Shown here piece after piece: positions 1 to 64,000 of a stretch of DNA of 64,000 bases. The translations under genes were made by a program, and so were the position numbers. The first letter of the stretch is position 1, and the number at the start of each line of letters is the position of its first letter. Origin of the DNA: Prochlorococcus marinus subsp. marinus str. CCMP1375 (GTDB lineage Bacteria > Cyanobacteriota > Cyanobacteriia > PCC-6307 > Cyanobiaceae). The notes beneath the pieces were generated by a model. That model saw only the letters and a program-made list of their open reading frames with translations. It made no database searches and was not told where the DNA came from. The stretch is from NCBI RefSeq assembly GCF_000007925.1, contig NC_005042.1, forward strand, positions 682,001 through 746,000, in the 5' to 3' direction.

Positions 1-1
1 T

Positions 2-2530
2 AATGAATATTCAGAAAGATTATCTACTGAAATTAAAATAATTGAAGAAATGGGTTTCCCTACATATTTTCTTGTCGTATGGGATTATATAAAGTTCGCA
101 AGGGAACAATCAATTCCTGTAGGTCCAGGCAGAGGATCTGCGGCAGGATCTTTAGTTGCTTATTCATTAGGAATTACAAATATTGACCCAGTAAAGAATG
201 GACTTTTGTTTGAAAGATTTTTAAACCCCGAGAGAAAGTCTATGCCTGATATTGATACCGATTTCTGCATTGAACGCAGAAATGAAGTTATTGATTATGT
301 TACTAGAATGTATGGAGAAGATAAAGTTGCTCAAATAATTACATTCAATAGGATGACCTCAAAGGCTGTTCTTAAAGATGTTGCAAGAGTTTTAGACATT
401 CCATATAGGGAGGCTGATCAACTAGCAAAATTAATTCCAGTAGTCAGGGGAAAACCGGCCAAATTAGATGCAATGATTTCTAAGAACTCACCAAGTAGTG
501 AATTTAGAGATAAATATGAGAAAGATCCTTTAGTTAAAAAATGGATAGATATGGCTATTCGTATTGAAGGAACTAATAAGACTTTTGGTGTGCATGCGGC
601 AGGTGTCGTTATTGCATCAGACCCATTGGATGAATTAGTCCCTTTGCAGAAAAATAATGATGGCCAAGTTATTACTCAATATTTTATGGAGGATATTGAA
701 TCTTTGGGCTTATTGAAAATGGATTTCTTAGGACTTAAGAATCTTACAATGCTCGAACGTACAGTGAATCTTGTCGAGAAATCTATAGGTGAACGAGTTG
801 ATTTAGATGAATTAAGTCTTGAGGATAAGAAAACATATGAGCTTTTATCTAGAGGAGATTTAGAAGGCATTTTTCAACTGGAATCTAGTGGAATGAGACA
901 AATAGTAAGAGATTTGCAGCCTTCATCATTAGAAGATATTTCATCAATATTAGCTTTATATAGACCGGGTCCACTTGATGCAGGGTTGATTCCAAAATTT
1001 ATCAATAGGAAGCATGGTCGCGAGGCAATTGATTTCCCTCATGCTTCTTTGGCTCCAATACTTGGTGAGACATACGGGATAATGATTTATCAAGAACAAA
1101 TTATGAAGATAGCTCAAGATCTTGCTGGATATTCCTTGGGACAAGCAGATTTATTAAGACGTGCAATGGGTAAAAAAAAGGTTTCTGAGATGCAAAAGCA
1201 CAGAGGATTTTTTATTGATGGAGCGAAGAAGAAAGGCGTAGATTCAAAGATCGCTAGTGAACTATTTGATCAAATGGTTCTTTTTGCTGAGTATTGCTTT
1301 AACAAGAGTCATTCAACTGCTTATGGAGCTGTCACTTATCAAACTGCATATTTAAAGGCTCATTACCCTGTTGCATATATGGCGGCATTGTTAACTGTCA
1401 ATTCCAGTTCAACTGACAAGATTCAACGATATATTTCTAATTGCAATTCCATGGGTATTGAAGTTATGCCTCCAGATATCAATTCCTCTGGAATTGATTT
1501 TACTCCTCTTGAAAATAGAATTCTTTTTGGATTATCAGCAGTAAGAAATCTTGGAGATGGTGTTATTAGGCAGTTAATAAAAGCTCGAGTTAATGATGGC
1601 CTCTTTTTATCTTTAGCAGATCTTTGTGACAGAATCCCTTCTAATATTTTAAATAGAAGAAGTTTAGAATCGCTAATTCATTGTGGAGCACTTGATGCTT
1701 TTCATCCAGAGTCTAATCGTGCGCAATTGGTAAAAGACCTTGATTTGATTATTGATTGGGCTGGTGCGCGTGCCAGAGATCGAGCTAGCGGTCAGGGAAA
1801 CCTTTTTGACTTATCCTCTGAGAAAGAAGAAAAAAGTGATATTTCATCAGCTCCTCAAGGCCCTATTGTTAAAGATTACCATCCCACTGAAAAACTTAAA
1901 CTAGAGAAAGAGTTGTTAGGATTTTATTTATCCGACCATCCTTTAAAGCAGCTTTCAGAGCCGGCAAAGCTTATTGCTCCTATAAGTTTAATAAATTTAG
2001 ATGATCAAAGAGATAAATCTAAAGTGAGTGTTATCGCGATGATAAAAGAGATGCGTATTGTTAATACTCGCAAGGGAGATAAAATGTCCATTTTACAAAT
2101 TGAGGATTTAACTGGTTCATGCGAGGCAGTAGTTTTCCCAAAAAGTTTTTATAGGTTGTCTGATCATTTGCTAACAGAAACACGCCTTCTTTTTTGGGCT
2201 TCTGTTGACCGTAGAGATGAGAAAGTTCAATTAATAGTAGATGATTGCCGCTCAATTGATGACATGAGATTTGTCTTGATTGATCTATTGCCAGAGCAAA
2301 TTAATAAGATTGAATACCAACACCGCCTTAGAGAATGTCTCTTCAAGCATAGACCTGGTAAAGACGAACTTGGAGTCAAAGTTCCTGTTGTTGCTTCTAT
2401 CAAAGGTATTAATAGTATTAGATATGTTCGCCTAGGACATCAATTTTGTGTAAAAGATGCTAATGCTTTGGTTGAATCTTTAAAGGAGATTTCGTTCAAT
2501 GCAAGTTGCAGCAAAAGTTTAGTTAAGTAA
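2..2530 (+). CDS. dnaE: DNA polymerase III alpha subunit, 5'-truncated
   Basis: Catalytic subunit of the replicative DNA polymerase. The reading frame is open from base 2, so the window cuts the gene: the N-terminal PHP domain is missing and about 842 residues remain of a protein usually near 1,150. The palm shows the conserved [15 protein letters not shown] segment and the catalytic aspartates in PDIDTDF (about 244-264). GFYLSDHPL and an OB-fold-like stretch (about 2020-2230) with [14 protein letters not shown] mark the C-terminal region. The stop lies 5 bases from the end of the convergent PAM68-like gene. The identification is secure; only the true start is unknown. Confidence 0.97.
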
Positions 2531-2535
2531 TTAAC

Positions 2536-2913
2536 TTATTCTTCTTTCGAAGTTATAGGTCTGAAGGCACTGCGCATTTTTTCTATATTAGGCCTTATAT
2601 TTTCCAACCCTAAAATACTGCCTGGTATGTCTTCCCAGCTTGCTGAAAGTATTCCGTAACTTAATCCTAAAAGACCAATTAAAAAACATATTGCAGAACT
2701 TAATAGGGTGATAGAAGGAGGAACATCTGTTATCCCTTTTATGATGAGTAAATAACTCACTATAAAAACACCCATTCCTGATAGCGTTGGTATACCAGTA
2801 GTAATAGCAATCCTTCTTGCCATGCGGTTTGCTACTGGTTTTGGTATAAAAGATTCTCTCTTTCTTTTATCCTTTCTATTTTTTAATTTATATTTTTTTG
2901 AGGAGTCTTTCAT
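2536..2913 (-). CDS. PAM68-like photosystem II assembly protein (DUF3464 family)
   Basis: Small thylakoid membrane protein of 125 residues. It has a very basic N-terminus (about residues 6-34), then two predicted membrane helices (about 40-58 and 68-90) separated by a short VPPS turn, then a hydrophilic tail. This layout, with ARRIAITTGIPTLSGMGVF and GLSYGILSASW, matches the PAM68/DUF3464 family, whose plant and cyanobacterial members help early photosystem II assembly and chlorophyll insertion. It follows rpsO on the same strand with a 34-base gap and converges on dnaE. The family call is from recognised motifs; the role is from family knowledge. Confidence 0.85.
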   Translation of the reverse strand: MKDSSKKYKLKNRKDKRKRESFIPKPVANRMARRIAITTGIPTLSGMGVFIVSYLLIIKGITDVPPSITLLSSAICFLIGLLGLSYGILSASWEDIPGSILGLENIRPNIEKMRSAFRPITSKEE

Positions 2914-2947
2914 ATGAATAAGTTTATATTTTCAAATAGTTTGATTA

Positions 2948-3217
2948 TTAGCCTCTAATGCCAAGTTTAGTAACTAGTGAACTGTATCTACTTTCGCTTT
3001 GCTTTTTAACGTAATTAAGCAATCGCTTCCTTTGACCAATCATTTTAAGAAGACCTTGTCTGGAAGAGAAATCATGATTATTACTTTGAAGATGTTTGCT
3101 TAGTTGGTTTATCCTTTCGCTTAACATCGCTACTTGTACTTCAACCGAGCCTGTGTCGGTTCCATGTGTTTGGTGCTTGTTGATGATTTTTTGTTTTGCT
3201 TCAGTATTTAGCGTCAT
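2948..3217 (-). CDS. rpsO: 30S ribosomal protein S15
   Basis: Primary 16S rRNA-binding protein of the small subunit platform. At 89 residues it has the normal full length. The S15 signature is clear: [19 protein letters not shown] near the N-terminus and the conserved [25 protein letters not shown]-type helix, here with [12 protein letters not shown]. The gene sits between ruvA upstream and the PAM68-like gene downstream, all on the minus strand. No autoregulatory pseudoknot was modelled. Confidence 0.97.
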
Positions 3218-3285
3218 GTTTGTTAAGGGGAATGCCTGGGGAGAAAGCTTAGATGATTTCTTAATCTAACTTGTCGAGTTGCTTC

Positions 3286-3954
3286 TTAACCACTTTCTGT
3301 ATTTATTCTAATGAGAGTTTCTTTGAGGAGAGTTTCAAAATCAAGACCTTTGCTAACTTCAAAACTCTCTTGAGCTTTAGATCTAATTGATTTGGAACTT
3401 GTTTCAAACTCTAGAAAAGCTTTTTCAATTTCAGAATTCTTGTAGTCAAGATTAAGTAAAGTGCTTCTCACTTCATCTGCAACGTTCGTTTCATACTCTA
3501 GTTCTAAGTGATTGTTGGTTTTTTTTAGACTTGAGCCAATTAAATCAGAAAGCTTGTTTTGGAGTTCGATTACTAATCTTTCAGCAGTCTTTTTCCCTAC
3601 GCCTGGACAACTAGTTAGTTGAGCAATCTTTTTTTTAGTTATTGCAGAAATAAGTTGTTCTGCTGGATTCTTTTCAAGTAGTGAAATTGCAAGTTGAGGA
3701 CCTACGCCACTAACACTTATTAATTTGCGAAATAAGTCTCGTTCTAATTTGTTCAGAAAGCCTATTAATTGAGATCCATCTTCTCTATGTACTTCGTGAA
3801 CCCAAAGTATTAATTCTTTTGACGTATTTAATAGCTGAAGGCTTCTACTCAAGAGTTGTACTTCATAGCCAACACCAGAGCATGAAATTAATACTCCTTT
3901 TCGAGTTCCGTTTTCCCAGATTTCTATTTTTAGACCATTTAACCAGCTAATCAT
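3286..3954 (-). CDS. ruvA: Holliday junction branch migration protein RuvA
   Basis: DNA-binding tetramer of the RuvAB branch-migration motor used in recombinational repair. The protein has 222 residues with the expected three domains: an N-terminal OB-fold (1-65), tandem helix-hairpin-helix motifs at about 83-95 (GVGPQLA) and 117-127 (PGVGKKTAERL), and a C-terminal domain III after a linker that contacts RuvB. It lies upstream of rpsO on the same strand with a 68-base gap. ruvB is not adjacent, as is usual in cyanobacteria. Confidence 0.96.
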   Translation of the reverse strand: MISWLNGLKIEIWENGTRKGVLISCSGVGYEVQLLSRSLQLLNTSKELILWVHEVHREDGSQLIGFLNKLERDLFRKLISVSGVGPQLAISLLEKNPAEQLISAITKKKIAQLTSCPGVGKKTAERLVIELQNKLSDLIGSSLKKTNNHLELEYETNVADEVRSTLLNLDYKNSEIEKAFLEFETSSKSIRSKAQESFEVSKGLDFETLLKETLIRINTESG

Positions 3955-3979
3955 GAGGGTATTTTATGCAGAGATCTAC

Positions 3980-4369
3980 TTAACCTCCATCGATTGAACA
4001 ACCAATCATTGCTCCAGCTGCGCCACCAGCAGGCACGGCCCACCATCTGTCTTTACCCCTTGTCCCTGACATTGTTATACCAGCACCAAGCAATCCTCCA
4101 ATAAGTGAACCTTCCTTGCAATCATTAGTATCTTCTTCTTTAAGGACTGATCCTGTACGCTTAGCTGAACGTTTTGTCTTACAAGGTACTTCTGTTGTTT
4201 CAGTCCAGTGATTTACATAGCCTGGAGATTCTTGTGTGCCAGGAAAGTATTCTTCTCTATATTCGGTCTTTGTGCATGTTCTAGATCTTGAGTATCCAGC
4301 TTGATAATCATCAGCATTTGCAGTTGAAGAGAAGCTTAGTGCAAAGATTAATGTGAGCAAGAATTTCAT
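3980..4369 (-). CDS. Exported glycine-zipper-like hypothetical protein
   Basis: The function is not recognised. The 129-residue product starts with a clear signal peptide (about residues 1-19, cut after ANA), so it is probably periplasmic or outer-membrane associated. The mature N-terminal half is rich in charged and aromatic residues with several cysteines. The C-terminal part (about 85-129) is a glycine-rich segment (GSLIGGLLGAGI and PAGGAAGAMIGCSI) resembling the glycine-zipper region of small outer-membrane lipoproteins and 17-kDa surface antigen relatives. No lipobox is visible. It lies 25 bases upstream of ruvA on the same strand. Confidence 0.7.
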   Translation of the reverse strand: MKFLLTLIFALSFSSTANADDYQAGYSRSRTCTKTEYREEYFPGTQESPGYVNHWTETTEVPCKTKRSAKRTGSVLKEEDTNDCKEGSLIGGLLGAGITMSGTRGKDRWWAVPAGGAAGAMIGCSIDGG

Positions 4370-4394
4370 GATGACAATCTTTTTACTAATTTTA

Positions 4395-5282
4395 TTAGAA
4401 ATTTGGTAAATCGCTAAGAGAAATTAATGTCGCGAGTAAAACGCATGTTGCTCCTACAAGTATATAAAACGTTAATGGTTCAGAAAAAATCAGCCATCCC
4501 CATAAAGTTGCAAATATAACTTGGGTGTAACTTATTGAACCTGCATATCCTGCAGGCAGGAGGCTAAGACCATTAGTAATTAGCAACTGCCCTAATTGAG
4601 TGAATATACCTATTCCTATAAGCCATGCCCATTCTGTTCCTATAGGTAAAACTGATTGATGAATTAAGAATGGCAAAGTTATTGGAATGGAAACTAATGG
4701 AAAATAAAAGACAATAACTAGTTGATGTTCTTGTTTAGATAACTTGCGAACTATTACGTAAGCAAGAGCAGTGAGCATAGCTCCACTCAAAGCAACTATT
4801 ACCGATGGGAACGCTAGTTGTTGATGTGAACTGTTTTCCCATAGCGTATGTACTACAGCTTGAACCCCCAGCCATCCAAGAATTATTGCTAGAAAGATTC
4901 GCTTCCGTAATTCTTCATTAAGTATTAACCAAGCTAAAAAAGCAATAAAAGTAGGATAAGTGTATTGAATTATTGTTGCGGCGCCTAAAGGTAAAGAATC
5001 AATTGCTTTGAAAACACAAAATAAAGCGCTTGTACCAATTAAGCCTCTTGCTATAAGTAATCTCTTGTTAATACCCCAAGGGTATACTCCTGCATTCCTC
5101 ATCATTAACCTTGTTGTCAATAAGCTGAATACAGATCTAAAAAAAACAAGCTCTGCAACTGGTATACGTCCCCTAAGATGTTTGATACAGACCGTCATAA
5201 GACTGAAAGCCAAGGCGCTTCCAACTAATGTTATAAATCCGTGTGTGTATTTTTTCTGTTTATTCCATAGCGTCCAGTTCAT
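4395..5282 (-). CDS. EamA/DMT-superfamily transporter
   Basis: Ten-helix inner-membrane permease of the drug/metabolite transporter superfamily, 295 residues long. Two repeats of five hydrophobic helices are visible, the first containing ARGLIGTSALFCVFKAIDSLPLGAATII and the second TNGLSLLPAGYAGSISYTQVIFATLWGWLIF, both typical EamA repeat segments that place the conserved proline or glycine before a helix. The substrate cannot be read from the sequence; family members export amino acids, nucleotide metabolites or other small molecules. It is divergent from dnaG, with about 127 bases between the two genes. Confidence 0.88.
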   Translation of the reverse strand: MNWTLWNKQKKYTHGFITLVGSALAFSLMTVCIKHLRGRIPVAELVFFRSVFSLLTTRLMMRNAGVYPWGINKRLLIARGLIGTSALFCVFKAIDSLPLGAATIIQYTYPTFIAFLAWLILNEELRKRIFLAIILGWLGVQAVVHTLWENSSHQQLAFPSVIVALSGAMLTALAYVIVRKLSKQEHQLVIVFYFPLVSIPITLPFLIHQSVLPIGTEWAWLIGIGIFTQLGQLLITNGLSLLPAGYAGSISYTQVIFATLWGWLIFSEPLTFYILVGATCVLLATLISLSDLPNF

Positions 5283-5409
5283 AGGATGTTTATGATTTCG
5301 TTCTTAGTAAGGCAATCCTTTAGTTTCATTTGATACATGAATTTTCTTAAGAACTTAAGACTCCTAACTAGAACTATTCCAATCACTTTATGTCCTTCAT
5401 AATTAAATA

Positions 5410-7470
5410 ATGGTTAATCCTAGGCTTCATCCACGCACTTTAGATGCCGTTAAGGAAAAAGCGGACATAGTCGATGTTGTCGGAGAGCATGTTGTTTTAA
5501 AGAAAAAAGGTAAGGAATTTGTTGGAATTTGTCCTTTTCATGATGACAACAGACCTTCTATGACAGTTTCACCTGCGAAGCAATTTTATTTTTGCTTTTC
5601 ATGCGGGGCTGGAGGAAATTCAATCAAGTTCCTTATGGAGCTTCAACGTCAAAGCTTTGGTGAAGTTGTACTTGAATTAGCAAGAAAGTACCAATTGCCT
5701 GTTGAGACTTTAGATGGACCTCAGCAGGAACGTTTTCGTCAAGAACTTTCTCGTAAAGATAGATTGCTTCGGGTTTTATCTCTTGCGAAAAGCTGGTTCC
5801 AAGATCAATTGAGAAGTTCTGTGGGAGTTGAGGCGTTGAATTATCTAATGAAGACTCGTCAACTCAATAAGGGGACTATTGATTCCTTTGAGCTTGGTTA
5901 TGCGCCTCAGAGTTGGGATGGACTTATTACATATATGAATCATGTAGAGAGTATCTCTTCTGAGTTGTTAGTGGAAGCTGGTCTTGTTGTTCCACGTAAG
6001 AGTGAGAATGGTTTTTATGATCGATTTAGGAACCGCTTAATTGTTCCAATTAATGACCGTCAGGGCCGTGTAATAGGTTTTGGGGGACGAAGCCTTGATG
6101 GATCTGATCCAAAGTATCTAAATTCACCAGAAACCGAACTTTTTGAGAAAGGAAAACATCTTTTTGGTTTAGATAAAGCTGCTAATGCTATTCGTAAGGC
6201 GGACAAGGCTATAGTTGTTGAGGGGTATTTTGATGTAATAGCTCTTCATTCAGCTGGTATAAATAATTCTGTTGCAGCATTAGGAACTGCTCTTAGTAGT
6301 CAACAAATTAAACAGCTATGTAGATGTAGTGATAGTAAACGCATAATTCTTAATTTTGATACGGATAGTGCGGGTATTCGTGCTGCTAATAGGGCTATTG
6401 GTGAGGTAGAGCATCTAGCGATGCAGGGGCAATTGGAGCTAAGGATTTTACAACTGCCTTCCAGTAAAGATCCAGATGAATATCTTCAAGATCATTCGGA
6501 TTTAGATTACAAAGTTCTTGCAGACAATTCCCCTCTTTGGCTTGACTGGCAAATTGATCAGATTTTGAAGGATAGTGATTTAAGCAAAGCTGATCATTTT
6601 CAACGTGCTGTTAGTGGCTTGGTGCAATTGCTTGGAAAGCTGCCTCAGTCGGCATTACGCTCTCATTATCTTCAAAAAGTAGCTGAGTTGCTCAGTGGAG
6701 GACAGGCTCGCTTAGCATTGCAGTTGGAAGAAGATCTTCGAAATCAGATTAAAGGACAGCGATGGCATGGACGCTCTAGTCGCTTTGCACTTCCTAGCGA
6801 GACAAGTTTAAGAGAACGACTTGAGGCTCAGATCCTTCGTCTTTACCTCCATTTTCCTAATCACCGAGCCTGTATTCGCAATGAATTGAGGCAGAGAGAG
6901 CTTGAAGATTTTGCGTTGCATCACCATCGATTGCTTTGGATTGCTATTAGTGAATTAGAAGAGAAACATATCGGCGCAACACTTTTGGAATCTATTAGCC
7001 GGGGCGAGAGTAATTCTCAGCAGTTGTCAGAAATAGAACTTTCTAAGATTCTTTTGGATAAATTGGTTGCAGACAATGATGATTCACTTAGCTCTACGCT
7101 TACGCGGCTTTTGGAACCTGATGAGTTTCAGTTGGCTTTGATTAAAGAACCTCTTCTTGAATTAAGAGGAACACTTGCTGTCTTAGAGCGTCAGAAAGCT
7201 CTAAAGCGTTGTAGACATCTAATTGAGGCTTGGAGTGGACAGAGATTAGAAACCCTTGAAACTTGTATCTCTGCACTTATTGAGCAAGAACAGAAACACC
7301 CTAATGAGAAATATGATATGGAACTTAGGATTGATAAAATGTTTGAGCAGCTTAATATAGAAGCTCTAAACTTCCAAGAGTTATATTATGCAGAGCGTAA
7401 GCATATTCTTTATTTAGATCAACAACGATGCGCATTATCCAATGCAGGGAATGAAACATTAACGGCATAA
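5410..7470 (+). CDS. dnaG: DNA primase
   Basis: Synthesises RNA primers for DNA replication. The protein has 686 residues. The CHC2 zinc finger is intact at residues 41-65 (Cys41, His44, Cys62, Cys65 in CPFHDDNRPS...FCFSCG). The Toprim catalytic domain follows at roughly 260-345 with EGYFDV and NFDTDSAG, which carry the conserved Glu and Asp metal ligands. The long C-terminal region (about 440-686) should be the DnaB helicase-binding domain. ATG start at 5410; the upstream in-frame sequence gives no better candidate. Confidence 0.97.
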   Translation: MVNPRLHPRTLDAVKEKADIVDVVGEHVVLKKKGKEFVGICPFHDDNRPSMTVSPAKQFYFCFSCGAGGNSIKFLMELQRQSFGEVVLELARKYQLPVETLDGPQQERFRQELSRKDRLLRVLSLAKSWFQDQLRSSVGVEALNYLMKTRQLNKGTIDSFELGYAPQSWDGLITYMNHVESISSELLVEAGLVVPRKSENGFYDRFRNRLIVPINDRQGRVIGFGGRSLDGSDPKYLNSPETELFEKGKHLFGLDKAANAIRKADKAIVVEGYFDVIALHSAGINNSVAALGTALSSQQIKQLCRCSDSKRIILNFDTDSAGIRAANRAIGEVEHLAMQGQLELRILQLPSSKDPDEYLQDHSDLDYKVLADNSPLWLDWQIDQILKDSDLSKADHFQRAVSGLVQLLGKLPQSALRSHYLQKVAELLSGGQARLALQLEEDLRNQIKGQRWHGRSSRFALPSETSLRERLEAQILRLYLHFPNHRACIRNELRQRELEDFALHHHRLLWIAISELEEKHIGATLLESISRGESNSQQLSEIELSKILLDKLVADNDDSLSSTLTRLLEPDEFQLALIKEPLLELRGTLAVLERQKALKRCRHLIEAWSGQRLETLETCISALIEQEQKHPNEKYDMELRIDKMFEQLNIEALNFQELYYAERKHILYLDQQRCALSNAGNETLTA

Positions 7471-7519
7471 TTTTTCTTCCTGACATTTAGGTTAAAGATT
7501 TATAGACTAGTTATCTCTC

Positions 7520-7993
7520 TTAATTAACAAAGCAGAATTTCTTTAGGGCTGATATTATTTTTTTTGGATTGTCCTCCATAGCATAAGCTTCATACTCTTT
7601 ATCTAGTTCCCCTGTCAGTTCAGTAGATGCTCTTAATGCTTCGAGTTTATACGGACTTATTTTTAATTTCTTCTTATCAAATATATTAATTAACTTACCA
7701 TTATTGCATTCTTGAGCTATATGTACTGATTCATGTCTTAGGGCTCTTCTTATCATAAGACCTGTTTTAAATGATCCACCTGTAGATTTATCTTTTATAA
7801 AATTATAGCCACCATATCTTTTTGCATTTTCTGTACATATAACAACTTTTCTTTGTTGCTTTTTTAGAAATCCAAAGAATTTCTGCCCTATAAGACATAA
7901 TGGCGTATTCTCTTCTACTTGATAGTTTGCTTTTTGTACTAAATCTAAGATTTTCTTTTCTGATGCGTCAAGAAATAGGATGAATTCCAACAT
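7520..7993 (-). CDS. Small HExxH protein, possible zinc metallopeptidase
   Basis: No named family was recognised. The 157-residue protein carries an HExxH motif at residues 87-91 (RHESVHIAQ) and, about 45 residues later, a Glu-rich EYEAYAME segment (133-140) that could provide the third metal ligand. This spacing and the Ala-containing downstream motif are of the kind seen in gluzincin-like and Atp23-like proteases. The N-terminus (LEFILFLDAS) is hydrophobic but short, and no clear signal peptide or membrane helix is seen. It stands between dnaG (convergent) and umuC (same strand, 63-base gap). Metal binding is inferred only from the motif. Confidence 0.7.
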   Translation of the reverse strand: MLEFILFLDASEKKILDLVQKANYQVEENTPLCLIGQKFFGFLKKQQRKVVICTENAKRYGGYNFIKDKSTGGSFKTGLMIRRALRHESVHIAQECNNGKLINIFDKKKLKISPYKLEALRASTELTGELDKEYEAYAMEDNPKKIISALKKFCFVN

Positions 7994-8056
7994 ATTATTT
8001 TTTAAATAATTTTTAGAGAACCACTCATTAGGTCAGTCAGATTTTACCTTAGGAGT

Positions 8057-9328
8057 TTAGGCTTTTACAATAGGGATTTCTTTGAAAAGTGTTGTTGCTG
8101 AAGGACTTAAGTTTCTTCGGCACATTTCCCATTCTTGTTGATTGATGCCACAAACAGCCCATTGTATTGTGTCCTTACCATATCGCGTATTTAGGTAGTC
8201 AATTGATTTCATTAAGCTTTTGTGTCTGGATATTTCCTTGGGATTAGTTAGTGAAAATAAAGATAGTTGAAGATAGTCTTCGTTTACAAGTCCTTGCATA
8301 ATTACACCTGCTTTTATTAATAAACAATTGGAGCAGAATATTTTTTCTGTTAAAGAGAGAGTTGTTGAAAGAATAACTCTAGTATTATTACTAGGTAAAC
8401 TTAGACGCTGTGTCGCTGATTGGCTATAAAAAGGTGACGTATATAAACTAGTACGAGTAAATACTGTAACTGCAGTAGCATGTTGATGCTGTTTGCGTAA
8501 TTTTTCACTTGCACGTACTGCATGATTTGCTATTGCTTGTCGCAGCTCTTCTATGTTACTTACAGGACGGCTAAAGCTTCTGCTGACGCATGTTTCTTTT
8601 TTGGGAATAGATTTTATTAAGAGGTTGAGACATTTTTCCCCTCTTAATTCATGTTGTAAACGTATGCCTGTAACACCGAATTTTTGCCTTAGTTCATTAC
8701 TGGGAGTGTCTCGTAATTGTCGAGCATTATTAATTCCGTGCATTCGACACCAGTAGGCTAATTTTCTTCCAATGCCCCAAACGTTTTCTATTGCAACTTG
8801 CTTAAGCCAATGGTCTTGATCATCGGAGGCTTCGAAATCAAAGATCCCTGCATGGCTTGCTGTTGTTTTTGCTAAGTGGTTAGCAAGCTTTGATTGGCTT
8901 TTGGTAGTTCCAATTCCAATAGCAATTGGTAAGCTTAGACTTTGATATATTGTTGTGCGTAGTCGATATGCCCAGGGATTGAGATCGTAGTCATGAGGAC
9001 GGTTGATTTTTACGAATGCTTCGTCAATAGAATAAATTTCCAGCTCTTCACAGTTTGCTTCTATGAGACTCATTAAGCGCCGACTCATGTCAGCATAAAG
9101 TGCGTAGTTTGAACTTCGTATTTTTACTCCAAGATCTTTTAGCTTGCGACGTACCTTGAAATAGGGTTGTCCCATAGCGATCCCAAGGGCCTTGGCTTCT
9201 GCGTTACGAGCTATAACGCAACCATCGTTATTAGAAAGCACTATTAAAGGATGATTCCTTATGGAAGGATCCATGCTCTCTTCGCATGAAGCATAAAAAT
9301 TATTACTATCAATTAGAGCTATAGACAT
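8057..9328 (-). CDS. umuC: Y-family DNA polymerase V catalytic subunit UmuC
   Basis: Translesion DNA polymerase subunit, 423 residues, the normal length. The palm metal ligands are visible: Asp7 in ALIDSNNFYASCE and Asp102-Glu103 in YSIDEAF. The steric-gate region (NNFYASCE) and the SNNDGCVIARNAEAKALGI finger segment are those of UmuC rather than DinB. The C-terminal DUF4113-type tail ends near RRNLSPSATTLFKEIPIV and includes the RYGKDTIQWA region. It starts 11 bases after the end of umuD, so the two are co-transcribed under the SOS box in front of umuD. Confidence 0.95.
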   Translation of the reverse strand: MSIALIDSNNFYASCEESMDPSIRNHPLIVLSNNDGCVIARNAEAKALGIAMGQPYFKVRRKLKDLGVKIRSSNYALYADMSRRLMSLIEANCEELEIYSIDEAFVKINRPHDYDLNPWAYRLRTTIYQSLSLPIAIGIGTTKSQSKLANHLAKTTASHAGIFDFEASDDQDHWLKQVAIENVWGIGRKLAYWCRMHGINNARQLRDTPSNELRQKFGVTGIRLQHELRGEKCLNLLIKSIPKKETCVSRSFSRPVSNIEELRQAIANHAVRASEKLRKQHQHATAVTVFTRTSLYTSPFYSQSATQRLSLPSNNTRVILSTTLSLTEKIFCSNCLLIKAGVIMQGLVNEDYLQLSLFSLTNPKEISRHKSLMKSIDYLNTRYGKDTIQWAVCGINQQEWEMCRRNLSPSATTLFKEIPIVKA

Positions 9329-9339
9329 AATTAGGTCTT

Positions 9340-9771
9340 TTATTTTCTACGGGGTAGCGTATGAATTGAATATATTGCGACCCCCCAGATTTGTACGGCT
9401 CCATATCGACGTAGATCGATTATTGGGTAGTTGTGATTCGCTGCTTCTAAATAAGGAATGTTTTTACGGTAAGTTAATTTTTTTAAAGTGAAGGCCCCAT
9501 CAAGTATGGCGACAACGATATTGCCTGGTTTTGCGTCTAGGCTACGGTCAACAATTAGTAAGTCTCCGTCTAGTATTCCTGCATTGCTCATAGAGTCCCC
9601 TTTTACACGTAGAAAAAAAGTGCTTGCCGGGCGATGTATTAACTCTTCATTTAGGTCAATGTTATCTTCCACATAGTTATCAGCAGGAGAGGGGAAACCT
9701 GCTGTTACGGATTCACTCGGCAAAGGCAGCAGTAGATTTGAAGGATTGGGATGAGCACCATGTAAACGCAA
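9340..9771 (-). CDS. umuD: UmuD, self-cleaving accessory subunit of DNA polymerase V
   Basis: Small S24-family protein, 143 residues. It is cleaved by RecA-stimulated autoproteolysis to UmuD', which joins UmuC. The cleavage site is visible as Ala24-Gly25 (TAGFPSPADNY). The catalytic dyad is Ser60 (VKGDSMSNAG) and Lys97 (FTLKKL), the same numbering as in E. coli. It is the first gene of a umuDC operon, and a cyanobacterial LexA box lies 18 bases before its start codon. The ATG is supported by this numbering. Confidence 0.95.
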   Translation of the reverse strand: MRLHGAHPNPSNLLLPLPSESVTAGFPSPADNYVEDNIDLNEELIHRPASTFFLRVKGDSMSNAGILDGDLLIVDRSLDAKPGNIVVAILDGAFTLKKLTYRKNIPYLEAANHNYPIIDLRRYGAVQIWGVAIYSIHTLPRRK

Positions 9772-9789
9772 AACAAAAAGATGGCAGAT

Positions 9790-9803
9790 AGTACAAATGT
9801 ACC
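9790..9803. promoter_or_regulatory. LexA (SOS) box before umuDC
   Basis: AGTACAAATGTACC fits the cyanobacterial LexA operator consensus RGTACNNNDGTWCB on both strands. It lies 18-32 bases upstream of the umuD start codon and is in the expected operon. I found no second match to the same pattern near other genes of the window. Confidence 0.85.
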
Positions 9804-9841
9804 ATAACCATTGCGGCTATTAAGGTCGTTCTAGGGTGGAT

Positions 9842-10279
9842 TTACTCTCTATGGTAAGGGCTCCCTTTAGCGATAGAGATTGCTCTATATAATTGTTCTG
9901 CCAGAATAAGCCTAGCCATTTCATGTGGAAAAGTTAGAGCTGAGAGACTAATGCATAAATCAGCACTAGTTTTTACTTCTTGAGATAGCCCATTGGTACC
10001 TCCAATAGCGAAAACAATGCGACTTGAACCCAAGTTTTGCAGCCAATGAGAAAAATCCATAGAAGTAAATTTCTCACCTTCTTCACAAAGAGCTATTAGT
10101 AACTCATCTTTTTTTATTGAGGAAATAATAGCTCTTGATTCTTTTTTTATATCACCATCACGTATTTCAGTGATTGATAATCCTGGAAGCCTTTTTCTAT
10201 ATACCTCTAGACCATTTTGTATCCATGATTTACGGACTTTCCCTATAGCAAGTATTCTAAATCTAGATGGATTAAGCAC
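9842..10279 (-). CDS. rlmH: 23S rRNA (pseudouridine1915-N3)-methyltransferase RlmH
   Basis: SPOUT-class methyltransferase that modifies pseudouridine 1915 in helix 69 of 23S rRNA. The 145-residue length is normal. The C-terminal SAM-binding trefoil knot is visible as FAIGGTNGLS (about 91-100) followed by LSLSALTFPHEMARLILAEQ, written here as LSALTFPHEMARLIL, and the terminal YRAISIAKGSPYHRE signature containing the substrate-binding His and Tyr. A small hypothetical gene precedes it on the same strand with a 30-base gap. Confidence 0.96.
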   Translation of the reverse strand: MLNPSRFRILAIGKVRKSWIQNGLEVYRKRLPGLSITEIRDGDIKKESRAIISSIKKDELLIALCEEGEKFTSMDFSHWLQNLGSSRIVFAIGGTNGLSQEVKTSADLCISLSALTFPHEMARLILAEQLYRAISIAKGSPYHRE

Positions 10280-10309
10280 TGGTTTCTTGCTTTGAGCTAT
10301 TAAAGAAAA

Positions 10310-10693
10310 TCAATCTTCTTCTTCGAGCAATAATCGCTTGAAAGAAATATACATATCATTATTTTCATTATCGTATTTTGCTTCGGACTTAGTTTTATTC
10401 TTTGATGAGGACTGAGAAGAAGACTCTAGGAGAGTGTGTTTTTTGTTATGAGATTGTTTCTCTAAGTCAAAGTATTCAGCTTCTTTAAGGCGATCAATTA
10501 AATGAGAGGGGATTTTTCCGTCTGGGCTGGCTTTAATTAATTCTTCAAAAAGTTTTTTGGGATTTGATTCAGTTTCAATAGGATGAAGGTTTGAGCTTGG
10601 TGCTTGATTAGGTTTGGAAGGAGTGGGTAGTGATTTAGGAAGCTTTCGACCTAACTCTCGTAGACGTTCCAGGCTGTGGGAATCAAAGCTCAT
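10310..10693 (-). CDS. Conserved-type hypothetical protein, low complexity
   Basis: The function is not recognised. The 127-residue product begins with a possible helix (SHSLERLRELGRKLPKSLP), followed by a proline/serine/asparagine-rich linker, a second short helical patch (DGKIPSHLIDRLKEAEYFDLE) and a long Ser/Lys/Asn-rich, probably disordered tail that ends in acidic residues. There is no signal peptide or membrane helix. It lies directly upstream of rlmH, so it may share its mRNA. It is divergent from rsmA. Confidence 0.65.
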   Translation of the reverse strand: MSFDSHSLERLRELGRKLPKSLPTPSKPNQAPSSNLHPIETESNPKKLFEELIKASPDGKIPSHLIDRLKEAEYFDLEKQSHNKKHTLLESSSQSSSKNKTKSEAKYDNENNDMYISFKRLLLEEED

Positions 10694-10832
10694 TGTTAAA
10701 AAGAAATATACTTTTAAAGAAGATTTTGATTAATACATACTCTATTTGAAAATGTTGATTGTATGAGATGCTTTTTTGCGATTTGATAGATGTATTGAGT
10801 TATTAGAGAATTACAAAAGGAGAAAATATAAT

Positions 10833-11672
10833 ATGCCATTTTCAGGACACGTTCCACGTAAGCGTTTTGGGCAACATTGGCTTCGTGATGATTCCATTCT
10901 AGAAAAAATTTTGCTAGCAGCAGATCTTCAAGAAGAGGATCGTATTTTAGAAATTGGGCCTGGACGAGGAGCTCTTACTGAGAAATTGCTTGAATCAAAC
11001 GTAAAGTTAGTTCATGGGGTTGAATTAGATGCAGAATTGATTGTTGGGTTGAAACAACGTTTTGCTGGACAATCTAGATTTACTTTGCAAGAGGGAGATG
11101 CTCTTTCCGTGTCGTTATTGCCTCATGATGGTATTGCGGCAAATAAAGTTGTTGCGAATATTCCATACAACATTACGGGTCCTCTTCTAGAAAGATTGAT
11201 TGGGAGGTTAGGACGTTCTTCTGAAGTAAAGTATCAGCGTTTGGTTTTGCTAGTGCAGAAAGAAGTTGCCAAAAGAATTTTGGCGTTACCTGGTCAGAGT
11301 AGTTTTAGTGCAATGAGTGTAAGACTTCAATTATTAGCAAAATGTCAAAGTGTTTGTGAGGTCCATCCCAGTTCATTTAGTCCGCAACCAAAAGTTTATT
11401 CAGAGGTAATTATTTTAGATCCATTGGAGAAAGATGAACGGCTTGACTTTTTAGTTGAAAGAAGAGTGGCATCCATTGTGCAAATAGCTTTTTTATCTAG
11501 ACGAAAAAAATTAAGAAATACATTGACGAAGATATGTCCTTTAGATGAGTTGGAACCATTAGCTTACAGACAAGGTATTAATCTTAATCAAAGACCTCAA
11601 GAGTTAGCACCTATGATTTGGGTTCAATTAGCAAGGGAGTTGGAAAGATGGGATCGATCGAAAAAGAAATGA
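10833..11672 (+). CDS. rsmA: 16S rRNA dimethyladenosine transferase (KsgA)
   Basis: Dimethylates A1518 and A1519 of 16S rRNA. The SAM-binding motif is EIGPGRGALT and the catalytic motif is NIPYNI, as expected for KsgA/Dim1. The start at 10833 (MPFSGHVPRKRFGQHWL) is preferred over an in-frame upstream codon at 10776 because an AAGGAGA Shine-Dalgarno sequence at 10817-10823 precedes it and because family members begin close to KRFGQHWL. The product has 279 residues. The 3' end overlaps the start of ispE, making this the first gene of a long plus-strand series. Confidence 0.95.
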   Translation: MPFSGHVPRKRFGQHWLRDDSILEKILLAADLQEEDRILEIGPGRGALTEKLLESNVKLVHGVELDAELIVGLKQRFAGQSRFTLQEGDALSVSLLPHDGIAANKVVANIPYNITGPLLERLIGRLGRSSEVKYQRLVLLVQKEVAKRILALPGQSSFSAMSVRLQLLAKCQSVCEVHPSSFSPQPKVYSEVIILDPLEKDERLDFLVERRVASIVQIAFLSRRKKLRNTLTKICPLDELEPLAYRQGINLNQRPQELAPMIWVQLARELERWDRSKKK

Positions 11673-12628
11673 ATATTAATTATTCTGAGCTGAGTTCATC
11701 AAGATCTTTAAGTGTAATTGCACCTGCAAAGATCAATTTGCATTTAGAAGTTCTTGGTTTTCGTAAGGATGGTTTTCATGAATTGGCAATGTTAATGCAG
11801 AGTATTAATTTGTTTGATGAAATTGATTTTTTAAAAACTGATAATGGTGAAATAACGCTGACATCTGACGACCCTAACTTAAGTACAGGCGATGACAATT
11901 TAATTTTAAAGGCTGCACAATTGATACAGACTTGCTCTAGTGATAAAAATGTGGGTGCCGAGATTCATTTGAAGAAGAATATTCCTATTGGAGCAGGTCT
12001 AGCAGGTGGTTCTAGTGATGCAGCGGCAACTTTAGTCGGTCTTAATTCCCTATGGGGGATAGGGTCTTCTGAAAAACAATTGGAAAAATTAGGATCTGAA
12101 CTTGGCTCTGATGTCCCTTTTTGCTTAAGGGGGGGAACTCAATTTTGCTTTGGTCGAGGAGAATCTCTGGAAATGATCCCTGAGATAAAACAATCTATGG
12201 CTGTTGTTCTGGTTAAAGACCCTTTAGTTGAAGTCTCTACTCCTTGGGCTTATTCAAAATTCAAGGAGATATATGGCAATGATTATTTAAAGATGGAAGA
12301 AGATTTTGAAAAGAGGCGTCAATCACTTAGAGACGCGTCATGGTTGAATCCATTGAATTGTACAAATCCACCACCTTTGCAAAATGACCTTCAGAAGGTC
12401 ATCGAACCCATTACTCCAGCGGTAAGAAATGCTTTGGAGTTTCTTTCTTCTCTTGAAGGGGTACTTTCACTTGCTATGAGTGGATCAGGACCAAGCTGTT
12501 TTGGTATTTTTGCTGATCTTAATGGAGCACAAATAGCATTAGAAGAAAATAGAAATAAACTAAAATTGTCAGGATTGGATGCGTGGTGTTGTGCATTTAA
12601 ATCGTCAGGAGTTTCTTTAAGATTGTGA
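11648..12628 (+). CDS. ispE: 4-diphosphocytidyl-2-C-methyl-D-erythritol kinase
   Basis: GHMP-family kinase of the MEP isoprenoid pathway, which feeds carotenoids, chlorophyll side chains and quinones. The motifs are APAKINLHLEV at the N-terminus, the ATP loop PIGAGLAGGSSDAAATL and the C-terminal AMSGSGPSCFGIF. The start is uncertain: 11648 has AAGGGAG at 11633-11639, while ATG 11669 overlaps the rsmA stop as ATGA, and 11618 is a third option. It overlaps rsmA and, by a GTGA, the following DUF3082 gene, so translation is probably coupled. Confidence 0.94.
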   Translation: MGSIEKEMNINYSELSSSRSLSVIAPAKINLHLEVLGFRKDGFHELAMLMQSINLFDEIDFLKTDNGEITLTSDDPNLSTGDDNLILKAAQLIQTCSSDKNVGAEIHLKKNIPIGAGLAGGSSDAAATLVGLNSLWGIGSSEKQLEKLGSELGSDVPFCLRGGTQFCFGRGESLEMIPEIKQSMAVVLVKDPLVEVSTPWAYSKFKEIYGNDYLKMEEDFEKRRQSLRDASWLNPLNCTNPPPLQNDLQKVIEPITPAVRNALEFLSSLEGVLSLAMSGSGPSCFGIFADLNGAQIALEENRNKLKLSGLDAWCCAFKSSGVSLRL

Positions 12629-12981
12629 TTGAACCTAATAAAGACTCTTCAAAAACATCTTCGGAATCTAGTTCAAAGATCATTAGTCAAGAGGGCTCTG
12701 AAACAGTTAAGAAAGGGCCGTTGAGCTTTTTGTCAGGAGCAATTTCAAGCATTTTTTTTTCATGGCTTTGTTTTTCGCTTAGTAAGAAGGTTATTGTTTA
12801 TTTCGCTTTGCACTCGCCTCAGTACTCATCACAGATTGCTCAAAGTATTTCTTCGGCCATCAAAACATTGGCAATAGGGATGTGTTTTTTGGCTACCTTT
12901 ACATTTGCGTTCATTGGACTGGGCCTAACAATTGTATTTATTCGCAGTTTGTTCACTGTCAGAAGCCCAAGAGATGATTAG
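12625..12981 (+). CDS. DUF3082 family membrane protein
   Basis: The 118-residue protein has a Ser-rich hydrophilic N-terminus (about 1-32), then two hydrophobic segments (about 33-60 and 75-110) separated by a short polar loop with HSPQYSSQIAQSI. This arrangement is that of the cyanobacterial and plastid DUF3082 family, of unknown function. The GTG start overlaps the ispE stop (GTGA), which argues for translational coupling. The function cannot be inferred beyond a probable membrane location. Confidence 0.78.
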   Translation: MIEPNKDSSKTSSESSSKIISQEGSETVKKGPLSFLSGAISSIFFSWLCFSLSKKVIVYFALHSPQYSSQIAQSISSAIKTLAIGMCFLATFTFAFIGLGLTIVFIRSLFTVRSPRDD

Positions 12982-13029
12982 TGTTTGGGTATTAAATCTG
13001 TTGTTTTTATTACATAAAGGAGGAATTAG

Positions 13030-13125
13030 ATGACTCTTCATGACCTTGGATTGCTAGTTCTTTTGCTATGTCCGGGGATGTTGCTTTCGGTGCTTATTCT
13101 TTCTACATTTGCAGCAGGCGGATAA
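13030..13125 (+). CDS. Small single-helix membrane peptide, 31 residues
   Basis: A short gene below usual annotation thresholds. ATG at 13030 is preceded by a strong Shine-Dalgarno sequence, AAAGGAGG at 13016-13023, six bases away. The peptide starts MTLHDLGLLVLLLCPGM and continues as one hydrophobic helix that ends in FAAGG before TAA. This size and composition resemble the single-span subunits of thylakoid complexes, but it does not match PsaI, PsaM, PsbX, PsbT, PetN, PetL or PetG as I know them. It lies between the DUF3082 gene and pdhB in the same direction. No function is assigned. Confidence 0.7.
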   Translation: MTLHDLGLLVLLLCPGMLLSVLILSTFAAGG

Positions 13126-13188
13126 TAGGGCACACTTTGTTATAGCTTGGCTTAGTTAAGTCGGTTCATCTGGGACTCCAAGAAAACT

Positions 13189-14172
13189 GTGGCAGGTACT
13201 CTTCTTTTCAATGCTCTTCGTGAAGCCATAGATGAAGAAATGGCTAGAGATCCTCATGTTTGTGTTATGGGCGAGGATGTTGGTCAATATGGTGGCTCTT
13301 ATAAGGTCACCAAAGATTTATATGAAAAATATGGAGAGCTAAGAGTTTTAGATACTCCTATTGCAGAAAATAGTTTTACAGGTATGGCAGTAGGTGCTGC
13401 TATGACAGGGTTGCGCCCAATAGTTGAAGGAATGAATATGGGGTTCTTGCTTTTAGCGTTTAATCAGATTTCTAATAATATGGGAATGCTTCGATATACC
13501 AGTGGGGGCAACTTCAAAATCCCGACTGTTGTTCGTGGCCCAGGTGGTGTTGGAAGACAGCTTGGAGCTGAACATAGCCAGAGGTTGGAAGCTTATTTTC
13601 ATGCAGTTCCTGGAATTAAAATAGTTGCATGTAGTACACCAACCAATGCAAAAGGTTTAATGAAGGCTGCTATAAGAGATGACAATCCAGTTTTATTTTT
13701 TGAACATGTTCTTCTTTACAATCTCACAGAAGAGTTGCCTGAAGGTGATTATTTATGTTCGCTTGATCAAGCTGATCTAGTTAGAGAAGGTAAAGATGTG
13801 ACAATACTTACATATTCACGAATGCGTCATCATTGTTTAAAAGCAGTTGAACAATTGACAAAGAAAGATATTGATGTTGAGTTGATTGATTTGATCAGTC
13901 TTAAACCATTTGATATTAAAACTATTTGTAATTCAATAAGAAAAACTCATAGAGTAATTATTGTTGAGGAATGTATGAAAACAGGAGGGATTGGAGCTGA
14001 GTTGATGGCTTTAATTAATGAACACTGTTTTGATGATCTGGATTGTCGTCCAATAAGACTTTCTAGTCAAGATATCCCTACACCTTATAATGGTCAGCTT
14101 GAAAATTTAACCATAATTCAGCCTCATCAAATTGTTGAGACTGTAGAACAAGTGGTTAATTTAGGAGTTTAA
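13189..14172 (+). CDS. pdhB: Pyruvate dehydrogenase E1 component beta subunit
   Basis: Beta subunit of the thiamine-diphosphate-dependent E1 enzyme, which converts pyruvate to acetyl-CoA with the E2 and E3 components. The protein has 327 residues, the usual length. Visible family segments are [23 protein letters not shown], containing the Glu that activates thiamine diphosphate, [16 protein letters not shown] and the C-terminal [14 protein letters not shown]. The start is GTG at 13189. It is followed after 3 bases by secD, so the two are probably co-transcribed. Confidence 0.95.
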
Positions 14173-14175
14173 TTA

Positions 14176-15660
14176 ATGGCACGTCAACAAGGTTGGTTTG
14201 CCCTTTTAATTGCATTAGTAATTTCTGCTTTTTTACTTTGTATTAATTTACCTTTTCAATTAGGATTAGATCTTCGAGGTGGAAGCCAATTAACACTTGA
14301 AGTTCAGGCTCTGAACCCTAATGAACAGATCAAGTCAGAACAATTAGAGGCAGTTCAGTCGGTATTAGATAGACGTGTAAATGGATTAGGAGTAGCAGAG
14401 TCATCACTTCGAACGATTGGAACAAATCAATTGATTTTGGAATTGCCTGGGGAACAAGAACCATCAAAAGCAGCTAGGGTTCTTGGCAAAACAGCATTGC
14501 TTGAATTTCGCAAACAGAAAATTAATACAAAATCAGAAATGCAAAGACTACAAAGGATTCGAAGTCAGGTTAATAATATTGATTTATACAAAAAAGCTTC
14601 TAAGGATAATAAATCAGAGTTAATAGAAAATAAAAAGATAGGAGAACAGGTTAATGATTTGAGAGTGGCTTTAGGCTTAGCCAATAGTTCATTAAATGAG
14701 CATGATCAGATTGATCAAATTAGACAAAAAGTAAATAGTGAAATAGTTGAATTGTTTGAACCTTCTTCTTTAACAGGAAGTGATTTGGTAAGCGCAGGTA
14801 GACGTCAAGAGCAGAATCTTACCTCTTGGGAAGTTACGCTTGCTTTCAATCAAGATGGTGGCGAGAAGTTTGCAAGTTTAACTAAGTCAATAGCTGGTTC
14901 AGATAGATTGCTTGGGATTATTTTAGATGGTGAATCAATTAGCGAGGCAAGTGTTGGTGAGCAATTTAAGGTAGCAGGTATTACAGGTGGTTCGGCGACT
15001 ATAAGTGGTAATTTCACTGCCGAGTCTGCTAGAGAACTTGAAGTTCAACTTAGGGGAGGCTCTTTGCCTTTACCTGTAAGCATTGTTCAAGTAAGAACAA
15101 TAGGTCCAACTTTAGGAGTTGATAATATTAGAAGAAGTTTAATTGCAGCACTCCTTGGATTGTCTTTAGTAGCAATATTTATGGTCAGTTTTTATCGACT
15201 TGCTGGCTTCATTGCTATCTTTGCGCTTTCTTTTTATGCTTTGTTTAACATTGCGATATATGCCTTAATTCCAGTTACTCTTACATTGCCAGGTGTTGCT
15301 GGTTTTGTATTAAGTATCGGCATGGCTGTTGATGCAAATGTTCTTATTTTTGAAAGAGTTAAAGATGAGCTAAGAAGAGGGAATACATTGATTAGATCTA
15401 TAGAGACTGGCTTTTCCCAGGCTTTCTCTTCTATTATAGATGGTCATATAACTACATTGATTAGCTGCATATCTCTTTTCTATTTGGGGACAGGTTTTGT
15501 CAAGGGATTTGCTGCTACTTTAGGTATTGGTGTATTTATTAGTTTATTTACAGCTTTAAGTTGTACTAGAGTTCTTCTGAGATTTTTCATGAGTTATAAA
15601 TCTCTGAGGAAAACAACTAACTTTTTGTCTGAAAATCAACTCCCCAAACAATTAACTTAA
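14176..15660 (+). CDS. secD: Protein translocase subunit SecD
   Basis: Membrane subunit that helps SecYEG-dependent export using the proton motive force. The 494-residue protein has an N-terminal anchor, the GLDLRGGSQLTLEV motif, a large periplasmic or lumenal P1 domain and six helices overall. The last helices contain SIGMAVDANVLIFERVKDELRRG. A Lys/Asn-rich insertion (about residues 120-190) interrupts the P1 region. It sits 3 bases after pdhB and 9 bases before secF. Confidence 0.96.
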   Translation: MARQQGWFALLIALVISAFLLCINLPFQLGLDLRGGSQLTLEVQALNPNEQIKSEQLEAVQSVLDRRVNGLGVAESSLRTIGTNQLILELPGEQEPSKAARVLGKTALLEFRKQKINTKSEMQRLQRIRSQVNNIDLYKKASKDNKSELIENKKIGEQVNDLRVALGLANSSLNEHDQIDQIRQKVNSEIVELFEPSSLTGSDLVSAGRRQEQNLTSWEVTLAFNQDGGEKFASLTKSIAGSDRLLGIILDGESISEASVGEQFKVAGITGGSATISGNFTAESARELEVQLRGGSLPLPVSIVQVRTIGPTLGVDNIRRSLIAALLGLSLVAIFMVSFYRLAGFIAIFALSFYALFNIAIYALIPVTLTLPGVAGFVLSIGMAVDANVLIFERVKDELRRGNTLIRSIETGFSQAFSSIIDGHITTLISCISLFYLGTGFVKGFAATLGIGVFISLFTALSCTRVLLRFFMSYKSLRKTTNFLSENQLPKQLT

Positions 15661-15669
15661 ATAAAAACT

Positions 15670-16635
15670 GTGTCTTTTACACCTAAAAATCTCAATGTTA
15701 AATATACATTTAATGTATCCCGTAATCGAAGCAAGGTTTGGTTGATATCAGGCTTTGCGGTTTTAATAAGCTTTCTTGGTTTCTTCTTTTCTTGGACTAA
15801 TCAATCAATAGGTTTCCCTTTAAGACCAGGTTTTGATTTTACAGGTGGTACTCAAATTATACTTGAAAGAAAATGTGATAGTGAATGTAATAAAATAACT
15901 ACCATAAATATAAGTGAAGCCTTTAATAATGCTAAATTTTCAAATCAAGAGACTTCTCAAAAACTCTTTGATGCAAGAATACAATTTCTTGATGGGTATA
16001 AATCATTATTAATAAGATCACCAGAATTATCACCATCAGAAAGTAAAGAAGTAATTGAATCAATTGAGTTCGTGGCGGGTCCCCTTGAAGATGGTGGGCA
16101 ATCAGTCGAAAGTATTGGCCCAACATTAGGGGCAAAATTACTTCAAACTACTTTAATATCACTTTTAGTAGCTTTCTCATGCGTTGCAATCTACATATCT
16201 ATAAGATTTGATCGAATGTTTTCGTTATATGCACTTTTAGCCTTATTTCATGATGTTCTAATTGTATGTGGTGTTTTTTCATGGCTTGGAATAATAAATG
16301 AAGTCGAAGTAAATAGTTTGTTTGCTGTCGCATTGCTTACAATTGCTGGGTATTCTGTAAATGATACGGTTGTTGTTTTTGACAGAATTCGTGAGATCAA
16401 TAAACAAGAAAGCAGGATGAATTTTAAGCAGAAAGTTGATTTTGCGGTTTCAGCTACGTTAACTCGAACTCTTTACACCAGTGGAACAACCTTATTGCCT
16501 TTAATTGCGTTAATATTTTTTGGAGGTACAACTTTGTATTGGTTCGCTATTGCTTTAGCATTGGGTGTAGTAGTAGGGAGCTGGTCAAGTATTGCTTTAG
16601 TACCTTCTTTACTTACACTTAGGAAAGAGAATTGA
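15670..16635 (+). CDS. secF: Protein translocase subunit SecF
   Basis: Partner of SecD, 321 residues. The N-terminal anchor is followed by FDFTGGTQI, a periplasmic loop, VESIGPTLGAKL and a C-terminal membrane block with AGYSVNDTVVVFDRIREI, the SecF version of the D/F motif. The start is GTG at 15670. The C-terminus overlaps the next small gene by four bases (TTGA). Confidence 0.96.
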   Translation: MSFTPKNLNVKYTFNVSRNRSKVWLISGFAVLISFLGFFFSWTNQSIGFPLRPGFDFTGGTQIILERKCDSECNKITTINISEAFNNAKFSNQETSQKLFDARIQFLDGYKSLLIRSPELSPSESKEVIESIEFVAGPLEDGGQSVESIGPTLGAKLLQTTLISLLVAFSCVAIYISIRFDRMFSLYALLALFHDVLIVCGVFSWLGIINEVEVNSLFAVALLTIAGYSVNDTVVVFDRIREINKQESRMNFKQKVDFAVSATLTRTLYTSGTTLLPLIALIFFGGTTLYWFAIALALGVVVGSWSSIALVPSLLTLRKEN

Positions 16636-16880
16636 GCGTCAATAATAACAATAATTTGCTTCCAGAAAAGTCTCTTTTCTGGTCTAAGCCTAGGCAATTT
16701 ATAAGATCTTTCGGCGTCCCAATAGGACTTGTTTTGTTATCACTATGGGATCTTAGAGTTGATTTAAGATTGCTATTTGAAAACTTTACATTTATAGCTC
16801 TAGCTTTTGCTGTTTACAAACATCCTCTTGCTATCTTTACCTTACTAATTGTACCTAGATTTTTATCTAGAAGAATTTAG
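16632..16880 (+). CDS. Small membrane hypothetical protein downstream of secF
   Basis: The function is not recognised. The 82-residue product starts with TTG overlapping the secF stop and has a short Asn-rich N-terminus. It then has two hydrophobic stretches (about 28-42 and 50-75), separated by the charged turn DLRVDLRLLFEN. The end overlaps the convergent PerM-like gene by four bases. The position suggests co-translation with secDF, but nothing in the sequence gives a role in protein export. Confidence 0.6.
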   Translation: MSVNNNNNLLPEKSLFWSKPRQFIRSFGVPIGLVLLSLWDLRVDLRLLFENFTFIALAFAVYKHPLAIFTLLIVPRFLSRRI

Positions 16881-17962
16881 TAGCTTCTTGCCGGTTTGCT
16901 TTTCAATCGTTTATCTAGAATATCATTAATTATAATTTCTTTTATTAAAACTTGTATTACTACTGCTAAAGGCAATGAAAGCAACAAACCTAGGGGACCA
17001 AAAATAACTGTAAATATAAATTGAGCAGTTAGAGTTAGTGCAGGCAATAGTTTTACTCTGGAATGCATAACCGAAGGTGTTATAAGATAACTCTCTAAGT
17101 TTTGTATTGTTATATATGAAACAAGTATTGCTATTGATTTCCAAGGTGCATCTAACAATGCAACTGAAATCGGAAAGATTGTACTTATTGTAGGACCTAT
17201 GTTTGGAATTATATTTAAGGCGCCAGCAATTAATGCATTTGCTACAACTAGTTTTATCCCAAGAAGATATAAGGAAAGGCCAGCGAGTAATGCAACAAAA
17301 GAAGAACTTATAATTACTCCGACCATCCAATTGCTAAGAGCATTTCCACATTTTGCAAGAATTTTTCTTGCTCTTTTTCTGTACAAAGAAGGAGTTAACT
17401 GAATAATAATTTCTTTATATGAGTCTGGTTGAACTGCAATCATTAAGCCAATTGATAGTACAAATATAGTTTGTACTATGCCAGCTCCTAAATCACCAGC
17501 TATATCTAAAAGTCTTTTGAGACTATCCGTAATTCCATTTGCTAATGCCACACCATCGGGTAATGGTGCAAGATCTTTAAAAACAAGTCCTTCGGATGAT
17601 AGTAAACTAGCATTTTCACCGTAAAAAATCTTAGTTATTTTCTCTATAGCGACTGTTATTATTCCCCAAAGTGCTTTTGCAGATGAAGGAAGTTGTATTA
17701 TTAGTTGTTGGAATTCCTGGGTAAATTGTGGAATTACTATTACTAAAGATAAGCTCAGTATTAAAAGAACACTTACAAGGGTTATTAGAAGACAGATTTC
17801 TCTTTTTACAGGCAATATATTTTTTATTTTGCCTGTAATAGTGCAAAGTGCCATTGCTATTATAAACCCTGCAAAAATTAGAATAATTATTTCCCTTAAG
17901 CTCCAAAATAGAAAGCCAGTAGTGATTAAAAAAAATAGGTTTACCCAGTTATAAAATTTCAA
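16877..17962 (-). CDS. AI-2E/PerM family membrane protein
   Basis: Polytopic membrane protein of 361 residues with about seven to eight hydrophobic segments. The family region is NALIAGALNIIPNIGPTISTIFPISVALL followed by SYITIQNLESYLITPSVM, which is characteristic of the AI-2E exporter/PerM family. Members transport diverse small solutes or ions, and the substrate cannot be assigned here. It follows psb28 after only 5 bases, so they are probably one transcription unit. Confidence 0.88.
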   Translation of the reverse strand: MKFYNWVNLFFLITTGFLFWSLREIIILIFAGFIIAMALCTITGKIKNILPVKREICLLITLVSVLLILSLSLVIVIPQFTQEFQQLIIQLPSSAKALWGIITVAIEKITKIFYGENASLLSSEGLVFKDLAPLPDGVALANGITDSLKRLLDIAGDLGAGIVQTIFVLSIGLMIAVQPDSYKEIIIQLTPSLYRKRARKILAKCGNALSNWMVGVIISSSFVALLAGLSLYLLGIKLVVANALIAGALNIIPNIGPTISTIFPISVALLDAPWKSIAILVSYITIQNLESYLITPSVMHSRVKLLPALTLTAQFIFTVIFGPLGLLLSLPLAVVIQVLIKEIIINDILDKRLKSKPARSY

Positions 17963-17967
17963 TTTAA

Positions 17968-18321
17968 TTATTTCTCTGAATAGCCCATCCCATTACTAGA
18001 AGCATATCTCTTAGCAAATCGCATGAAGCGTTGAAAATCTGATTCGCTTTTCCAAACATAAGTAGCTTCCAAAGCACTTGGCGTCCCATTTACAAAACGA
18101 GCTTTTACTTCTCTGGTTTTAAGTTCACCTTCTTCATCGAACATACTCATTCCTTGAATCGACCCGTCTTTTACTGCTGATAAAGCTTGGGGCTCTTCGA
18201 AAGTAAAAAATGCTTGACCAGTTCTTCCATCACGACTTCTTGTTAAGCGTATCTCTGGTATAGATGTTTCATCAATACCTTCTAAAAACCTAATTGTCGC
18301 GTTTTTCTTTAATTCAGCCAT
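17968..18321 (-). CDS. psb28: Photosystem II assembly protein Psb28
   Basis: Soluble factor that binds the RC47 assembly intermediate of photosystem II at the stroma-facing side of CP47. The 117 residues cover the complete family length. The signature is present: [31 protein letters not shown], and [21 protein letters not shown], which is quoted here in part as [15 protein letters not shown]. It lies 5 bases upstream of the AI-2E-like gene on the same strand. Confidence 0.96.
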
Positions 18322-18384
18322 GGTTTTTCGCGACTTGTATTAGATAGTACTTAAAATGTCATTCAAAACGCGAGAAATTAATTG

Positions 18385-19428
18385 TTAGTACACATGGCCT
18401 AGTTGTATTAGTTTTTCGGCAGAATGCTTATTGCTTAGGCCTGAAAGATCAATAGATGATTTTCTTATCACCTTTTCCAGCTCGTATTCATAGCATTTGT
18501 CATAGTAATCAAGCATTGCAAGACAAGCCTCTCTCCAATTGCCTTTATGAATTGATTCCAATGCTTTTTTTGTCCTTTGCGGGCCTAGGCGTTTGCTAAT
18601 TCTTAAGGTTGCATTTTTAAGATCTTCATTTTTATGAGGGCTGTATTCATCTACGAGTCTGGTAATTCTTTCTTCTTTAGTTCTTATTACTTCTAGTAAC
18701 GGAGCTTTTTTCATTTGTCTAATTATTGGGTTTGGAATTCTGCATTTTCCGAGATTGGGACTCTCTGCCTCTACCCAAATGCCTTTAGAAGGAAATTTTT
18801 TTGAATTATCTAAGGCTTCAGCTAGAAAATTTTCAAATTGCTCTGAACTCGGCTGAGGAGGTAGTCCAATGCCTCCAAAACTACTTCCTTTATGCATTGC
18901 AATGCCTTCTAAATCAATTATTGAGATTCCCCTTTTTGCTAGTTCTAAAAGCAAAGAAGTTTTGCCAGTGCCAGTTTTACCTCCAAGAAGTCTTAATGGC
19001 CATTCTTTTTCAAATTGATTTAAGGTCCATTTTCTATAGTTTTTATATCCACCACTTAATAAAATAGGATTCAAGTTTAGAATATTTGCCAACCACCCTA
19101 AGCTTGAAGATCTTAGGCCACCTCTCCAACAATAGATTCTGAGAAAAGAGTTTTCTTCGGTTACTTTTTCTTGCAATAGTTTTTCGACTAGATCTTTAAG
19201 CTTGGCTGTAGTAATTTCAAGTCCCAAATTAATTGCTTTTTGTTTTCCTTTTTTCTTATATGTAGTGCCAATTAAAGCTCTTTCTTCGTTGTTAAATAAA
19301 GGAATGTTCTTTGCTCCTGGCAAATGCCCCTGATTGAACTCTTTTGGACTTCTGATGTCAATTAATGGACCATTTGTATTTCTGAACTTATTGAGCGAAT
19401 ATGAAGCAGGTATTCCGATGCCTGACAT
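18385..19428 (-). CDS. mnmH: tRNA 2-selenouridine synthase (SelU/YbbB)
   Basis: Enzyme that replaces sulfur by selenium in 2-thiouridine at the tRNA wobble position, using selenophosphate. The rhodanese domain has the active-site loop YCWRGGLRS, and the following P-loop domain has LLGGKTGTGKTSLL. The start at 19428 (MSGIGIPASYSL) is preferred because longer in-frame versions run into the divergent gun4 gene. The product has 347 residues, which fits the family. Its presence suggests selenophosphate synthesis elsewhere in the genome, which I cannot see here. Confidence 0.9.
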   Translation of the reverse strand: MSGIGIPASYSLNKFRNTNGPLIDIRSPKEFNQGHLPGAKNIPLFNNEERALIGTTYKKKGKQKAINLGLEITTAKLKDLVEKLLQEKVTEENSFLRIYCWRGGLRSSSLGWLANILNLNPILLSGGYKNYRKWTLNQFEKEWPLRLLGGKTGTGKTSLLLELAKRGISIIDLEGIAMHKGSSFGGIGLPPQPSSEQFENFLAEALDNSKKFPSKGIWVEAESPNLGKCRIPNPIIRQMKKAPLLEVIRTKEERITRLVDEYSPHKNEDLKNATLRISKRLGPQRTKKALESIHKGNWREACLAMLDYYDKCYEYELEKVIRKSSIDLSGLSNKHSAEKLIQLGHVY

Positions 19429-19465
19429 AGTGGAATAAAGGTGACTAAGAGACCGTTTTCTAGTT

Positions 19466-20191
19466 ATGCCATCTGACACATCAGCATCAGCCAATATAGC
19501 TATTGAAGAGTTGCTTGAAAAATTTTCAAGTGGCACATTGCGTCAAAGACGTCGGCTTGTTGATGAAGTTGAATCTAGATCTGATGAATTAAAAGGACTT
19601 GGATCAAAATTATTTGAAACCCTTCCAAAAGAATCTGATGATTGGTCAAAAGGTTGGATTTTACAAGTATTAAATAGGCATCACAATGATTATTTGAAAG
19701 ACTTGCTTGCAAAAGATTCATCAATATTGTTTGATGTTCCTTCTTCTTCAGATATTGATTATGGCCCTTTACAGCAAAGTCTTATTGAAGAACGTTTTGA
19801 AGAGGCTGATCGTATTACTAGTGAAACCTTGAGGTGTCTTGCGGGCCCAAGTTCATTGGAACGAGGATATGTATATTTTAGCGAGGTTGAGGCAATGAGC
19901 GAAGTTGATTTGATTAGTTTAGATCTTTTATGGAACGCATTCTCTCAGGACAAATTTGGCTTTTCCGTTCAAGCACGTCTGCTGGAGTCTCTTGGCGGTC
20001 GTTATGACAAGCTCTGGTCTAGAATTGGTTGGAAGGTGGATGGAACCTGGACAAGGTACCCAATTGCTTTTACATGGTCACTGAAGGCACCGGAAGGGCA
20101 TATGCCTTTAGTTAATCAACTGCGAGGTGTGCGATTAATGGACGCGTACCTAAATCACCCTTTTTTGAAATCTCGTCTTAAGAAAAGTTAG
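19466..20191 (+). CDS. gun4: GUN4 family tetrapyrrole-binding protein
   Basis: Porphyrin-binding activator of magnesium chelatase at the branch point to chlorophyll. The 241-residue protein has an N-terminal helical region (about 1-85) with RQRRRLVDEVESR, followed by the GUN4 core: DYGPLQQSLIEERFEEADRIT, then SRIGWKVDGTWTRYP. The conserved C-terminal RLMDAYLNHPFLKSRL segment is also present. It is divergent from mnmH with 37 bases between start codons, so promoters must overlap. Confidence 0.93.
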   Translation: MPSDTSASANIAIEELLEKFSSGTLRQRRRLVDEVESRSDELKGLGSKLFETLPKESDDWSKGWILQVLNRHHNDYLKDLLAKDSSILFDVPSSSDIDYGPLQQSLIEERFEEADRITSETLRCLAGPSSLERGYVYFSEVEAMSEVDLISLDLLWNAFSQDKFGFSVQARLLESLGGRYDKLWSRIGWKVDGTWTRYPIAFTWSLKAPEGHMPLVNQLRGVRLMDAYLNHPFLKSRLKKS

Positions 20192-20304
20192 TTGCAGGTA
20201 AAAAAGTTAGATTAAAGCCCTAAGCTTTTTAAGCTTTTGACTTAAAAGGTTTTCTTTGGCAGCATCTTATTTGTCATTGAGTTTAAACATTCCTTTTTAC
20301 TCTT

Positions 20305-20748
20305 TTGCGCTTATTTCGATGGACTGATTTTACTCTCCCTTCAACTCTGCAACTTAAATATTTTGTGAGTCTTTTGATAGAGCCAGTTGGTTCTCAGAAG
20401 AGAGAGAGTATTGAATTAGGATTGCATGAAGCCCTTGTTAATGCAGTTATACATGGGAATTCATCTGATCCTGATAAGTCATTAAGAGTGCGCAGAATTA
20501 TTACCCCCAATTGGCTTGTTTGGCAGATTCAGGATGAGGGCTTTGGTTTAAAAGAAGCGAAAAGAGTATTTTGCTTGCCGTCCGATGCTGACGCTGAAAG
20601 TGGCAGAGGTCTGTTTTTAATTCATGAATGCTTTGATGATGTTCGCTGGAGCCCTAGAGGGAATAGACTTCAAGTAGCTACTCGTAGGCAAAAGCAATTA
20701 ATGAGAAGGACATCCGGGATCTTTGATTTCACCTCGGATCCATTTTAG
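20305..20748 (+). CDS. RsbW-like HATPase-domain protein
   Basis: Single GHKL ATPase domain of the anti-sigma-factor kinase type, 147 residues. Visible boxes are the N-box HEALVNAVIHGN (Glu42, Asn46), the G1 box DEGFG (77-81) and the G2 box SGRGLFLI (99-106). There is no sensor, phosphatase or receiver domain, so it could be an anti-sigma factor or a partner-switch kinase. No anti-anti-sigma (STAS) gene is adjacent. The start TTG at 20305 is the best available. The 3' end overlaps the convergent DUF6439 gene by 51 bases. Confidence 0.82.
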   Translation: MRLFRWTDFTLPSTLQLKYFVSLLIEPVGSQKRESIELGLHEALVNAVIHGNSSDPDKSLRVRRIITPNWLVWQIQDEGFGLKEAKRVFCLPSDADAESGRGLFLIHECFDDVRWSPRGNRLQVATRRQKQLMRRTSGIFDFTSDPF

Positions 20749-20934
20749 TGACTGCTCAATAAGATCTTCAATATCTGACTTTTCACCATTATTAACTATT
20801 TGTGATAACGCACTTGAAAGCATTTCTGCAGCTCTTAGTGATTTATTGGCTTTGAATTTATGCCAATCCTTATCATTTAAAGTTAATTCAGAATGTAGCT
20901 CTTTAATCAATTTTTTTGTATTAGAGGTCCACAT
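20698..20934 (-). CDS. Small conserved cyanobacterial protein (DUF6439-like)
   Basis: The 78-residue hydrophilic, helical protein has KSLRAAEMLSSALSQIVNNGEKSDIEDLIEQSLKWIRGEI-type composition, quoted here as AAEMLSSALSQI and EDLIEQSLKWIRGEIKDPG. This matches my recollection of a small conserved cyanobacterial family of unknown function (DUF6439). Its 3' end overlaps the convergent RsbW-like gene by 51 bases. It follows the DUF1350 gene on the same strand with about 21 bases between them. Confidence 0.6.
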   Translation of the reverse strand: MWTSNTKKLIKELHSELTLNDKDWHKFKANKSLRAAEMLSSALSQIVNNGEKSDIEDLIEQSLKWIRGEIKDPGCPSH

Positions 20935-20955
20935 GGATTCTTTTTATTATTTGAT

Positions 20956-21687
20956 TCATTGGGAAGCGTACTTAGATATTAGGGCTATTAATTGCTCCAG
21001 GTTATTATTTTCATGAGAATTAGCATTAATTTGATTTAATAATATACTTTTAATTCCTGTATTCATAGGAGTTAGATGGTTGCCATTGCACTTTATCAAT
21101 TGCGATTCATCATCTCCTCTTGCTTTTAAATGTTCTAAAAGCAATTCAGATTGATCTATATTGTCAGAGTTAAATTTAATTAATAGGTTTCTTTTTTGCA
21201 TGTAATTCTTAGTAATTAAGTTCATTGTTTCTTTTGGGCTAGGACTAAATTCACTTTGTATTTTTAATTTCTGTTTAATTTTGCCAAGCATTGGTATTGA
21301 TTTATCAGCTTTATAATTATTGAAGCACAATCCAATAAATGAATGACTTTTTCTTCCACCATCAGGTGCGAGTAAATGTAATTTACAGCCTAAGCTATGT
21401 CCTATCCTAATTGGCTCAAGGTTATTGCATCCAATTCTTGATTCAAGTTTGATTCTGCATTTTCTTAGGGCTTTCCAAGCTTGATTGGCTTGAGCTTGAT
21501 GATCGAATCCAGGGACATAACTCCATGCATGAATTGCGAAATTTTCTTTTAAAAGCCTACCAAGAAGTTTTGAATAACTTAAATGAGGAGTAGCAGCTAT
21601 ATAGCTACCTCCAACCATCTCTATTAATGCTTTTGGCTTGGATGGCCAAGCACACCAGATTTGATCTATTTTCCTCCAGTTATTCAT
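20956..21687 (-). CDS. DUF1350 family protein, alpha/beta-hydrolase-like
   Basis: The 243-residue protein has the DUF1350 pattern: MVGGSYIAATPHLSYSKLL near the N-terminus and IGHSLGCKLHLL around residue 90, which looks like a nucleophile elbow (GHSLG) of the alpha/beta-hydrolase fold. Members are conserved across cyanobacteria and plastids without an assigned reaction. Cytosolic location is expected since no signal peptide is seen. The downstream DUF6439-like gene is probably co-transcribed. Confidence 0.8.
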   Translation of the reverse strand: MNNWRKIDQIWCAWPSKPKALIEMVGGSYIAATPHLSYSKLLGRLLKENFAIHAWSYVPGFDHQAQANQAWKALRKCRIKLESRIGCNNLEPIRIGHSLGCKLHLLAPDGGRKSHSFIGLCFNNYKADKSIPMLGKIKQKLKIQSEFSPSPKETMNLITKNYMQKRNLLIKFNSDNIDQSELLLEHLKARGDDESQLIKCNGNHLTPMNTGIKSILLNQINANSHENNNLEQLIALISKYASQ

Positions 21688-21818
21688 TGCAAAATACAGC
21701 TAGTTAAGTATTTAAAGAAGATGCTTGTTCATTGAAATTAATAAAATCAATATGTTTATAGGTATTGAGCGGAGATAATTGTATTGATTAACTATAATAG
21801 GCTTGGATCTTTTTAAGG

Positions 21819-22556
21819 ATGCAAAAGGAACTAGATTTTTTGAATATGCCATTGTCTAGCGAGAAGAGCACTTCTCTTGAGACTTTGTTGATTGTTGATA
21901 CTGAGACTACAGGACTAGATCCTGAGAAAGACCAATGTATTGAAGTAGGGGCAATTCTTTTTCATATTGAGAAGAGATCAATTTTGGCTCAGAATTCCTT
22001 TTTGATACCAGCTGCAAATAATCCTGCTGAAGCAATTAATAAGATTTCTCCTGACTTAACAAGATTTGCTCAACCTTGGGAAGAAGGAGTGAAATATTTT
22101 CTGGCATTAGTTGATATAGCAGATGTTCTAATAGCTCATAATGCAGAATTTGATCGACAATGGTTTGGAATACCGCCGCTCCCTGAGATCTCTAAGCCTT
22201 GGGTTTGTTCAATGGAAGATATTTCGTGGCCATCAACACTTAATCTTAAAGGTAGACCCTCCGTAAGAGACCTTGCTCTAGCCTTCGAAGTCCCAGTTTG
22301 GAGTGCTCATCGTGCGTTGACTGATTGCATTTATTTAGTAGAAATATTTCGCCGCTGCTCTGATTTAGAAGAGCTGCTAGAGCAAGGCCTAGAGCCCAGA
22401 AGATTGATGAGAGCAGAAGTTTCTTATGATGAAAGGCATTTAGCTAAGAATGCAGGATTTCGTTGGAATGAACCTGTTCGAGGTGCTTGGACACGTCGCC
22501 TAAGCGAAAGAGAGATTCGTGAACTATCTTTCCCTGTTGTAAGTGTGCAACTTTAA
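21819..22556 (+). CDS. DnaQ-like 3'-5' exonuclease (DEDDh)
   Basis: Exonuclease-domain protein of 245 residues. ExoI VDTETTGLDP (Asp27, Glu29), ExoII AHNAEFDRQWF and ExoIII HRALTDC form a complete DEDDh site. The C-terminal extension from about residue 185 ends with FRWNEPVRGAWTRRLS, which is not part of the exonuclease core. The protein may be the proofreading subunit of DNA polymerase III or a stand-alone nuclease; which one cannot be decided here. A second in-frame ATG at 21846 is an alternative start. Confidence 0.88.
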   Translation: MQKELDFLNMPLSSEKSTSLETLLIVDTETTGLDPEKDQCIEVGAILFHIEKRSILAQNSFLIPAANNPAEAINKISPDLTRFAQPWEEGVKYFLALVDIADVLIAHNAEFDRQWFGIPPLPEISKPWVCSMEDISWPSTLNLKGRPSVRDLALAFEVPVWSAHRALTDCIYLVEIFRRCSDLEELLEQGLEPRRLMRAEVSYDERHLAKNAGFRWNEPVRGAWTRRLSEREIRELSFPVVSVQL

Positions 22557-22686
22557 TTAGTAATCAGTAATTTTGGATTTTTCATATATTTCCTTTAGAT
22601 CTTTGAAGTGACTAGGTTGATTTCTTGTAAAGGATCTTTTTTGTGTCAGTCTAAAAAAACTAACTTATTTTTAATTTAAATAAGAT

Positions 22687-22926
22687 ATGCCAATAGAGAG
22701 ACATAAAATAAGAAGAAGCTTGCGACATTGGCAACAAGTAAGAAGTTGGGCGAGATTAATCAGAGAAGCAGAGATCCTTTGGCAAGTAGATCAGAAGGAA
22801 CTAAAAAGACTTGGTGCTTTAGAACTATCTCAATTAATCAACGAAATCCCACCTTCTTATCATCGGAGAGTAAACCTTTGGCTTATTAAATTCTCAGTTG
22901 CTACAAGATTCGACTGTAAGAATTAA
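22687..22926 (+). CDS. Small basic hypothetical protein
   Basis: The function is not recognised. The 79-residue product is basic and helical, with IRRSLRHWQQVRSWARLIREAEILW near the start, quoted here as RHWQQVRSWARLIREAEI, and HRRVNLWLIKF near the end. It is rich in Trp and Arg and has no membrane helix. It lies between the DnaQ-like gene and hisS in the same direction but with gaps of more than 120 bases, so it may be transcribed alone. Confidence 0.55.
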   Translation: MPIERHKIRRSLRHWQQVRSWARLIREAEILWQVDQKELKRLGALELSQLINEIPPSYHRRVNLWLIKFSVATRFDCKN

Positions 22927-23070
22927 GAAGATTGATTTAATTATTTGTTGTGGATCTTCTATCGCATCCATAAAACTTCAATTGCATGAACCTCTTACTA
23001 TTAGAATTGAATTACTTGATTTGTAAATGAAAATGTCAAAGCAAGAACAGCATTCTCTGAGAAGATTTGA

Positions 23071-24336
23071 TTGACTAATCTTAAAACTCTACGAGGAATG
23101 GTTGATCTTTTGCCATCGCATTCAGCGCGATGGCAAAAAGTAGAAACCTTGGCAATCAAAAATTTTGAACGAGCAGGTATTAAAGAAATCAGGACCCCAA
23201 TTCTTGAACTTACTGAATTGTTTTCTAGAGGTATTGGCGAAGCTACTGATGTTGTAGGTAAGGAAATGTACTCTTTTGAAGATCGAGGAGGTAGGTCTTG
23301 TACTCTTAGGCCGGAAGGTACAGCTTCAGTAGCTAGAGCCGTTATTCAAAATGGACTTCTAAAACAAGGGCCTCAACGCCTTTGGTATGGGGGACCAATG
23401 TTTAGGTATGAACGCCCTCAGGCTGGAAGACAAAGACAGTTTCATCAGATAGGAGTGGAATTCTTTGGATTGTCTTCTGTTAGGAGTGATGCTGAGTTGA
23501 TAAGCATTGCTTGGGACTTCTTAAATGAACTTGGTCTAAGGAATTTAAAACTTCAAATAAATACTTTAGGAACTTCCGAAGATCGCAAAAACTATCGATC
23601 TAAATTAATCTCTTGGCTCGAAAACTTCCCAGAGTTATTAGGCGAAGATTCTTTGAATCAATTGAAGAAAAACCCTTTGCGGATATTAGATAGTAAAAAC
23701 TCTAATATTCAAAAGCTTATTAATGATGCTCCTTTGCTTGGAGATCATCTTAATCAAAGTAGTATCAATAGATTTGAAAGCTTACAAAAAGTCTTGAATA
23801 CATTAAAAATCCCTTTTAGTGTCAATCAAAGATTAGTAAGAGGTCTTGATTATTATTGCCATACAGCATTTGAGATTATTAGTGATGATTTAGGTGCTCA
23901 AGCAACTGTTTGTGGTGGTGGTAGGTACGACGGCCTTGTTGAACAACTTGGGGGGCCTCATGCGCCTGCTATTGGATTTGCTGTTGGAATGGAGAGGTTG
24001 CTAATTCTTATTGGAGATCGACTTGCTAATGAGATTCACCCAGATGTTTACCTAATTAATAAAGGAGAAAAGGCAGAGGCAGAAGCACTTCTTCTTGCTA
24101 GACAGCTTAGATTACAGGATTTTATAGTTGAGTTAGATGATTCTGGTGCTGCGTTTGCTAAGCAATTTAAAAGAGCAAATAGAGTAGGTGCAACTTGGGC
24201 AATAGTCATTGGAGACGAAGAAATTAACAAAGGAGAAATTCGTTTAAAACGTATGAAAGTTTTAAATAAAGACAAAAACGAGATTTTGCTTAAAAAATCA
24301 GATTCCTTAGAATTAAGAAAGATACTAGAGACATGA
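23071..24336 (+). CDS. hisS: Histidyl-tRNA synthetase
   Basis: Class II aminoacyl-tRNA synthetase for histidine, 421 residues. Motif 2 is [20 protein letters not shown]. The histidine-binding loop is [12 protein letters not shown], motif [15 protein letters not shown] is present, and motif 3 is GFAVGMERL. The C-terminal anticodon-binding domain follows (about 320-421). The start is TTG at 23071 ([15 protein letters not shown]); the ATG at 23098 would remove part of the usual N-terminus. Confidence 0.96.
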
Positions 24337-24370
24337 TATATTTTTCCATGAAGATTCTTTTTATTTTTTT

Positions 24371-24628
24371 ATGAGAATAGACTTGTTAATCATTATATTT
24401 AGCACTTTGCTAGTTGTTGCTAGTTTAATATTTAAGTCTTTTATAAATAAAAAGAAAAGATTAATAAAAAGCAACAATATATATAAGTGGATGGATATGG
24501 ATAAGAAGAAACGCAGATTACTTGACCAAAAAGAAAAGGAAACAGTTTGGAATAAAAAGAAAAGCTTACTCAATAGTATTAGGAAAGAGTATATAAATCA
24601 TAAGAAATCCAGAATTAATAAGAGTTAA
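24371..24628 (+). CDS. Lys-rich single-span membrane protein
   Basis: The function is not recognised. The 85-residue product has one N-terminal membrane helix (about residues 4-24), then a very basic, Lys-rich cytosolic segment. Its stop codon shares one base with the start of the next gene (TAATG), so the two are probably coupled. An overlapping open frame on the opposite strand was judged the weaker candidate because of this coupling. Confidence 0.5.
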   Translation: MRIDLLIIIFSTLLVVASLIFKSFINKKKRLIKSNNIYKWMDMDKKKRRLLDQKEKETVWNKKKSLLNSIRKEYINHKKSRINKS

Positions 24629-24966
24629 TGATTAAATGGCCCCCTGTTAAAGCTTGGACAAGTATTAACCCAATACAAGGGGAAAGGCATTTTGTGGCAA
24701 TTAATTATGACGTAAGTAATCATAATCTGTGGGTTAATATGGTTTCTGTTCTTGATGGGAAATTATATTTTCGTGTAACTTTTGAAGAACTTAATGATAA
24801 TTCAATGTGGCTGCCAGGCTGGAAAGATTTGAAAATTAAAAAAGACCACAAAAAGACAAATGTCAATCATGATTTAAATAATGAAGCGTGCCTTCATCCT
24901 TCTATTGATTCTGGTATTGCTATAACTTCCAAAAGGCTAAATCTTAGAGACTGGTTCCCTGAATGA
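24628..24966 (+). CDS. Trp-rich TIGR02450 family protein
   Basis: The 112-residue protein begins with the Trp-rich TIGR02450/DUF2389 pattern: W at positions 4 and 10, HFVAINYDV, LWVNMVSVLDG, and MWLPGWKDL near residue 63-71. The family is small, found in cyanobacteria and some gamma-proteobacteria, and has no assigned function. The C-terminal part is polar and less conserved in appearance. It overlaps the preceding Lys-rich gene by one base. Confidence 0.8.
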   Translation: MIKWPPVKAWTSINPIQGERHFVAINYDVSNHNLWVNMVSVLDGKLYFRVTFEELNDNSMWLPGWKDLKIKKDHKKTNVNHDLNNEACLHPSIDSGIAITSKRLNLRDWFPE

Positions 24967-25072
24967 AGGCCTAATGACTTCTAACAAAATTACCTTTGTT
25001 TAGGGTCTCTGGATTTACCCCTTACGCATTTCTTTTTTTGCGTTACCAATGAAGGGATATTCTTGATTTTAG

Positions 25073-25312
25073 ATGTCCTTAAACCAATGGTTGTTTGAAG
25101 AAGATGCATCTCAGCATCTAGGAGTAAGTAAAAAAACCTTGGAATACTGGAGAGAGGTTGGATACCTCAAGCCAGGAACTCATTGGCGAAGTGCTCCAAG
25201 TAAAGACTCTATGCCTTGGAAACCAAAAGTTATATACCATCTAAGCTGGTGCAAAGAAATAATCGAATATTGGCGTGAAAAAGACGTCCCTATGACAGAT
25301 TTAGTTGCCTAA
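25073..25312 (+). CDS. Small helix-turn-helix protein, excisionase/MerR-like
   Basis: The 79-residue product has a possible winged-helix start: EDASQHLGVSKKTLEYWREVG (about residues 11-31), quoted in part here as ASQHLGVSKKTLEYWRE, like the helix-turn-helix of MerR and phage excisionase proteins. The remainder is Trp-rich with no effector domain. It could bind DNA as a small regulator. No integrase or att site is nearby, so a phage role is unsupported. Confidence 0.6.
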   Translation: MSLNQWLFEEDASQHLGVSKKTLEYWREVGYLKPGTHWRSAPSKDSMPWKPKVIYHLSWCKEIIEYWREKDVPMTDLVA

Positions 25313-25931
25313 GGACTTTTTATAACTTCTAAATTTCAAGAAAGCTTTTAGGAGTATGGTTTATTTTTATACTTTCAGGTTCTAATTGATGTAGAAAATT
25401 ATCATTATAAATGAAATGATTTATAGGATTTCTTCTCAGGAATAACTTTTAGGATCCTTTTGAATAAATAGTTTTATCACCTTAACTTGGAAAATTTTCA
25501 GGTAAATTAGGTATGAATTTTTTAAAAAAAGTTATTAGAAACCATAAAATCAAAATATTGCCAAACATAGCAAGTGCGAATCTGACTCTCATATCTTTCA
25601 CCAAAGGAAGAATTACCTCCCATAATTTTAGAAACATACTTTTTCTCTCAATAAAGAATTATTCTAATAAACGATCTAAAACTACTCGGTTTTTTTACCG
25701 AACCTTTACTTTATTTTTCTTAAGTTGCTTCTTCAATAAAAGGCCTGTTACAGACCCTCTGAATTCAGGTGAAACATGTCTATGAAACGATTCTTAAGCT
25801 ATTTTGAGTGCCTGATTTTAATTAGTTTTATCTTTAAAAGACTTACACAATGTAAAAGGTATTGAAATTAGTCCCCTTATTTTCGCTCTTTTCGTTAGTG
25901 TTTATGCGCTTTCCCACCTTATTGCACTCTA
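25313..25931. other. Long leader/intergenic region upstream of pcb
   Basis: About 620 bases between the HTH gene and pcb. A single 90-codon open frame lies at 25513-25785 on the plus strand, but its product is an Arg/Lys/Phe-rich sequence without recognisable domains or a ribosome binding site, so I do not call it a gene with confidence. The region also contains a five-base stem TCGGT/ACCGA around 25686-25702 and a ten-base palindrome CTGAATTCAG at 25759-25768. It could hold the pcb promoter and untranslated leader. Confidence 0.45.
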
Positions 25932-26987
25932 ATGCAGACCTATGGAAATCCAGACGTCACCTACGGGTGGTGGGCTGGTAATTCTGGGGTCACCAACCGC
26001 TCAGGAAAATTCATTGCAGCTCATGCCGCTCATACCGGTTTGATTGCTTTTTGGGCTGGTGCCTTCACACTTTTTGAATTAGCTCGTTTTGACCCTTCAG
26101 TACCTATGGGTCATCAACCTTTAATTGCTCTTCCTCACTTAGCTACTCTTGGTATTGGCTTTGATGAGGCTGGAACTTTTGTCGGTGGAACCACTGTTAC
26201 TGCAATAGCAATTGTTCACTTGGTCTTGTCAATGGTCTATGGAGCAGGAGGTCTCTTGCACTCCCTGACTTTCCCTGGTGATATGCAAGATTCAGAGGTA
26301 CTTCAGGCAAGAAAATTCAAGCTTGAATGGGACAACCCAGATAATCAGACCTTCATTTTGGGACATCATCTTATTTTCTTAGGTGTGGCCAATATTCAGT
26401 TTGTTGAATGGGCAAGAATTCATGGAATATGGGATGCCGCTGCTGGCAGTATTCGTCAAGTTGAGTACAATCTCAACCTTTCTTCCATTTGGAATCATCA
26501 GTTTGATTTCCTTACAATAAACAACCTTGAAGACGTTATGGGGGGCCATGCATTCCTAGCTTTCTTCATGATTACTGGAGGTGCATTCCACATAGCCACA
26601 AAGCAAGTTGGCGAATACACCAAATTTAAAGGTTCAGGTTTGCTTTCAGCAGAAGCTATCCTTTCTTGGTCCCTGGCTGGTATTGGCTGGATGGCTATTG
26701 TTGCTGCTTTCTGGTGTGCAACAAACACAACTGTTTATCCAGTTGACTTTTTTGGAGAGGTTCTAGACCTTAAGTTTGGAATTGCTCCTTATTGGGTTGA
26801 TACTGTTGACCTACCTAATGGTGCTCATACATCTCGTGCTTGGTTAACAAATGTCCATTACTTCCTTGGTTTCTTTTATATTCAAGGACATTTATGGCAT
26901 GCTTTACGTGCAATGGGATTTGACTTCAAACGTGTATCAAGTGCTGTAAGTAATATTGGTACTGCATCTGTAACTTTGAATGATTGA
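25932..26987 (+). CDS. Divinyl-chlorophyll a/b-binding light-harvesting antenna Pcb
   Basis: Membrane antenna protein of the CP43/IsiA superfamily that binds divinyl chlorophylls in Prochlorococcus. At 351 residues it has six predicted helices and lacks the large lumenal loop of CP43. Visible features are YGWWAGNSGVTNRSGKFIAAH at the N-terminus, quoted in part as WWAGNSGVTNRSGKF, several intramembrane His residues (HAAHTG, GHHLIF, GGHAFLAFF) and a C-terminal GHLWHALRAMGFDF. Which photosystem it serves, and which pcb paralogue it is, cannot be decided from this copy. A terminator follows. Confidence 0.95.
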   Translation: MQTYGNPDVTYGWWAGNSGVTNRSGKFIAAHAAHTGLIAFWAGAFTLFELARFDPSVPMGHQPLIALPHLATLGIGFDEAGTFVGGTTVTAIAIVHLVLSMVYGAGGLLHSLTFPGDMQDSEVLQARKFKLEWDNPDNQTFILGHHLIFLGVANIQFVEWARIHGIWDAAAGSIRQVEYNLNLSSIWNHQFDFLTINNLEDVMGGHAFLAFFMITGGAFHIATKQVGEYTKFKGSGLLSAEAILSWSLAGIGWMAIVAAFWCATNTTVYPVDFFGEVLDLKFGIAPYWVDTVDLPNGAHTSRAWLTNVHYFLGFFYIQGHLWHALRAMGFDFKRVSSAVSNIGTASVTLND

Positions 26988-27034
26988 TATTCATCTGATC
27001 TCTCTGATATCTTTCGGAGAATTAGATTAAATGT

Positions 27035-27068
27035 AAAAAAGGCTCGCCATATTTGGTGGGCCTTTTTT
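27035..27068 (+). terminator. Rho-independent terminator after pcb
   Basis: A long stem, AAAAAGGCTCGCCA paired with TGGTGGGCCTTTTT around a TATT loop, includes two G-T wobble pairs and is followed by T residues. It lies about 48 bases after the pcb stop codon. Confidence 0.85.
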
Positions 27069-27151
27069 ATATTTAAATCTGATTATTAAATGATCGTTTT
27101 TTTCGCTTTATTTTATTCTCTCTTTAAAAAAATATATTATGGCAAAGTTAT

Positions 27152-28534
27152 ATGACCTGGTTTAAACATTTTCTAGAATCTTCGCTCTCTCCAGAATCAT
27201 TCTTGGGCTTAATTATTGCTTTAGGAATACTTGTTATAATTGCGATTTTGTTGATTATAGGAAGAAGATTTGAATCAGCTTTAAATTTAGAGAGACTAGG
27301 AATTCCAATATCAATTTTATTTGGATTATTTGCGCTTTTAATAGGTCCGCATGGTCCTTCTCCACTTTTACCAGAATTAATAACTGATACTTTTATCAGA
27401 TTGCCTTCTCCTTTGCTTACCTTGGTATTTGCAACGTTGATGTTGGGCAGGCCAATACCAAAAGCCAGTGGAATATGGCAGCCAGTAGCTTCTCAAGCTT
27501 TATTAGCTCTTTTATTAGGTTTTGGTCAGTACCTAGTAGGTGGTGTAGCAGTCTTACTTATTCTTATTCCATTCTTAGGGGTTGATCCATTAATGGGTTG
27601 TTTGATAGAAGTAGGATTCGAGGGTGGCCATGGTGCGGCATCAGTTATGGGGCAAAGCTTTGAGAAAATAGGCTTTTCTCAGGGACTTGATCTTGGCTTA
27701 GCTATGGCAACAGTAGGTCTTTTGGCTTCAACGTTACTTGGTAGTGGATTAGTTGTTATAGGGAAAGGTTTTGGTTGGATTAATAATGAAGAAGATAAAA
27801 TAATAAATAGGGTTGTTTCAGAGGAAAAATTTTCTATTTGCGAAAAAGTTAGTCAATTATTATTAAATCTTGGTTTTGCTGGACTTGCTGTTCTTTTTGG
27901 TATAACTCTTCTCTCATTAATAAAATTAATTGGACTTTTTATTGGTGGAACTTTTTATGAAGTAATCTCTGTATTCCCTGTTTTTCCACTCGCTTTGTTG
28001 GGATCTCTTTTTATAAGATTCTTGTTAGAAAAAGTTGAGAAAACAGAATTTGTTTCTGAGATTCTTCAGAGAGAGATAGGCATTCTTTCTACTGATCTTC
28101 TTATTACAACAGCAATGGCTGGGCTTAATTTGCCACTTCTGCTTAAAGATTGGAAACCATTAACTATTTTAGCTTTAAGCGGCTTATTATGGAATCTTCT
28201 GGGGATGTTTTTTTTCTCGAGAATTATCTTCAGGAAGCAATGGTTTGAGAGGTCAATAATTGAATTTGGGAACGCAACAGGTGTTGCTGCAAGTGGAATC
28301 TTGCTTCTACGTTTAGCTGATCCAAGAGATCAAACCAACACATTACCAATATTTTCGATAAAGCAATTATTTGTACAACCTTTACTTTCTGGCGGAGTAA
28401 TAACAGTTATTGCACCTTTAGCAATAATGAAATTTGGACTGACTGGATGGACTGCTTTTTGTGGCATTATGACAGCAATATTTGTTGTGATTGCATTCTT
28501 AGTTCTAAATAAACTTGATGATCAATTAGTATAA
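27152..28534 (+). CDS. GltS-like sodium/glutamate symporter family protein
   Basis: Polytopic membrane protein of 460 residues with about ten to twelve hydrophobic helices. The family region is GFEGGHGAASVMGQSFEKIGF, quoted in part as FEGGHGAASVMGQSF, typical of the GltS sodium:glutamate symporters, with a second matching half late in the protein (EFGNATGVAASGILLLRLADP). The substrate is inferred from family only and may be another carboxylate. It follows the pcb terminator with its own gap of about 80 bases. Confidence 0.85.
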   Translation: MTWFKHFLESSLSPESFLGLIIALGILVIIAILLIIGRRFESALNLERLGIPISILFGLFALLIGPHGPSPLLPELITDTFIRLPSPLLTLVFATLMLGRPIPKASGIWQPVASQALLALLLGFGQYLVGGVAVLLILIPFLGVDPLMGCLIEVGFEGGHGAASVMGQSFEKIGFSQGLDLGLAMATVGLLASTLLGSGLVVIGKGFGWINNEEDKIINRVVSEEKFSICEKVSQLLLNLGFAGLAVLFGITLLSLIKLIGLFIGGTFYEVISVFPVFPLALLGSLFIRFLLEKVEKTEFVSEILQREIGILSTDLLITTAMAGLNLPLLLKDWKPLTILALSGLLWNLLGMFFFSRIIFRKQWFERSIIEFGNATGVAASGILLLRLADPRDQTNTLPIFSIKQLFVQPLLSGGVITVIAPLAIMKFGLTGWTAFCGIMTAIFVVIAFLVLNKLDDQLV

Positions 28535-28599
28535 ATCAGCTTAATATACTAAACTAAAACAATATAAAAATAAACCATTATTTTCCCACGGAGATTTTA

Positions 28600-28857
28600 A
28601 TGAGCCATAGCAATTTTAATGATATTCCACCTCAAGAATCACGAGAGAAATGGTTTAAAAGCCATTTATTAGCAAGGGAAATTGAGCTTAAGGAACTATA
28701 CGAGATGCCACAACAAGAATTAGATTTATTAATGGCAGAAACAGCAGAATTAAGAAGTGATTTAGGAAATAGAGATAGAAATATTGGGAAATACTGTACT
28801 GCAGGTTATTTTCTAGAATTGGCTAGAATTATAGATAAAAGACGTATTGAAAGTTAA
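28600..28857 (+). CDS. Small conserved-type hypothetical protein
   Basis: The function is not recognised. The 85-residue product is hydrophilic and mostly helical with ESREKWFKSHLLAREIELKE and LLMAETAELRSDLGNRDRN, quoted in part. No cofactor motif, signal peptide or membrane helix is seen. A GGAG-type ribosome binding site (CACGGAG at about 28588-28594) precedes the ATG, which supports the gene being real. Confidence 0.65.
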   Translation: MSHSNFNDIPPQESREKWFKSHLLAREIELKELYEMPQQELDLLMAETAELRSDLGNRDRNIGKYCTAGYFLELARIIDKRRIES

Positions 28858-28886
28858 ATATAATTATTAACAACTTGTTCTGGTTC

Positions 28887-29618
28887 TCAGGCATGCGTAC
28901 TTATACCATCATAAGGACTTTTCCAAAAGCTCAATTTTTTCATTATTTTAGAGTATGATTTGCTGTTTAAGTAAGATTCTAGCCATCTGCGCAGATTAAT
29001 AAGTTCTTTGTCTTTATCAAATCTTACTGAATCGATTAAACGATATTGACGTACAAATGGCCAAATACTCCAATCAGCGATTGTTTCTGAATCATTAAAT
29101 AAATTCAAGTTGACAGAATATTTTATTCTTTTATCCCAATCCTTTAAAATTTCCTTTGCTTTCTTTCGATGCTCTTCTGCTTCAATGCCTTCATATCTAT
29201 TAGGATACTTATATCTATCTAGATGAAATTTAAAGCTATTGTCATTTTGATCAATTAATAACTTTATATTTTTATCATTAAAGCCCTTTAATAATTTCTT
29301 ATTCGAATTATCATCTGAAGTTCTTATTGCCCAATGCATGATCTCTAGGCTTTCATCAATTACTTGACCATTCTCTCTAATTAATACAGGAACAGTTCCT
29401 TTGGGAGATGCTCTTAGTAGTTCTATTGGTTTATTATTAAGTCGAACTTCTCTAAATTCAACTTGCTTACCACATAAAAATAGGGCCCATCTAGCTCTAA
29501 TTGCATAAGGACATCTTCTAAATGTGTAGAGGATACTTTTGCTGCCTTTACGTAATTCTGAATTTTCAACTGAAATAATTCCCTCCATTATCTTTATTTG
29601 ACTTTGTAGATCTTGCAA
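28887..29618 (-). CDS. Glutathione S-transferase family protein
   Basis: The 243-residue product has an N-terminal thioredoxin-like fold with YTFRRCPYAIRARWALFLCG, quoted in part as RRCPYAIRARWAL, where the Cys could be the active-site residue as in omega-type transferases. The cis-Pro segment is PKGTVPVLI and is followed by DESLEIMHWAI, the glutathione gamma-glutamyl binding region. The C-terminal half is helical. The exact substrate is unknown. A second in-frame ATG at 29585 is an alternative start. The gene is divergent from 29684. Confidence 0.85.
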   Translation of the reverse strand: MQDLQSQIKIMEGIISVENSELRKGSKSILYTFRRCPYAIRARWALFLCGKQVEFREVRLNNKPIELLRASPKGTVPVLIRENGQVIDESLEIMHWAIRTSDDNSNKKLLKGFNDKNIKLLIDQNDNSFKFHLDRYKYPNRYEGIEAEEHRKKAKEILKDWDKRIKYSVNLNLFNDSETIADWSIWPFVRQYRLIDSVRFDKDKELINLRRWLESYLNSKSYSKIMKKLSFWKSPYDGISTHA

Positions 29619-29683
29619 TTATAATCAAAGATAGTTAATTGGTTTTAACTAAATTCAAGCAGTATTATTCATTAATAATGTTT

Positions 29684-30241
29684 ATGGCAGAGTATGTTTA
29701 CTTAGTAAGGAAAGAAGGATTCTTTTTGATCGGAAGTTCCAGGGATTTAGATAATCTCACCAGAAAAATACGCCCAGATGAGATTATTGAAACCCTAAGA
29801 CTAGATCATCCCCAAGCTTTCAAGGCCAGGTTATTAAATAGATACAGAAATTCAAGACTTCCAGGATCTGGATATTTTCAGTTTTCAGAGAAACAATTGC
29901 TAGATTGCAAAAAACAGTTTGGAATAAAAAGCAAAATCCCCAAGACAATATCAGAAGAATTTACAATTGCATTAACTGGTTCTATTGTTTTATTGGTCAT
30001 AACAGCTTTGTTTTTCCGTAGCATTAATATTTTGCCATTAATGTCCTTTGCGTTGTCTCTAGCTTTTTCATCATTACCAATGTGGCTTTTATTGTTTCTA
30101 GGTAATTTTGGAGGATATGATTGTAGCGATTTAAAGCCCTTCTCTTCTTGGTTTAATAGAATTAGAGCCCTAATCCTAGCTTCTTTATTGTCGGTATTTT
30201 CTTTTTTGATATTCCGTCTCGCACTTTTACAAAATTTATGA
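29684..30241 (+). CDS. Membrane protein with GIY-YIG/T5orf172-like N-terminus
   Basis: About 186 residues. The N-terminal 75 residues begin EYVYLVRKEGFFLIGSS and continue with a DLDNLTRKI turn and RLLNRYRNSRLPGSGYFQFS, which resembles the fold of T5orf172/GIY-YIG-related domains, but the canonical Tyr-Ile-Gly is changed to FLIG. Residues from about 110 form three hydrophobic helices. A nuclease fold attached to membrane helices is unusual, and the catalytic state is unclear. Starts at 29678 (ATG) and 29639 (TTG) are alternatives. The function is unassigned. Confidence 0.6.
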   Translation: MAEYVYLVRKEGFFLIGSSRDLDNLTRKIRPDEIIETLRLDHPQAFKARLLNRYRNSRLPGSGYFQFSEKQLLDCKKQFGIKSKIPKTISEEFTIALTGSIVLLVITALFFRSINILPLMSFALSLAFSSLPMWLLLFLGNFGGYDCSDLKPFSSWFNRIRALILASLLSVFSFLIFRLALLQNL

Positions 30242-30344
30242 CCGTCTTTAATAATAACTATTAACTAAAGCTTGCATTATTTTAGTTTGATATGACTATG
30301 AAGACAAATAACTTATTTTAATTTTAACTTACCCACTTTTTTAT

Positions 30345-30605
30345 ATGAATTATACAAATTACCTTAAGCTCTTGGATCCACTTCAGCAGCAACTCTCTGG
30401 TGTATATTCAACTGCCACACTTATAATTTCAATATTATTATTGCTATGGGCTGTGAATTTTATTTTGGGCTTGATTAGTAAAATATTTGTCTTAGGGAAA
30501 TCAGTTGGAACTTTCTATAGAAGTTTTATTCATAGGTACATAAGAATATTAATATATAGTTTTTTAGGACTCTTTACAAATAAGAGTTTAAGAGAGAAAG
30601 CTTAA
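30345..30605 (+). CDS. Small membrane hypothetical protein
   Basis: The function is not recognised. The 86-residue product has one clear hydrophobic helix (about residues 23-43, LIISILLLLWAVNFILGLIS), a basic loop with FYRSFIHRY, and a second shorter hydrophobic patch near residues 67-77. It is transcribed alone in the plus direction and is convergent with the SDR gene. It has no recognisable domain. Confidence 0.55.
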   Translation: MNYTNYLKLLDPLQQQLSGVYSTATLIISILLLLWAVNFILGLISKIFVLGKSVGTFYRSFIHRYIRILIYSFLGLFTNKSLREKA

Positions 30606-30631
30606 ATAAACTTGTAAGATATATGACCCTT

Positions 30632-31342
30632 CTAGGTTTCTAGATTGCAATTAATAGGGATTTCAAAAGGAATACAGCTATTAGGCAACTCTAATATTGT
30701 TGAAACAATAGAAGCTATATCTTCTGGTTGAGTCATTGCCTCTTTGCTAATAGTTACTATTGAATTTGACATTTCTGTATTAACCCAGCTAGGACATATA
30801 GCGCTTACTCTTATACCTTTCTCCCATCCTTCATTTCTAATAGTTTGACAGAGCCCCATTAGGGCAAACTTAGTAGCGGTATATCCAGCAAGCTGACCTT
30901 TTGACCTTTTCCCACTCATTGAGACGAGAACTATTATCCGTGAAGTTTTGCTTTTGCAAAGATATGGCCATGCAGCTCTTGTAAGCAGCCATGGACCCAT
31001 AACATTTACTTGCCATAAATCTTTTATATCCGCCTCTTCTCCTTTTTCAAAGATTAGATTGGTCTTTTTAAATATTCCAGCGCAATGTATCAATGTATCT
31101 ATTTCTCCAAAATAATTAATTGCTTCATCTACCCATAAATTTGCATCTAGATTATTTATTGCATCATATTTACTTATCAAAATATTTTTCTTAAATTTGT
31201 TTAATTCTCCTTCAACTTTAGATCCTTTAATAGAATTAACATCCCTTAACCCTAAACCCACTCGATGTCCATTATCAATTGCTAGCTCTGCAATTCGCTT
31301 ACCTATACCTCTTGAACCTCCTGTTATTAGAATCGTTCTCAA
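30632..31342 (-). CDS. Short-chain dehydrogenase/reductase
   Basis: The 236-residue protein has the Rossmann motif TGGSRGIGKRIAE at the N-terminus, HCAGIFKKTN as the structural NAG-equivalent, and a catalytic Ser...YxxxK set (VSMSGKRSKGQLAGYTATKFA). The cofactor is probably NADP(H), but the substrate is unknown. The gene lies 4 bases after the lycopene cyclase gene on the same strand. A link to isoprenoid or pigment metabolism is suggested by this operon but not shown. Confidence 0.88.
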   Translation of the reverse strand: MRTILITGGSRGIGKRIAELAIDNGHRVGLGLRDVNSIKGSKVEGELNKFKKNILISKYDAINNLDANLWVDEAINYFGEIDTLIHCAGIFKKTNLIFEKGEEADIKDLWQVNVMGPWLLTRAAWPYLCKSKTSRIIVLVSMSGKRSKGQLAGYTATKFALMGLCQTIRNEGWEKGIRVSAICPSWVNTEMSNSIVTISKEAMTQPEDIASIVSTILELPNSCIPFEIPINCNLET

Positions 31343-31346
31343 TTTT

Positions 31347-32633
31347 TTAGATGCTAGGTTTTACAAAATCCCATAATAACTTTAATTCTCTACCTTTCAT
31401 TTCCATTAACCCCCACTTTACGTTTAATGGAGCTTTTTTGAACATAGTCCACATTGCGGCTACTAATTGATTTAAGGTTAATGTATTTGTTAAAAAGCCG
31501 TACCACTGATTGTTAGATAAACTAAAGAAACTTTTAAAGAAATATCTTAATTGAGATTCTGGAAATCTCATTAATTTTTCTAATCCAAATTGATAAAGAG
31601 CTTGTTTCCTCCTTAGTTCTTTTGGCCAAAGTGTCTCCCAACCTTGTTTTGCAATTTCAGAAGGAGACTTATTTGAATCTTTTATTGCCGATGCTAATTC
31701 TTTTGCGAGGGAGGGAGCTCTTCGAAGAAGAGCTCCAACTAAATACCCTGAAGCTGGATGGACCATGCCAGCAGCACCTCCAAATCCTAAAATAGATTGA
31801 TTTAAATCAGGAATAGGAATATTCATTGGTAGGAAGACGCCATTTTCTTCATGATCTATTTTTTTTATTTCTATTTTTCTTTGCTTTAGCCTTGCATGAA
31901 GTCTTGCTTTAAGAGTTTCTAGTTTTACTGGAGGGGCTAAACCTAGGGAGGTTTCTTCTAAGAAATATTTACCATTTCCCATATCCATTGCATATAAAAA
32001 TGTAGGAGGCTCTTCTTTCTCTTCTTGACTCAAGTGGTTACTTCTATAATCCATTAAGACGAATTGGTTTTTTTCAACAGGTGGTTCACTAAACTCTCCC
32101 ACTATTCCATAACATGTTTGAACAGCTATTTCTCCATTTTTTGGAACATTAAGAAATACAGGCTCGTAACCTGTGGCATCTATTATTAATTTCGCAATTA
32201 TTCTTTCTCCTTGAATAGTTTTTACTGAACTAGTAATATTGTCAATTTCTAAATTATATGCTTCTCCTCTAAACCATTTTATAGCGCCCTCATTACATTG
32301 GTCGATCCAGTGCTTTTGTAGTTTATTTTTGTCAAAGAGTCCATAATCACGATTATGTTTAATTGCATTGTTTTTAGGTGAATTTTGATCTGTTGAACCA
32401 TCCCCTAGATAGCTAACTGTCTTAGACCATCGATGTTTTAATAGTCCTTCTAAGCCCAATTGATCAACTTCTTCTCCCCATATCCCATAAGTAAACGGCC
32501 AAGGATCAGATGGTTCATTAATAGAAAGAACTCCAACTCTAAGCTTCTCTTGTCCTAAAGCAGCTGCAATTGCTAGCGCTCCAGGGCCTGAACCAAGAAC
32601 TAATACGTCCATAGGAGGATCATTAGTACTCAT
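31347..32633 (-). CDS. Lycopene cyclase of the plant/CrtL type
   Basis: FAD-dependent cyclase that closes the end rings of lycopene to carotene. The 428-residue product has an N-terminal dinucleotide-binding fold (VLVLGSGPGALAIAAALG), the WPFTYGIWGEEV segment of the CrtL family, and a conserved GFGGAAGMVHPASGYLVG loop near residue 280-295. Prochlorococcus genomes often carry both beta- and epsilon-type cyclases; the ring specificity cannot be read here, so crtL-b or crtL-e is not chosen. It is followed by an SDR gene after 4 bases. Confidence 0.9.
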   Translation of the reverse strand: MSTNDPPMDVLVLGSGPGALAIAAALGQEKLRVGVLSINEPSDPWPFTYGIWGEEVDQLGLEGLLKHRWSKTVSYLGDGSTDQNSPKNNAIKHNRDYGLFDKNKLQKHWIDQCNEGAIKWFRGEAYNLEIDNITSSVKTIQGERIIAKLIIDATGYEPVFLNVPKNGEIAVQTCYGIVGEFSEPPVEKNQFVLMDYRSNHLSQEEKEEPPTFLYAMDMGNGKYFLEETSLGLAPPVKLETLKARLHARLKQRKIEIKKIDHEENGVFLPMNIPIPDLNQSILGFGGAAGMVHPASGYLVGALLRRAPSLAKELASAIKDSNKSPSEIAKQGWETLWPKELRRKQALYQFGLEKLMRFPESQLRYFFKSFFSLSNNQWYGFLTNTLTLNQLVAAMWTMFKKAPLNVKWGLMEMKGRELKLLWDFVKPSI

Positions 32634-32902
32634 GCAAAGACCTGTTTACTTGAAATGTAAAACTTAACTTTAGTTATTAAGTTATACTCTCTAGAAATCA
32701 CTTTAGACTCCTCCTAGCTTTTTCAATTTTTATACAATAGCCTTATTCGAACCTGCAACTGAAATTTTAAAACTTTTATTTACTAGATGTTGTTATTATA
32801 TTGTTAGAATTTTTAGTGAAGCATTGAAGGAGTAAATTCTAAGCAAAACCAAAAAATATTTAAGATTGCTCTATTATTTAGATTGTAATATTGCATTTTA
32901 AA

Positions 32903-33907
32903 ATGGCTAGTAGGATATTTATAACCGGAGCCACTTCTGGTATAGGCTATCAGTGTTCCCTGAGATTGATCAAGGCAGGCCATCAGCTTATTATTCCTTG
33001 TAGAGATATAGATAGAAGAGAATTTGTATTAAGGTCTTTTGCTAGAGATCAAATAAATATATCTGAAGTTGAAGAATTAGTTTCACTACCTATATTGGAC
33101 CTTGGTGATCTTAATAATATTGAAAAATTTGCTAATGAATTCGTTTCTAATAACAGCAGGATTGATACTATTATTCTAAATGCAGGCCTTCAATATACAG
33201 GAGATAAGCAGATACGTAGATCTTCTCAAGGGATTGAATTAACTTTTGCTGTTAATCATCTCAGTCATCAATATTTGATACAAGCTTTGTTAGACATATT
33301 ATTAAAATCTGATTTTCCTAGGGTTGTTATTACATCATCTGAAGTTCATAATCCAGACTCTCCTGGAGGTAAGATCGGAGAATCAGCGAGTCTTGGTAAT
33401 TTAGAAGGAATAAAAGCATCTAGATACTTTAAAATGATAGATGGATCTTATACATTTAGTGCTGATAAGACATACAAAGATAGTAAGTTATGTAATATTC
33501 TCTTTGCTAAAGAGCTTAATAGAAGATTAACTTTAAGAAATTTATCTATGCCAGTTATATGTTGGGCACCGGGTCTTGTTATTCCTCGTACACAAGAAGG
33601 ATTCTTTAGATATAGTAGAAAAAATAATGAATTAGGTCAAAGATTATTTGCGCTATTTGCTAGAGATATATTTCGTATTACAGAAAGCCCTGAAAGGGCT
33701 GGTGAAATTCTTAAGAATCTTGCCATATCAGATAGATATCTTACTAATGGATTTAATTACTACTCAAATAAGATACAAGGTTTTTCTAGAATGAAATTTG
33801 AAAATACTAATGTAAGTGAAGAAGCCAATGAGGAGATTAAAGCTAAAGAACTCTGGGAACTTTCTAATAAAATTATTTTAAACTCTGTTAACCTTAATAC
33901 TATATAG
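32903..33907 (+). CDS. POR-like short-chain dehydrogenase
   Basis: The protein has about 334 residues. Rossmann motif TGATSGIGYQCSLRL, LNAG in the expected place, and YKDSKLCN as the YxxxK catalytic pair. The segment YKDSKLCNILFAKELNRR is close to that of light-dependent protochlorophyllide oxidoreductase, but several other POR regions look different, so it is probably a related dehydrogenase rather than the POR enzyme itself. The start at 32903 (MASRIFITG) is chosen over a TTG at 32891. It is divergent from the lycopene cyclase gene with about 270 bases between. Confidence 0.8.
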   Translation: MASRIFITGATSGIGYQCSLRLIKAGHQLIIPCRDIDRREFVLRSFARDQINISEVEELVSLPILDLGDLNNIEKFANEFVSNNSRIDTIILNAGLQYTGDKQIRRSSQGIELTFAVNHLSHQYLIQALLDILLKSDFPRVVITSSEVHNPDSPGGKIGESASLGNLEGIKASRYFKMIDGSYTFSADKTYKDSKLCNILFAKELNRRLTLRNLSMPVICWAPGLVIPRTQEGFFRYSRKNNELGQRLFALFARDIFRITESPERAGEILKNLAISDRYLTNGFNYYSNKIQGFSRMKFENTNVSEEANEEIKAKELWELSNKIILNSVNLNTI

Positions 33908-33923
33908 ATAATAATATTATATA

Positions 33924-34940
33924 TTACTTAGAAACATGTATAGTTTGAGTAGGAAATGCAAACTCTATTCCTTCCCTTTCAAATACCCTCATTATTTCTA
34001 GATTTATCCTTTGTTGAGCATTCATAGCTGATAAATAATTATTAGTAGGTATGTAATAAACCAATTCAAAATCTAAACTACTTTCACCAAATTCTATAAA
34101 ATGACATCTATCAAAGATTGCATCATTAGTTTCTTCAACTATAGATTTAATAATATTAGGTATAGATTCCATCTGCGAATACTTAGTATTATAAACGACA
34201 CCAATTTTGTGAACTAACCTTCTACTTTCCATCTCAGCATAGTTAGAAATAACGCCATTAGTTAAACTACTGTTACTCATAACTATTATTTCACCATTGA
34301 TACTTCTCATTCTTGTAGATCTAACTCCTACTCTTTCAACTCTTGCCCAGACACCATCTATATGAATAAACTGACCATTCTGAAATGGCTTATCTAATAA
34401 AATAGTTATATATTCGAAAAATTCTTGAACAGGTTCCTTTAAGGCTAGACCTGCTCCAATTCCTCCAGCGCTAAGTAGAGCCCATATTGCTGCCATTTGT
34501 ACACCCATATTATTAAGGTAAAAAACAACACCAATGCACCATATAAGGGCTCTTACCATTGGACTCAATGATCTAAGCATTGTACTTACTGCAGGATCAT
34601 TTATTTTTTGGGCCCAACTAGTAATTAATCTAATTAATACTCTATTAATTAATCTTACGATAAGGAATAATAGGATTAGTTTAAATACGCCTGCTATGGT
34701 TCCATTCACAAAAGGTATATTTACTTTGATCGCTAATACTCTCCAAGCTGCAAATGTGCTTATAGCTATTCCTAAAGGCTTAATTGTTTCAACTATTAAT
34801 CTAAGTATATAGTCATCTGTATCACTCTTAGTTCGCAAGGCAAGCTTGCTAAACATACTTGAGATTATTTTCGTGCCAACGAGAGTAGCAATGTAGCCGA
34901 CAACTAAAATAAAAGCCGATACAATAAATCTGCTATACAT
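33924..34940 (-). CDS. MscS-family mechanosensitive channel
   Basis: The 338-residue protein has several N-terminal hydrophobic helices and then the MscS pore and beta-domain signature ALLSAGGIGAGLALKEPVQEFF, followed by TILLDKPFQNGQFIHIDG and an alpha-beta C-terminal domain. Such channels release solutes during hypo-osmotic shock. The gene is transcribed alone and converges on the POR-like SDR gene. Confidence 0.9.
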   Translation of the reverse strand: MYSRFIVSAFILVVGYIATLVGTKIISSMFSKLALRTKSDTDDYILRLIVETIKPLGIAISTFAAWRVLAIKVNIPFVNGTIAGVFKLILLFLIVRLINRVLIRLITSWAQKINDPAVSTMLRSLSPMVRALIWCIGVVFYLNNMGVQMAAIWALLSAGGIGAGLALKEPVQEFFEYITILLDKPFQNGQFIHIDGVWARVERVGVRSTRMRSINGEIIVMSNSSLTNGVISNYAEMESRRLVHKIGVVYNTKYSQMESIPNIIKSIVEETNDAIFDRCHFIEFGESSLDFELVYYIPTNNYLSAMNAQQRINLEIMRVFEREGIEFAFPTQTIHVSK

Positions 34941-35089
34941 TCGATTTCTAAGTTAATCTTATGTCAATTATGACATTATTTCCTTTAGAAAGCTATGAAA
35001 TAATTTGACTTATTGATTTAAACTATATTAAATAAGCAAATAGCAAATATTTTAATATAAATATTGATATTTAGACTATTATTATTTTG

Positions 35090-35644
35090 CTATATTTTAC
35101 TAGGATTAGAGTTCTTTATTAACTTACTAATTGCTTTGAATTTGTTACTTTTAGATGTGCGGCATAATTCAAAAATAGTAGTTTCAACTGTGCTTATTTG
35201 TATCCCAAATTGCCTCAGGCGTAACAGTGCAATTTCTTGATCTAATAGATTTCTGCTTTTTGTAGCATCTGCTATAACATGAATATTGAATCCAGCCTTA
35301 GCAAGATCTAACGAACTTTGCAGTACACAAACGTGAGTTTCGATACCACAAATTATAAGATGCTGTATTTTTTTCTTTTTAATACTTTTCAGTAAATCAT
35401 TACAACCAAGTACTGAAAAATCCATTTTTGAGAATTTTATTACTTCTAGCCCCCTTGTTATTTCTTCGAGTGTGACTCCTAACTTAGTTGGATTTTGTTC
35501 TGTAAAAAATATATTAATATCTAAAATCTTAAACCCTTCAATCAACTTTTTTATATTTACTAATAAATCAGCATTTTCGGGAATAGCTTTAGTCAACCTC
35601 TCCTGTACATCTATTACTATCAAAGCTGTTTCTGAAGGATTCAT
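35090..35644 (-). CDS. Isochorismatase-family cysteine hydrolase
   Basis: Alpha/beta cysteine hydrolase with the Asp-Lys-Cys triad: Asp in ALIVIDVQERL, Lys in the KFSKMDFSVL segment, and Cys in IETHVCVLQSSLDL. The product has about 184 residues from the ATG at 35644; an upstream ATG at 35701 would add a 19-residue basic extension that is not typical of the family. The substrate is unknown. It is divergent from the Fur-family gene. Confidence 0.85.
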   Translation of the reverse strand: MNPSETALIVIDVQERLTKAIPENADLLVNIKKLIEGFKILDINIFFTEQNPTKLGVTLEEITRGLEVIKFSKMDFSVLGCNDLLKSIKKKKIQHLIICGIETHVCVLQSSLDLAKAGFNIHVIADATKSRNLLDQEIALLRLRQFGIQISTVETTIFELCRTSKSNKFKAISKLIKNSNPSKI

Positions 35645-35847
35645 TGTTTGATTCCTATTCCCCTTCTTCCATAATTGGTTGATTAGTTTTTTAAGAATCA
35701 TTTTGGGGCTTCTTTAGTATCAGATTAGGTAAATTACATCGTAATAATAGTGGAAAGGCAGTTGCTTTTTATACGAATGTTTACCTATAGCACTTGCTTC
35801 AGCCTCTCTCATTAGCTATCATTATTGAGAATAACGTCTTGGCCGAT

Positions 35848-36300
35848 ATGACTCTAAATGTTGGTTACGGATCGCGCTCTTCTCCCCTCGAATTAGGATT
35901 ACACAAAAATGGTCGACGTTTAACCCCTCAGAGAAAAAAAATACTTGATTTGTTTCAGCGTATTGGGAGTGGAATACATCTAAGTGCAGAAGAAGTTCAT
36001 GCTCATTTGCTTCAGAATAAAACCCGTGTTTCGTTGGCTACCATTTATCGAACTTTACGACTTTTGGTCAGAATGGGGTTTTTACACGAATTAGAATTGA
36101 GCGAAGGTGGCCATAGATTTGAGATACTTAGTAAAGATAATCCAGATCATCATCATTTAGTTTGCATCAATTGCGGAAGGACTGAGGAATTTGAAAGTGA
36201 GGAGGTTGTAACTGCAGGCCGTAAGGCATCTGAAAGTAAGGGGTTTAAATTAATAGAATCAACATTAAATGTTAGAGCCATTTGCCCTGAATGTATTTAA
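35848..36300 (+). CDS. Fur-family metal-responsive regulator
   Basis: DNA-binding repressor with a winged helix (about RLTPQRKKILDLFQRI...SLATIYRTLRLLVRMGFLHEL) and a C-terminal metal-binding domain. HHHLVCINCGRTEEF and a terminal CPEC provide the two Cys pairs of a structural zinc site. Fur, Zur and PerR cannot be told apart from the sequence alone, so no symbol is given. An in-frame ATG at 35794 would add 18 residues. It may control iron or zinc genes elsewhere. Confidence 0.88.
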   Translation: MTLNVGYGSRSSPLELGLHKNGRRLTPQRKKILDLFQRIGSGIHLSAEEVHAHLLQNKTRVSLATIYRTLRLLVRMGFLHELELSEGGHRFEILSKDNPDHHHLVCINCGRTEEFESEEVVTAGRKASESKGFKLIESTLNVRAICPECI

Positions 36301-36320
36301 ATTGAACTCCCTCTAAATTG

Positions 36321-37250
36321 TTATGTAAGTGCTCCACCACAACTAGAACCGCAACCCGCAGTACAACCAAAGCAGTGTTCGGCAACAGTTATCTTCTTCC
36401 CCTCAAATAATATGTTTCCACTTGCTAGATCTTTAAGAGTATTTGGGTGCAAATATTCATTTATACCTAATTGTTGATTGAAATCACAATCGAACAAATT
36501 GCCCTCCCAATTTACACTAATTGTATCTCTGCACATAACGGATTCTAGGTTAGCTTCATTATGACTTTCTTGAAGGAGAGATTGATATTCATTTAGTTTA
36601 CCTTGTTGTTTAAGGAATGATGAGAACCTCTTAATTGGCATATTCGCCAGCACTAGCAAGTTATCAAATTCAACATTATAATTAGTTTTGAGTACATCTT
36701 TATACTTCTTCTCTAGTTCATATTGAGATGGGGGTAAATTAGCTCCAATAGGGTTAAAAACAAGATCAAGTTCCAATTTTTTATCTCCTTTACCATACCC
36801 TAATTCATTCAACATCTTCAATACTTTAATACTTTTTTTAAACACATCCTTACCTCTTTGAAAATCTACATTTTTTTCCTCATAGCAGGGCAATGACGCT
36901 ATAATAGTTACTTCGTTATCAGCCAAGTAATTAGCAAGACTAAGGTATCCAGGTTCTGTTAGTATTGTTAGGTTAGATCGGTCGATTATCTTTACATTTA
37001 ATTTTGATACTTTATGGATTAGCTCTTTGAAAAGCGGATGCATCTCTGGAGCCCCGCCCGTTATATCAAGTGTCTTTATTCTATAAGTTTTTAACACTTC
37101 CGGTATCAGAGATATGTTATATTCATTCATCATTTCAGTTCTACTAGGGCTTGCATCAACATGACAATGAACACAAGCTTGATTACATTTGTAACCTAAG
37201 TTTACTTGTAATGTATTAACTTTCTTCCTTCTTATGACAGGAAAATCCAT
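36321..37250 (-). CDS. ArsS-like radical SAM protein (arsenosugar-type family)
   Basis: Radical SAM enzyme of 309 residues. The 4Fe-4S cluster motif is Cys22-x3-Cys26-x2-Cys29 in KCNQACVHCHVDASPSRTE. Following motifs include TLDITGGAPEMHP, and the C-terminal DUF3641-type part ends with a Cys-rich CFGCTAGCGSSCGG. This matches the ArsS family, whose characterised members take part in arsenosugar biosynthesis; no other arsenic gene is in the window. It is 47 bases from the StpA-like gene on the same strand and may share its mRNA. Confidence 0.85.
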   Translation of the reverse strand: MDFPVIRRKKVNTLQVNLGYKCNQACVHCHVDASPSRTEMMNEYNISLIPEVLKTYRIKTLDITGGAPEMHPLFKELIHKVSKLNVKIIDRSNLTILTEPGYLSLANYLADNEVTIIASLPCYEEKNVDFQRGKDVFKKSIKVLKMLNELGYGKGDKKLELDLVFNPIGANLPPSQYELEKKYKDVLKTNYNVEFDNLLVLANMPIKRFSSFLKQQGKLNEYQSLLQESHNEANLESVMCRDTISVNWEGNLFDCDFNQQLGINEYLHPNTLKDLASGNILFEGKKITVAEHCFGCTAGCGSSCGGALT

Positions 37251-37297
37251 ATTGCAATATTAGATACTCTAAGTCTAGCTTATATAAAGATTTAGCG

Positions 37298-38536
37298 CTA
37301 TATTGACTCTCTTGTTTCCTTAATAGATTTCCTTCTGGTAGCAAACTCTTTTAGCCATGCTTTATACTCTATAGGGCCACCTTTCATTATTAAATCAAAA
37401 TTTAGATCGTCATTATCATCAGTTATACCATTAAGAGTACCATCTCTTGTAGATGGTCTATAAACCTCACCATGACTACTATCGACGAAAATTAATTTAT
37501 TTTGCTTTTTATATTCCATTCCTAGTTTTTGTATGAGAGTTAGGAACCCTCTGTCACTACCACCTCTTAACCATTTGCCTGAAGTATTGTGTTTATTGGA
37601 AGTTACAGTGTCTCCTACTCCAACTAAAATTGGCATTTCATCATATGTTATATTTTCTTTGCACAATGTTATCAACCCTTTTACTGATTTTGGAGCTTCT
37701 CTAACATTAAAATTTTCACCAAAAGGACAGTAACCATTTTTATTTAATATATATTTATTGATTAATACTAATAAACCTGCTTCTTTTAACGCACCATTAA
37801 TTATGAATTGAATATCTGTTGTACCTATATCATACTTTGTAGCATATTTAATAAGCTCTAAACCATTTTCTTTCCCTAGATTTGGTGATATATGTAGATA
37901 AAATGAATCTTTTAGTTCACGTGAACTTGCTATTTCTTTAATTTTAAGCATTACTCTATGAATTGCTTTTTGCAATTCTATTTTTTTGAGCACACTATGC
38001 TTAAATATATTAAAGAGTGAATTTAAATTAATAGCTGGGGAATAACGTGTATCGCAGACAGCTATATTGACTTGATCTTCAATTTCTTGCTCTGAGAGCG
38101 ATTTAAGTATTTCCCTTAATTCTTTAGCTAATAATTCTTTCATCAATATTGGCACTTCGTTAATGAATTGAATCTCTCTTTTCTCCACGCCTAGAAGTTC
38201 AATATTACCAAAATTATCTTGAAATTCTATTCCACATGCTGCTAATCCAGGAAGATATAGACCTTTATTGCCCACGTAGCCTTTAGAATCAAATGCTTTT
38301 TCTATTATTCTATTTACACCTCTTTTACCTTCATGTTCACCACAAGTTAGAACGTAAAACTCATTTCTAAGATTAGAGACTGTTTTTACATAATCTTTAT
38401 CTATCTTTCTGTCAAGAGGGTCTTTGAATAATGGAATGCAGACACCATCTATATCTTGAACTATAAGTAATTTTTTGCTATTAAGTAATATATCTGTACA
38501 TTTATTGTAGTTAGACTCACTATACATACCTTCCAA
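37298..38536 (-). CDS. StpA-like glucosylglycerol-phosphate phosphatase
   Basis: The 412-residue protein has an HAD-type start (LIVQDIDGVCIPL, with Asp28 and Asp30) and resembles the StpA/GgpP salt-tolerance phosphatases that release glucosylglycerol from its phosphate. Late motifs such as MPILVGVGDTVTSNKHNTSG and FVDSSHGEVYRPS fit this family. No GgpS synthase is present in the window, and the actual substrate may be another glucosyl osmolyte phosphate. It is divergent from the dehydrogenase-like gene at 38713. Confidence 0.82.
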   Translation of the reverse strand: MEGMYSESNYNKCTDILLNSKKLLIVQDIDGVCIPLFKDPLDRKIDKDYVKTVSNLRNEFYVLTCGEHEGKRGVNRIIEKAFDSKGYVGNKGLYLPGLAACGIEFQDNFGNIELLGVEKREIQFINEVPILMKELLAKELREILKSLSEQEIEDQVNIAVCDTRYSPAINLNSLFNIFKHSVLKKIELQKAIHRVMLKIKEIASSRELKDSFYLHISPNLGKENGLELIKYATKYDIGTTDIQFIINGALKEAGLLVLINKYILNKNGYCPFGENFNVREAPKSVKGLITLCKENITYDEMPILVGVGDTVTSNKHNTSGKWLRGGSDRGFLTLIQKLGMEYKKQNKLIFVDSSHGEVYRPSTRDGTLNGITDDNDDLNFDLIMKGGPIEYKAWLKEFATRRKSIKETRESI

Positions 38537-38712
38537 TACTCTTTATTTATTTTATTATACTAGCCTCTTCTTTCTATTTGTACGTTTACTTAACCTTTAA
38601 TATGTAAGTCTTGTTGCCCACACAAATACCTTTGTTAGAATTATTTTATTATGATTATGTTTTATTTTTAAAATATATGTTGTTATCTCAAAAATCGTAA
38701 ATTGCTAAACAG

Positions 38713-40245
38713 ATGAATAATGATTTTTTTGTTAACTCTAAAAGCAAGGCCTCTATAGCTTCGAGGCTTAGGCAACTAAAAGAAGGGAAAGTAGGGTTTT
38801 ATAGTATTGGACTTTACCCAGCTTCATTGGCATACAACTGTGCTATGCACACAAAAGTGGATAATTTACTATTGGCACCAAGACCTGGACGAGAATTGCT
38901 AGGAGCATTTTCAGATCAATTGAAATCGGAACTAAATCCAGAATGCGTAAAAAAAATGTATAAAATGTCTTTATTCCGGATCGGAAGCAGGACATCTACT
39001 TATCAACTTACTGATTTACTTGAAAAATGCGAACTTGTTATTTTAAGTGCCAATAGTAACCACATAGAGAATGATCTAAATCAAGCATGTGAATTAAGGG
39101 AACGATTAGGCCGACAAAATGTAGTATTAGCATGTTTTGTAGGTTCATTTACTTATGATGAGAATACAAAATTAATTTCCCTTTTATGTCAGAAATACTC
39201 TAATTTAGCTTTCTTCTCTGGTTTTCACCGTCATGGGGCTTTAAGAAATAAGCTTGATAGCTTTACTGCTAATTTCTGTCATCCAGATCCTTTCATTTCT
39301 CTAATAGGTGCACGACTATTAGATCGATTATCTCCTAACATACAAGTATCAGCTGGAGTACATAATGTAGAAGGTCAATATATTAAAGCAGCTAAGAATA
39401 TCTCGTCAATTTTTGCAGGCTTTGGTCATACTTTTCATCAAAATAATCCAGGATTACTACCTACGATACTTACTTTACTTCTTAATCAATGCTTAGATCA
39501 AGCAGCTACAGTTTCCATGAGTAGGGATGATAGAGATAAGTTTTATTCAGAATCTTTTCTACCACTTACTGAAATAGGTTATGGAGTGCAGTGCATTGAA
39601 GCAGCTCTTTCTAAAAAAGGTAAATTGCAAAAAGTTAGAGATCATACCTTTACTCAATTAACAGCTATGATCGCAGATGTAAAGGGCAGTATGATGCTCC
39701 CAGTAAGTGGAGAACCTACCAGGAATTTTCAAGTTGGTCAGATTCTTGCGAGAAATATGTATAAGTTAAAGCGTTGCCCATTAGATATTCAAGAACTTAT
39801 AGGTTGGTGTGAAAAAGAAGGTTTACCTTTAGGAGCACTTGAAGGTATTAATTCATTACAATACTGGCCACAAATTATAAAAAAGTATTCTATTCCATTC
39901 CATGATACATCAATGATAAATTTATTATATATGTCTATATTCGCAACTGATGAAATAAAAGTCCATATTTTTAAGATCATGACTAATAGCCGTGAATTAA
40001 CAAAGTTCTGTCAGGAATCTGTACTTCCAGACTCCTCACTTAAAATGAATGAACTTTTAAATAATATTGATATTAATGAGGTTTTGGATTTTATTACTAC
40101 TTCATTATCTTCAAATAAACTAGATCAAGTAAAGTTAGAAAATGTATTAGAAGTGATTATGAATAGAACTTCTAATAGTCCTTTCTATAAATCTTCTTAT
40201 GAAGAAATAAAATATATCTTTAATACTATTTTATATGATTTATAA
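38713..40245 (+). CDS. Large dehydrogenase-like protein of unknown substrate
   Basis: Not certainly recognised. The 510-residue product begins with a possible Rossmann beta-alpha-beta (KVGFYSIGLYPASLAYNCA), has a stretch LEKCELVILSANSNHIENDL, and a late LARNMYKLKRCP...LPLGALEGINSLQYW segment that loosely recalls the C-terminal part of GpsA-type glycerol-3-phosphate dehydrogenases. The normal GxGxxG is not intact. It is divergent from the StpA-like phosphatase and followed by a NahK-like kinase, so a place in sugar or osmolyte phosphate metabolism is suggested by context. Confidence 0.6.
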   Translation: MNNDFFVNSKSKASIASRLRQLKEGKVGFYSIGLYPASLAYNCAMHTKVDNLLLAPRPGRELLGAFSDQLKSELNPECVKKMYKMSLFRIGSRTSTYQLTDLLEKCELVILSANSNHIENDLNQACELRERLGRQNVVLACFVGSFTYDENTKLISLLCQKYSNLAFFSGFHRHGALRNKLDSFTANFCHPDPFISLIGARLLDRLSPNIQVSAGVHNVEGQYIKAAKNISSIFAGFGHTFHQNNPGLLPTILTLLLNQCLDQAATVSMSRDDRDKFYSESFLPLTEIGYGVQCIEAALSKKGKLQKVRDHTFTQLTAMIADVKGSMMLPVSGEPTRNFQVGQILARNMYKLKRCPLDIQELIGWCEKEGLPLGALEGINSLQYWPQIIKKYSIPFHDTSMINLLYMSIFATDEIKVHIFKIMTNSRELTKFCQESVLPDSSLKMNELLNNIDINEVLDFITTSLSSNKLDQVKLENVLEVIMNRTSNSPFYKSSYEEIKYIFNTILYDL

Positions 40246-40344
40246 AGTTATTTAATGTACTTATCTAACGAATTCAATTTTTTATTTAACTTGTTTAGAC
40301 CTATAATATTATTTATTATTATTCTAATTATTTATAACAAGTAA

Positions 40345-41496
40345 TTGGCATATTTTAAACATCATTCAAAATTAGAATTAGAAGAATTGGCTTATTCTTT
40401 TATGCCTAATAAATTTAAGCTTATTATTCAACCAATTAACTCTGGTCTTATCAATCAGACTTTTCTTATAGTACCTTTGATTTTATGTGAATTTAAACCA
40501 TTTTTATTGCAGAGAATAAATAAGGAGGTATTTGCTAAACCAAGAGATATAATTTCTAATTATTTGTTTTTACAGCATCAACTTATTACTAAACAACAAA
40601 ATGTAAATAGAAGCAAAGCAACTTTAAAGATCCCTAAATTATTAATAAACCAAATCAATAATAAATATTATACAGAACTTAAAGGAAATTTCTGGCGAGC
40701 TTTTGAATATATTCCTAATTCTATAACTTATAATTCATTACCTTCTGATTCTTCATTTGATAATCTTTTTAGAGCCCTAGCAAACTTTCATTATTCAACT
40801 ACAGATATACCTTTAGGCAAATTTAAGATTACATTACCAAATTTCCATAATACTTCTTTTTATATCGCAGAATATAAAAAAGCATTAGACATATTTATTG
40901 CCAATAATGATCAAAGGGAAGGTATTCCGCAGTCTGTAAATTCTATTTTTTCATATGCCAACGACAATATTTCGGAAGGGCTTCTTTTGGAAGAGGCAAA
41001 ATCAAAAAATATACTTTCCTTTAATATAATTCATGGTGACCCTAAAGTTAATAATTTCCTTTTTGAATCTACAAGCAATGATGTTTTAGCTATAATCGAT
41101 TTAGATACATTGCAGGATGGTTATTTAATATATGATATATCGGATTGTCTTCGTTCCTCCTGCAATTTATTAGGAGAGGAATCTAAAGCATTGAATGATA
41201 TAAGATTTGATTTGACCTCTTTTAAATTATCACTCTCATCTTATTTTAATTCAGGGTTTAATACTCTTAACAAATCAGACATTTACTTTCTTCCTTATTG
41301 TATTAGGGTTATTACATATGAGTTAGGAATTAGATTCCTAACAGATTATCTTTTAGGCGACAATTACTTTAAAACTTCTTATAAACAGCATAATCTTACC
41401 AGATCAAAAGTACAGTTTAAACTATTAAATAGTATAAAGGAAAACTGGAATGACATAGTCGATATAACCAATAATCTTTATACCTCTAGAATATAA
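40345..41496 (+). CDS. NahK-like phosphotransferase (APH fold)
   Basis: Kinase of the aminoglycoside-phosphotransferase fold, 383 residues. The N-terminal SGLINQTFLI and LLQRINKEVFAKPRDI segments are close to those of N-acetylhexosamine 1-kinase. The catalytic loop is IHGDPKVNNFLFE (HGDxxxxN), followed by the metal-binding AIIDLDTLQDG. It should phosphorylate a sugar or sugar derivative with ATP. The start is TTG at 40345. The 99-base gap before it is very AT-rich. It probably belongs to the same locus as the dehydrogenase-like gene. Confidence 0.78.
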   Translation: MAYFKHHSKLELEELAYSFMPNKFKLIIQPINSGLINQTFLIVPLILCEFKPFLLQRINKEVFAKPRDIISNYLFLQHQLITKQQNVNRSKATLKIPKLLINQINNKYYTELKGNFWRAFEYIPNSITYNSLPSDSSFDNLFRALANFHYSTTDIPLGKFKITLPNFHNTSFYIAEYKKALDIFIANNDQREGIPQSVNSIFSYANDNISEGLLLEEAKSKNILSFNIIHGDPKVNNFLFESTSNDVLAIIDLDTLQDGYLIYDISDCLRSSCNLLGEESKALNDIRFDLTSFKLSLSSYFNSGFNTLNKSDIYFLPYCIRVITYELGIRFLTDYLLGDNYFKTSYKQHNLTRSKVQFKLLNSIKENWNDIVDITNNLYTSRI

Positions 41497-41574
41497 GCAT
41501 TTACAATTATTAGCCCAATGAATTGCAGTTGCTTTATTTCCTATTATTCTTTATATATAAAATGACTTTTTAAT

Positions 41575-42279
41575 GTGTCTAAGGAATTAACTCATCGAGC
41601 AGAAGAGCTGAAAGATCTTGGGTGGTCTGAGCATGACCTAGCACGCTACATAGAACTCTGGGATTACAGACAACGTTGGGGAGCTATTAATTTAGAACGA
41701 GATGACCGCCAATTCCTAAGGAAGGCAGAAGCAGCTTTGCCAGAGATAAAGACATTAAAAAGCTCTGTCAAAAAACCTATCAAAGAAAAATCTTATTACT
41801 GCAGGTTAGTGTTTTTCCTGGAAGAGATGGCTAAAGCAGAAACCTCTTTTGATTCCAAGCCTTCATCAAAAGGACTTTGGCCGATTCTTTTGGAAGAGGA
41901 GTTAAGACTTTTGGATTATTTTCAGCCAGTCTTAGGACTACCAGACACCTTGAAATCTAAGGCTCTTATACCTTTTAGAGAAAATATTATTTCTTCGTTA
42001 ATTGAGAAGCATAAGGAGAATATTCAAACTTTTGACTTCGATTTCAACTCTTCATTGGAGACTTATAATTCCAGTGAGAATAAGAATTGGAAGCCTTTAA
42101 GAGATGGTATTACAAAGGATCTAACTGTCTATGCAATAGTTGATCAAGCACATATTTCTGATTGTAGAAACCTTATAAGACAAAAACTTATTCCTACAAT
42201 TAGGGATTGTTTCCCTTCTCTCGTAGATATGGATAAATCCAATCCTTCAGATGATTGGATTCCAGAATCCCAATCTTGA
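41575..42279 (+). CDS. Conserved-type cyanobacterial hypothetical protein
   Basis: The function is not recognised. The 234-residue product starts with GTG and is hydrophilic, with LTHRAEELKDLGWSEHDLARYIELWDYRQRWGAINLERDDRQFL near the N-terminus, quoted in part as LWDYRQRWGAINLERDDR. Charged and helical throughout, with no cofactor motif, membrane helix or signal peptide. It lies 33 bases before metY in the same direction. Confidence 0.65.
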   Translation: MSKELTHRAEELKDLGWSEHDLARYIELWDYRQRWGAINLERDDRQFLRKAEAALPEIKTLKSSVKKPIKEKSYYCRLVFFLEEMAKAETSFDSKPSSKGLWPILLEEELRLLDYFQPVLGLPDTLKSKALIPFRENIISSLIEKHKENIQTFDFDFNSSLETYNSSENKNWKPLRDGITKDLTVYAIVDQAHISDCRNLIRQKLIPTIRDCFPSLVDMDKSNPSDDWIPESQS

Positions 42280-42300
42280 GCTAAAAGTATAAATAGATAA

Positions 42301-43641
<1,341 letters not shown>

Positions 43642-43656
43642 AAGAGGAGAAGTTCT

Positions 43657-44550
43657 ATGGCTTTAATCCTTCCACGTGGTTATCACAAGATTTCTGCAGT
43701 GGAGCGAAATCATATTTCTTGGATAGAGCCTGAACTTGCAGAGAGACAGGATATTAGACCTTTAAGAATAGGGATATTAAATATTATGCCTTTAGGAAAA
43801 CAATACGAGTTTAATCTTCTTCACCCATTGGGTCTTTCCCCTCTGCAAATCGAACCAATATGGATTCGATTAAATTCACATAGCTATAAAACTTGGGATT
43901 TAGATCATTTAACTAATCACTATGTTAGTTGGGAAAAAGCAATGCATCCCTTCCCTTTAGATGGTTTGATTATTACAGGTGCACCAGTCGAACATTTGCC
44001 TTTCGAAGATGTTAATTATTGGCCTGAATTAGTAGATTTGATTAAAGAAGCCCGTGAAAGTTGTGCAAGTACGTTGGGCTTATGTTGGGCAGGATTTGCG
44101 TTAGCATATTTAGCTGGTGTAAATAAAAAAGTATTTGATAAAAAGCTTTTTGGATTATTCCCTATGAAGAGTCTCATTCCAGCACATCCAATAATGGGTA
44201 CTCAAGATGATACTTTTTATTGCCCACAGAGTAGACATGCAGGCTTGCCTGATGAAGAGATGGAAGCGGCTCAAAGCCAAGGTAGGTTGAGATTACTTTC
44301 ATATGGAGAAAAAGTTGGTTATACAATATTTGAAACAACTGATCAACGCCAACTTATGCATCTGGGTCATCCTGAATATAATGTAGCAAGATTAATATCT
44401 GAGATGGAAAGAGATAAAAAAAGAGGGGATGTGCCACCTCCAGAGAATTTTAGCCCTAATAATCCTCAGACGGCATGGAGGTCGCATAGAAATTTAATGT
44501 TTCAACAATGGCTTTGGTTTTGTTATCAACGAGTAAGTTTAAGTAATTAG
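43657..44550 (+). CDS. metA: Homoserine O-acyltransferase MetA
   Basis: Transfers an acyl group to homoserine in the first committed step of methionine synthesis. The 297-residue protein has the nucleophile Cys143 in LGLCWAGFALAY and the catalytic His/Glu in GHPEYN. The acyl donor (acetyl-CoA or succinyl-CoA) cannot be decided by eye. An AGAAGAGGAGAAG ribosome binding site sits before the ATG at 43657. It is downstream of metY and just upstream of an alkB-like gene. Confidence 0.93.
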   Translation: MALILPRGYHKISAVERNHISWIEPELAERQDIRPLRIGILNIMPLGKQYEFNLLHPLGLSPLQIEPIWIRLNSHSYKTWDLDHLTNHYVSWEKAMHPFPLDGLIITGAPVEHLPFEDVNYWPELVDLIKEARESCASTLGLCWAGFALAYLAGVNKKVFDKKLFGLFPMKSLIPAHPIMGTQDDTFYCPQSRHAGLPDEEMEAAQSQGRLRLLSYGEKVGYTIFETTDQRQLMHLGHPEYNVARLISEMERDKKRGDVPPPENFSPNNPQTAWRSHRNLMFQQWLWFCYQRVSLSN

Positions 44551-44552
44551 TT

Positions 44553-45116
44553 TTGGATAAACTACCATTTACATTAATTAGAAAATGGATTAAGCCAATA
44601 AGTGCAGATAAGCTGACTGAGGTAATTATAGAGAATATTGATTGGGAACAACCAACTTTAAAGATTTATGGAAAAAAGCATCTTGTTCCCAGATTGACAA
44701 AGTTTTTAGGAGATAGTGGAATTCACTATAAATATAGTGGCATAGAACACATTGGAAAAGGTTGGCCAGGTTGGTTCCTACCAATATTAAAGAGTGTTAG
44801 CGATTACTGTAAGGTTGATTACAATGGTTGCCTTCTTAATTTATATCGTAATGGTGATGATTGCATGGGTTGGCATTCTGATAATGAAAAGGAATTGGAT
44901 CATAAAAAACCTATTTCATCATTATCATTAGGAGCCTCAAGAGATTTTTTTTTAAAAAATAGAAGCAATAGCTCTAAAAAAGAAACTTTAATTCTCAGGA
45001 ATGGAGACTTATTGATAATGGATCCATCTTGCCAGTCCAATTGGATTCATTCAATTCCTAGAAGGAAGAGAAATCAAGAACTAAGACTGAATTTAACGTT
45101 CAGAAAGTATATATAA
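44553..45116 (+). CDS. AlkB-like 2-oxoglutarate/Fe(II) dioxygenase
   Basis: Oxidative demethylase family, 187 residues. Iron ligands are visible as His108 and Asp110 (WHSDNE) and His166 (WIHSIPRRK), and the 2-oxoglutarate-binding Arg in RLNLTFR. The ISSLSLGASRDFFLK segment also matches AlkB proteins active on alkylated DNA or RNA. The start is TTG at 44553, only 2 bases after metA. It is similar to AlkB-type repair enzymes; the substrate is not proven. Confidence 0.88.
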   Translation: MDKLPFTLIRKWIKPISADKLTEVIIENIDWEQPTLKIYGKKHLVPRLTKFLGDSGIHYKYSGIEHIGKGWPGWFLPILKSVSDYCKVDYNGCLLNLYRNGDDCMGWHSDNEKELDHKKPISSLSLGASRDFFLKNRSNSSKKETLILRNGDLLIMDPSCQSNWIHSIPRRKRNQELRLNLTFRKYI

Positions 45117-45143
45117 AAAGGAGAATTTATTGTGCCTACTTTT

Positions 45144-45425
45144 CTAATTAGGCGCCTGATCTGGTGCTGAATCGGCTGATAATGATTCCGAAGCGGCTTT
45201 TTGAGCTGCAATTTGTTCTGCAGCAGCTTTCTTTTCAGCAGCTGCTTGATCTGCCTCAGCTTTCAATTTTGCCGCTGCCATAGCAGCTGCCTTGTCTTTT
45301 GCTTTAGTAGCTTCCTTGGAGTTATGAAGCTTAAGGCTTTTGCTATCTAAAAACTTTAATGCTGTAATGAGAATTGGCACGTGAGCCACTCCTCCAGCTA
45401 AAACTAATGCCTGACTGTAAGCCAT
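45144..45425 (-). CDS. Ala/Lys-rich small protein
   Basis: The function is not recognised. The 93-residue product starts with a short hydrophobic segment (SQALVLAGGVAHVPILITAL) that could be a membrane helix, followed by a long Ala/Lys/Glu-rich region (about 38-83) that should form a charged helix or coiled coil, and a short acidic tail. The low complexity makes any homology unreliable. It is convergent with the alkB-like gene. Confidence 0.5.
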   Translation of the reverse strand: MAYSQALVLAGGVAHVPILITALKFLDSKSLKLHNSKEATKAKDKAAAMAAAKLKAEADQAAAEKKAAAEQIAAQKAASESLSADSAPDQAPN

Positions 45426-45572
45426 TTGCGTAGATATAGCTAATTAGTACTCTTACATTCAAAGATCCTTATTTAAATCATTAGTTATATATTGTCTTAA
45501 TTAACTACTTTTATTTTTTTATAGGACAGCTCAAACTATTTCGAAATGGTGGCGTTAATAAACACTATTACT

Positions 45573-47150
45573 TTAACCGTGTGACGGTTCTTGTCCCCCT
45601 AACCTATCAAAAAGATCAAGACTTTCCTTGTTTAGCCCTATTACTTCTACGTTTGATCCGCCAAGACTAAGCTTTCTTATTATTTGGTCAAGAGCTGTTA
45701 CTCCACTTTGATCCCATATGTGTGCTTCAGACATATCTATTTTTATTGTTTTGGGGTGGTCATGAGTATCAAATCCTTGAAGGAAATATATTTTGCTAAC
45801 GAAAAATAACTGACCTGAAACCTCATAAATTATTTCATTATTATCATTCTTATATGATGTTACGCGTATAACTTTAGCGACTTTCCTACTAAATAATATT
45901 CCAGCTAAAGCAACACCTGCTATAACTCCTAATGCAAGATTATGTGGCGTAGTTAACATTGTCACCGAGAAAGTCATAATCATCACTGCAGTATCACTTC
46001 TAGGTATCTTTGATATATTTTTTAGTCCATTAGTATCAGCTGTGCTTATAGCAATAGTAATCATTACTGCAACCAATGCTGCCATTGGGATCTGCTCTAA
46101 CCATTGCTTACATAATAAAATCATTATTAGAAGACTTATACCGGAAGAAAATGTTGAAAGTCTAGATCTGCCTCCATTCTCTGCATTCATAACTGATTGG
46201 CCTACTAATGCACATCCAGCCATGCCCCCAAATAGAGATGAAACAATGTTGGCAATTCCTTGCCCTCGGGCCTCAGTATTTTTGTTTGAGTTTGTATCTG
46301 TAATATCATCAATAATATCCTGAGTTAAAAAAGTCTCCATTAATCCAACTAGAGATATCGCTAATGCTGTTGGAAGGACAATGCCAAAAGTTTCTAAGTT
46401 AAATGGTACTTTCCCATCAGCAATAGAACCGAAAGGCAATTCAAAACTAGGTAGGCCTATTGGTAATTGCCCTAAGTCTTTGACTGTTGGAATATCAATA
46501 GGAAGCTGAATGGAAATTATTGTAATTATTAGAATTGCAACTAACTGGGAAGGTATAACTTTAGTTATTTTAGGTAATCCATAAATAATTAATAAACCTA
46601 AAGCTATTAATAGCCATACAATTGGAATTTGAATTCCTACAGGTAAAACTTGTTCAGCCTGGCCTTTAGCAATTTCTTCTCCATAGTGAAAATTCAGCCC
46701 CATTTGTGGAAGTTGAGCCTGAAATATAAGTAAAGCTAGAGCATTTACAAAACCACTTAATACGCCAGTTGGGACAAACCGCATTTGATAAGCAAGACGT
46801 AAATAGCCCCATATGATTTGGAAAATTCCAGTTAATAAACCAGCAGCAATTAAATAAGAAAGACCTAGACCATTACCTTGTGCATTACCTGTTGCTACAA
46901 CACCAGTCATTAAAAGAGCTGTGGAACCTGTTGCTGATGTGATCATGCCCATTCTTCCGCCGATGAGCGCGATTGTTATGGAAAGGCAAAAGGCTCCAAA
47001 GAGCCCTACTTGTGGATCCACTCCAGCTATACCTGAGAATGCTATGGCCTCAGGAATCATTGCAAATGCAACTACAAGGCCAGATAAAATATCTTTTCTT
47101 GGATTAGAAAACCATTCTTCTAAAACAGTTGACTTTGTTTTAATCAGCAT
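45573..47150 (-). CDS. SulP-family anion transporter with STAS domain
   Basis: Inner-membrane transporter of 525 residues with about 12 hydrophobic helices and a cytosolic C-terminal STAS domain (about 440-520, with [19 protein letters not shown]). The N-terminal [23 protein letters not shown] and [25 protein letters not shown] segments are typical of SulP/BicA. In marine cyanobacteria such proteins may carry bicarbonate or sulfate; the substrate is not shown. The FAD oxidase gene lies 32 bases upstream on the same strand. Confidence 0.92.
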
Positions 47151-47182
47151 TGATTAATAAAACTCCTTCTGAGGACAGTATC

Positions 47183-48469
47183 TCAAAGAGGTGGCAAAAT
47201 ACCTTTTGGATCATATTCTGATTTGAATTGCCTTAACTTTGGAAGCCATTCTTTAAAGGCAGCATTGATTTCTTTTTGGTGCCAGTTTAAGTGAGGGTGA
47301 AGTTGTGCTAAATGAACTCCAGGGAAATAATCTTTAAGTGAATCCCATGAATTCTCGATCCATAAAAGGCTTTTCTCTTTACTTTTAATATCATTTGCTT
47401 TCCATGAACCAGTAATCCAAGGCTTCCAGATTGCATCTTTGTGAACAAATGAGCTTAACTCTTTTGTTGAATATTTAGTAGCACCTCCTAGCTGTTGGGC
47501 ACAAATGTAAGAATTTTCATTTGGTCGTTTATTCATTATTTCTTCTATTACATTCAAAACATCTGAAGCTTTTTTATTTATTGATGGGCCAAGTAGTCCA
47601 AGAACTTCTGAATATTGTTTTTCGTAAAGTGATTGACCAATAAGCTGTGGCTTCAATCTCTTTAAATGATTAAGATTTTTTGCATTAGATATATTAAAAT
47701 CTTTTGATTTAGGTATTTGATTTAATATTTTTGTGAAACTTTCATGATTATTTTCTCCGTCAAACTCGCATACTCCATAAGCTTTTATTGTATTGCCCCA
47801 AATCCAATATAGGCTTGCTGAATTAGGCCATTTCTCGGCCATTTCTATTGTTTCAGCAAGTTGCTTAGAGGATAATGTCGACTCCCATAAACCTAATGGT
47901 TTTAATTTATAAGTTTTAAGCTTTAAATGAGTAATTATTGCAACAAATGGTGCTGCTCCACAAAGAACTTTCCATTTTAACTTTTCTTGATCACTTGAAC
48001 TTGAATTAGGCTTAGATAAAGCAAACTTATTACCATTTCCCCAGTAGCCATGTATCTCAAGAACTTGATCTATAGCTAATCCATATTTTCTGCTCAATGG
48101 ACTAATTCCTCCTGTCAAAATATATCCAAGGCCAGTAACTCCGGATATTCCTATAGGGAAAGTCCTATTAAAGTCTGACAGTTTTTCAATAAGGTTTTCC
48201 ATTCTTACGCCTGCTTCTATAACAACCTGATTGTTTGAGGTGTCTAATTTAATGGCTTGAAATCTATGACGGAAATCAAGTGTCCAATGACCTTTGGCCG
48301 CACATTGGCTTGATGTGCCTCCTCCACATATCATTAATGGTTTTGGATGTAGTAGATCATTTTTTATCATTTCTAATAGTTCTGAATTTATGTCCTTATA
48401 AATTCCAGCAATATTAAAATCCTGTGCCTGAGTATTTTGGAATATCAGATCGTTATCAATATTGTTCAC
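47183..48469 (-). CDS. FAD-linked oxidase (VAO/BBE-type)
   Basis: The 428-residue protein has the FAD_binding_4 pattern: KPLMICGGGTSSQCAAKGHWT as the FAD-binding loop, quoted in part, and GVTGLGYILTGGISPLSRKYG as the second loop. The C-terminal FKSEYDPKGILPPL matches the BBE tail of berberine-bridge/hexose-oxidase relatives. The substrate is unknown. It is divergent from cbiX and upstream of the SulP gene. Confidence 0.85.
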   Translation of the reverse strand: MNNIDNDLIFQNTQAQDFNIAGIYKDINSELLEMIKNDLLHPKPLMICGGGTSSQCAAKGHWTLDFRHRFQAIKLDTSNNQVVIEAGVRMENLIEKLSDFNRTFPIGISGVTGLGYILTGGISPLSRKYGLAIDQVLEIHGYWGNGNKFALSKPNSSSSDQEKLKWKVLCGAAPFVAIITHLKLKTYKLKPLGLWESTLSSKQLAETIEMAEKWPNSASLYWIWGNTIKAYGVCEFDGENNHESFTKILNQIPKSKDFNISNAKNLNHLKRLKPQLIGQSLYEKQYSEVLGLLGPSINKKASDVLNVIEEIMNKRPNENSYICAQQLGGATKYSTKELSSFVHKDAIWKPWITGSWKANDIKSKEKSLLWIENSWDSLKDYFPGVHLAQLHPHLNWHQKEINAAFKEWLPKLRQFKSEYDPKGILPPL

Positions 48470-48555
48470 GATTGTTGTTATATGAGATTAATTAGCTTTT
48501 CTATTAGATTTTGTGCCCCTTATCACGATATGGTTTTTAAAAGCGCCATAAAGTT

Positions 48556-49605
48556 TTGATTTCAGGGCTTTTTGATAAATTAGATTCCAACATAGGAATA
48601 CTTATTATTGGCCATGGGAGCAGAAACTCGCATGCAACAGATGAATTTGCAACATTAGCTGAGCGTATAAAAGCTTCATTATCCAATATTCCTGTTGAAT
48701 ACGGTTACTTAGAGTTTTCTTGCCCAACAATTGCAAATGCTTTAGATACTCTTAGAGGAAATTCAGTTAAAAAGGTTATTGCCTTACCTGCAATGTTATT
48801 TGCTGCAGGTCATGCTAAGAATGATATCCCGGCTGTATTAAATGATTATTCTCTGAAAACTGGATTGGAAATAATTTATGGCAGAGAACTTGGTATAGAT
48901 AACTCTATGGTATGTGCTGCTGGAGAAAGAATAAAAGAATCAATTAATTCTAAATCTGAATTTCCTTTGAATAAAACATTATTAGTTGTTGTAGGAAGAG
49001 GTTCTTCAGACCCTGATGCTAATTCTAACGTTTCTAAGTTAACAAGAATGCTTGTAGAATCCTTTGGATTTGCCTGGGGTGAAACTGTTTATTCGGGTGT
49101 TACCTTCCCTCTTGTTGAGCCTGGGTTGAGGAAATTGGTTAAATTAGGATTCAGTAGAATAGTTGTTTTCCCTTATTTTTTATTCTCGGGAGTGCTAGTT
49201 AGCAGAATACGCAAATATGTTCAGTTAGTTGCTCTTGATAACCCTGATATTGAATTTATAAATGCTGGTTATTTGGGGAATCATTCAAAAGTAAGAGAGA
49301 CATTTATATCAAGGATTAGTGAGGCTTTTACTGGAGAGAACACAATGAATTGCTCACTATGTAAATACAGATCAAATTTGTTGGGCTTTGAGAGTGAGGT
49401 TGGATTACCGCAAGTTAGCCATCACAACCATGTAGAAGGATTAATGCAATCATGCAATTTGTGCGAAATTGAATGTACTGGAGAATGTGACTCTCAAGAA
49501 AAAACCTCTTTAAATGAGCATGAGCATGAGCATGAGCATCCAATCTATCCTCACTCTCAGCATCCTTTTGGCCCAGTCACGCTTCGCAATTCAAAAAGAA
49601 CTTAA
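48556..49605 (+). CDS. Sirohydrochlorin chelatase, CbiX/SirB type
   Basis: Metal chelatase of the siroheme/cobalamin branch, 349 residues. The N-terminal GHGSRNSHATDEFATLAERI and GYLEFSCPTIANAL form the first half; a second chelatase repeat starts at VVVGRGSSDPDANSN, so this is the long two-domain form. The C-terminus carries clustered Cys (CSLCKYRSN, CNLCEIECTGEC) and a His-rich EHEHEHEH tail, as in CbiX-long proteins that hold metal or an Fe-S cluster. The start is TTG. Cobalt or iron cannot be chosen by sequence alone. Confidence 0.88.
   Translation: MISGLFDKLDSNIGILIIGHGSRNSHATDEFATLAERIKASLSNIPVEYGYLEFSCPTIANALDTLRGNSVKKVIALPAMLFAAGHAKNDIPAVLNDYSLKTGLEIIYGRELGIDNSMVCAAGERIKESINSKSEFPLNKTLLVVVGRGSSDPDANSNVSKLTRMLVESFGFAWGETVYSGVTFPLVEPGLRKLVKLGFSRIVVFPYFLFSGVLVSRIRKYVQLVALDNPDIEFINAGYLGNHSKVRETFISRISEAFTGENTMNCSLCKYRSNLLGFESEVGLPQVSHHNHVEGLMQSCNLCEIECTGECDSQEKTSLNEHEHEHEHPIYPHSQHPFGPVTLRNSKRT
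49516..49539 (+). repeat. Four tandem GAGCAT units in cbiX
   Basis: Four perfect GAGCAT hexamers in frame encode the Glu-His repeat of the chelatase tail. Such short in-frame repeats can change copy number by slippage without shifting the frame. Confidence 0.9.
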
Positions 49606-49997
49606 ATCTAAAATAAATAGCTAATAATCCCTGGCTCAACTGTCTCTTTCTTACGGTAGACTCATTAGACTTGAGAACCATAAGCAAGACTTATCAATAA
49701 GCCTTTTTTGTTTTCCCCAAGGTCTTCCACAGATTAAAGGATAGTTTTCCACCTATATTTCCTCCGATTGGTATAAATACTTACTTTTGTGGTTTTCTCT
49801 GAGAAAAAGAAATTATATTTTATAGATCATGCGAGCTTCGCGAACCTTTTGTTTTTTAATTGTATTTGCGCTATTAGACTGCAGCAGAATGAGTCTTAGC
49901 TTGTCTCGCTAATAGGTATCAAATTTTCTTTTGCTTTGACGATTAAGTGAAATTTGTGGATATTGGTCATTGAAAACAACACGCCTTTAATTAAATA
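49606..49997. other. Intergenic region with DnaA-box-like motifs
   Basis: This 392-base gap holds the possible terminator at 49686-49710 and four nine-base matches, each one base off the DnaA box: TTTTCCCCA (49711), TCTTCCACA (49723), TTTTCCACC (49745) and, reversed, TGTGGATAT (49955). A 27-codon frame from about 49829 is not called as a gene. The remainder shows no recognisable structure. Confidence 0.4.
49686..49710 (+). terminator. Possible terminator downstream of cbiX
   Basis: AAGACTTA and TAAGCCTT pair around a TCAA loop with one mismatch, and a run of T follows. It lies about 80 bases after the cbiX stop. The stem is short, so confidence is moderate. Confidence 0.5.
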
Positions 49998-50255
49998 ATG
50001 GACATTGCTCAATTTTCAATAAATGAACTAACTACAGAGAATGTTGCTTGCGAAACATCCTCTGTAAGCCTTGAGGCAGAAATACCTGAAGCTCTTTATA
50101 AAGGAATGAAAGACTTTATAGGGGCAAACCCAAATTGGGATCAATATCGTTTAATGAGCTCAGCATTGGCTAATTTTCTTTTTCAAAATGGATGTGATGA
50201 TAGGGCTGTGACAGAAAGATATTTAAATGATTTGTTTGCTATGACTGATTCTTGA
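49998..50255 (+). CDS. DUF2811 family protein
   Basis: The 85-residue protein matches the DUF2811 pattern SLEAEIPEALYKGMKDFIGANPNWDQYRLMSSALANFLFQNG, quoted in part as IPEALYKGMKDF and NPNWDQYRLMSSAL. It is small, acidic and cytosolic, found across cyanobacteria, with no assigned role. The preceding 392-base gap contains DnaA-box-like motifs. Its 3' end overlaps the convergent GMC oxidoreductase gene by 17 bases. Confidence 0.8.
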   Translation: MDIAQFSINELTTENVACETSSVSLEAEIPEALYKGMKDFIGANPNWDQYRLMSSALANFLFQNGCDDRAVTERYLNDLFAMTDS

Positions 50256-51879
50256 TTGATTCAATACATGCTCGTCTAGTTATTGCCATCATCGTAAGAG
50301 TAGGGCTCTGCCAAGAAGAAGTTGGCCAGCAAGAACCATCTACTACAAGAATATTTTTGCATTGCCATAGCCTATTCCATTTATCTAGAACACTATTTTC
50401 CTGCCTTGTTCCCATAGGTGCTCCGCCCACTTCGTGGACGTAATAACCTGGTGGTGGAGGCGAATCTTGAAGAGCTAGGGCTTTTTGGGAAATTTCTTTT
50501 AAAAATGGAATCCTTATAAGATCATGAATGGGTTCTACTTCACCACCGCTTGCTTTTATACAATTTTCTATTGAAATATTCATATGATTAACCATTCTTA
50601 GTTCATTATCTTTCCACCTAAAGTCAATATTAGGTATAGGTATTTCCCACTTGTCTAATTGCTTAGAGAGACTCACTTTGTTTTCTTCATAAGGTAAAAC
50701 TTCACCATGACCTATTAGAAATCCTGTTTTTGTTTTAGTTTTTGTTTTAATAAAATCTGGAGGCTCGAAACGGTCAATGCCCCCCCAAATTCCATAGCCA
50801 CGGAGAAAATCAACTTTAATATTGGTATCTAGATTTTTTCCAAATGGTATAAAGAAACTACCTGCTCCAGTTAATTTATGAAGCTTTGTTTTTTCTTGCT
50901 CTTGATCATTTTTTATTGAGAAAAAACGGCATGTTGATATATGGTCCATTAAATAAGAACCTAATTTACCTGAAGGGTCAATTAGTCCCTTACTCCTTAT
51001 ATTTTCAGATGAGTTCAGCAATATTTTAAGACTTTGAATAGTTGAAGCACATAATATTATTAATTTACAATCAAGTTTTTCTCTTTCCTTGGTTTGTATA
51101 TTTATAACATGTAAACCATTTGCTAACTTTTGTGAGCTATCCAATGAAATATATTCAACAATATGATTTGTTAGAAGCTCAACTTTACCTGTTTTAATGG
51201 CTTGTTTAAGTGTACTACCAACACTGCTATATCTAGGCCATAGACCATCTTTAATTATATCATGACCTCCAAAACCTCTCGAATGAATCATTGGATAGTT
51301 CAATGACTTAGTTAGATTATTTTTAAAAATCTGCTCAGAGGCTGTAAAAGGTAAGCTCTTTAAATAATGACCATCCGGTAATTGCTCCAGTCCATCTCTA
51401 TTGCCGTGTACTTTTAATAATTTCTCTAAGTATGAGTAATGCTTTTCAAGATCCATATAATTTATTGGCCATTCTGGGCCAAAATTATCTATTTTTGCTG
51501 AACAAAAATCAGATTCTGAAAGCCTTAAAGTAATTCCTCCCCAAGTTAAACTTCTTCCTCCAACCTGTCGTCCTTGAGTCCATATAAATTCATTGTTTTT
51601 AGGTGTTATGTATTGATTATCCTTTTCATTAATATATAAGGAAGGATTGTTTTTCCAATATCCTGGATGTTGAGCTTGTACCTTCACTTCTCCACATATT
51701 ATTCTATTTATCCTTTTAAAAGTATTTTGAGGCTCTGAACCTAATGCTTCCTTTGATGTTAATTCTGGTCCTGCCTCAATAACTAGAACACGCAAGCCTA
51801 TTTGTGCAAGAGTAAGAGCGGCGACCCCACCCGTTGCGCCAGAGCCAATTACAACTGCTTCAAATGGATGTCTGAGCAC
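50239..51879 (-). CDS. GMC-type FAD oxidoreductase
   Basis: Flavoprotein of 546 residues from the glucose-methanol-choline oxidoreductase group. The N-terminal AVVIGSGATGGVAALTLAQIGLRVLVIEAGP is the FAD-binding fold, quoted in part as VVIGSGATGGVAALTLAQIG. The substrate-domain regions include WGGITLRL near residue 115 and the C-terminal SPTLTMMAITRRACESI-type helix, here SPTLTMMAITRRACIES. The alcohol substrate is unknown. It converges on the DUF2811 gene with a 17-base overlap. Confidence 0.88.
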   Translation of the reverse strand: MLRHPFEAVVIGSGATGGVAALTLAQIGLRVLVIEAGPELTSKEALGSEPQNTFKRINRIICGEVKVQAQHPGYWKNNPSLYINEKDNQYITPKNNEFIWTQGRQVGGRSLTWGGITLRLSESDFCSAKIDNFGPEWPINYMDLEKHYSYLEKLLKVHGNRDGLEQLPDGHYLKSLPFTASEQIFKNNLTKSLNYPMIHSRGFGGHDIIKDGLWPRYSSVGSTLKQAIKTGKVELLTNHIVEYISLDSSQKLANGLHVINIQTKEREKLDCKLIILCASTIQSLKILLNSSENIRSKGLIDPSGKLGSYLMDHISTCRFFSIKNDQEQEKTKLHKLTGAGSFFIPFGKNLDTNIKVDFLRGYGIWGGIDRFEPPDFIKTKTKTKTGFLIGHGEVLPYEENKVSLSKQLDKWEIPIPNIDFRWKDNELRMVNHMNISIENCIKASGGEVEPIHDLIRIPFLKEISQKALALQDSPPPPGYYVHEVGGAPMGTRQENSVLDKWNRLWQCKNILVVDGSCWPTSSWQSPTLTMMAITRRACIESIKNQS

Positions 51880-51948
51880 TTTTTGTAGTCCTTGTTGATT
51901 TTGTCTTAAGCAGTTAAGAGATACATAGCAGTCTAAAAATGAAGCTTT

Positions 51949-52251
51949 TTAGCTTCTTGCTACCCATGAAGGTGCTCCAGAGAACCAGCTTCCAAGTTCA
52001 TCTGGATCTGGTTTTTGCATTGAAATTGGTTCTGAGGTACCTAAGTCAAGGTTGTGTAGTAACTCATCTACTGCATCTGGATTTTTCTTGCCAAATTGAA
52101 TTCGCGTTGCTTTTGTAAGCCAAGAGTTTACTTTCTGATCTTGGTCAGCAGCTTTTTGAATATATAGTCTTTCGTTAAAGCTTACTTGTTCCCCTTTAGA
52201 TACTCTTGTGAGTATCTCTTTAATATGCTCTATGGTTATCGAGGAGAACAT
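51949..52251 (-). CDS. Small hypothetical protein of the picocyanobacterial type
   Basis: The function is not recognised. The 100-residue product is helical in its first half (ITIEHIKEILTRVSKGEQVSFNERLYIQK) and ends in a Trp/Ser/Gly-rich tail with LGSWFSGAPSWVARS. No motif, signal peptide or membrane helix is seen. It is on the same strand as the GMC gene, 69 bases upstream of its start, and may be co-transcribed with it. Confidence 0.6.
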   Translation of the reverse strand: MFSSITIEHIKEILTRVSKGEQVSFNERLYIQKAADQDQKVNSWLTKATRIQFGKKNPDAVDELLHNLDLGTSEPISMQKPDPDELGSWFSGAPSWVARS

Positions 52252-52363
52252 AACGAGAACTTAACTAATTACTTTCTAGCTAAATTTTCTCCGATGTTGT
52301 CGAACACTTTACAAACATTTTATTAAATTTTATAAGATAGATAAATGACCACTTAAATCTAAT

Positions 52364-52381
52364 CCTAAAATAGCTTTTAGG
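52364..52381. repeat. Perfect inverted repeat upstream of the pentapeptide gene
   Basis: CCTAAAATAGCTTTTAGG is a perfect 7-base stem with a 4-base loop, 35 bases before the start of the pentapeptide protein. No T-run follows it, so it is more likely an operator or RNA structure than a terminator. Confidence 0.5.
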
Positions 52382-52415
52382 CGTAGTTATTTTCTGAGCT
52401 TAATGCATTAATTCT

Positions 52416-52892
52416 ATGATTTCTAGACTCCTATCATTATGGATCATTTTCTTGATTTTATTTGCCCCTACACAATCTAGCTTTGCTTCTATTGATTACG
52501 GTAAGCAAACATTAGTTGGAGAAGATTTCTCTAAATTAGACTTAAAAGGTGCTACTTTCTATTTAACAAATCTCCAAGATGCAGATCTTTCTGGTAGTGA
52601 TTTGGAAGGAGCCAGTTTATTTGGAGCCAAATTGCTAAATTCTAATTTGTCAAATGCCAACCTTCATAATGCAACTCTGGATTCTGCGGTCTTTGAAGGA
52701 ACTAATTTAGAAAATGCAGTTTTAGAAGATGCATTTGTATTTAATGCAAGATTTAGCGATGTTAATATTCAAGGAAGTGATTTTACTAATGTAATTCTTA
52801 GAAATCAAGATTTATCTTATTTATGCTCAATAGCAAATGGTACAAACCCTGTAACCAAGAGAAAAACAAAAGATACCCTACAATGTAATTAG
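52416..52892 (+). CDS. Exported pentapeptide-repeat protein
   Basis: The 158-residue product has a signal peptide (about residues 1-24, ending near ASFA) and then a run of pentapeptide repeats (A(D/N)LxX) from about residue 37 to 130, for example LDLKGATFYLTNLQDADLSG, quoted as GATFYLTNLQDADLSG. The repeats should form a right-handed beta-helix. Such secreted proteins occur in the thylakoid lumen or periplasm; the role is unknown. Two Cys near the C-terminus (CSIANGTNPVTKRKTKDTLQC) could form a disulfide. Confidence 0.8.
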   Translation: MISRLLSLWIIFLILFAPTQSSFASIDYGKQTLVGEDFSKLDLKGATFYLTNLQDADLSGSDLEGASLFGAKLLNSNLSNANLHNATLDSAVFEGTNLENAVLEDAFVFNARFSDVNIQGSDFTNVILRNQDLSYLCSIANGTNPVTKRKTKDTLQCN

Positions 52893-52896
52893 TATT

Positions 52897-53262
52897 TTAA
52901 AATTTCTTCTTTATATTAAGTCTTATAGAATCATCTAGGAAACCAAGCATATTTAATTGTTTTTTTATCCTTGAAATAGTAAGATCTTCTAAGAAATTAT
53001 TATTTATAATTTCTTTTAAAGTTATCTTAATAAGATTAAGTTCTCTTTTGGAACCTAATTTTCCACCTATTGATTTGTATCCTTCTCTTTTATAGTAATT
53101 AAGGCATTCTTTGTTATTTGCAACCTTTATTGCACTGTCTGAGTCCCTAAATAATATATAAATATAATCCTTTGGAGTATCTTCGATCTTTATTCTCTTT
53201 GAAATAAATTCTTTCTTGAGAGATATAGTATAAAATTTTTTATTTAATGATTTATATTTCAT
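52897..53262 (-). CDS. Basic hypothetical protein in RHH operon
   Basis: The function is not recognised. The 121-residue product is Lys/Ile/Asn-rich and basic with a beta-rich-looking N-terminus (KFYTISLKKEFISKRIKIE, DYIYILFRDSDSA) and helical C-terminus. No enzyme motif is seen. It begins only 2 bases after the stop of the ribbon-helix-helix gene, so the two must share one mRNA. Whether it is a toxin, a second DNA-binding partner or something else is open. Confidence 0.6.
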   Translation of the reverse strand: MKYKSLNKKFYTISLKKEFISKRIKIEDTPKDYIYILFRDSDSAIKVANNKECLNYYKREGYKSIGGKLGSKRELNLIKITLKEIINNNFLEDLTISRIKKQLNMLGFLDDSIRLNIKKKF

Positions 53263-53264
53263 AA

Positions 53265-53774
53265 TTAACTAGAAGATGATTTTACGGTTAATCCTTCATA
53301 TTCCTCCCAAATATTATTAACTTCAGCAAGAGCTATTCTTTTTTTGCAAGCAACATCGTATCTCTCTAAAGCAGCTGAAGGTATCGACCCCTTGCTTTTC
53401 ATTGTTCTTAGACCAATTTCTAGACATTGCAATGCCACGCTTGAAAGATCTCTGCCTTCAGCAGCAGCCCATGCTTTCATTAAGTAATTAAGACTAGAAG
53501 GAACTGATACTTGGAGTTTTGCAGAGTTTGTTGTGTTAAGAGTTAAATCATCGAGACTATTTTCTTTTTCTAAGATGTGACTTTTTATTGATTTCTTAAG
53601 AAGCCTTAGTTTCTCATCAAGCTCAGTGAAAGAATCTTTTTTAGCGATTTTTTGAATTTCATATATATCTTCTTCGCTTTTATTGATTGATTCAATTGCC
53701 CATGATGCTGCCTCCTCAGTTAAAGAAGTCTTCCTGAGCCACGCGTCCCTAATTTCGTTCCAAGTCTTTTCCAT
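53265..53774 (-). CDS. Ribbon-helix-helix-like protein, first gene of two-gene operon
   Basis: The 169-residue product has a helical N-terminal domain (1-80) and then a possible ribbon-helix-helix domain: strand AKLQVSVP (about 85-92), helix SSLNYLMKAWAAAEGRD (93-109) and second helix LSSVALQCLEIGLRTMK (110-126). This pattern is that of CopG/MetJ-type DNA-binding proteins, but the family is not identified. Three short palindromes lie across its likely promoter (53804-53843). The second gene starts 2 bases after it. Autoregulation is inferred. Confidence 0.65.
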   Translation of the reverse strand: MEKTWNEIRDAWLRKTSLTEEAASWAIESINKSEEDIYEIQKIAKKDSFTELDEKLRLLKKSIKSHILEKENSLDDLTLNTTNSAKLQVSVPSSLNYLMKAWAAAEGRDLSSVALQCLEIGLRTMKSKGSIPSAALERYDVACKKRIALAEVNNIWEEYEGLTVKSSSS

Positions 53775-53794
53775 GCTTTGACTATGTTGCCTTT

Positions 53795-53800
53795 ATTATA
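53795..53800 (-). promoter_or_regulatory. Likely -10 element of the RHH operon
   Basis: TATAAT read on the minus strand, about 20 bases before the start codon at 53774. The -35 region, 17 bases further upstream, falls on the middle palindrome at 53818-53827. Confidence 0.45.
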
Positions 53801-53803
53801 ATA

Positions 53804-53843
53804 TATCTAGATAGCATGTCTATAGACCCTGAATAGAGTCTAT
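53804..53843. promoter_or_regulatory. Three-palindrome operator-like array
   Basis: TATCTAGATA (53804-53813), GTCTATAGAC (53818-53827) and ATAGAGTCTAT (53833-53843) are each perfect short palindromes sharing the TCTA core. Their centres are about 14 and 15 bases apart. They lie 30-69 bases upstream of the RHH gene start, over the probable -35 region, which suits a repressor bound in tandem. Confidence 0.55.
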
Positions 53844-54097
53844 GTGGATATATTACTGATAAGTCTCTTTGGTTTTATGCTTGGCAAGCGTTTTCAAAGT
53901 GAATTTATTTACTCGAAATTTCCTAACTCATAAAGAAACAGGACTACTTTCCTTTTTCAAAGGATCCCTCTAGCTAATGGTGTTAGTGCATTGAGGTGTA
54001 TTGGTATTACTAATGACTATTTGAATTTTTGCCTTTTTATTTAATTAGTAATGAATGTAAAATATTTTCAAATGTTCGAGGTCACCCTCCTATAGAA
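53844..54097. other. Intergenic region between RHH operon and tRNA-Ser
   Basis: About 250 bases with AT-rich sequence. I see no open frame with a ribosome binding site, no hairpin terminator and no RNA motif that I can name. Together with the promoter region it makes a gap of 323 bases without a gene. Confidence 0.4.
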
Positions 54098-54184
54098 CGG
54101 AGAGTGGGGGATTCGAACCCCCGAAGGACTTGCACCCTTGCTAGTTTTCAAGACTAGAGCCATAAACCACTCGACCAACTCTCC
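54098..54184 (-). tRNA. tRNA-Ser (UGA)
   Basis: Minus-strand cloverleaf of 87 bases. The acceptor stem GGAGAGT pairs with ACTCTCC, the anticodon loop CTTGAAA gives anticodon UGA, a long variable arm is typical of tRNA-Ser, and the T-loop is GGTTCGAATCC. The discriminator base is G. No CCA is encoded. Confidence 0.96.
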
Positions 54185-54370
54185 ACTTTCGATTATACAT
54201 TTCATAAAATCAAAGAATTCAATTTTTAGCCCATTTTACTTTCCTTTTATAGAGTGCGAATTACTTTTATACTGACGAACTGATAAGAATTTCTCTGAGT
54301 AACAAGCTAAATCCTTTGAGGCAATTCGATCTTAATTTATGGCATAATCATTGCGTATATAAGATTTTTC

Positions 54371-54565
54371 ATGGCCAGCTCAAAGAGTAATCAATCCCGT
54401 TTCCTAGGTGATTTGCCTATGCAGGGTGAAATATCTGAAAAGGAGAAAGTTCGTTATATTTCTCATTTAATGTTTTTCATAGGCTGTGCCCTCTTTTCTT
54501 TTGGTATTTGGGCTCTAACAGGATTTACAGCATCTAGTGGTTCTACAGGTCCATTCCCTTTCTAA
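54371..54565 (+). CDS. Small single-span membrane protein
   Basis: The function is not recognised. The 64-residue product has a hydrophilic N-terminus with EISEKEKVRYISH and one membrane helix (about 32-51, LMFFIGCALFSFGIWALTGF), ending in SSGSTGPFPF. It resembles the small subunits or assembly factors of thylakoid complexes in size, but the high-light-inducible ExxNGR motif is absent. It is transcribed alone. Confidence 0.6.
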   Translation: MASSKSNQSRFLGDLPMQGEISEKEKVRYISHLMFFIGCALFSFGIWALTGFTASSGSTGPFPF

Positions 54566-54617
54566 GAGTTAGTTAGTTACAACTGATTTGAAAATATTAA
54601 TTTAATTGTTTCTAAAA

Positions 54618-54884
54618 CTATATATCTCGATCAAGGCTATTTAGCTTTTCATCTCTGCTTTTTAGTAAGGTTTCAAACCATTTTGAAGCTGTGCACCTAG
54701 AAATAGATCTATTCCTAAGTAGATCACATATAACTGTGTAAAGAGGACCTACATTAACTGTGTTATCAAACCACTTCTCAAATGCCAATATTTCGGAGGG
54801 AGTATTACATGCACGCAACTGATCAATAATTGCATCATGAGTACTTTTACTTAAGATTTCGGTTTGTTTGTGTGCGATAGTCAT
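54618..54884 (-). CDS. Small hypothetical protein near nrdJ
   Basis: The function is not recognised. The 88-residue product is helical and cytosolic in appearance, with HDAIIDQLRACNTPSEILAFEKWFD and VCDLLRNRSISRCTASKWFETLL, quoted in part. It is on the same strand as nrdJ but 225 bases downstream of it, so it may be separate. No motif supports a role. Confidence 0.55.
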   Translation of the reverse strand: MTIAHKQTEILSKSTHDAIIDQLRACNTPSEILAFEKWFDNTVNVGPLYTVICDLLRNRSISRCTASKWFETLLKSRDEKLNSLDRDI

Positions 54885-55109
54885 TTGAAATTTTCTTAAA
54901 TCATTTATTCCCCTTCTATACCATTAGCTCTTTATGGGCCTTCTTGCATCATTTTTTTCTTTTTATAAATAACTCATATTATTTTTAATATGCCTTAAGC
55001 AACTAGAAAAATAATGCTATGGAAAATATAAGATTTATTTATCTACTCTAAATATAGTCAGGAGAAGCCTTGTTAATGAGGCCCTTCACTTATTAATCCA
55101 ATAGGAGAA

Positions 55110-57449
55110 TTATTTCTGTGGCTTGGCTAGTGGGAGCAAGCACTTGTCAGAATCGCAACCGGCGGGACCGGCTTCTGTTAATTCACCTTGGTCATAAAGA
55201 CTAAGAGCTTCAAAGAAATCATTGCTGACTCTTCTTTGAATTACTTCTGATTGAAGCCTTTCATATGTTTTTGAATCTATGGGCTCAAAAGGCAATCGAG
55301 GGAAAGTAGCATTTGCGTCGAATCTTGCAAGTAATGCTGCTGAGATATAACCCTTGTTGGCCTTTATTGAGTTGTAAATAGCCTCTGATAAAGGACCTAT
55401 TTCGTTTTCTCTGAATTCTATTGTTGCAGAGGTGTTGTGATCGGTGTAATGACTTTGAACTTGCATATAAAAATCAAATTGAGCTAGGGCTGAGAAATTG
55501 TTGATCTCAATCTCATCTGCTCCAGGTATGTTTGCCCAACTGACTTCTGTAGGTATTTCAACTAGCCATTCAGTACATCTCGGATCAAATGGATTATCTA
55601 ATAGCCTGCCATTTTCGTCTTTGTCAGATTGGGAAGGAACGATTGTATAGCCATAGTCCATACATGCCATTGCTACTGGGTCACTTTTTCGAAAAGTAAT
55701 TCTTCTAATAAATCTTTGAGCTTTTGGCGGATGCCATCCAGGCGCTGCGCCTGTTAATAGACTTTTTGTGCCTGCTGGCTGGACTGTTGTGCATCTATTA
55801 GGTCTACGTAAATTATGTTTATCGCAATAATCCCATACTGTTTGGTTAACAATGTTCTTCCATCTTTTTAAATAATCTGCTTCTTGCTTTTTGAAGCTTT
55901 CACCCTGTTCTGAGTTGGGTCTTCCTTTTTCCCACCATTTGAGCCAAGGAGTACCAAAGGCGTGAACAAAAAAGTCAAATAAACCTGTAAAGCTAACTCC
56001 AACAATTGGATCTAAAGCTCGACTTTCTCTATAACGATCGACTTCAAAACGATGATTAAGTAGGCATGCTACAGATAGGCCTGCGGCTTTGAATGCTTTT
56101 TCTTGACCTTCTTTATCAGAAGGACTGATTTGATTTAGATGTACTTCAGCAAGATTACAGTGAAAATCCGCCCCAAGGATTTCGCCACATGGATTAAGTC
56201 CATACCTTCCTAGGCGGTGTTCCATTTCCGCTGAATTTATAGGCCCATAATTATCTTGTAACCATTTTGAGGCCTCTACTCGTCCTTGCTCGCAATAGAT
56301 TTCAATGAATTCTTCACGAAGCTCTTTTGTTGTAAGAATATCGGCATTTGAACGAGCTATAGCTTCCGGCGCAAATTGAATAGCGCCTTCTCCTGAATGA
56401 AATTGCTTTACAACTGCATCATTGATTTCCTTAAGTGTTGGACGCGTGTGATAAACACGAGTATGGTTTGCCATCCTAAGAGCATCTCTTTCAGGATCTA
56501 TCCTCCAGTTTCCATCTGAATCTTGTTCCCATAGATTTTCTTTTGCAGAAGTAGCAAGAGAATCATTTGATGAAAATTGACGCATTCCTGCGCTTCTACG
56601 AATATTTCCAGCAACTATCGTCACCGCTGCTTCGTCAATAAGTAGGCAGCATTCAACAGAAGTCAGTTGTCTGCCTAGGCCTCTGGAAAGAATTCCTGCA
56701 ACACGAGGATATAAATCCTTTAACTTTACTGGGTTTGCCATTCCTCCAAAGCCTTTTAGAGATTCACCTGCAGGCCTAACATCATTTAAATCAATAGTCA
56801 CCTCAACTGTTTCACCTTTGAATTGAGGGTCGCTACTTATTTGCAATAGGGCTTGATAGCTATCTACCCATCCTCTTCTGCTATCTCCTACTTTAATTAA
56901 TACGTTGTTCCCTTTGACAGTAGAACTTGTTTTCTCTTTTCTGTTTTCTGCTTCTGTAATTCCTATCTCTGATACAGATTTTATGTTTATTGGATTAAGA
57001 ATGATGGGCAGTTTATTGATTAAATGAGGTTCAATTATGGCGCCTGTACCACATCCCATCATCGCTAAATCCATCATCAGGCCAAAGGCTTCCCAATCAA
57101 CAAGATTGGTTGAAGTGCAATTGTATGCACCTGAGAAATTTTTCTCTTTATTAATCCAATCAGTTCCGCCAATCCAAAGCCAACGTCCAGATGGAAGGGC
57201 TTTTTTTTCGGTTTGCATTTGAGCCATCAAAGCCACTTCTTCATTTGTCAGGCTTCCAAGTCGAAGAAGTCCTTGAAGATTTCTTGAACTTACCTGTTCC
57301 CAGCTTTCTCTACCAGAAGGGGTTTTGCGACTGTAAGTCCTATAGAAAACAGGGTTGGCAGCAGGAGCTGTTGCTGGAAAAGCTTGAGTAACATCTGGGT
57401 CAATTGAAGAATTGCGTTCAATTTTTTGTTTGCTAGCAGCTAGTGACAA
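55110..57449 (-). CDS. nrdJ: Class II ribonucleotide reductase, adenosylcobalamin-dependent
   Basis: Makes deoxyribonucleotides using coenzyme B12. The product has about 779 residues. The catalytic regions NCTSTNLVD, MGCGTGAII and LNPCGEILG are present, and the C-terminus carries the redox pair in CDSDKCLLP. The start at TTG 57449 (LSLAASKQK) is preferred over ATG 57503, because the extra 18 residues would be an unusual hydrophobic extension. The B12 requirement fits the nearby cbiX gene. It is divergent from the methyltransferase gene. Confidence 0.94.
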   Translation of the reverse strand: MSLAASKQKIERNSSIDPDVTQAFPATAPAANPVFYRTYSRKTPSGRESWEQVSSRNLQGLLRLGSLTNEEVALMAQMQTEKKALPSGRWLWIGGTDWINKEKNFSGAYNCTSTNLVDWEAFGLMMDLAMMGCGTGAIIEPHLINKLPIILNPINIKSVSEIGITEAENRKEKTSSTVKGNNVLIKVGDSRRGWVDSYQALLQISSDPQFKGETVEVTIDLNDVRPAGESLKGFGGMANPVKLKDLYPRVAGILSRGLGRQLTSVECCLLIDEAAVTIVAGNIRRSAGMRQFSSNDSLATSAKENLWEQDSDGNWRIDPERDALRMANHTRVYHTRPTLKEINDAVVKQFHSGEGAIQFAPEAIARSNADILTTKELREEFIEIYCEQGRVEASKWLQDNYGPINSAEMEHRLGRYGLNPCGEILGADFHCNLAEVHLNQISPSDKEGQEKAFKAAGLSVACLLNHRFEVDRYRESRALDPIVGVSFTGLFDFFVHAFGTPWLKWWEKGRPNSEQGESFKKQEADYLKRWKNIVNQTVWDYCDKHNLRRPNRCTTVQPAGTKSLLTGAAPGWHPPKAQRFIRRITFRKSDPVAMACMDYGYTIVPSQSDKDENGRLLDNPFDPRCTEWLVEIPTEVSWANIPGADEIEINNFSALAQFDFYMQVQSHYTDHNTSATIEFRENEIGPLSEAIYNSIKANKGYISAALLARFDANATFPRLPFEPIDSKTYERLQSEVIQRRVSNDFFEALSLYDQGELTEAGPAGCDSDKCLLPLAKPQK

Positions 57450-57563
57450 AATCTTTATGTCTGTAAGTATTACGCAGGCTAACGCCATCGCTAGCGCAAG
57501 CAAGTTTTATTTACCACCATTGACAGTGTCTATTCAAACAACACTAGAAATCCGGCAATTCTT

Positions 57564-58256
57564 GTGCAACGTGTTACAGAACCAGAGCTGATGTTGGCTC
57601 CAGATCAAGTTCAAGCTTATGCAGAAGCTGACTTTTCTTCCTCTGAGGCAAGCATGCTCTCAGAAGTTGATTTGTTAATAAGAGATAGAGGTATGCATAT
57701 AGATAGAAAGAAATTGATAGTTGACCTTGGTTGCGGTCCAGGGAACATAACGCAAAGGCTTGCTGATCAGTGGCCTGAAGCCAAGGTATTAGGACTTGAC
57801 GATTCTCCTGAAATGCTGATGTATGCAAGGAAAAAGCAAAAAGAAAAGATTTCTTTCTTAGAAAGGATTACTTATAAAAAAATTAATATATCTCAAATTG
57901 CCAATGGTGATTTTCCTTTTAGAGAATGTGCTGATTTGGTTGTAAGTAATAGTCTTATTCATCACATACATGACCCTCTGATTTTTATTAAAGCCTTGAA
58001 AAATATTTCTAAACATGGAGCAATTCACTTTCACCGTGATTTACGACGGCCGTCAAGTTTAGAAGAGGCTTTAGCTATAAAGCAAAAACATCTTCCAACA
58101 GCACCTTCGGTTATGGAAAAAGATTTTATAGCATCTTTAAAGGCCGCATATACATCAAGAGAAATTAGCCAATACTTGAAGGATTCAGAGCTAAATAGTT
58201 TTAAGGTTGTTGAAGTAGATGATAGATATCTAGATGTATTTGGCGTAATAATTTAA
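57564..58256 (+). CDS. Class I SAM-dependent methyltransferase
   Basis: The 230-residue protein has the SAM-binding motif VDLGCGPGNITQRLA near residue 57 and a post-motif VLGLDDSPEMLMYARKK. The region VVSNSLIHHIHDPLIFIKALK is the usual motif after the beta-4 strand. The substrate is unknown; homologues include small-molecule and ubiquinone-type methyltransferases. The start is GTG at 57564. It is divergent from nrdJ. Confidence 0.86.
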   Translation: MQRVTEPELMLAPDQVQAYAEADFSSSEASMLSEVDLLIRDRGMHIDRKKLIVDLGCGPGNITQRLADQWPEAKVLGLDDSPEMLMYARKKQKEKISFLERITYKKINISQIANGDFPFRECADLVVSNSLIHHIHDPLIFIKALKNISKHGAIHFHRDLRRPSSLEEALAIKQKHLPTAPSVMEKDFIASLKAAYTSREISQYLKDSELNSFKVVEVDDRYLDVFGVII

Positions 58257-58328
58257 CTGCAAATATTAGATGCTCAATTTTACGATTTGCGGTAAATAAT
58301 ATTTAAGCTATATATTTCTAAATGAATT

Positions 58329-59582
58329 TTATATTCCTAGATGTTGAGATATATTATTCAAAGTATCTTTAGGACCTGATAAGCTTATTAGGGGATCCTT
58401 AAAGTATATAGAGGCTACACGAAGTATTTCTTTTTCAGTTATTGAATTTATTTTCTCTTTTACTTGTATGTCATGATCCTCTTTCATATTTATACCTAGG
58501 AGATAAGCCATTCTCTCTGCTCTTTGAGATATACTTTGAGAATTATGAGCCAAATTTCCTATAAACTTTGCTTTCGCTAGATTTAATTCTTCTTTAGAGA
58601 TACATTTAGTCTGGATATCCTCCCAGCATTGATTAATAAGTTTAAGAGTTAGCATGCTTTTATCTACAGTAGAGGAGGCATGTATCAAGAATGGGACTTC
58701 TAACTCTTTTATAGGATGGTAAACACCAATATCATATGTTAATCCGTTCTTTTCCCTTAGTTTCTTAAACAATAAACTTGACATGCCTGATCCCAAATGG
58801 CAGCTGATAATACGAAGCGCTAGATCATCAACATGTGAATGAGGAATTGTTACATTGCCAAACATTATCACAACTTGATTTGTGTTTTGGTAATTAAGTA
58901 TGACTGATTCATTATTAAACCTATTCTTAGACCTGTTAATAGTTTTATCAATAGTTAAAGTTTCTTTATTTGAGTTTGAGAATGATTTATTAGTTCTGAG
59001 AGTTTGAAAATAGTTTTCTACATTTTCTGGTATCGAACCTGAGATTACAATTGTTTTCTTCCTGGAAATTAACGTTTTAGAAAGTGTGCAAATGTCATTA
59101 AGACTTATATCCTCTAGATTATTTATAGTCCCTATTGAATCATACTTATAAACATGATTAGGATAAGCTATCTTTTTCCAATTGTTAAATGTTATATAGA
59201 AAAGGCTCTCCTTTTGTCTGCTAAGCAATTGAATAGTTAATTTTTTTTCAAGAAGAAACTGATCTTCTTTTAGTAAAGGTTCTGTAACCATAAGACTTAT
59301 TAGTGGTAGAAGTTCAGGAGATTTATGTTCAGTACATTTTAGTGAAATCATTATCCCATCTTCATAGCTTTCACATTGAAGTTCTGCTCCACATCCTTCA
59401 ATAAGATCAGAAATATCACAACTGTTATATGGACCACAACCTCTAGTCAATAAAGCAGCCAATAAATTATGAATACCTTTTTTGTTAATTGGATCAGCTC
59501 TACTTCCTCCTCTTATCCACAACTTTGTTGATAATATTCCAATTGATCTATAAGGATCTAGTAAAATTTTAGGTGAATCCAT
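58329..59582 (-). CDS. M16 peptidase-like protein, inactive-type subunit
   Basis: The 417-residue protein has the M16 fold but no HxxEH motif: the corresponding segment is GIHNLLAALLTRGCGPYNS. The LREKNGLTYDIGVYHPI segment with the conserved Arg/Tyr pair of the substrate-binding half is present, which is the pattern of the non-catalytic subunit of heterodimeric M16 proteases. It lies directly after the catalytic M16 gene on the same strand (no gap). Substrates are unknown. Confidence 0.85.
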   Translation of the reverse strand: MDSPKILLDPYRSIGILSTKLWIRGGSRADPINKKGIHNLLAALLTRGCGPYNSCDISDLIEGCGAELQCESYEDGIMISLKCTEHKSPELLPLISLMVTEPLLKEDQFLLEKKLTIQLLSRQKESLFYITFNNWKKIAYPNHVYKYDSIGTINNLEDISLNDICTLSKTLISRKKTIVISGSIPENVENYFQTLRTNKSFSNSNKETLTIDKTINRSKNRFNNESVILNYQNTNQVVIMFGNVTIPHSHVDDLALRIISCHLGSGMSSLLFKKLREKNGLTYDIGVYHPIKELEVPFLIHASSTVDKSMLTLKLINQCWEDIQTKCISKEELNLAKAKFIGNLAHNSQSISQRAERMAYLLGINMKEDHDIQVKEKINSITEKEILRVASIYFKDPLISLSGPKDTLNNISQHLGI

Positions 59583-60860
59583 TTATTCAGACTTATCCCT
59601 CCCTGGCCTAGCAATTAAAGTGAAGCTATTCTTTTGTTGGAGATGAGCAAAAAATACTTTTTGAATATTAGAACTATTCCAATTCTCTAGATATTTTAAA
59701 GGTTCTAATAAAGCTTGATGTCGATCCCAAAGGGCTTGCGATGCAGAGATGCCTGCAATTTGAGAAGGTAGCTCTAATCCAAAACAAAGTGCATTTTTTA
59801 CTAGTTCTTTAGCTCGTTTCATTTCTTTATCAGTTGGCTCATTTCTCAGACAATTTGTAAGCAGGAAAATGATTTCTTTTTCTACTCTTTCTAAATCTTT
59901 TTCCAAACATGTAATTTCTAGTAAAAATAAGCTAGCTTTTTCAAGAACTGTTATTTCCATATCCACTGATTCAACAATCTGTAGATTTTCTCGTAAATGC
60001 TGCACTAGTCGACTTCTTCGACCTTCTGCAAGAATTGATGTTGCTATATCAGCGCCTACTATCATAAATTGATTATTTGCAGCTGATAAGGGCCAGGCCA
60101 TTGTTAGACGTGCTGATTCTAGCCTGGGTACTTTTATTTCTTCACGACCTGTTTTAAACGAAGGTGGCAATAATGTTTTTAGATTGAATTCTTTTTGATT
60201 TGCTGTGCTTCTTTGTTTTGTTAAATCACTTTTATTCAGTAGAACTTCTAGGTTGCCTGGAATAAAGCCTGCTATTGATAGGGAAAGATTACTTGGTTGA
60301 TATTGCCTATTATGAAAACTTCTCATGTCTTCGGGAGTAATTGATTTCAATGATTTTTCGATACCTAAGATTGGGCGACCATAAGAATGATTTGGCCAAC
60401 AATTTCTGAGAAGCGATTGAAAAACTTGTTCTTCTGGTAGGTCTTTATGTTGTGCAATTTCTTCCAAAACAACTTCTCTTTCTAATTGAAACTGATGCTT
60501 TGGCAATTTTGGGCTTAAAACTAGGTTTAGTAATAGCTCAATTCCCGTTGTTACTGCTTTGGGTGGGACAAGAACATAATAATGAACATCATCAAGACCT
60601 GTAGCTGCATTACTGCTTCCTCCAAGAGCTTCTATCTTTTGATCAAATTCACCTTCTTTTAGCTTGCTGCTGCCTTTGAAAATCATGTGCTCAAGAAAAT
60701 GGGCTATCCCTTCTTCTCCTTTTTTTTCAAAAGAGCTTCCTCCCTTACACCAGAGATCGATACAGGTTAAGGGTGCCTCGGGAAGATTCGCGATAATGCA
60801 GCTTGCTTTGTTTTGAAGACCCAGATAAATAATTTGGGGAGCTTGGATTGATTTCTCCAG
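59583..60860 (-). CDS. M16 peptidase, catalytic-type subunit, start unresolved
   Basis: The inverted zinc motif HFLEH is encoded at about 60687-60701, upstream of the first ATG at 60686, so the gene must start further upstream. In the open frame between an in-frame TGA (60870-60872) and the motif there is no ATG, GTG or TTG; a CTG at 60858-60860 is used here only as a formal start. An ATG-GAA-CTT codon run ending in that TGA precedes it. Residues from ANLPEAPLTCIDLWCKGGSS onward match M16B proteases, and REVVLEEI gives the third zinc ligand. The pair probably forms a heterodimer with the next gene. Confidence 0.8.
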   Translation of the reverse strand: MEKSIQAPQIIYLGLQNKASCIIANLPEAPLTCIDLWCKGGSSFEKKGEEGIAHFLEHMIFKGSSKLKEGEFDQKIEALGGSSNAATGLDDVHYYVLVPPKAVTTGIELLLNLVLSPKLPKHQFQLEREVVLEEIAQHKDLPEEQVFQSLLRNCWPNHSYGRPILGIEKSLKSITPEDMRSFHNRQYQPSNLSLSIAGFIPGNLEVLLNKSDLTKQRSTANQKEFNLKTLLPPSFKTGREEIKVPRLESARLTMAWPLSAANNQFMIVGADIATSILAEGRRSRLVQHLRENLQIVESVDMEITVLEKASLFLLEITCLEKDLERVEKEIIFLLTNCLRNEPTDKEMKRAKELVKNALCFGLELPSQIAGISASQALWDRHQALLEPLKYLENWNSSNIQKVFFAHLQQKNSFTLIARPGRDKSE

Positions 60861-60911
60861 AGTTGAATATCAAAGTTCCATTGTGATCCTTTTTCGCATA
60901 GTGTTGTATAA

Positions 60912-61655
60912 ATGTTCGCAAAATCTTTTCCTCTGAATCCTTTTTTAGAGTCAGTTGCAGATCGAATTAGGGAACGGGTTAAGGGCTTGACTGGAGTTGA
61001 GTCATTAGAGCTAGCCCCTGATTTAAAGAATATTTATGGAAAAACAGATGGTGAAGATTTCTTCATCTTCAATGAATTACACCAATCCAGAGGTTTTCGA
61101 AAATTACATATAGAAACGGCAGTATTTGAACCTTCTTTAGAAATACTCCACGTTGTATTTTTCCCAGATCCAGCTTTTGACTTACCCATATTTGGCGTTG
61201 ATCTAATAGCCGTACCCCAAGGGATCTCAGCAGCAATAGTTGATTTATCTCCTGTGAGGGACAAGTTGCCTAGAACTATTGAAAATCAATTAGCGCAAAT
61301 AGAAATACCATCTTTTGAGAAGGTTCGGAAATTACCTGATTGGGGTGACATCTTTTCTTCTCATGTTCAATTTATAACCCCAATAGGTGCAGAAGAAAAT
61401 GGATTTTTCTTGGACTTAGTTGATAAGTTCTTAACCATTCTTATTGACTATTCAGAATCTATTGAACCTGATTTAGATGACTCACCTTTTACAATTGAAA
61501 GAATTGAAGGTCAAATGTATTATTGTCTGCAGCAAAAGCAGAACGACAAAACTCGTAATGTTTTGGCTAAGGCGTTTAGTCCTAATTGGGCTAATCAGTA
61601 CATTGAAATGGTTCTTTTTGATATGCCAGTTCATACTAAAAATTTAGACAATTGA
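60912..61655 (+). CDS. pcyA: Phycocyanobilin:ferredoxin oxidoreductase
   Basis: Reduces biliverdin to phycocyanobilin with ferredoxin electrons. The 247-residue length is normal. Family motifs are LHIETAVFEPSLEILHVVFFPDP, quoted in part as IETAVFEPSLEILHVVFFP, with the catalytic Glu and His, and the FGVDLIAVP segment with the catalytic Asp. A Prochlorococcus-type organism has no phycobilisomes, so the product may serve a residual bilin protein or a photoreceptor. It overlaps the next gene by 4 bases (TTGA). Confidence 0.94.
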   Translation: MFAKSFPLNPFLESVADRIRERVKGLTGVESLELAPDLKNIYGKTDGEDFFIFNELHQSRGFRKLHIETAVFEPSLEILHVVFFPDPAFDLPIFGVDLIAVPQGISAAIVDLSPVRDKLPRTIENQLAQIEIPSFEKVRKLPDWGDIFSSHVQFITPIGAEENGFFLDLVDKFLTILIDYSESIEPDLDDSPFTIERIEGQMYYCLQQKQNDKTRNVLAKAFSPNWANQYIEMVLFDMPVHTKNLDN

Positions 61656-62542
61656 AGTATTTCTTTTATACTGGATTGGGCTTTTTAGTGATATTAATTA
61701 CCCTTGCCTCATTGCGTAAAGCTCCTGTTTCAAAAGAAATTTCTTCTAGAACTAATATTGTTAGAAGCATAGAAGCAGTAGCAGCTTTAGGTCAATTATC
61801 ACCTTCTGGTGAAATAAGATCATTGGCTGCTCCAACAAGTGGTTTTGGTGGAACTCCTCGCATAAAAACTATATTAATTAGTGAAGGAGATAAGGTTCAA
61901 AAAGGACAAATACTTGCAATATTTGATAACCAGCCTAAGATTACTGCGGATTTAGATTTGAGCCAGGCACGTTTAAATAAAATAAATAAAAAGATAATTT
62001 CTCAAAAAAGAGAGGTCGCTAGATATAAAGAATCTGTTTCTGAAGGCGCCACTCCTAGAATGATTTTTGATCGGGAAAATGATTATTTAACTGAGTTATT
62101 GGGTGAGAGAAATGAAATTCTTGCAGAAATTAAAGGCCTAGAAGTAGATCTTTTAGATACTCAATTAAAAAGCCCTATAAACGGGATAGTTCTAAAGATT
62201 AATTCTAGAGAAGGGGAAAGGCCTAGTTCAGAAGGAGTCCTTAAGGTAGGGTCTAGTCAACTTATGGAAGCTTTGATTGAGGTATATGAATCTGATATAA
62301 ACAGAATCAGATTAGGTCAAAATGTTTCACTCATTAGTGAAAATGGAGGCTTTAGTGGAACGCTTTTAGGCCAAGTAAAAAGAATCAGTCCTCAGGTAAG
62401 ACAACGAAGAGTTTTGACCACAGATCCAACTGGAGATGCAGACGCAAGAGTTGTAGAAGTCCGAATTACTTTAAATCCTAATTCTGTTTTAAAAGTTGAA
62501 AGATATACAGGTATGAAAGTTATAGCTAGGTTTGAACCATAG
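61652..62542 (+). CDS. HlyD-family membrane fusion protein, DevB type
   Basis: Periplasmic adaptor of a DevBCA-type ABC exporter, 296 residues. It has an N-terminal membrane anchor (FYTGLGFLVILITLASL), a biotinyl-lipoyl-like half (LAAPTSGFGGTPRIKTILISEGDKVQKGQILAIF, quoted in part), a coiled-coil region (about 105-165) and the second half-motif (KSPINGIVLKI). The start TTG overlaps the pcyA stop. devC follows, overlapping by one base. Confidence 0.88.
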   Translation: MKYFFYTGLGFLVILITLASLRKAPVSKEISSRTNIVRSIEAVAALGQLSPSGEIRSLAAPTSGFGGTPRIKTILISEGDKVQKGQILAIFDNQPKITADLDLSQARLNKINKKIISQKREVARYKESVSEGATPRMIFDRENDYLTELLGERNEILAEIKGLEVDLLDTQLKSPINGIVLKINSREGERPSSEGVLKVGSSQLMEALIEVYESDINRIRLGQNVSLISENGGFSGTLLGQVKRISPQVRQRRVLTTDPTGDADARVVEVRITLNPNSVLKVERYTGMKVIARFEP

Positions 62543-63714
62543 TGAAGATTTCTTTCTGGCATAGAAGGGGTATTCCTTTGGCTTGGCTATTGCTAACAAG
62601 GCAACCTCTTCGTTTATTAGTTGCAATAGCAGGAATATGTTTTGCTGGAATACTTATGTTTATGCAATTGGGTTTTAGGGACGGCTTATTTGATGCAAGT
62701 GTTACTGTGCATAAGTTATTTGATGCTGATTTAGTTTTAATAAGTCCTCGGTCTATGAGCTCAATAAGTATGAGTGCTTTCCCAAGGCGAAGACTTGTCC
62801 AAACAATGGCTCATAAAGATGTAATTGGGACTACACCTGTCAATTGGAATTTCTTACTTTGGCGCAATCCGGAAACACTTTCTACAAGGTCAATACTTGC
62901 TTTAGGTTTTGAGCCAACTGATCCTCTTTTAATAGATCCTGGCTTTCCTCTTAAAGCAGAAGTCCTAAAGAATTCAGGCCGAGTTTTGTTTGATGTCCTT
63001 TCTAGAGAAGAATTTGGTCCAGTTGAGAAATGGATCTCTGAAGGGAAAATTGTTGAAACTGAAGTAGGAGGTAAGAGAGTTCGTGTAGCAGGACTAGTAA
63101 GCCTTGGCCCTTCTTTTGGCGCTGATGGAAATTTGATCACTAGTAGAGAAACTTTCCTTAAATTATTACCAACTTCATCTGTAGGCAGTATAGAGATAGG
63201 ACTTGTTCGTTTAAGAACAGAAGCAAATTCAGAAGACGTTATTAGATCTTTAAAGGCTAGTTTGCCTAATGATGTAAAGGTTTTAAGTAGGAATGAATTT
63301 ATAGATTTTGAGAAGAATTATTGGCGGAATAGCACTTCTATAGGATTTATTTTCACCCTAGGAGCAGCTATGGGCTTTGTGGTTGGATGTGTGATTGTTT
63401 ATCAGATTTTATATAGCGATGTGAGTGATCATCTTGCTGAATATGCAACCTTGATGGCTATGGGCTACCAATTGAGAACTTTATTTGGTGTAGTTGCTAG
63501 AGAAGGAATTTTTCTTGCGGTCATGGGATATCTTCCTGCATATGTTTCAGGGCAAGCTTTATATGCTTTGGTAAGGAGTTCAACTAAATTACCTGTGGCT
63601 ATGGATCCTCAAAGAGCAGTTCTTGTTTTTTTCTTAATCTTATTTATGTGCATGGCTTCTGCTTCCTTTGCAATGAGAAGACTAATTGATGCAGATCCTG
63701 CAGAAATTTTTTAA
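62542..63714 (+). CDS. DevC-type ABC transporter permease
   Basis: Permease of the MacB/FtsX-like type, 390 residues. It has an N-terminal helix (LVAIAGICFAGILMFMQLGFRDGLFDASV, quoted in part), a large periplasmic domain (about 50-255), and three C-terminal helices ending near RRLIDADPAEIF. GTG start at 62542 shares its first base with the devB stop. It is followed by the ATPase gene; the DevBCA system exports glycolipids in heterocystous cyanobacteria, but substrates differ in picocyanobacteria. Confidence 0.9.
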   Translation: MKISFWHRRGIPLAWLLLTRQPLRLLVAIAGICFAGILMFMQLGFRDGLFDASVTVHKLFDADLVLISPRSMSSISMSAFPRRRLVQTMAHKDVIGTTPVNWNFLLWRNPETLSTRSILALGFEPTDPLLIDPGFPLKAEVLKNSGRVLFDVLSREEFGPVEKWISEGKIVETEVGGKRVRVAGLVSLGPSFGADGNLITSRETFLKLLPTSSVGSIEIGLVRLRTEANSEDVIRSLKASLPNDVKVLSRNEFIDFEKNYWRNSTSIGFIFTLGAAMGFVVGCVIVYQILYSDVSDHLAEYATLMAMGYQLRTLFGVVAREGIFLAVMGYLPAYVSGQALYALVRSSTKLPVAMDPQRAVLVFFLILFMCMASASFAMRRLIDADPAEIF

Positions 63715-63728
63715 ACCTTTCATGCATA

Positions 63729-64000
63729 ATGAACCAAAACGATAATTCATACAAATTAAATTCAACTGTTCAAATTAAAGGTTTAAATTATTGGTATGGA
63801 AATGGGTTAACAAGAAAACAGGTCCTTTATTCAATATCAATGAAGATCGATCCCGGCGAGGTCATTTTATTGACCGGCCCTTCGGGATGTGGAAAAACTA
63901 CATTGCTTACTCTGATAGGAGCTTTGCGCAAAACACAGCAAGGAGAATTATTTGTTCTTGGTCATCAACTTCATGGATCTGAAAGAAAAACTCGTCAAAT
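63729..64000 (+). CDS. DevA-type ABC transporter ATPase, 3'-truncated
   Basis: ATP-binding subunit of the same exporter, cut by the window end after about 90 residues. ATG at 63729 starts MNQNDNSYKLN and continues in frame to the Walker A motif GPSGCGKTTLL (about 63878-63910). The residues after it, GALRKTQQGELFVLGHQL, match DevA/MacB-type ATPases. The Walker B and signature motifs lie beyond the window. Confidence 0.88.
   Translation, partial: MNQNDNSYKLNSTVQIKGLNYWYGNGLTRKQVLYSISMKIDPGEVILLTGPSGCGKTTLLTLIGALRKTQQGELFVLGHQLHGSERKTRQ

Follow-up and report, generated by a model that had tools for sequence, protein, structure and literature searches.

The cyanobacterial glucosylglycerol pathway (GgpS, GgpP/StpA, GlpK and GlpD) and the GpsA family of glycerol-3-phosphate dehydrogenases (PF01210/PF07479; among them Coxiella GpsA, 3k96, and human GPD1) are the described systems closest to the locus analyzed here. 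Bacterial glycerolipids are built on glycerol-3-phosphate as their backbone. We take the catalytic residues of human GPD1 to be K204 N205, D260 and R269 N270, and its TKG-motif lysine to be K120. A third point of comparison is the glycerol-3-phosphate dehydrogenase of Dunaliella salina (6iuy), presumably a HAD-type phosphatase fused to the dehydrogenase, which together make glycerol.

Free glycerol-3-phosphate has been measured in Prochlorococcus (PMC6392094), where EC 1.1.1.94 is reported as unannotated (PMC3369817). Marine and brackish strains carry an FAD-type glpA and glycerol kinase, with gpsA reported only in freshwater and SC5.2 brackish strains, a split that has been called ‘curious’ (PMC9361551). 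Orphan ggpP genes and the missing GpsA have already been noted in print, and strain MIT 9303, which has ggpP without ggpS, produces no glucosylglycerol (PMC11505929). In the parts of this literature available to us, the gene tallies of PMC3369817 and PMC9361551 give no solution for Prochlorococcus, and work on the glucosylglycerol pathway does not name as a component the 510-residue protein that we describe here as OrfX. We found no paper proposing OrfX as a glycerol-3-phosphate enzyme.

Results

The window, the whole stretch of 64,000 nucleotides of Prochlorococcus marinus CCMP1375 (genome code G000) that was analyzed, contains three open reading frames that an earlier note had joined into a possible sugar-osmolyte pathway, and all three are present at the positions and on the strands it claimed. 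The gene stpA/ggpP, of the glucosylglycerol-phosphate phosphatase family, lies on the minus strand at 37298..38527; orfX, our main finding, encodes a predicted remote glycerol-3-phosphate-dehydrogenase-fold protein of 510 aa on the plus strand at 38713..40245; and a gene for a NahK-like anomeric kinase (APH fold) follows directly downstream on the plus strand at 40345..41496, loosely associated with the other two. The listed stpA frame extends to a TTG at 38536, which is probably not the true start; an in-frame ATG three codons further in, at 38527, is the likely one. We rejected a promoter shared by the divergent stpA and orfX, as the intergenic stretch separating them (38528..38712) shows little conservation across the three sequences compared and promoter-like sites over 38500-41600 stand at chance level (19 vs 18.8 expected). 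On its other side stpA adjoins an arsS-type radical SAM gene (TIGR04167; 36321..37250, minus strand). This adjacency looks like a gene order common to the marine lineage, outside the proposed function, and we therefore dropped an arsenosugar role for the locus; at three loci of g10 and g24, stpA and orfX persist together with no arsS match in the stretch.

The assignment of StpA as a HAD phosphatase of its type proved sound: the protein scores 574.7 bits on PF09506 and is a full member of TIGR02399 (526.9 bits, cut-off 365.5), and the motifs QDxDGVC, DTxTS and RGGSDR are kept in 16/16 aligned rows. The absence of a GgpS-type synthase, first remarked for the window, holds genome-wide (0 candidates for TIGR02398). 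By this the studied genome differs from the described glucosylglycerol pathway, and a sugar-osmolyte route via GgpS is ruled out in CCMP1375 as far as TIGR02398 shows. StpA is under purifying selection without ggpS (dN/dS 0.17-0.25, four pairs).

OrfX is likewise a real gene under purifying selection, because it has matches in 127 of 251 Cyanobiaceae genomes, a few of them pieces only (e.g. G069 and G212), and a dN/dS of 0.13-0.16 (four pairs). In viral contigs, 44 pattern matches included no relative. The earlier claim that StpA and the 510-residue gene belong together gains firm ground from their distribution: across the 251 genomes 125 have both, 2 have OrfX alone and 8 have StpA alone (phi 0.92). 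The two genes are divergent neighbors at most 1.5 kb apart at 21/35 and 50/80 loci in two overlapping sets, and their co-occurrence extends to genomes in which they are not linked and to genomes with GgpS. In two other genera, OrfX lies inside a glucosylglycerol cluster. The loci of G009 and G024 comprise ggpS, ABC genes, orfX, stpA, a GH13 gene, glpD and glpK, and OrfX probably lies in such a cluster in G134 as well, whose locus, partly read by eye, resembles these two. One genome with GpsA (G069) retains OrfX, StpA and GgpS as fragments only, as if the three had decayed together.

The co-occurrence postulated for all three genes thus stands for StpA with OrfX, but not for the NahK-like gene (phi 0.30 with OrfX, 251 genomes), which occurs in 71 genomes that have no OrfX and is absent from 20 that do; in genus g17, all 15 OrfX-bearing genomes lack it and keep stpA. 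It lies directly 3' of orfX at 16/35 and 47/80 loci of the overlapping sets, and evolves faster (dN/dS 0.36, two pairs). Its product (P0003) passes PF01636 and aligns over residues 27-369 with N-acetylhexosamine 1-kinases in the PDB (4ocu, E 2e-39). This full-length similarity to characterized NahK bears out the kinase assignment, and by its sequence the protein is an anomeric kinase relative with putative C1 phosphorylation, albeit one whose distribution is not tied to StpA and OrfX. Because its co-occurrence with OrfX is weak, we rejected the kinase as a pathway partner.

Structure prediction backs the dehydrogenase-like fold suspected for OrfX, and supports more specifically a glycerol-3-phosphate dehydrogenase fold. 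An AlphaFold2 model (43-row alignment, mean pLDDT 83, pTM 0.83) returned glycerol-3-phosphate dehydrogenases at ranks 1-18 with Foldseek and in all of the top 16 rows with VIA (Z 23.7-28.4; next fold Z 14.6), although absence of another dehydrogenase family from the VIA list does not exclude that family. The best VIA match was Coxiella GpsA (3k96; Z 28.4, rmsd 3.0, 310 residues aligned, 12% identity), and the Dunaliella enzyme was among the best (Z 26.6). Opine and ketopantoate dehydrogenase identities were discarded, these folds scoring about Z 12-15 vs 24-28 for glycerol-3-phosphate dehydrogenases. In this one good predicted model, the two-domain fold shared with GpsA, a Rossmann domain followed by an all-helical C-terminal domain, spans residues 21-440; OrfX differs from GpsA in a probable insertion at ~270-311 and an extra C-terminal helical region of ~70 residues. 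A second, shallow model (13 rows, pLDDT 60) again had glycerol-3-phosphate dehydrogenases on top, at Z 13.8 with no gap to other dehydrogenases; it neither confirms the C-terminal half nor adds support, being too weak for either.

In sequence, OrfX is far removed from GpsA. Searches with OrfX gave 0 matches in Pfam and NCBIfam; against PDB sequences, phmmer and profile searches gave only chance-like matches, to an A49R protein (E 0.05) and to sortases (E > 1). Of the family members, 2/38 have a sub-threshold similarity to PF07479 (best L012, E 0.0084, residues 294-418). An hhalign comparison with five cyanobacterial GpsA proteins gave a probability of 0.4%, its single local match being the Arg-Asn motif. 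K228 N229, D322 and R337 N338 of OrfX are invariant in 43/43 and 38/38 alignment rows and, assigned by motif and, for Arg-Asn, by hhalign rather than by superposed coordinates, seem to correspond to the catalytic Lys-Asn, Asp and Arg-Asn of GpsA. One feature sets OrfX apart, and a second may do so. Its dinucleotide motif is S31-x-G33-x-x-P36 (SxGxxP; 43/43 rows of alignment A2, with P36 replaced by alanine in 2/38 rows of alignment A1), not GxGxxG, where comparison alignment A3 has GxGxWG; and the TKG lysine is apparently missing, V, A or S143 standing at its position before an invariant G144 in a hand alignment.

The distribution of OrfX is complementary to that of GpsA. We searched with PF07479 for GpsA, PF16901 for GlpD and TIGR01311 for GlpK. 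The studied genome matches none of these models, nor that for GgpS; for PF07479 it gave 0 hits, with the control positive in 10/14. Across the 251 Cyanobiaceae genomes, OrfX occurs in 127 and GpsA in 110, with both in 24 and neither in 38. Restricted to 167 genomes of good quality, 80 lack GpsA and 78 of these carry OrfX; independence would predict ~33 good-quality genomes with neither, and in the two found (G013 and G073) stpA lies at the end of a contig. Both proteins also occur together in six genomes reached via their loci and apparently outside the family, plus G320. This complementarity may reflect one or a few losses of GpsA instead of many events; a tree built from 79 OrfX proteins, in which G054 groups with GpsA-bearing rows, would allow more than one loss but does not show it. 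Among 35 chosen genomes, the 17 without GlpD are also the 17 without GlpK; 15 of these are near-complete, Prochlorococcus-type genomes with OrfX and no GpsA, and the other two have GpsA.

Discussion

From the fold similarity of the predicted model, the invariant active-site-like residues, the complementarity with GpsA, the linkage to StpA and glucosylglycerol clusters, and purifying selection, we infer a reaction, cofactor, direction and physiological role for OrfX. We propose, with a probability of roughly three in four, that OrfX is a highly divergent glycerol-3-phosphate dehydrogenase, serving glucosylglycerol synthesis in organisms with GgpS and taking the place of GpsA in marine picocyanobacteria. 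The enzyme would reduce dihydroxyacetone phosphate to sn-glycerol-3-phosphate with NAD(P)H. In relatives that keep canonical GpsA, it would supply the acceptor for GgpS, after which StpA would strip the phosphate to yield glucosylglycerol. Marine Synechococcus and Prochlorococcus would have lost GpsA, with OrfX supplying glycerol-3-phosphate for glycerolipids; in Prochlorococcus lineages also lacking GgpS, GlpK and GlpD, OrfX would be the only candidate source found with the models searched, and StpA would be retained to act on a different phosphate ester. In CCMP1375, OrfX more probably serves mainly to make glycerol-3-phosphate, a role that the earlier note did not consider.

Several other accounts deserve mention. 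The StpA of Prochlorococcus could be its missing sucrose-phosphate phosphatase and OrfX an unrelated neighbor, which we consider unlikely. Purifying selection on StpA without ggpS and a speculation about ggpP in PMC11505929 speak for this idea; an unrelated neighbor, however, fails to account for the co-occurrence of unlinked copies and for that in GgpS-bearing genomes. The phosphatase half of this account is compatible with OrfX being a glycerol-3-phosphate dehydrogenase. It is more doubtful that OrfX, with its glycerol-3-phosphate dehydrogenase fold, has as its substrate a larger or otherwise different phosphorylated compound linked with StpA, such as a glycosylated dihydroxyacetone phosphate that it would reduce, so that the pair would make a heteroside without GgpS. 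The tightness of the StpA link even without GgpS, the C-terminal helical region and probable insertion, the apparent replacement of the TKG lysine, and the retention of GpsA by relatives outside the family all point this way, but it leaves unexplained both the presence of OrfX in 78/80 good genomes lacking GpsA and the source of glycerol-3-phosphate in Prochlorococcus, and MIT 9303 makes no glucosylglycerol.

By analogy with Dunaliella, OrfX and StpA might do as two separate proteins what the presumed phosphatase-dehydrogenase fusion of that alga does in making glycerol. OrfX would make glycerol-3-phosphate from dihydroxyacetone phosphate and StpA would dephosphorylate it, so that Prochlorococcus without GgpS would make and release free glycerol, or else a novel solute based on glycerol, as osmolyte or overflow product. 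We hold this to be a long shot. StpA, in contrast to the Dunaliella phosphatase, is encoded by a separate, divergently transcribed gene and belongs to another family, and glycerol production is putative here. Very improbable is a role for OrfX in an osmolyte pathway only, with marine lipid glycerol-3-phosphate supplied by FAD-dependent GlpA/GlpD running in reverse or made by GlpK from glycerol, as published tallies imply. The g5 and g34 genomes tested agree with the glpA, glycerol kinase and gpsA pattern of PMC9361551, yet the 15 near-complete Prochlorococcus-type genomes match none of GlpD, GlpK and GpsA. Least credible is the sugar-osmolyte pathway of StpA, OrfX and the NahK-like protein, which has the frequent position of the kinase gene downstream of orfX in its favor and that gene's distribution, its faster evolution and the absence of GgpS against it.

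The Prochlorococcus-type genomes tested have no match to the three usual glycerol-3-phosphate enzymes, despite the need for a glycerolipid backbone. If OrfX is the enzyme that we propose, it would complete metabolic models of a very abundant phototroph at an essential step, and give a function to an uncharacterized protein family of marine picocyanobacteria. It would also open a concrete way to ask why StpA is kept where GgpS is missing, and suggest how, upon loss of GpsA, an enzyme of osmolyte synthesis came to be part of core lipid metabolism.

The stpA-orfX locus

Coordinates, profile matches and PDB matches all place three genes in the window as the earlier note described them: a full-length gene for the phosphatase StpA/GgpP (37298-38536 as listed, minus strand, TTG start; 574.7 bits with PF09506; 526.9 bits with TIGR02399, whose cut-off is 365.5), the main ORF, encoding a 510-residue protein that we call OrfX (38713-40245, plus strand), and a gene for a NahK-like kinase of the APH fold (40345-41496, plus strand), residues 27-369 of which match N-acetylhexosamine 1-kinases at E 2e-39. 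The genome, G000, is a single contig of 1,751,080 bases, and the window is its bases 682001-746000. The likely start of stpA is an ATG at 38527, which lies three codons downstream of the TTG. OrfX is family-less by profile search, with zero matches in Pfam and NCBIfam up to E 1, and the named records nearest to it in a named-genome scan and tree are from Prochlorococcus.

An ArsS-type radical SAM gene (36321-37250, minus strand; TIGR04167, 442 bits) adjoins stpA here, as it does at many loci of Prochlorococcus and of marine Synechococcus. Beyond the kinase gene lies an ORF for a 234-residue protein that neither Pfam nor NCBIfam models match (41575-42279, plus strand), found again in many marine loci with the kinase on one side and a metB-like gene on the other.

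OrfX resembles glycerol-3-phosphate dehydrogenase

The suggestion that the 510-residue protein has a dehydrogenase-like fold agrees with structure prediction. An AlphaFold2 model from 43 aligned rows has a mean pLDDT of 83 and a pTM of 0.83, with low confidence at residues 291-301 and 304-312. With this model, rows 1-18 of a Foldseek search against the PDB are all glycerol-3-phosphate dehydrogenases, and VIA-align places 16 such entries (Z 23.7 to 28.4) ahead of ketopantoate reductases (14.6); its best match is Coxiella GpsA, the canonical NAD(P)-dependent enzyme (3k96; rmsd 3.0, 310 aligned, 12% identity). Against this stands a second, poor model (pLDDT 60.4), built from 13 rows of GpsA-bearing and outside lineages: glycerol-3-phosphate dehydrogenases again take its six leading rows, but their Z of 13.2-13.8 does not set them apart from other dehydrogenases.

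At the level of sequence, the OrfX-GpsA relationship is at the edge of detection. The GpsA profile PF07479 matches two of 38 OrfX members (E 0.0084, locus L012, residues 294-418; and E 0.19), and hhalign of OrfX against five GpsA proteins aligned the Arg-Asn motif alone, with a probability of 0.4%. K228 N229, D322 and R337 N338 are invariant in 43/43 and 38/38 rows; we assign them by motif and spacing, not by coordinates, to the Lys-Asn, Asp and Arg-Asn of GpsA, which are catalytic in the human enzyme. The glycine motif differs from that of the GpsA family: all 43 rows read SxGxxP, and the 38-row alignment has A in place of P36 in two rows. V, A or S seems to replace the lysine of GpsA's TKG motif. 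OrfX lacks two of the sequence features that define the GpsA family, a Pfam match above the gathering score and the GxGxxG dinucleotide motif, and we do not file it there; it looks like, and probably works as, a glycerol-3-phosphate dehydrogenase.

StpA, and not the kinase, is the partner of OrfX

We searched for each gene in an even draw of 251 Cyanobiaceae genomes, finding OrfX in 127, StpA in 133 (130 above cut-off), the NahK-like protein in 178 and GgpS, the glucosylglycerol-phosphate synthase, above cut-off in 90 (TIGR02398). Incomplete genes were scored as present (fragments of OrfX, StpA and GgpS in G069; OrfX in three pieces with a stop in G212; OrfX truncated at contig ends in G012 and G192). 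OrfX and StpA occur together in 125 genomes, with two holding OrfX without StpA (G012, G083) and eight StpA without OrfX (phi 0.92). Both OrfX and the NahK-like protein are found in 107 genomes, OrfX without the kinase in 20 and the kinase without OrfX in 71 (phi 0.30). Since the surveyed genomes are related, Fisher p values for co-occurrence are not chance probabilities. In all 15 OrfX genomes of genus g17, StpA is kept and the NahK-like protein and GgpS are unmatched. When the sample was broadened to 319 genomes from across the cyanobacteria, StpA was in 60 and OrfX in 37; StpA was present in 37/37 OrfX genomes, 36 of which are Cyanobiaceae already counted in the survey; outside that family, StpA occurs in 24 genomes and OrfX in one (G320). 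We therefore regard StpA and OrfX as partners within Cyanobiaceae, and the kinase as no partner. Thus, of the three-gene sugar-osmolyte pathway in the earlier note, the StpA-OrfX pairing stands and the kinase drops out; the member then least understood, the 510-residue protein, is the interesting one.

G083 (loci L077, L115) has GgpS, GlpK, GlpD, GpsA and OrfX with StpA unmatched, a synthase without its usual phosphatase. In G069, OrfX, GgpS and StpA are fragments on three contigs (C3, C48, C50) beside full matches to GpsA and the NahK-like protein; the three seem to have decayed jointly.

Gene order was read in two overlapping sets: 35 OrfX loci from author-selected survey genomes, and the best 80 loci among the 301 relatives that the named-genome scan yielded. 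A divergent stpA lies within 1.5 kb in 21/35 loci and within 10 kb in five more; it is absent from the flank in eight, and one is cut by a contig end (50, 12, 14 and 4 among the best 80 of 301). The NahK-like gene is immediately 3' of orfX in 16/35 and in 47 of the best 80 of 301, and arsS and stpA are both held by 23/35 and 56 of the best 80 of 301. The eight flanks without stpA belong to genera g6, g23, g25, g30, g35, g48 and g54; StpA is nonetheless in every OrfX genome of these genera except G083.

The divergent pair is kept in very different surroundings in L059, L071 and L072 (genera g10, g24). The order in G024 and G009 is ggpS, a solute-binding protein, two permeases, an ABC ATPase, orfX, stpA, a GH13 enzyme, glpD and glpK, and we therefore read it as a glucosylglycerol cluster containing OrfX, on the basis of Pfam for seven L072 and two L071 proteins and the remaining L071 by eye. 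In L059 (G134, outside the glpD and glpK searches) everything but ggpS was read by eye, which showed no clean ORF for the ATPase.

OrfX where usual glycerol-3-phosphate sources are missing

Cells need glycerol-3-phosphate for glycerolipids. PF07479 is unmatched in G000 by a search positive in 10/14 control genomes, and is found in 110/251 Cyanobiaceae genomes: both proteins occur in 24, OrfX only in 103, GpsA only in 86 and neither in 38. Among the 167 good-quality genomes (at least 90% complete, at most 5% contaminated), GpsA is in 87, OrfX in 99 and both in 21, so that 165 hold at least one; two hold neither, against about 33 under independence. OrfX is thus in 78 of the 80 without GpsA. In the two exceptions (G013, G073) StpA is present and stpA runs to the end of the contig (3324 or 3231 bases), so OrfX would fall beyond it and be cut off.

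In 35 chosen genomes, GlpD (PF16901) and GlpK (TIGR01311; two matches above the 590-bit cut-off, 16 somewhat below) each occur in 18 and are missing from the same 17, two of which have GpsA (G045, G062). The other 15, each at least 99% complete, all have OrfX, with GpsA, GlpD and GlpK unmatched (G000, G010, G065, G017, G067, G152, G244, G003, G029, G071, G039, G078, G056, G086, G146); we label them Prochlorococcus-type, a label inferred for genera g4 and g17. The gap is one in the searched routes, GpsA, GlpD and GlpK, not in every conceivable one, and the complementarity of OrfX and GpsA could stem from one or two GpsA losses.

OrfX is not always a replacement, since relatives apparently outside Cyanobiaceae carry GpsA too (Leptolyngbya, four Xenococcaceae, MH1_Bin12 and G320). 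In a tree of 79 OrfX rows, six named outside rows fall inside an 18-row group (support 100/97), mostly GpsA-bearing Synechococcus/Cyanobium, which would suit transfer, unproven by the tree. Three good-quality genomes (G102, G180, G203) with StpA and GpsA but no OrfX fit OrfX being dispensable where GpsA is present, and weaken a strict StpA-OrfX dependence. Contigs labelled as Gammaproteobacteria MAGs (L089, L092, L107) encode OrfX 59-60% identical to the window protein; L089 at least looks like mis-binned Synechococcus DNA, because it groups with Synechococcus in the tree.

StpA without GgpS, and the published record

The StpA motifs QDxDGVC, DTxTS and RGGSDR are retained in 16/16 aligned rows. 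Four pairs drawn from ggpS-less genomes give dN/dS of 0.17-0.25 for StpA and 0.13-0.16 for OrfX (0.36 in two pairs for the NahK-like gene), some dS being near saturation. By these values and motifs, StpA probably functions on something other than GgpS-made glucosylglycerol-phosphate. A phosphatase-GPDH fusion in Dunaliella produces free glycerol; a less likely reading, by analogy, is that Prochlorococcus StpA is a glycerol-3-phosphate phosphatase yielding free glycerol. Strain MIT 9303 is reported to have ggpP without ggpS and to make no glucosylglycerol, a sucrose-phosphate link being speculated (PMC11505929), and glucosylglycerol is reported as a diel metabolite in North Pacific surface particles, with no annotated transcript for its synthesis (PMC8269247).

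Earlier work places FAD-type glpA in marine and brackish strains, gpsA in freshwater ones and both in SC5.2 brackish strains, and singles out the freshwater isolates Cyanobium CH-040 and ATX 6A2 for ggpSP and glycerol kinase (PMC9361551); OrfX also occurs in these two (L118, L119). Other studies leave EC 1.1.1.94 unannotated in Prochlorococcus and WH7803 (PMC3369817), place GgpS in a co-occurrence module with glycerol-3-phosphate dehydrogenase EC 1.1.5.3 (PMC5862535), show glpD and gpsA in the ggpS neighbourhood of other cyanobacteria (figure legend, PMC6753628), describe anoxic and symbiotic Synechococcus without glpK, glpD and stpA (PMC12997750) and report a measured glycerol-3-phosphate pool in Prochlorococcus (PMC6392094). 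The accessible part of PMC2874817 lists WH8102 ggpP and ggpS and mentions no OrfX-like protein, and in the extracts available on picocyanobacterial gpsA, glycerol-3-phosphate dehydrogenase, dihydroxyacetone phosphate, genome-scale models and non-orthologous GpsA, we did not find OrfX named as the enzyme responsible.

We put at roughly three in four the probability that OrfX is a diverged glycerol-3-phosphate dehydrogenase-like enzyme with that reaction and role in marine picocyanobacteria. OrfX probably fills an essential and previously unrecognised metabolic gap in these organisms.
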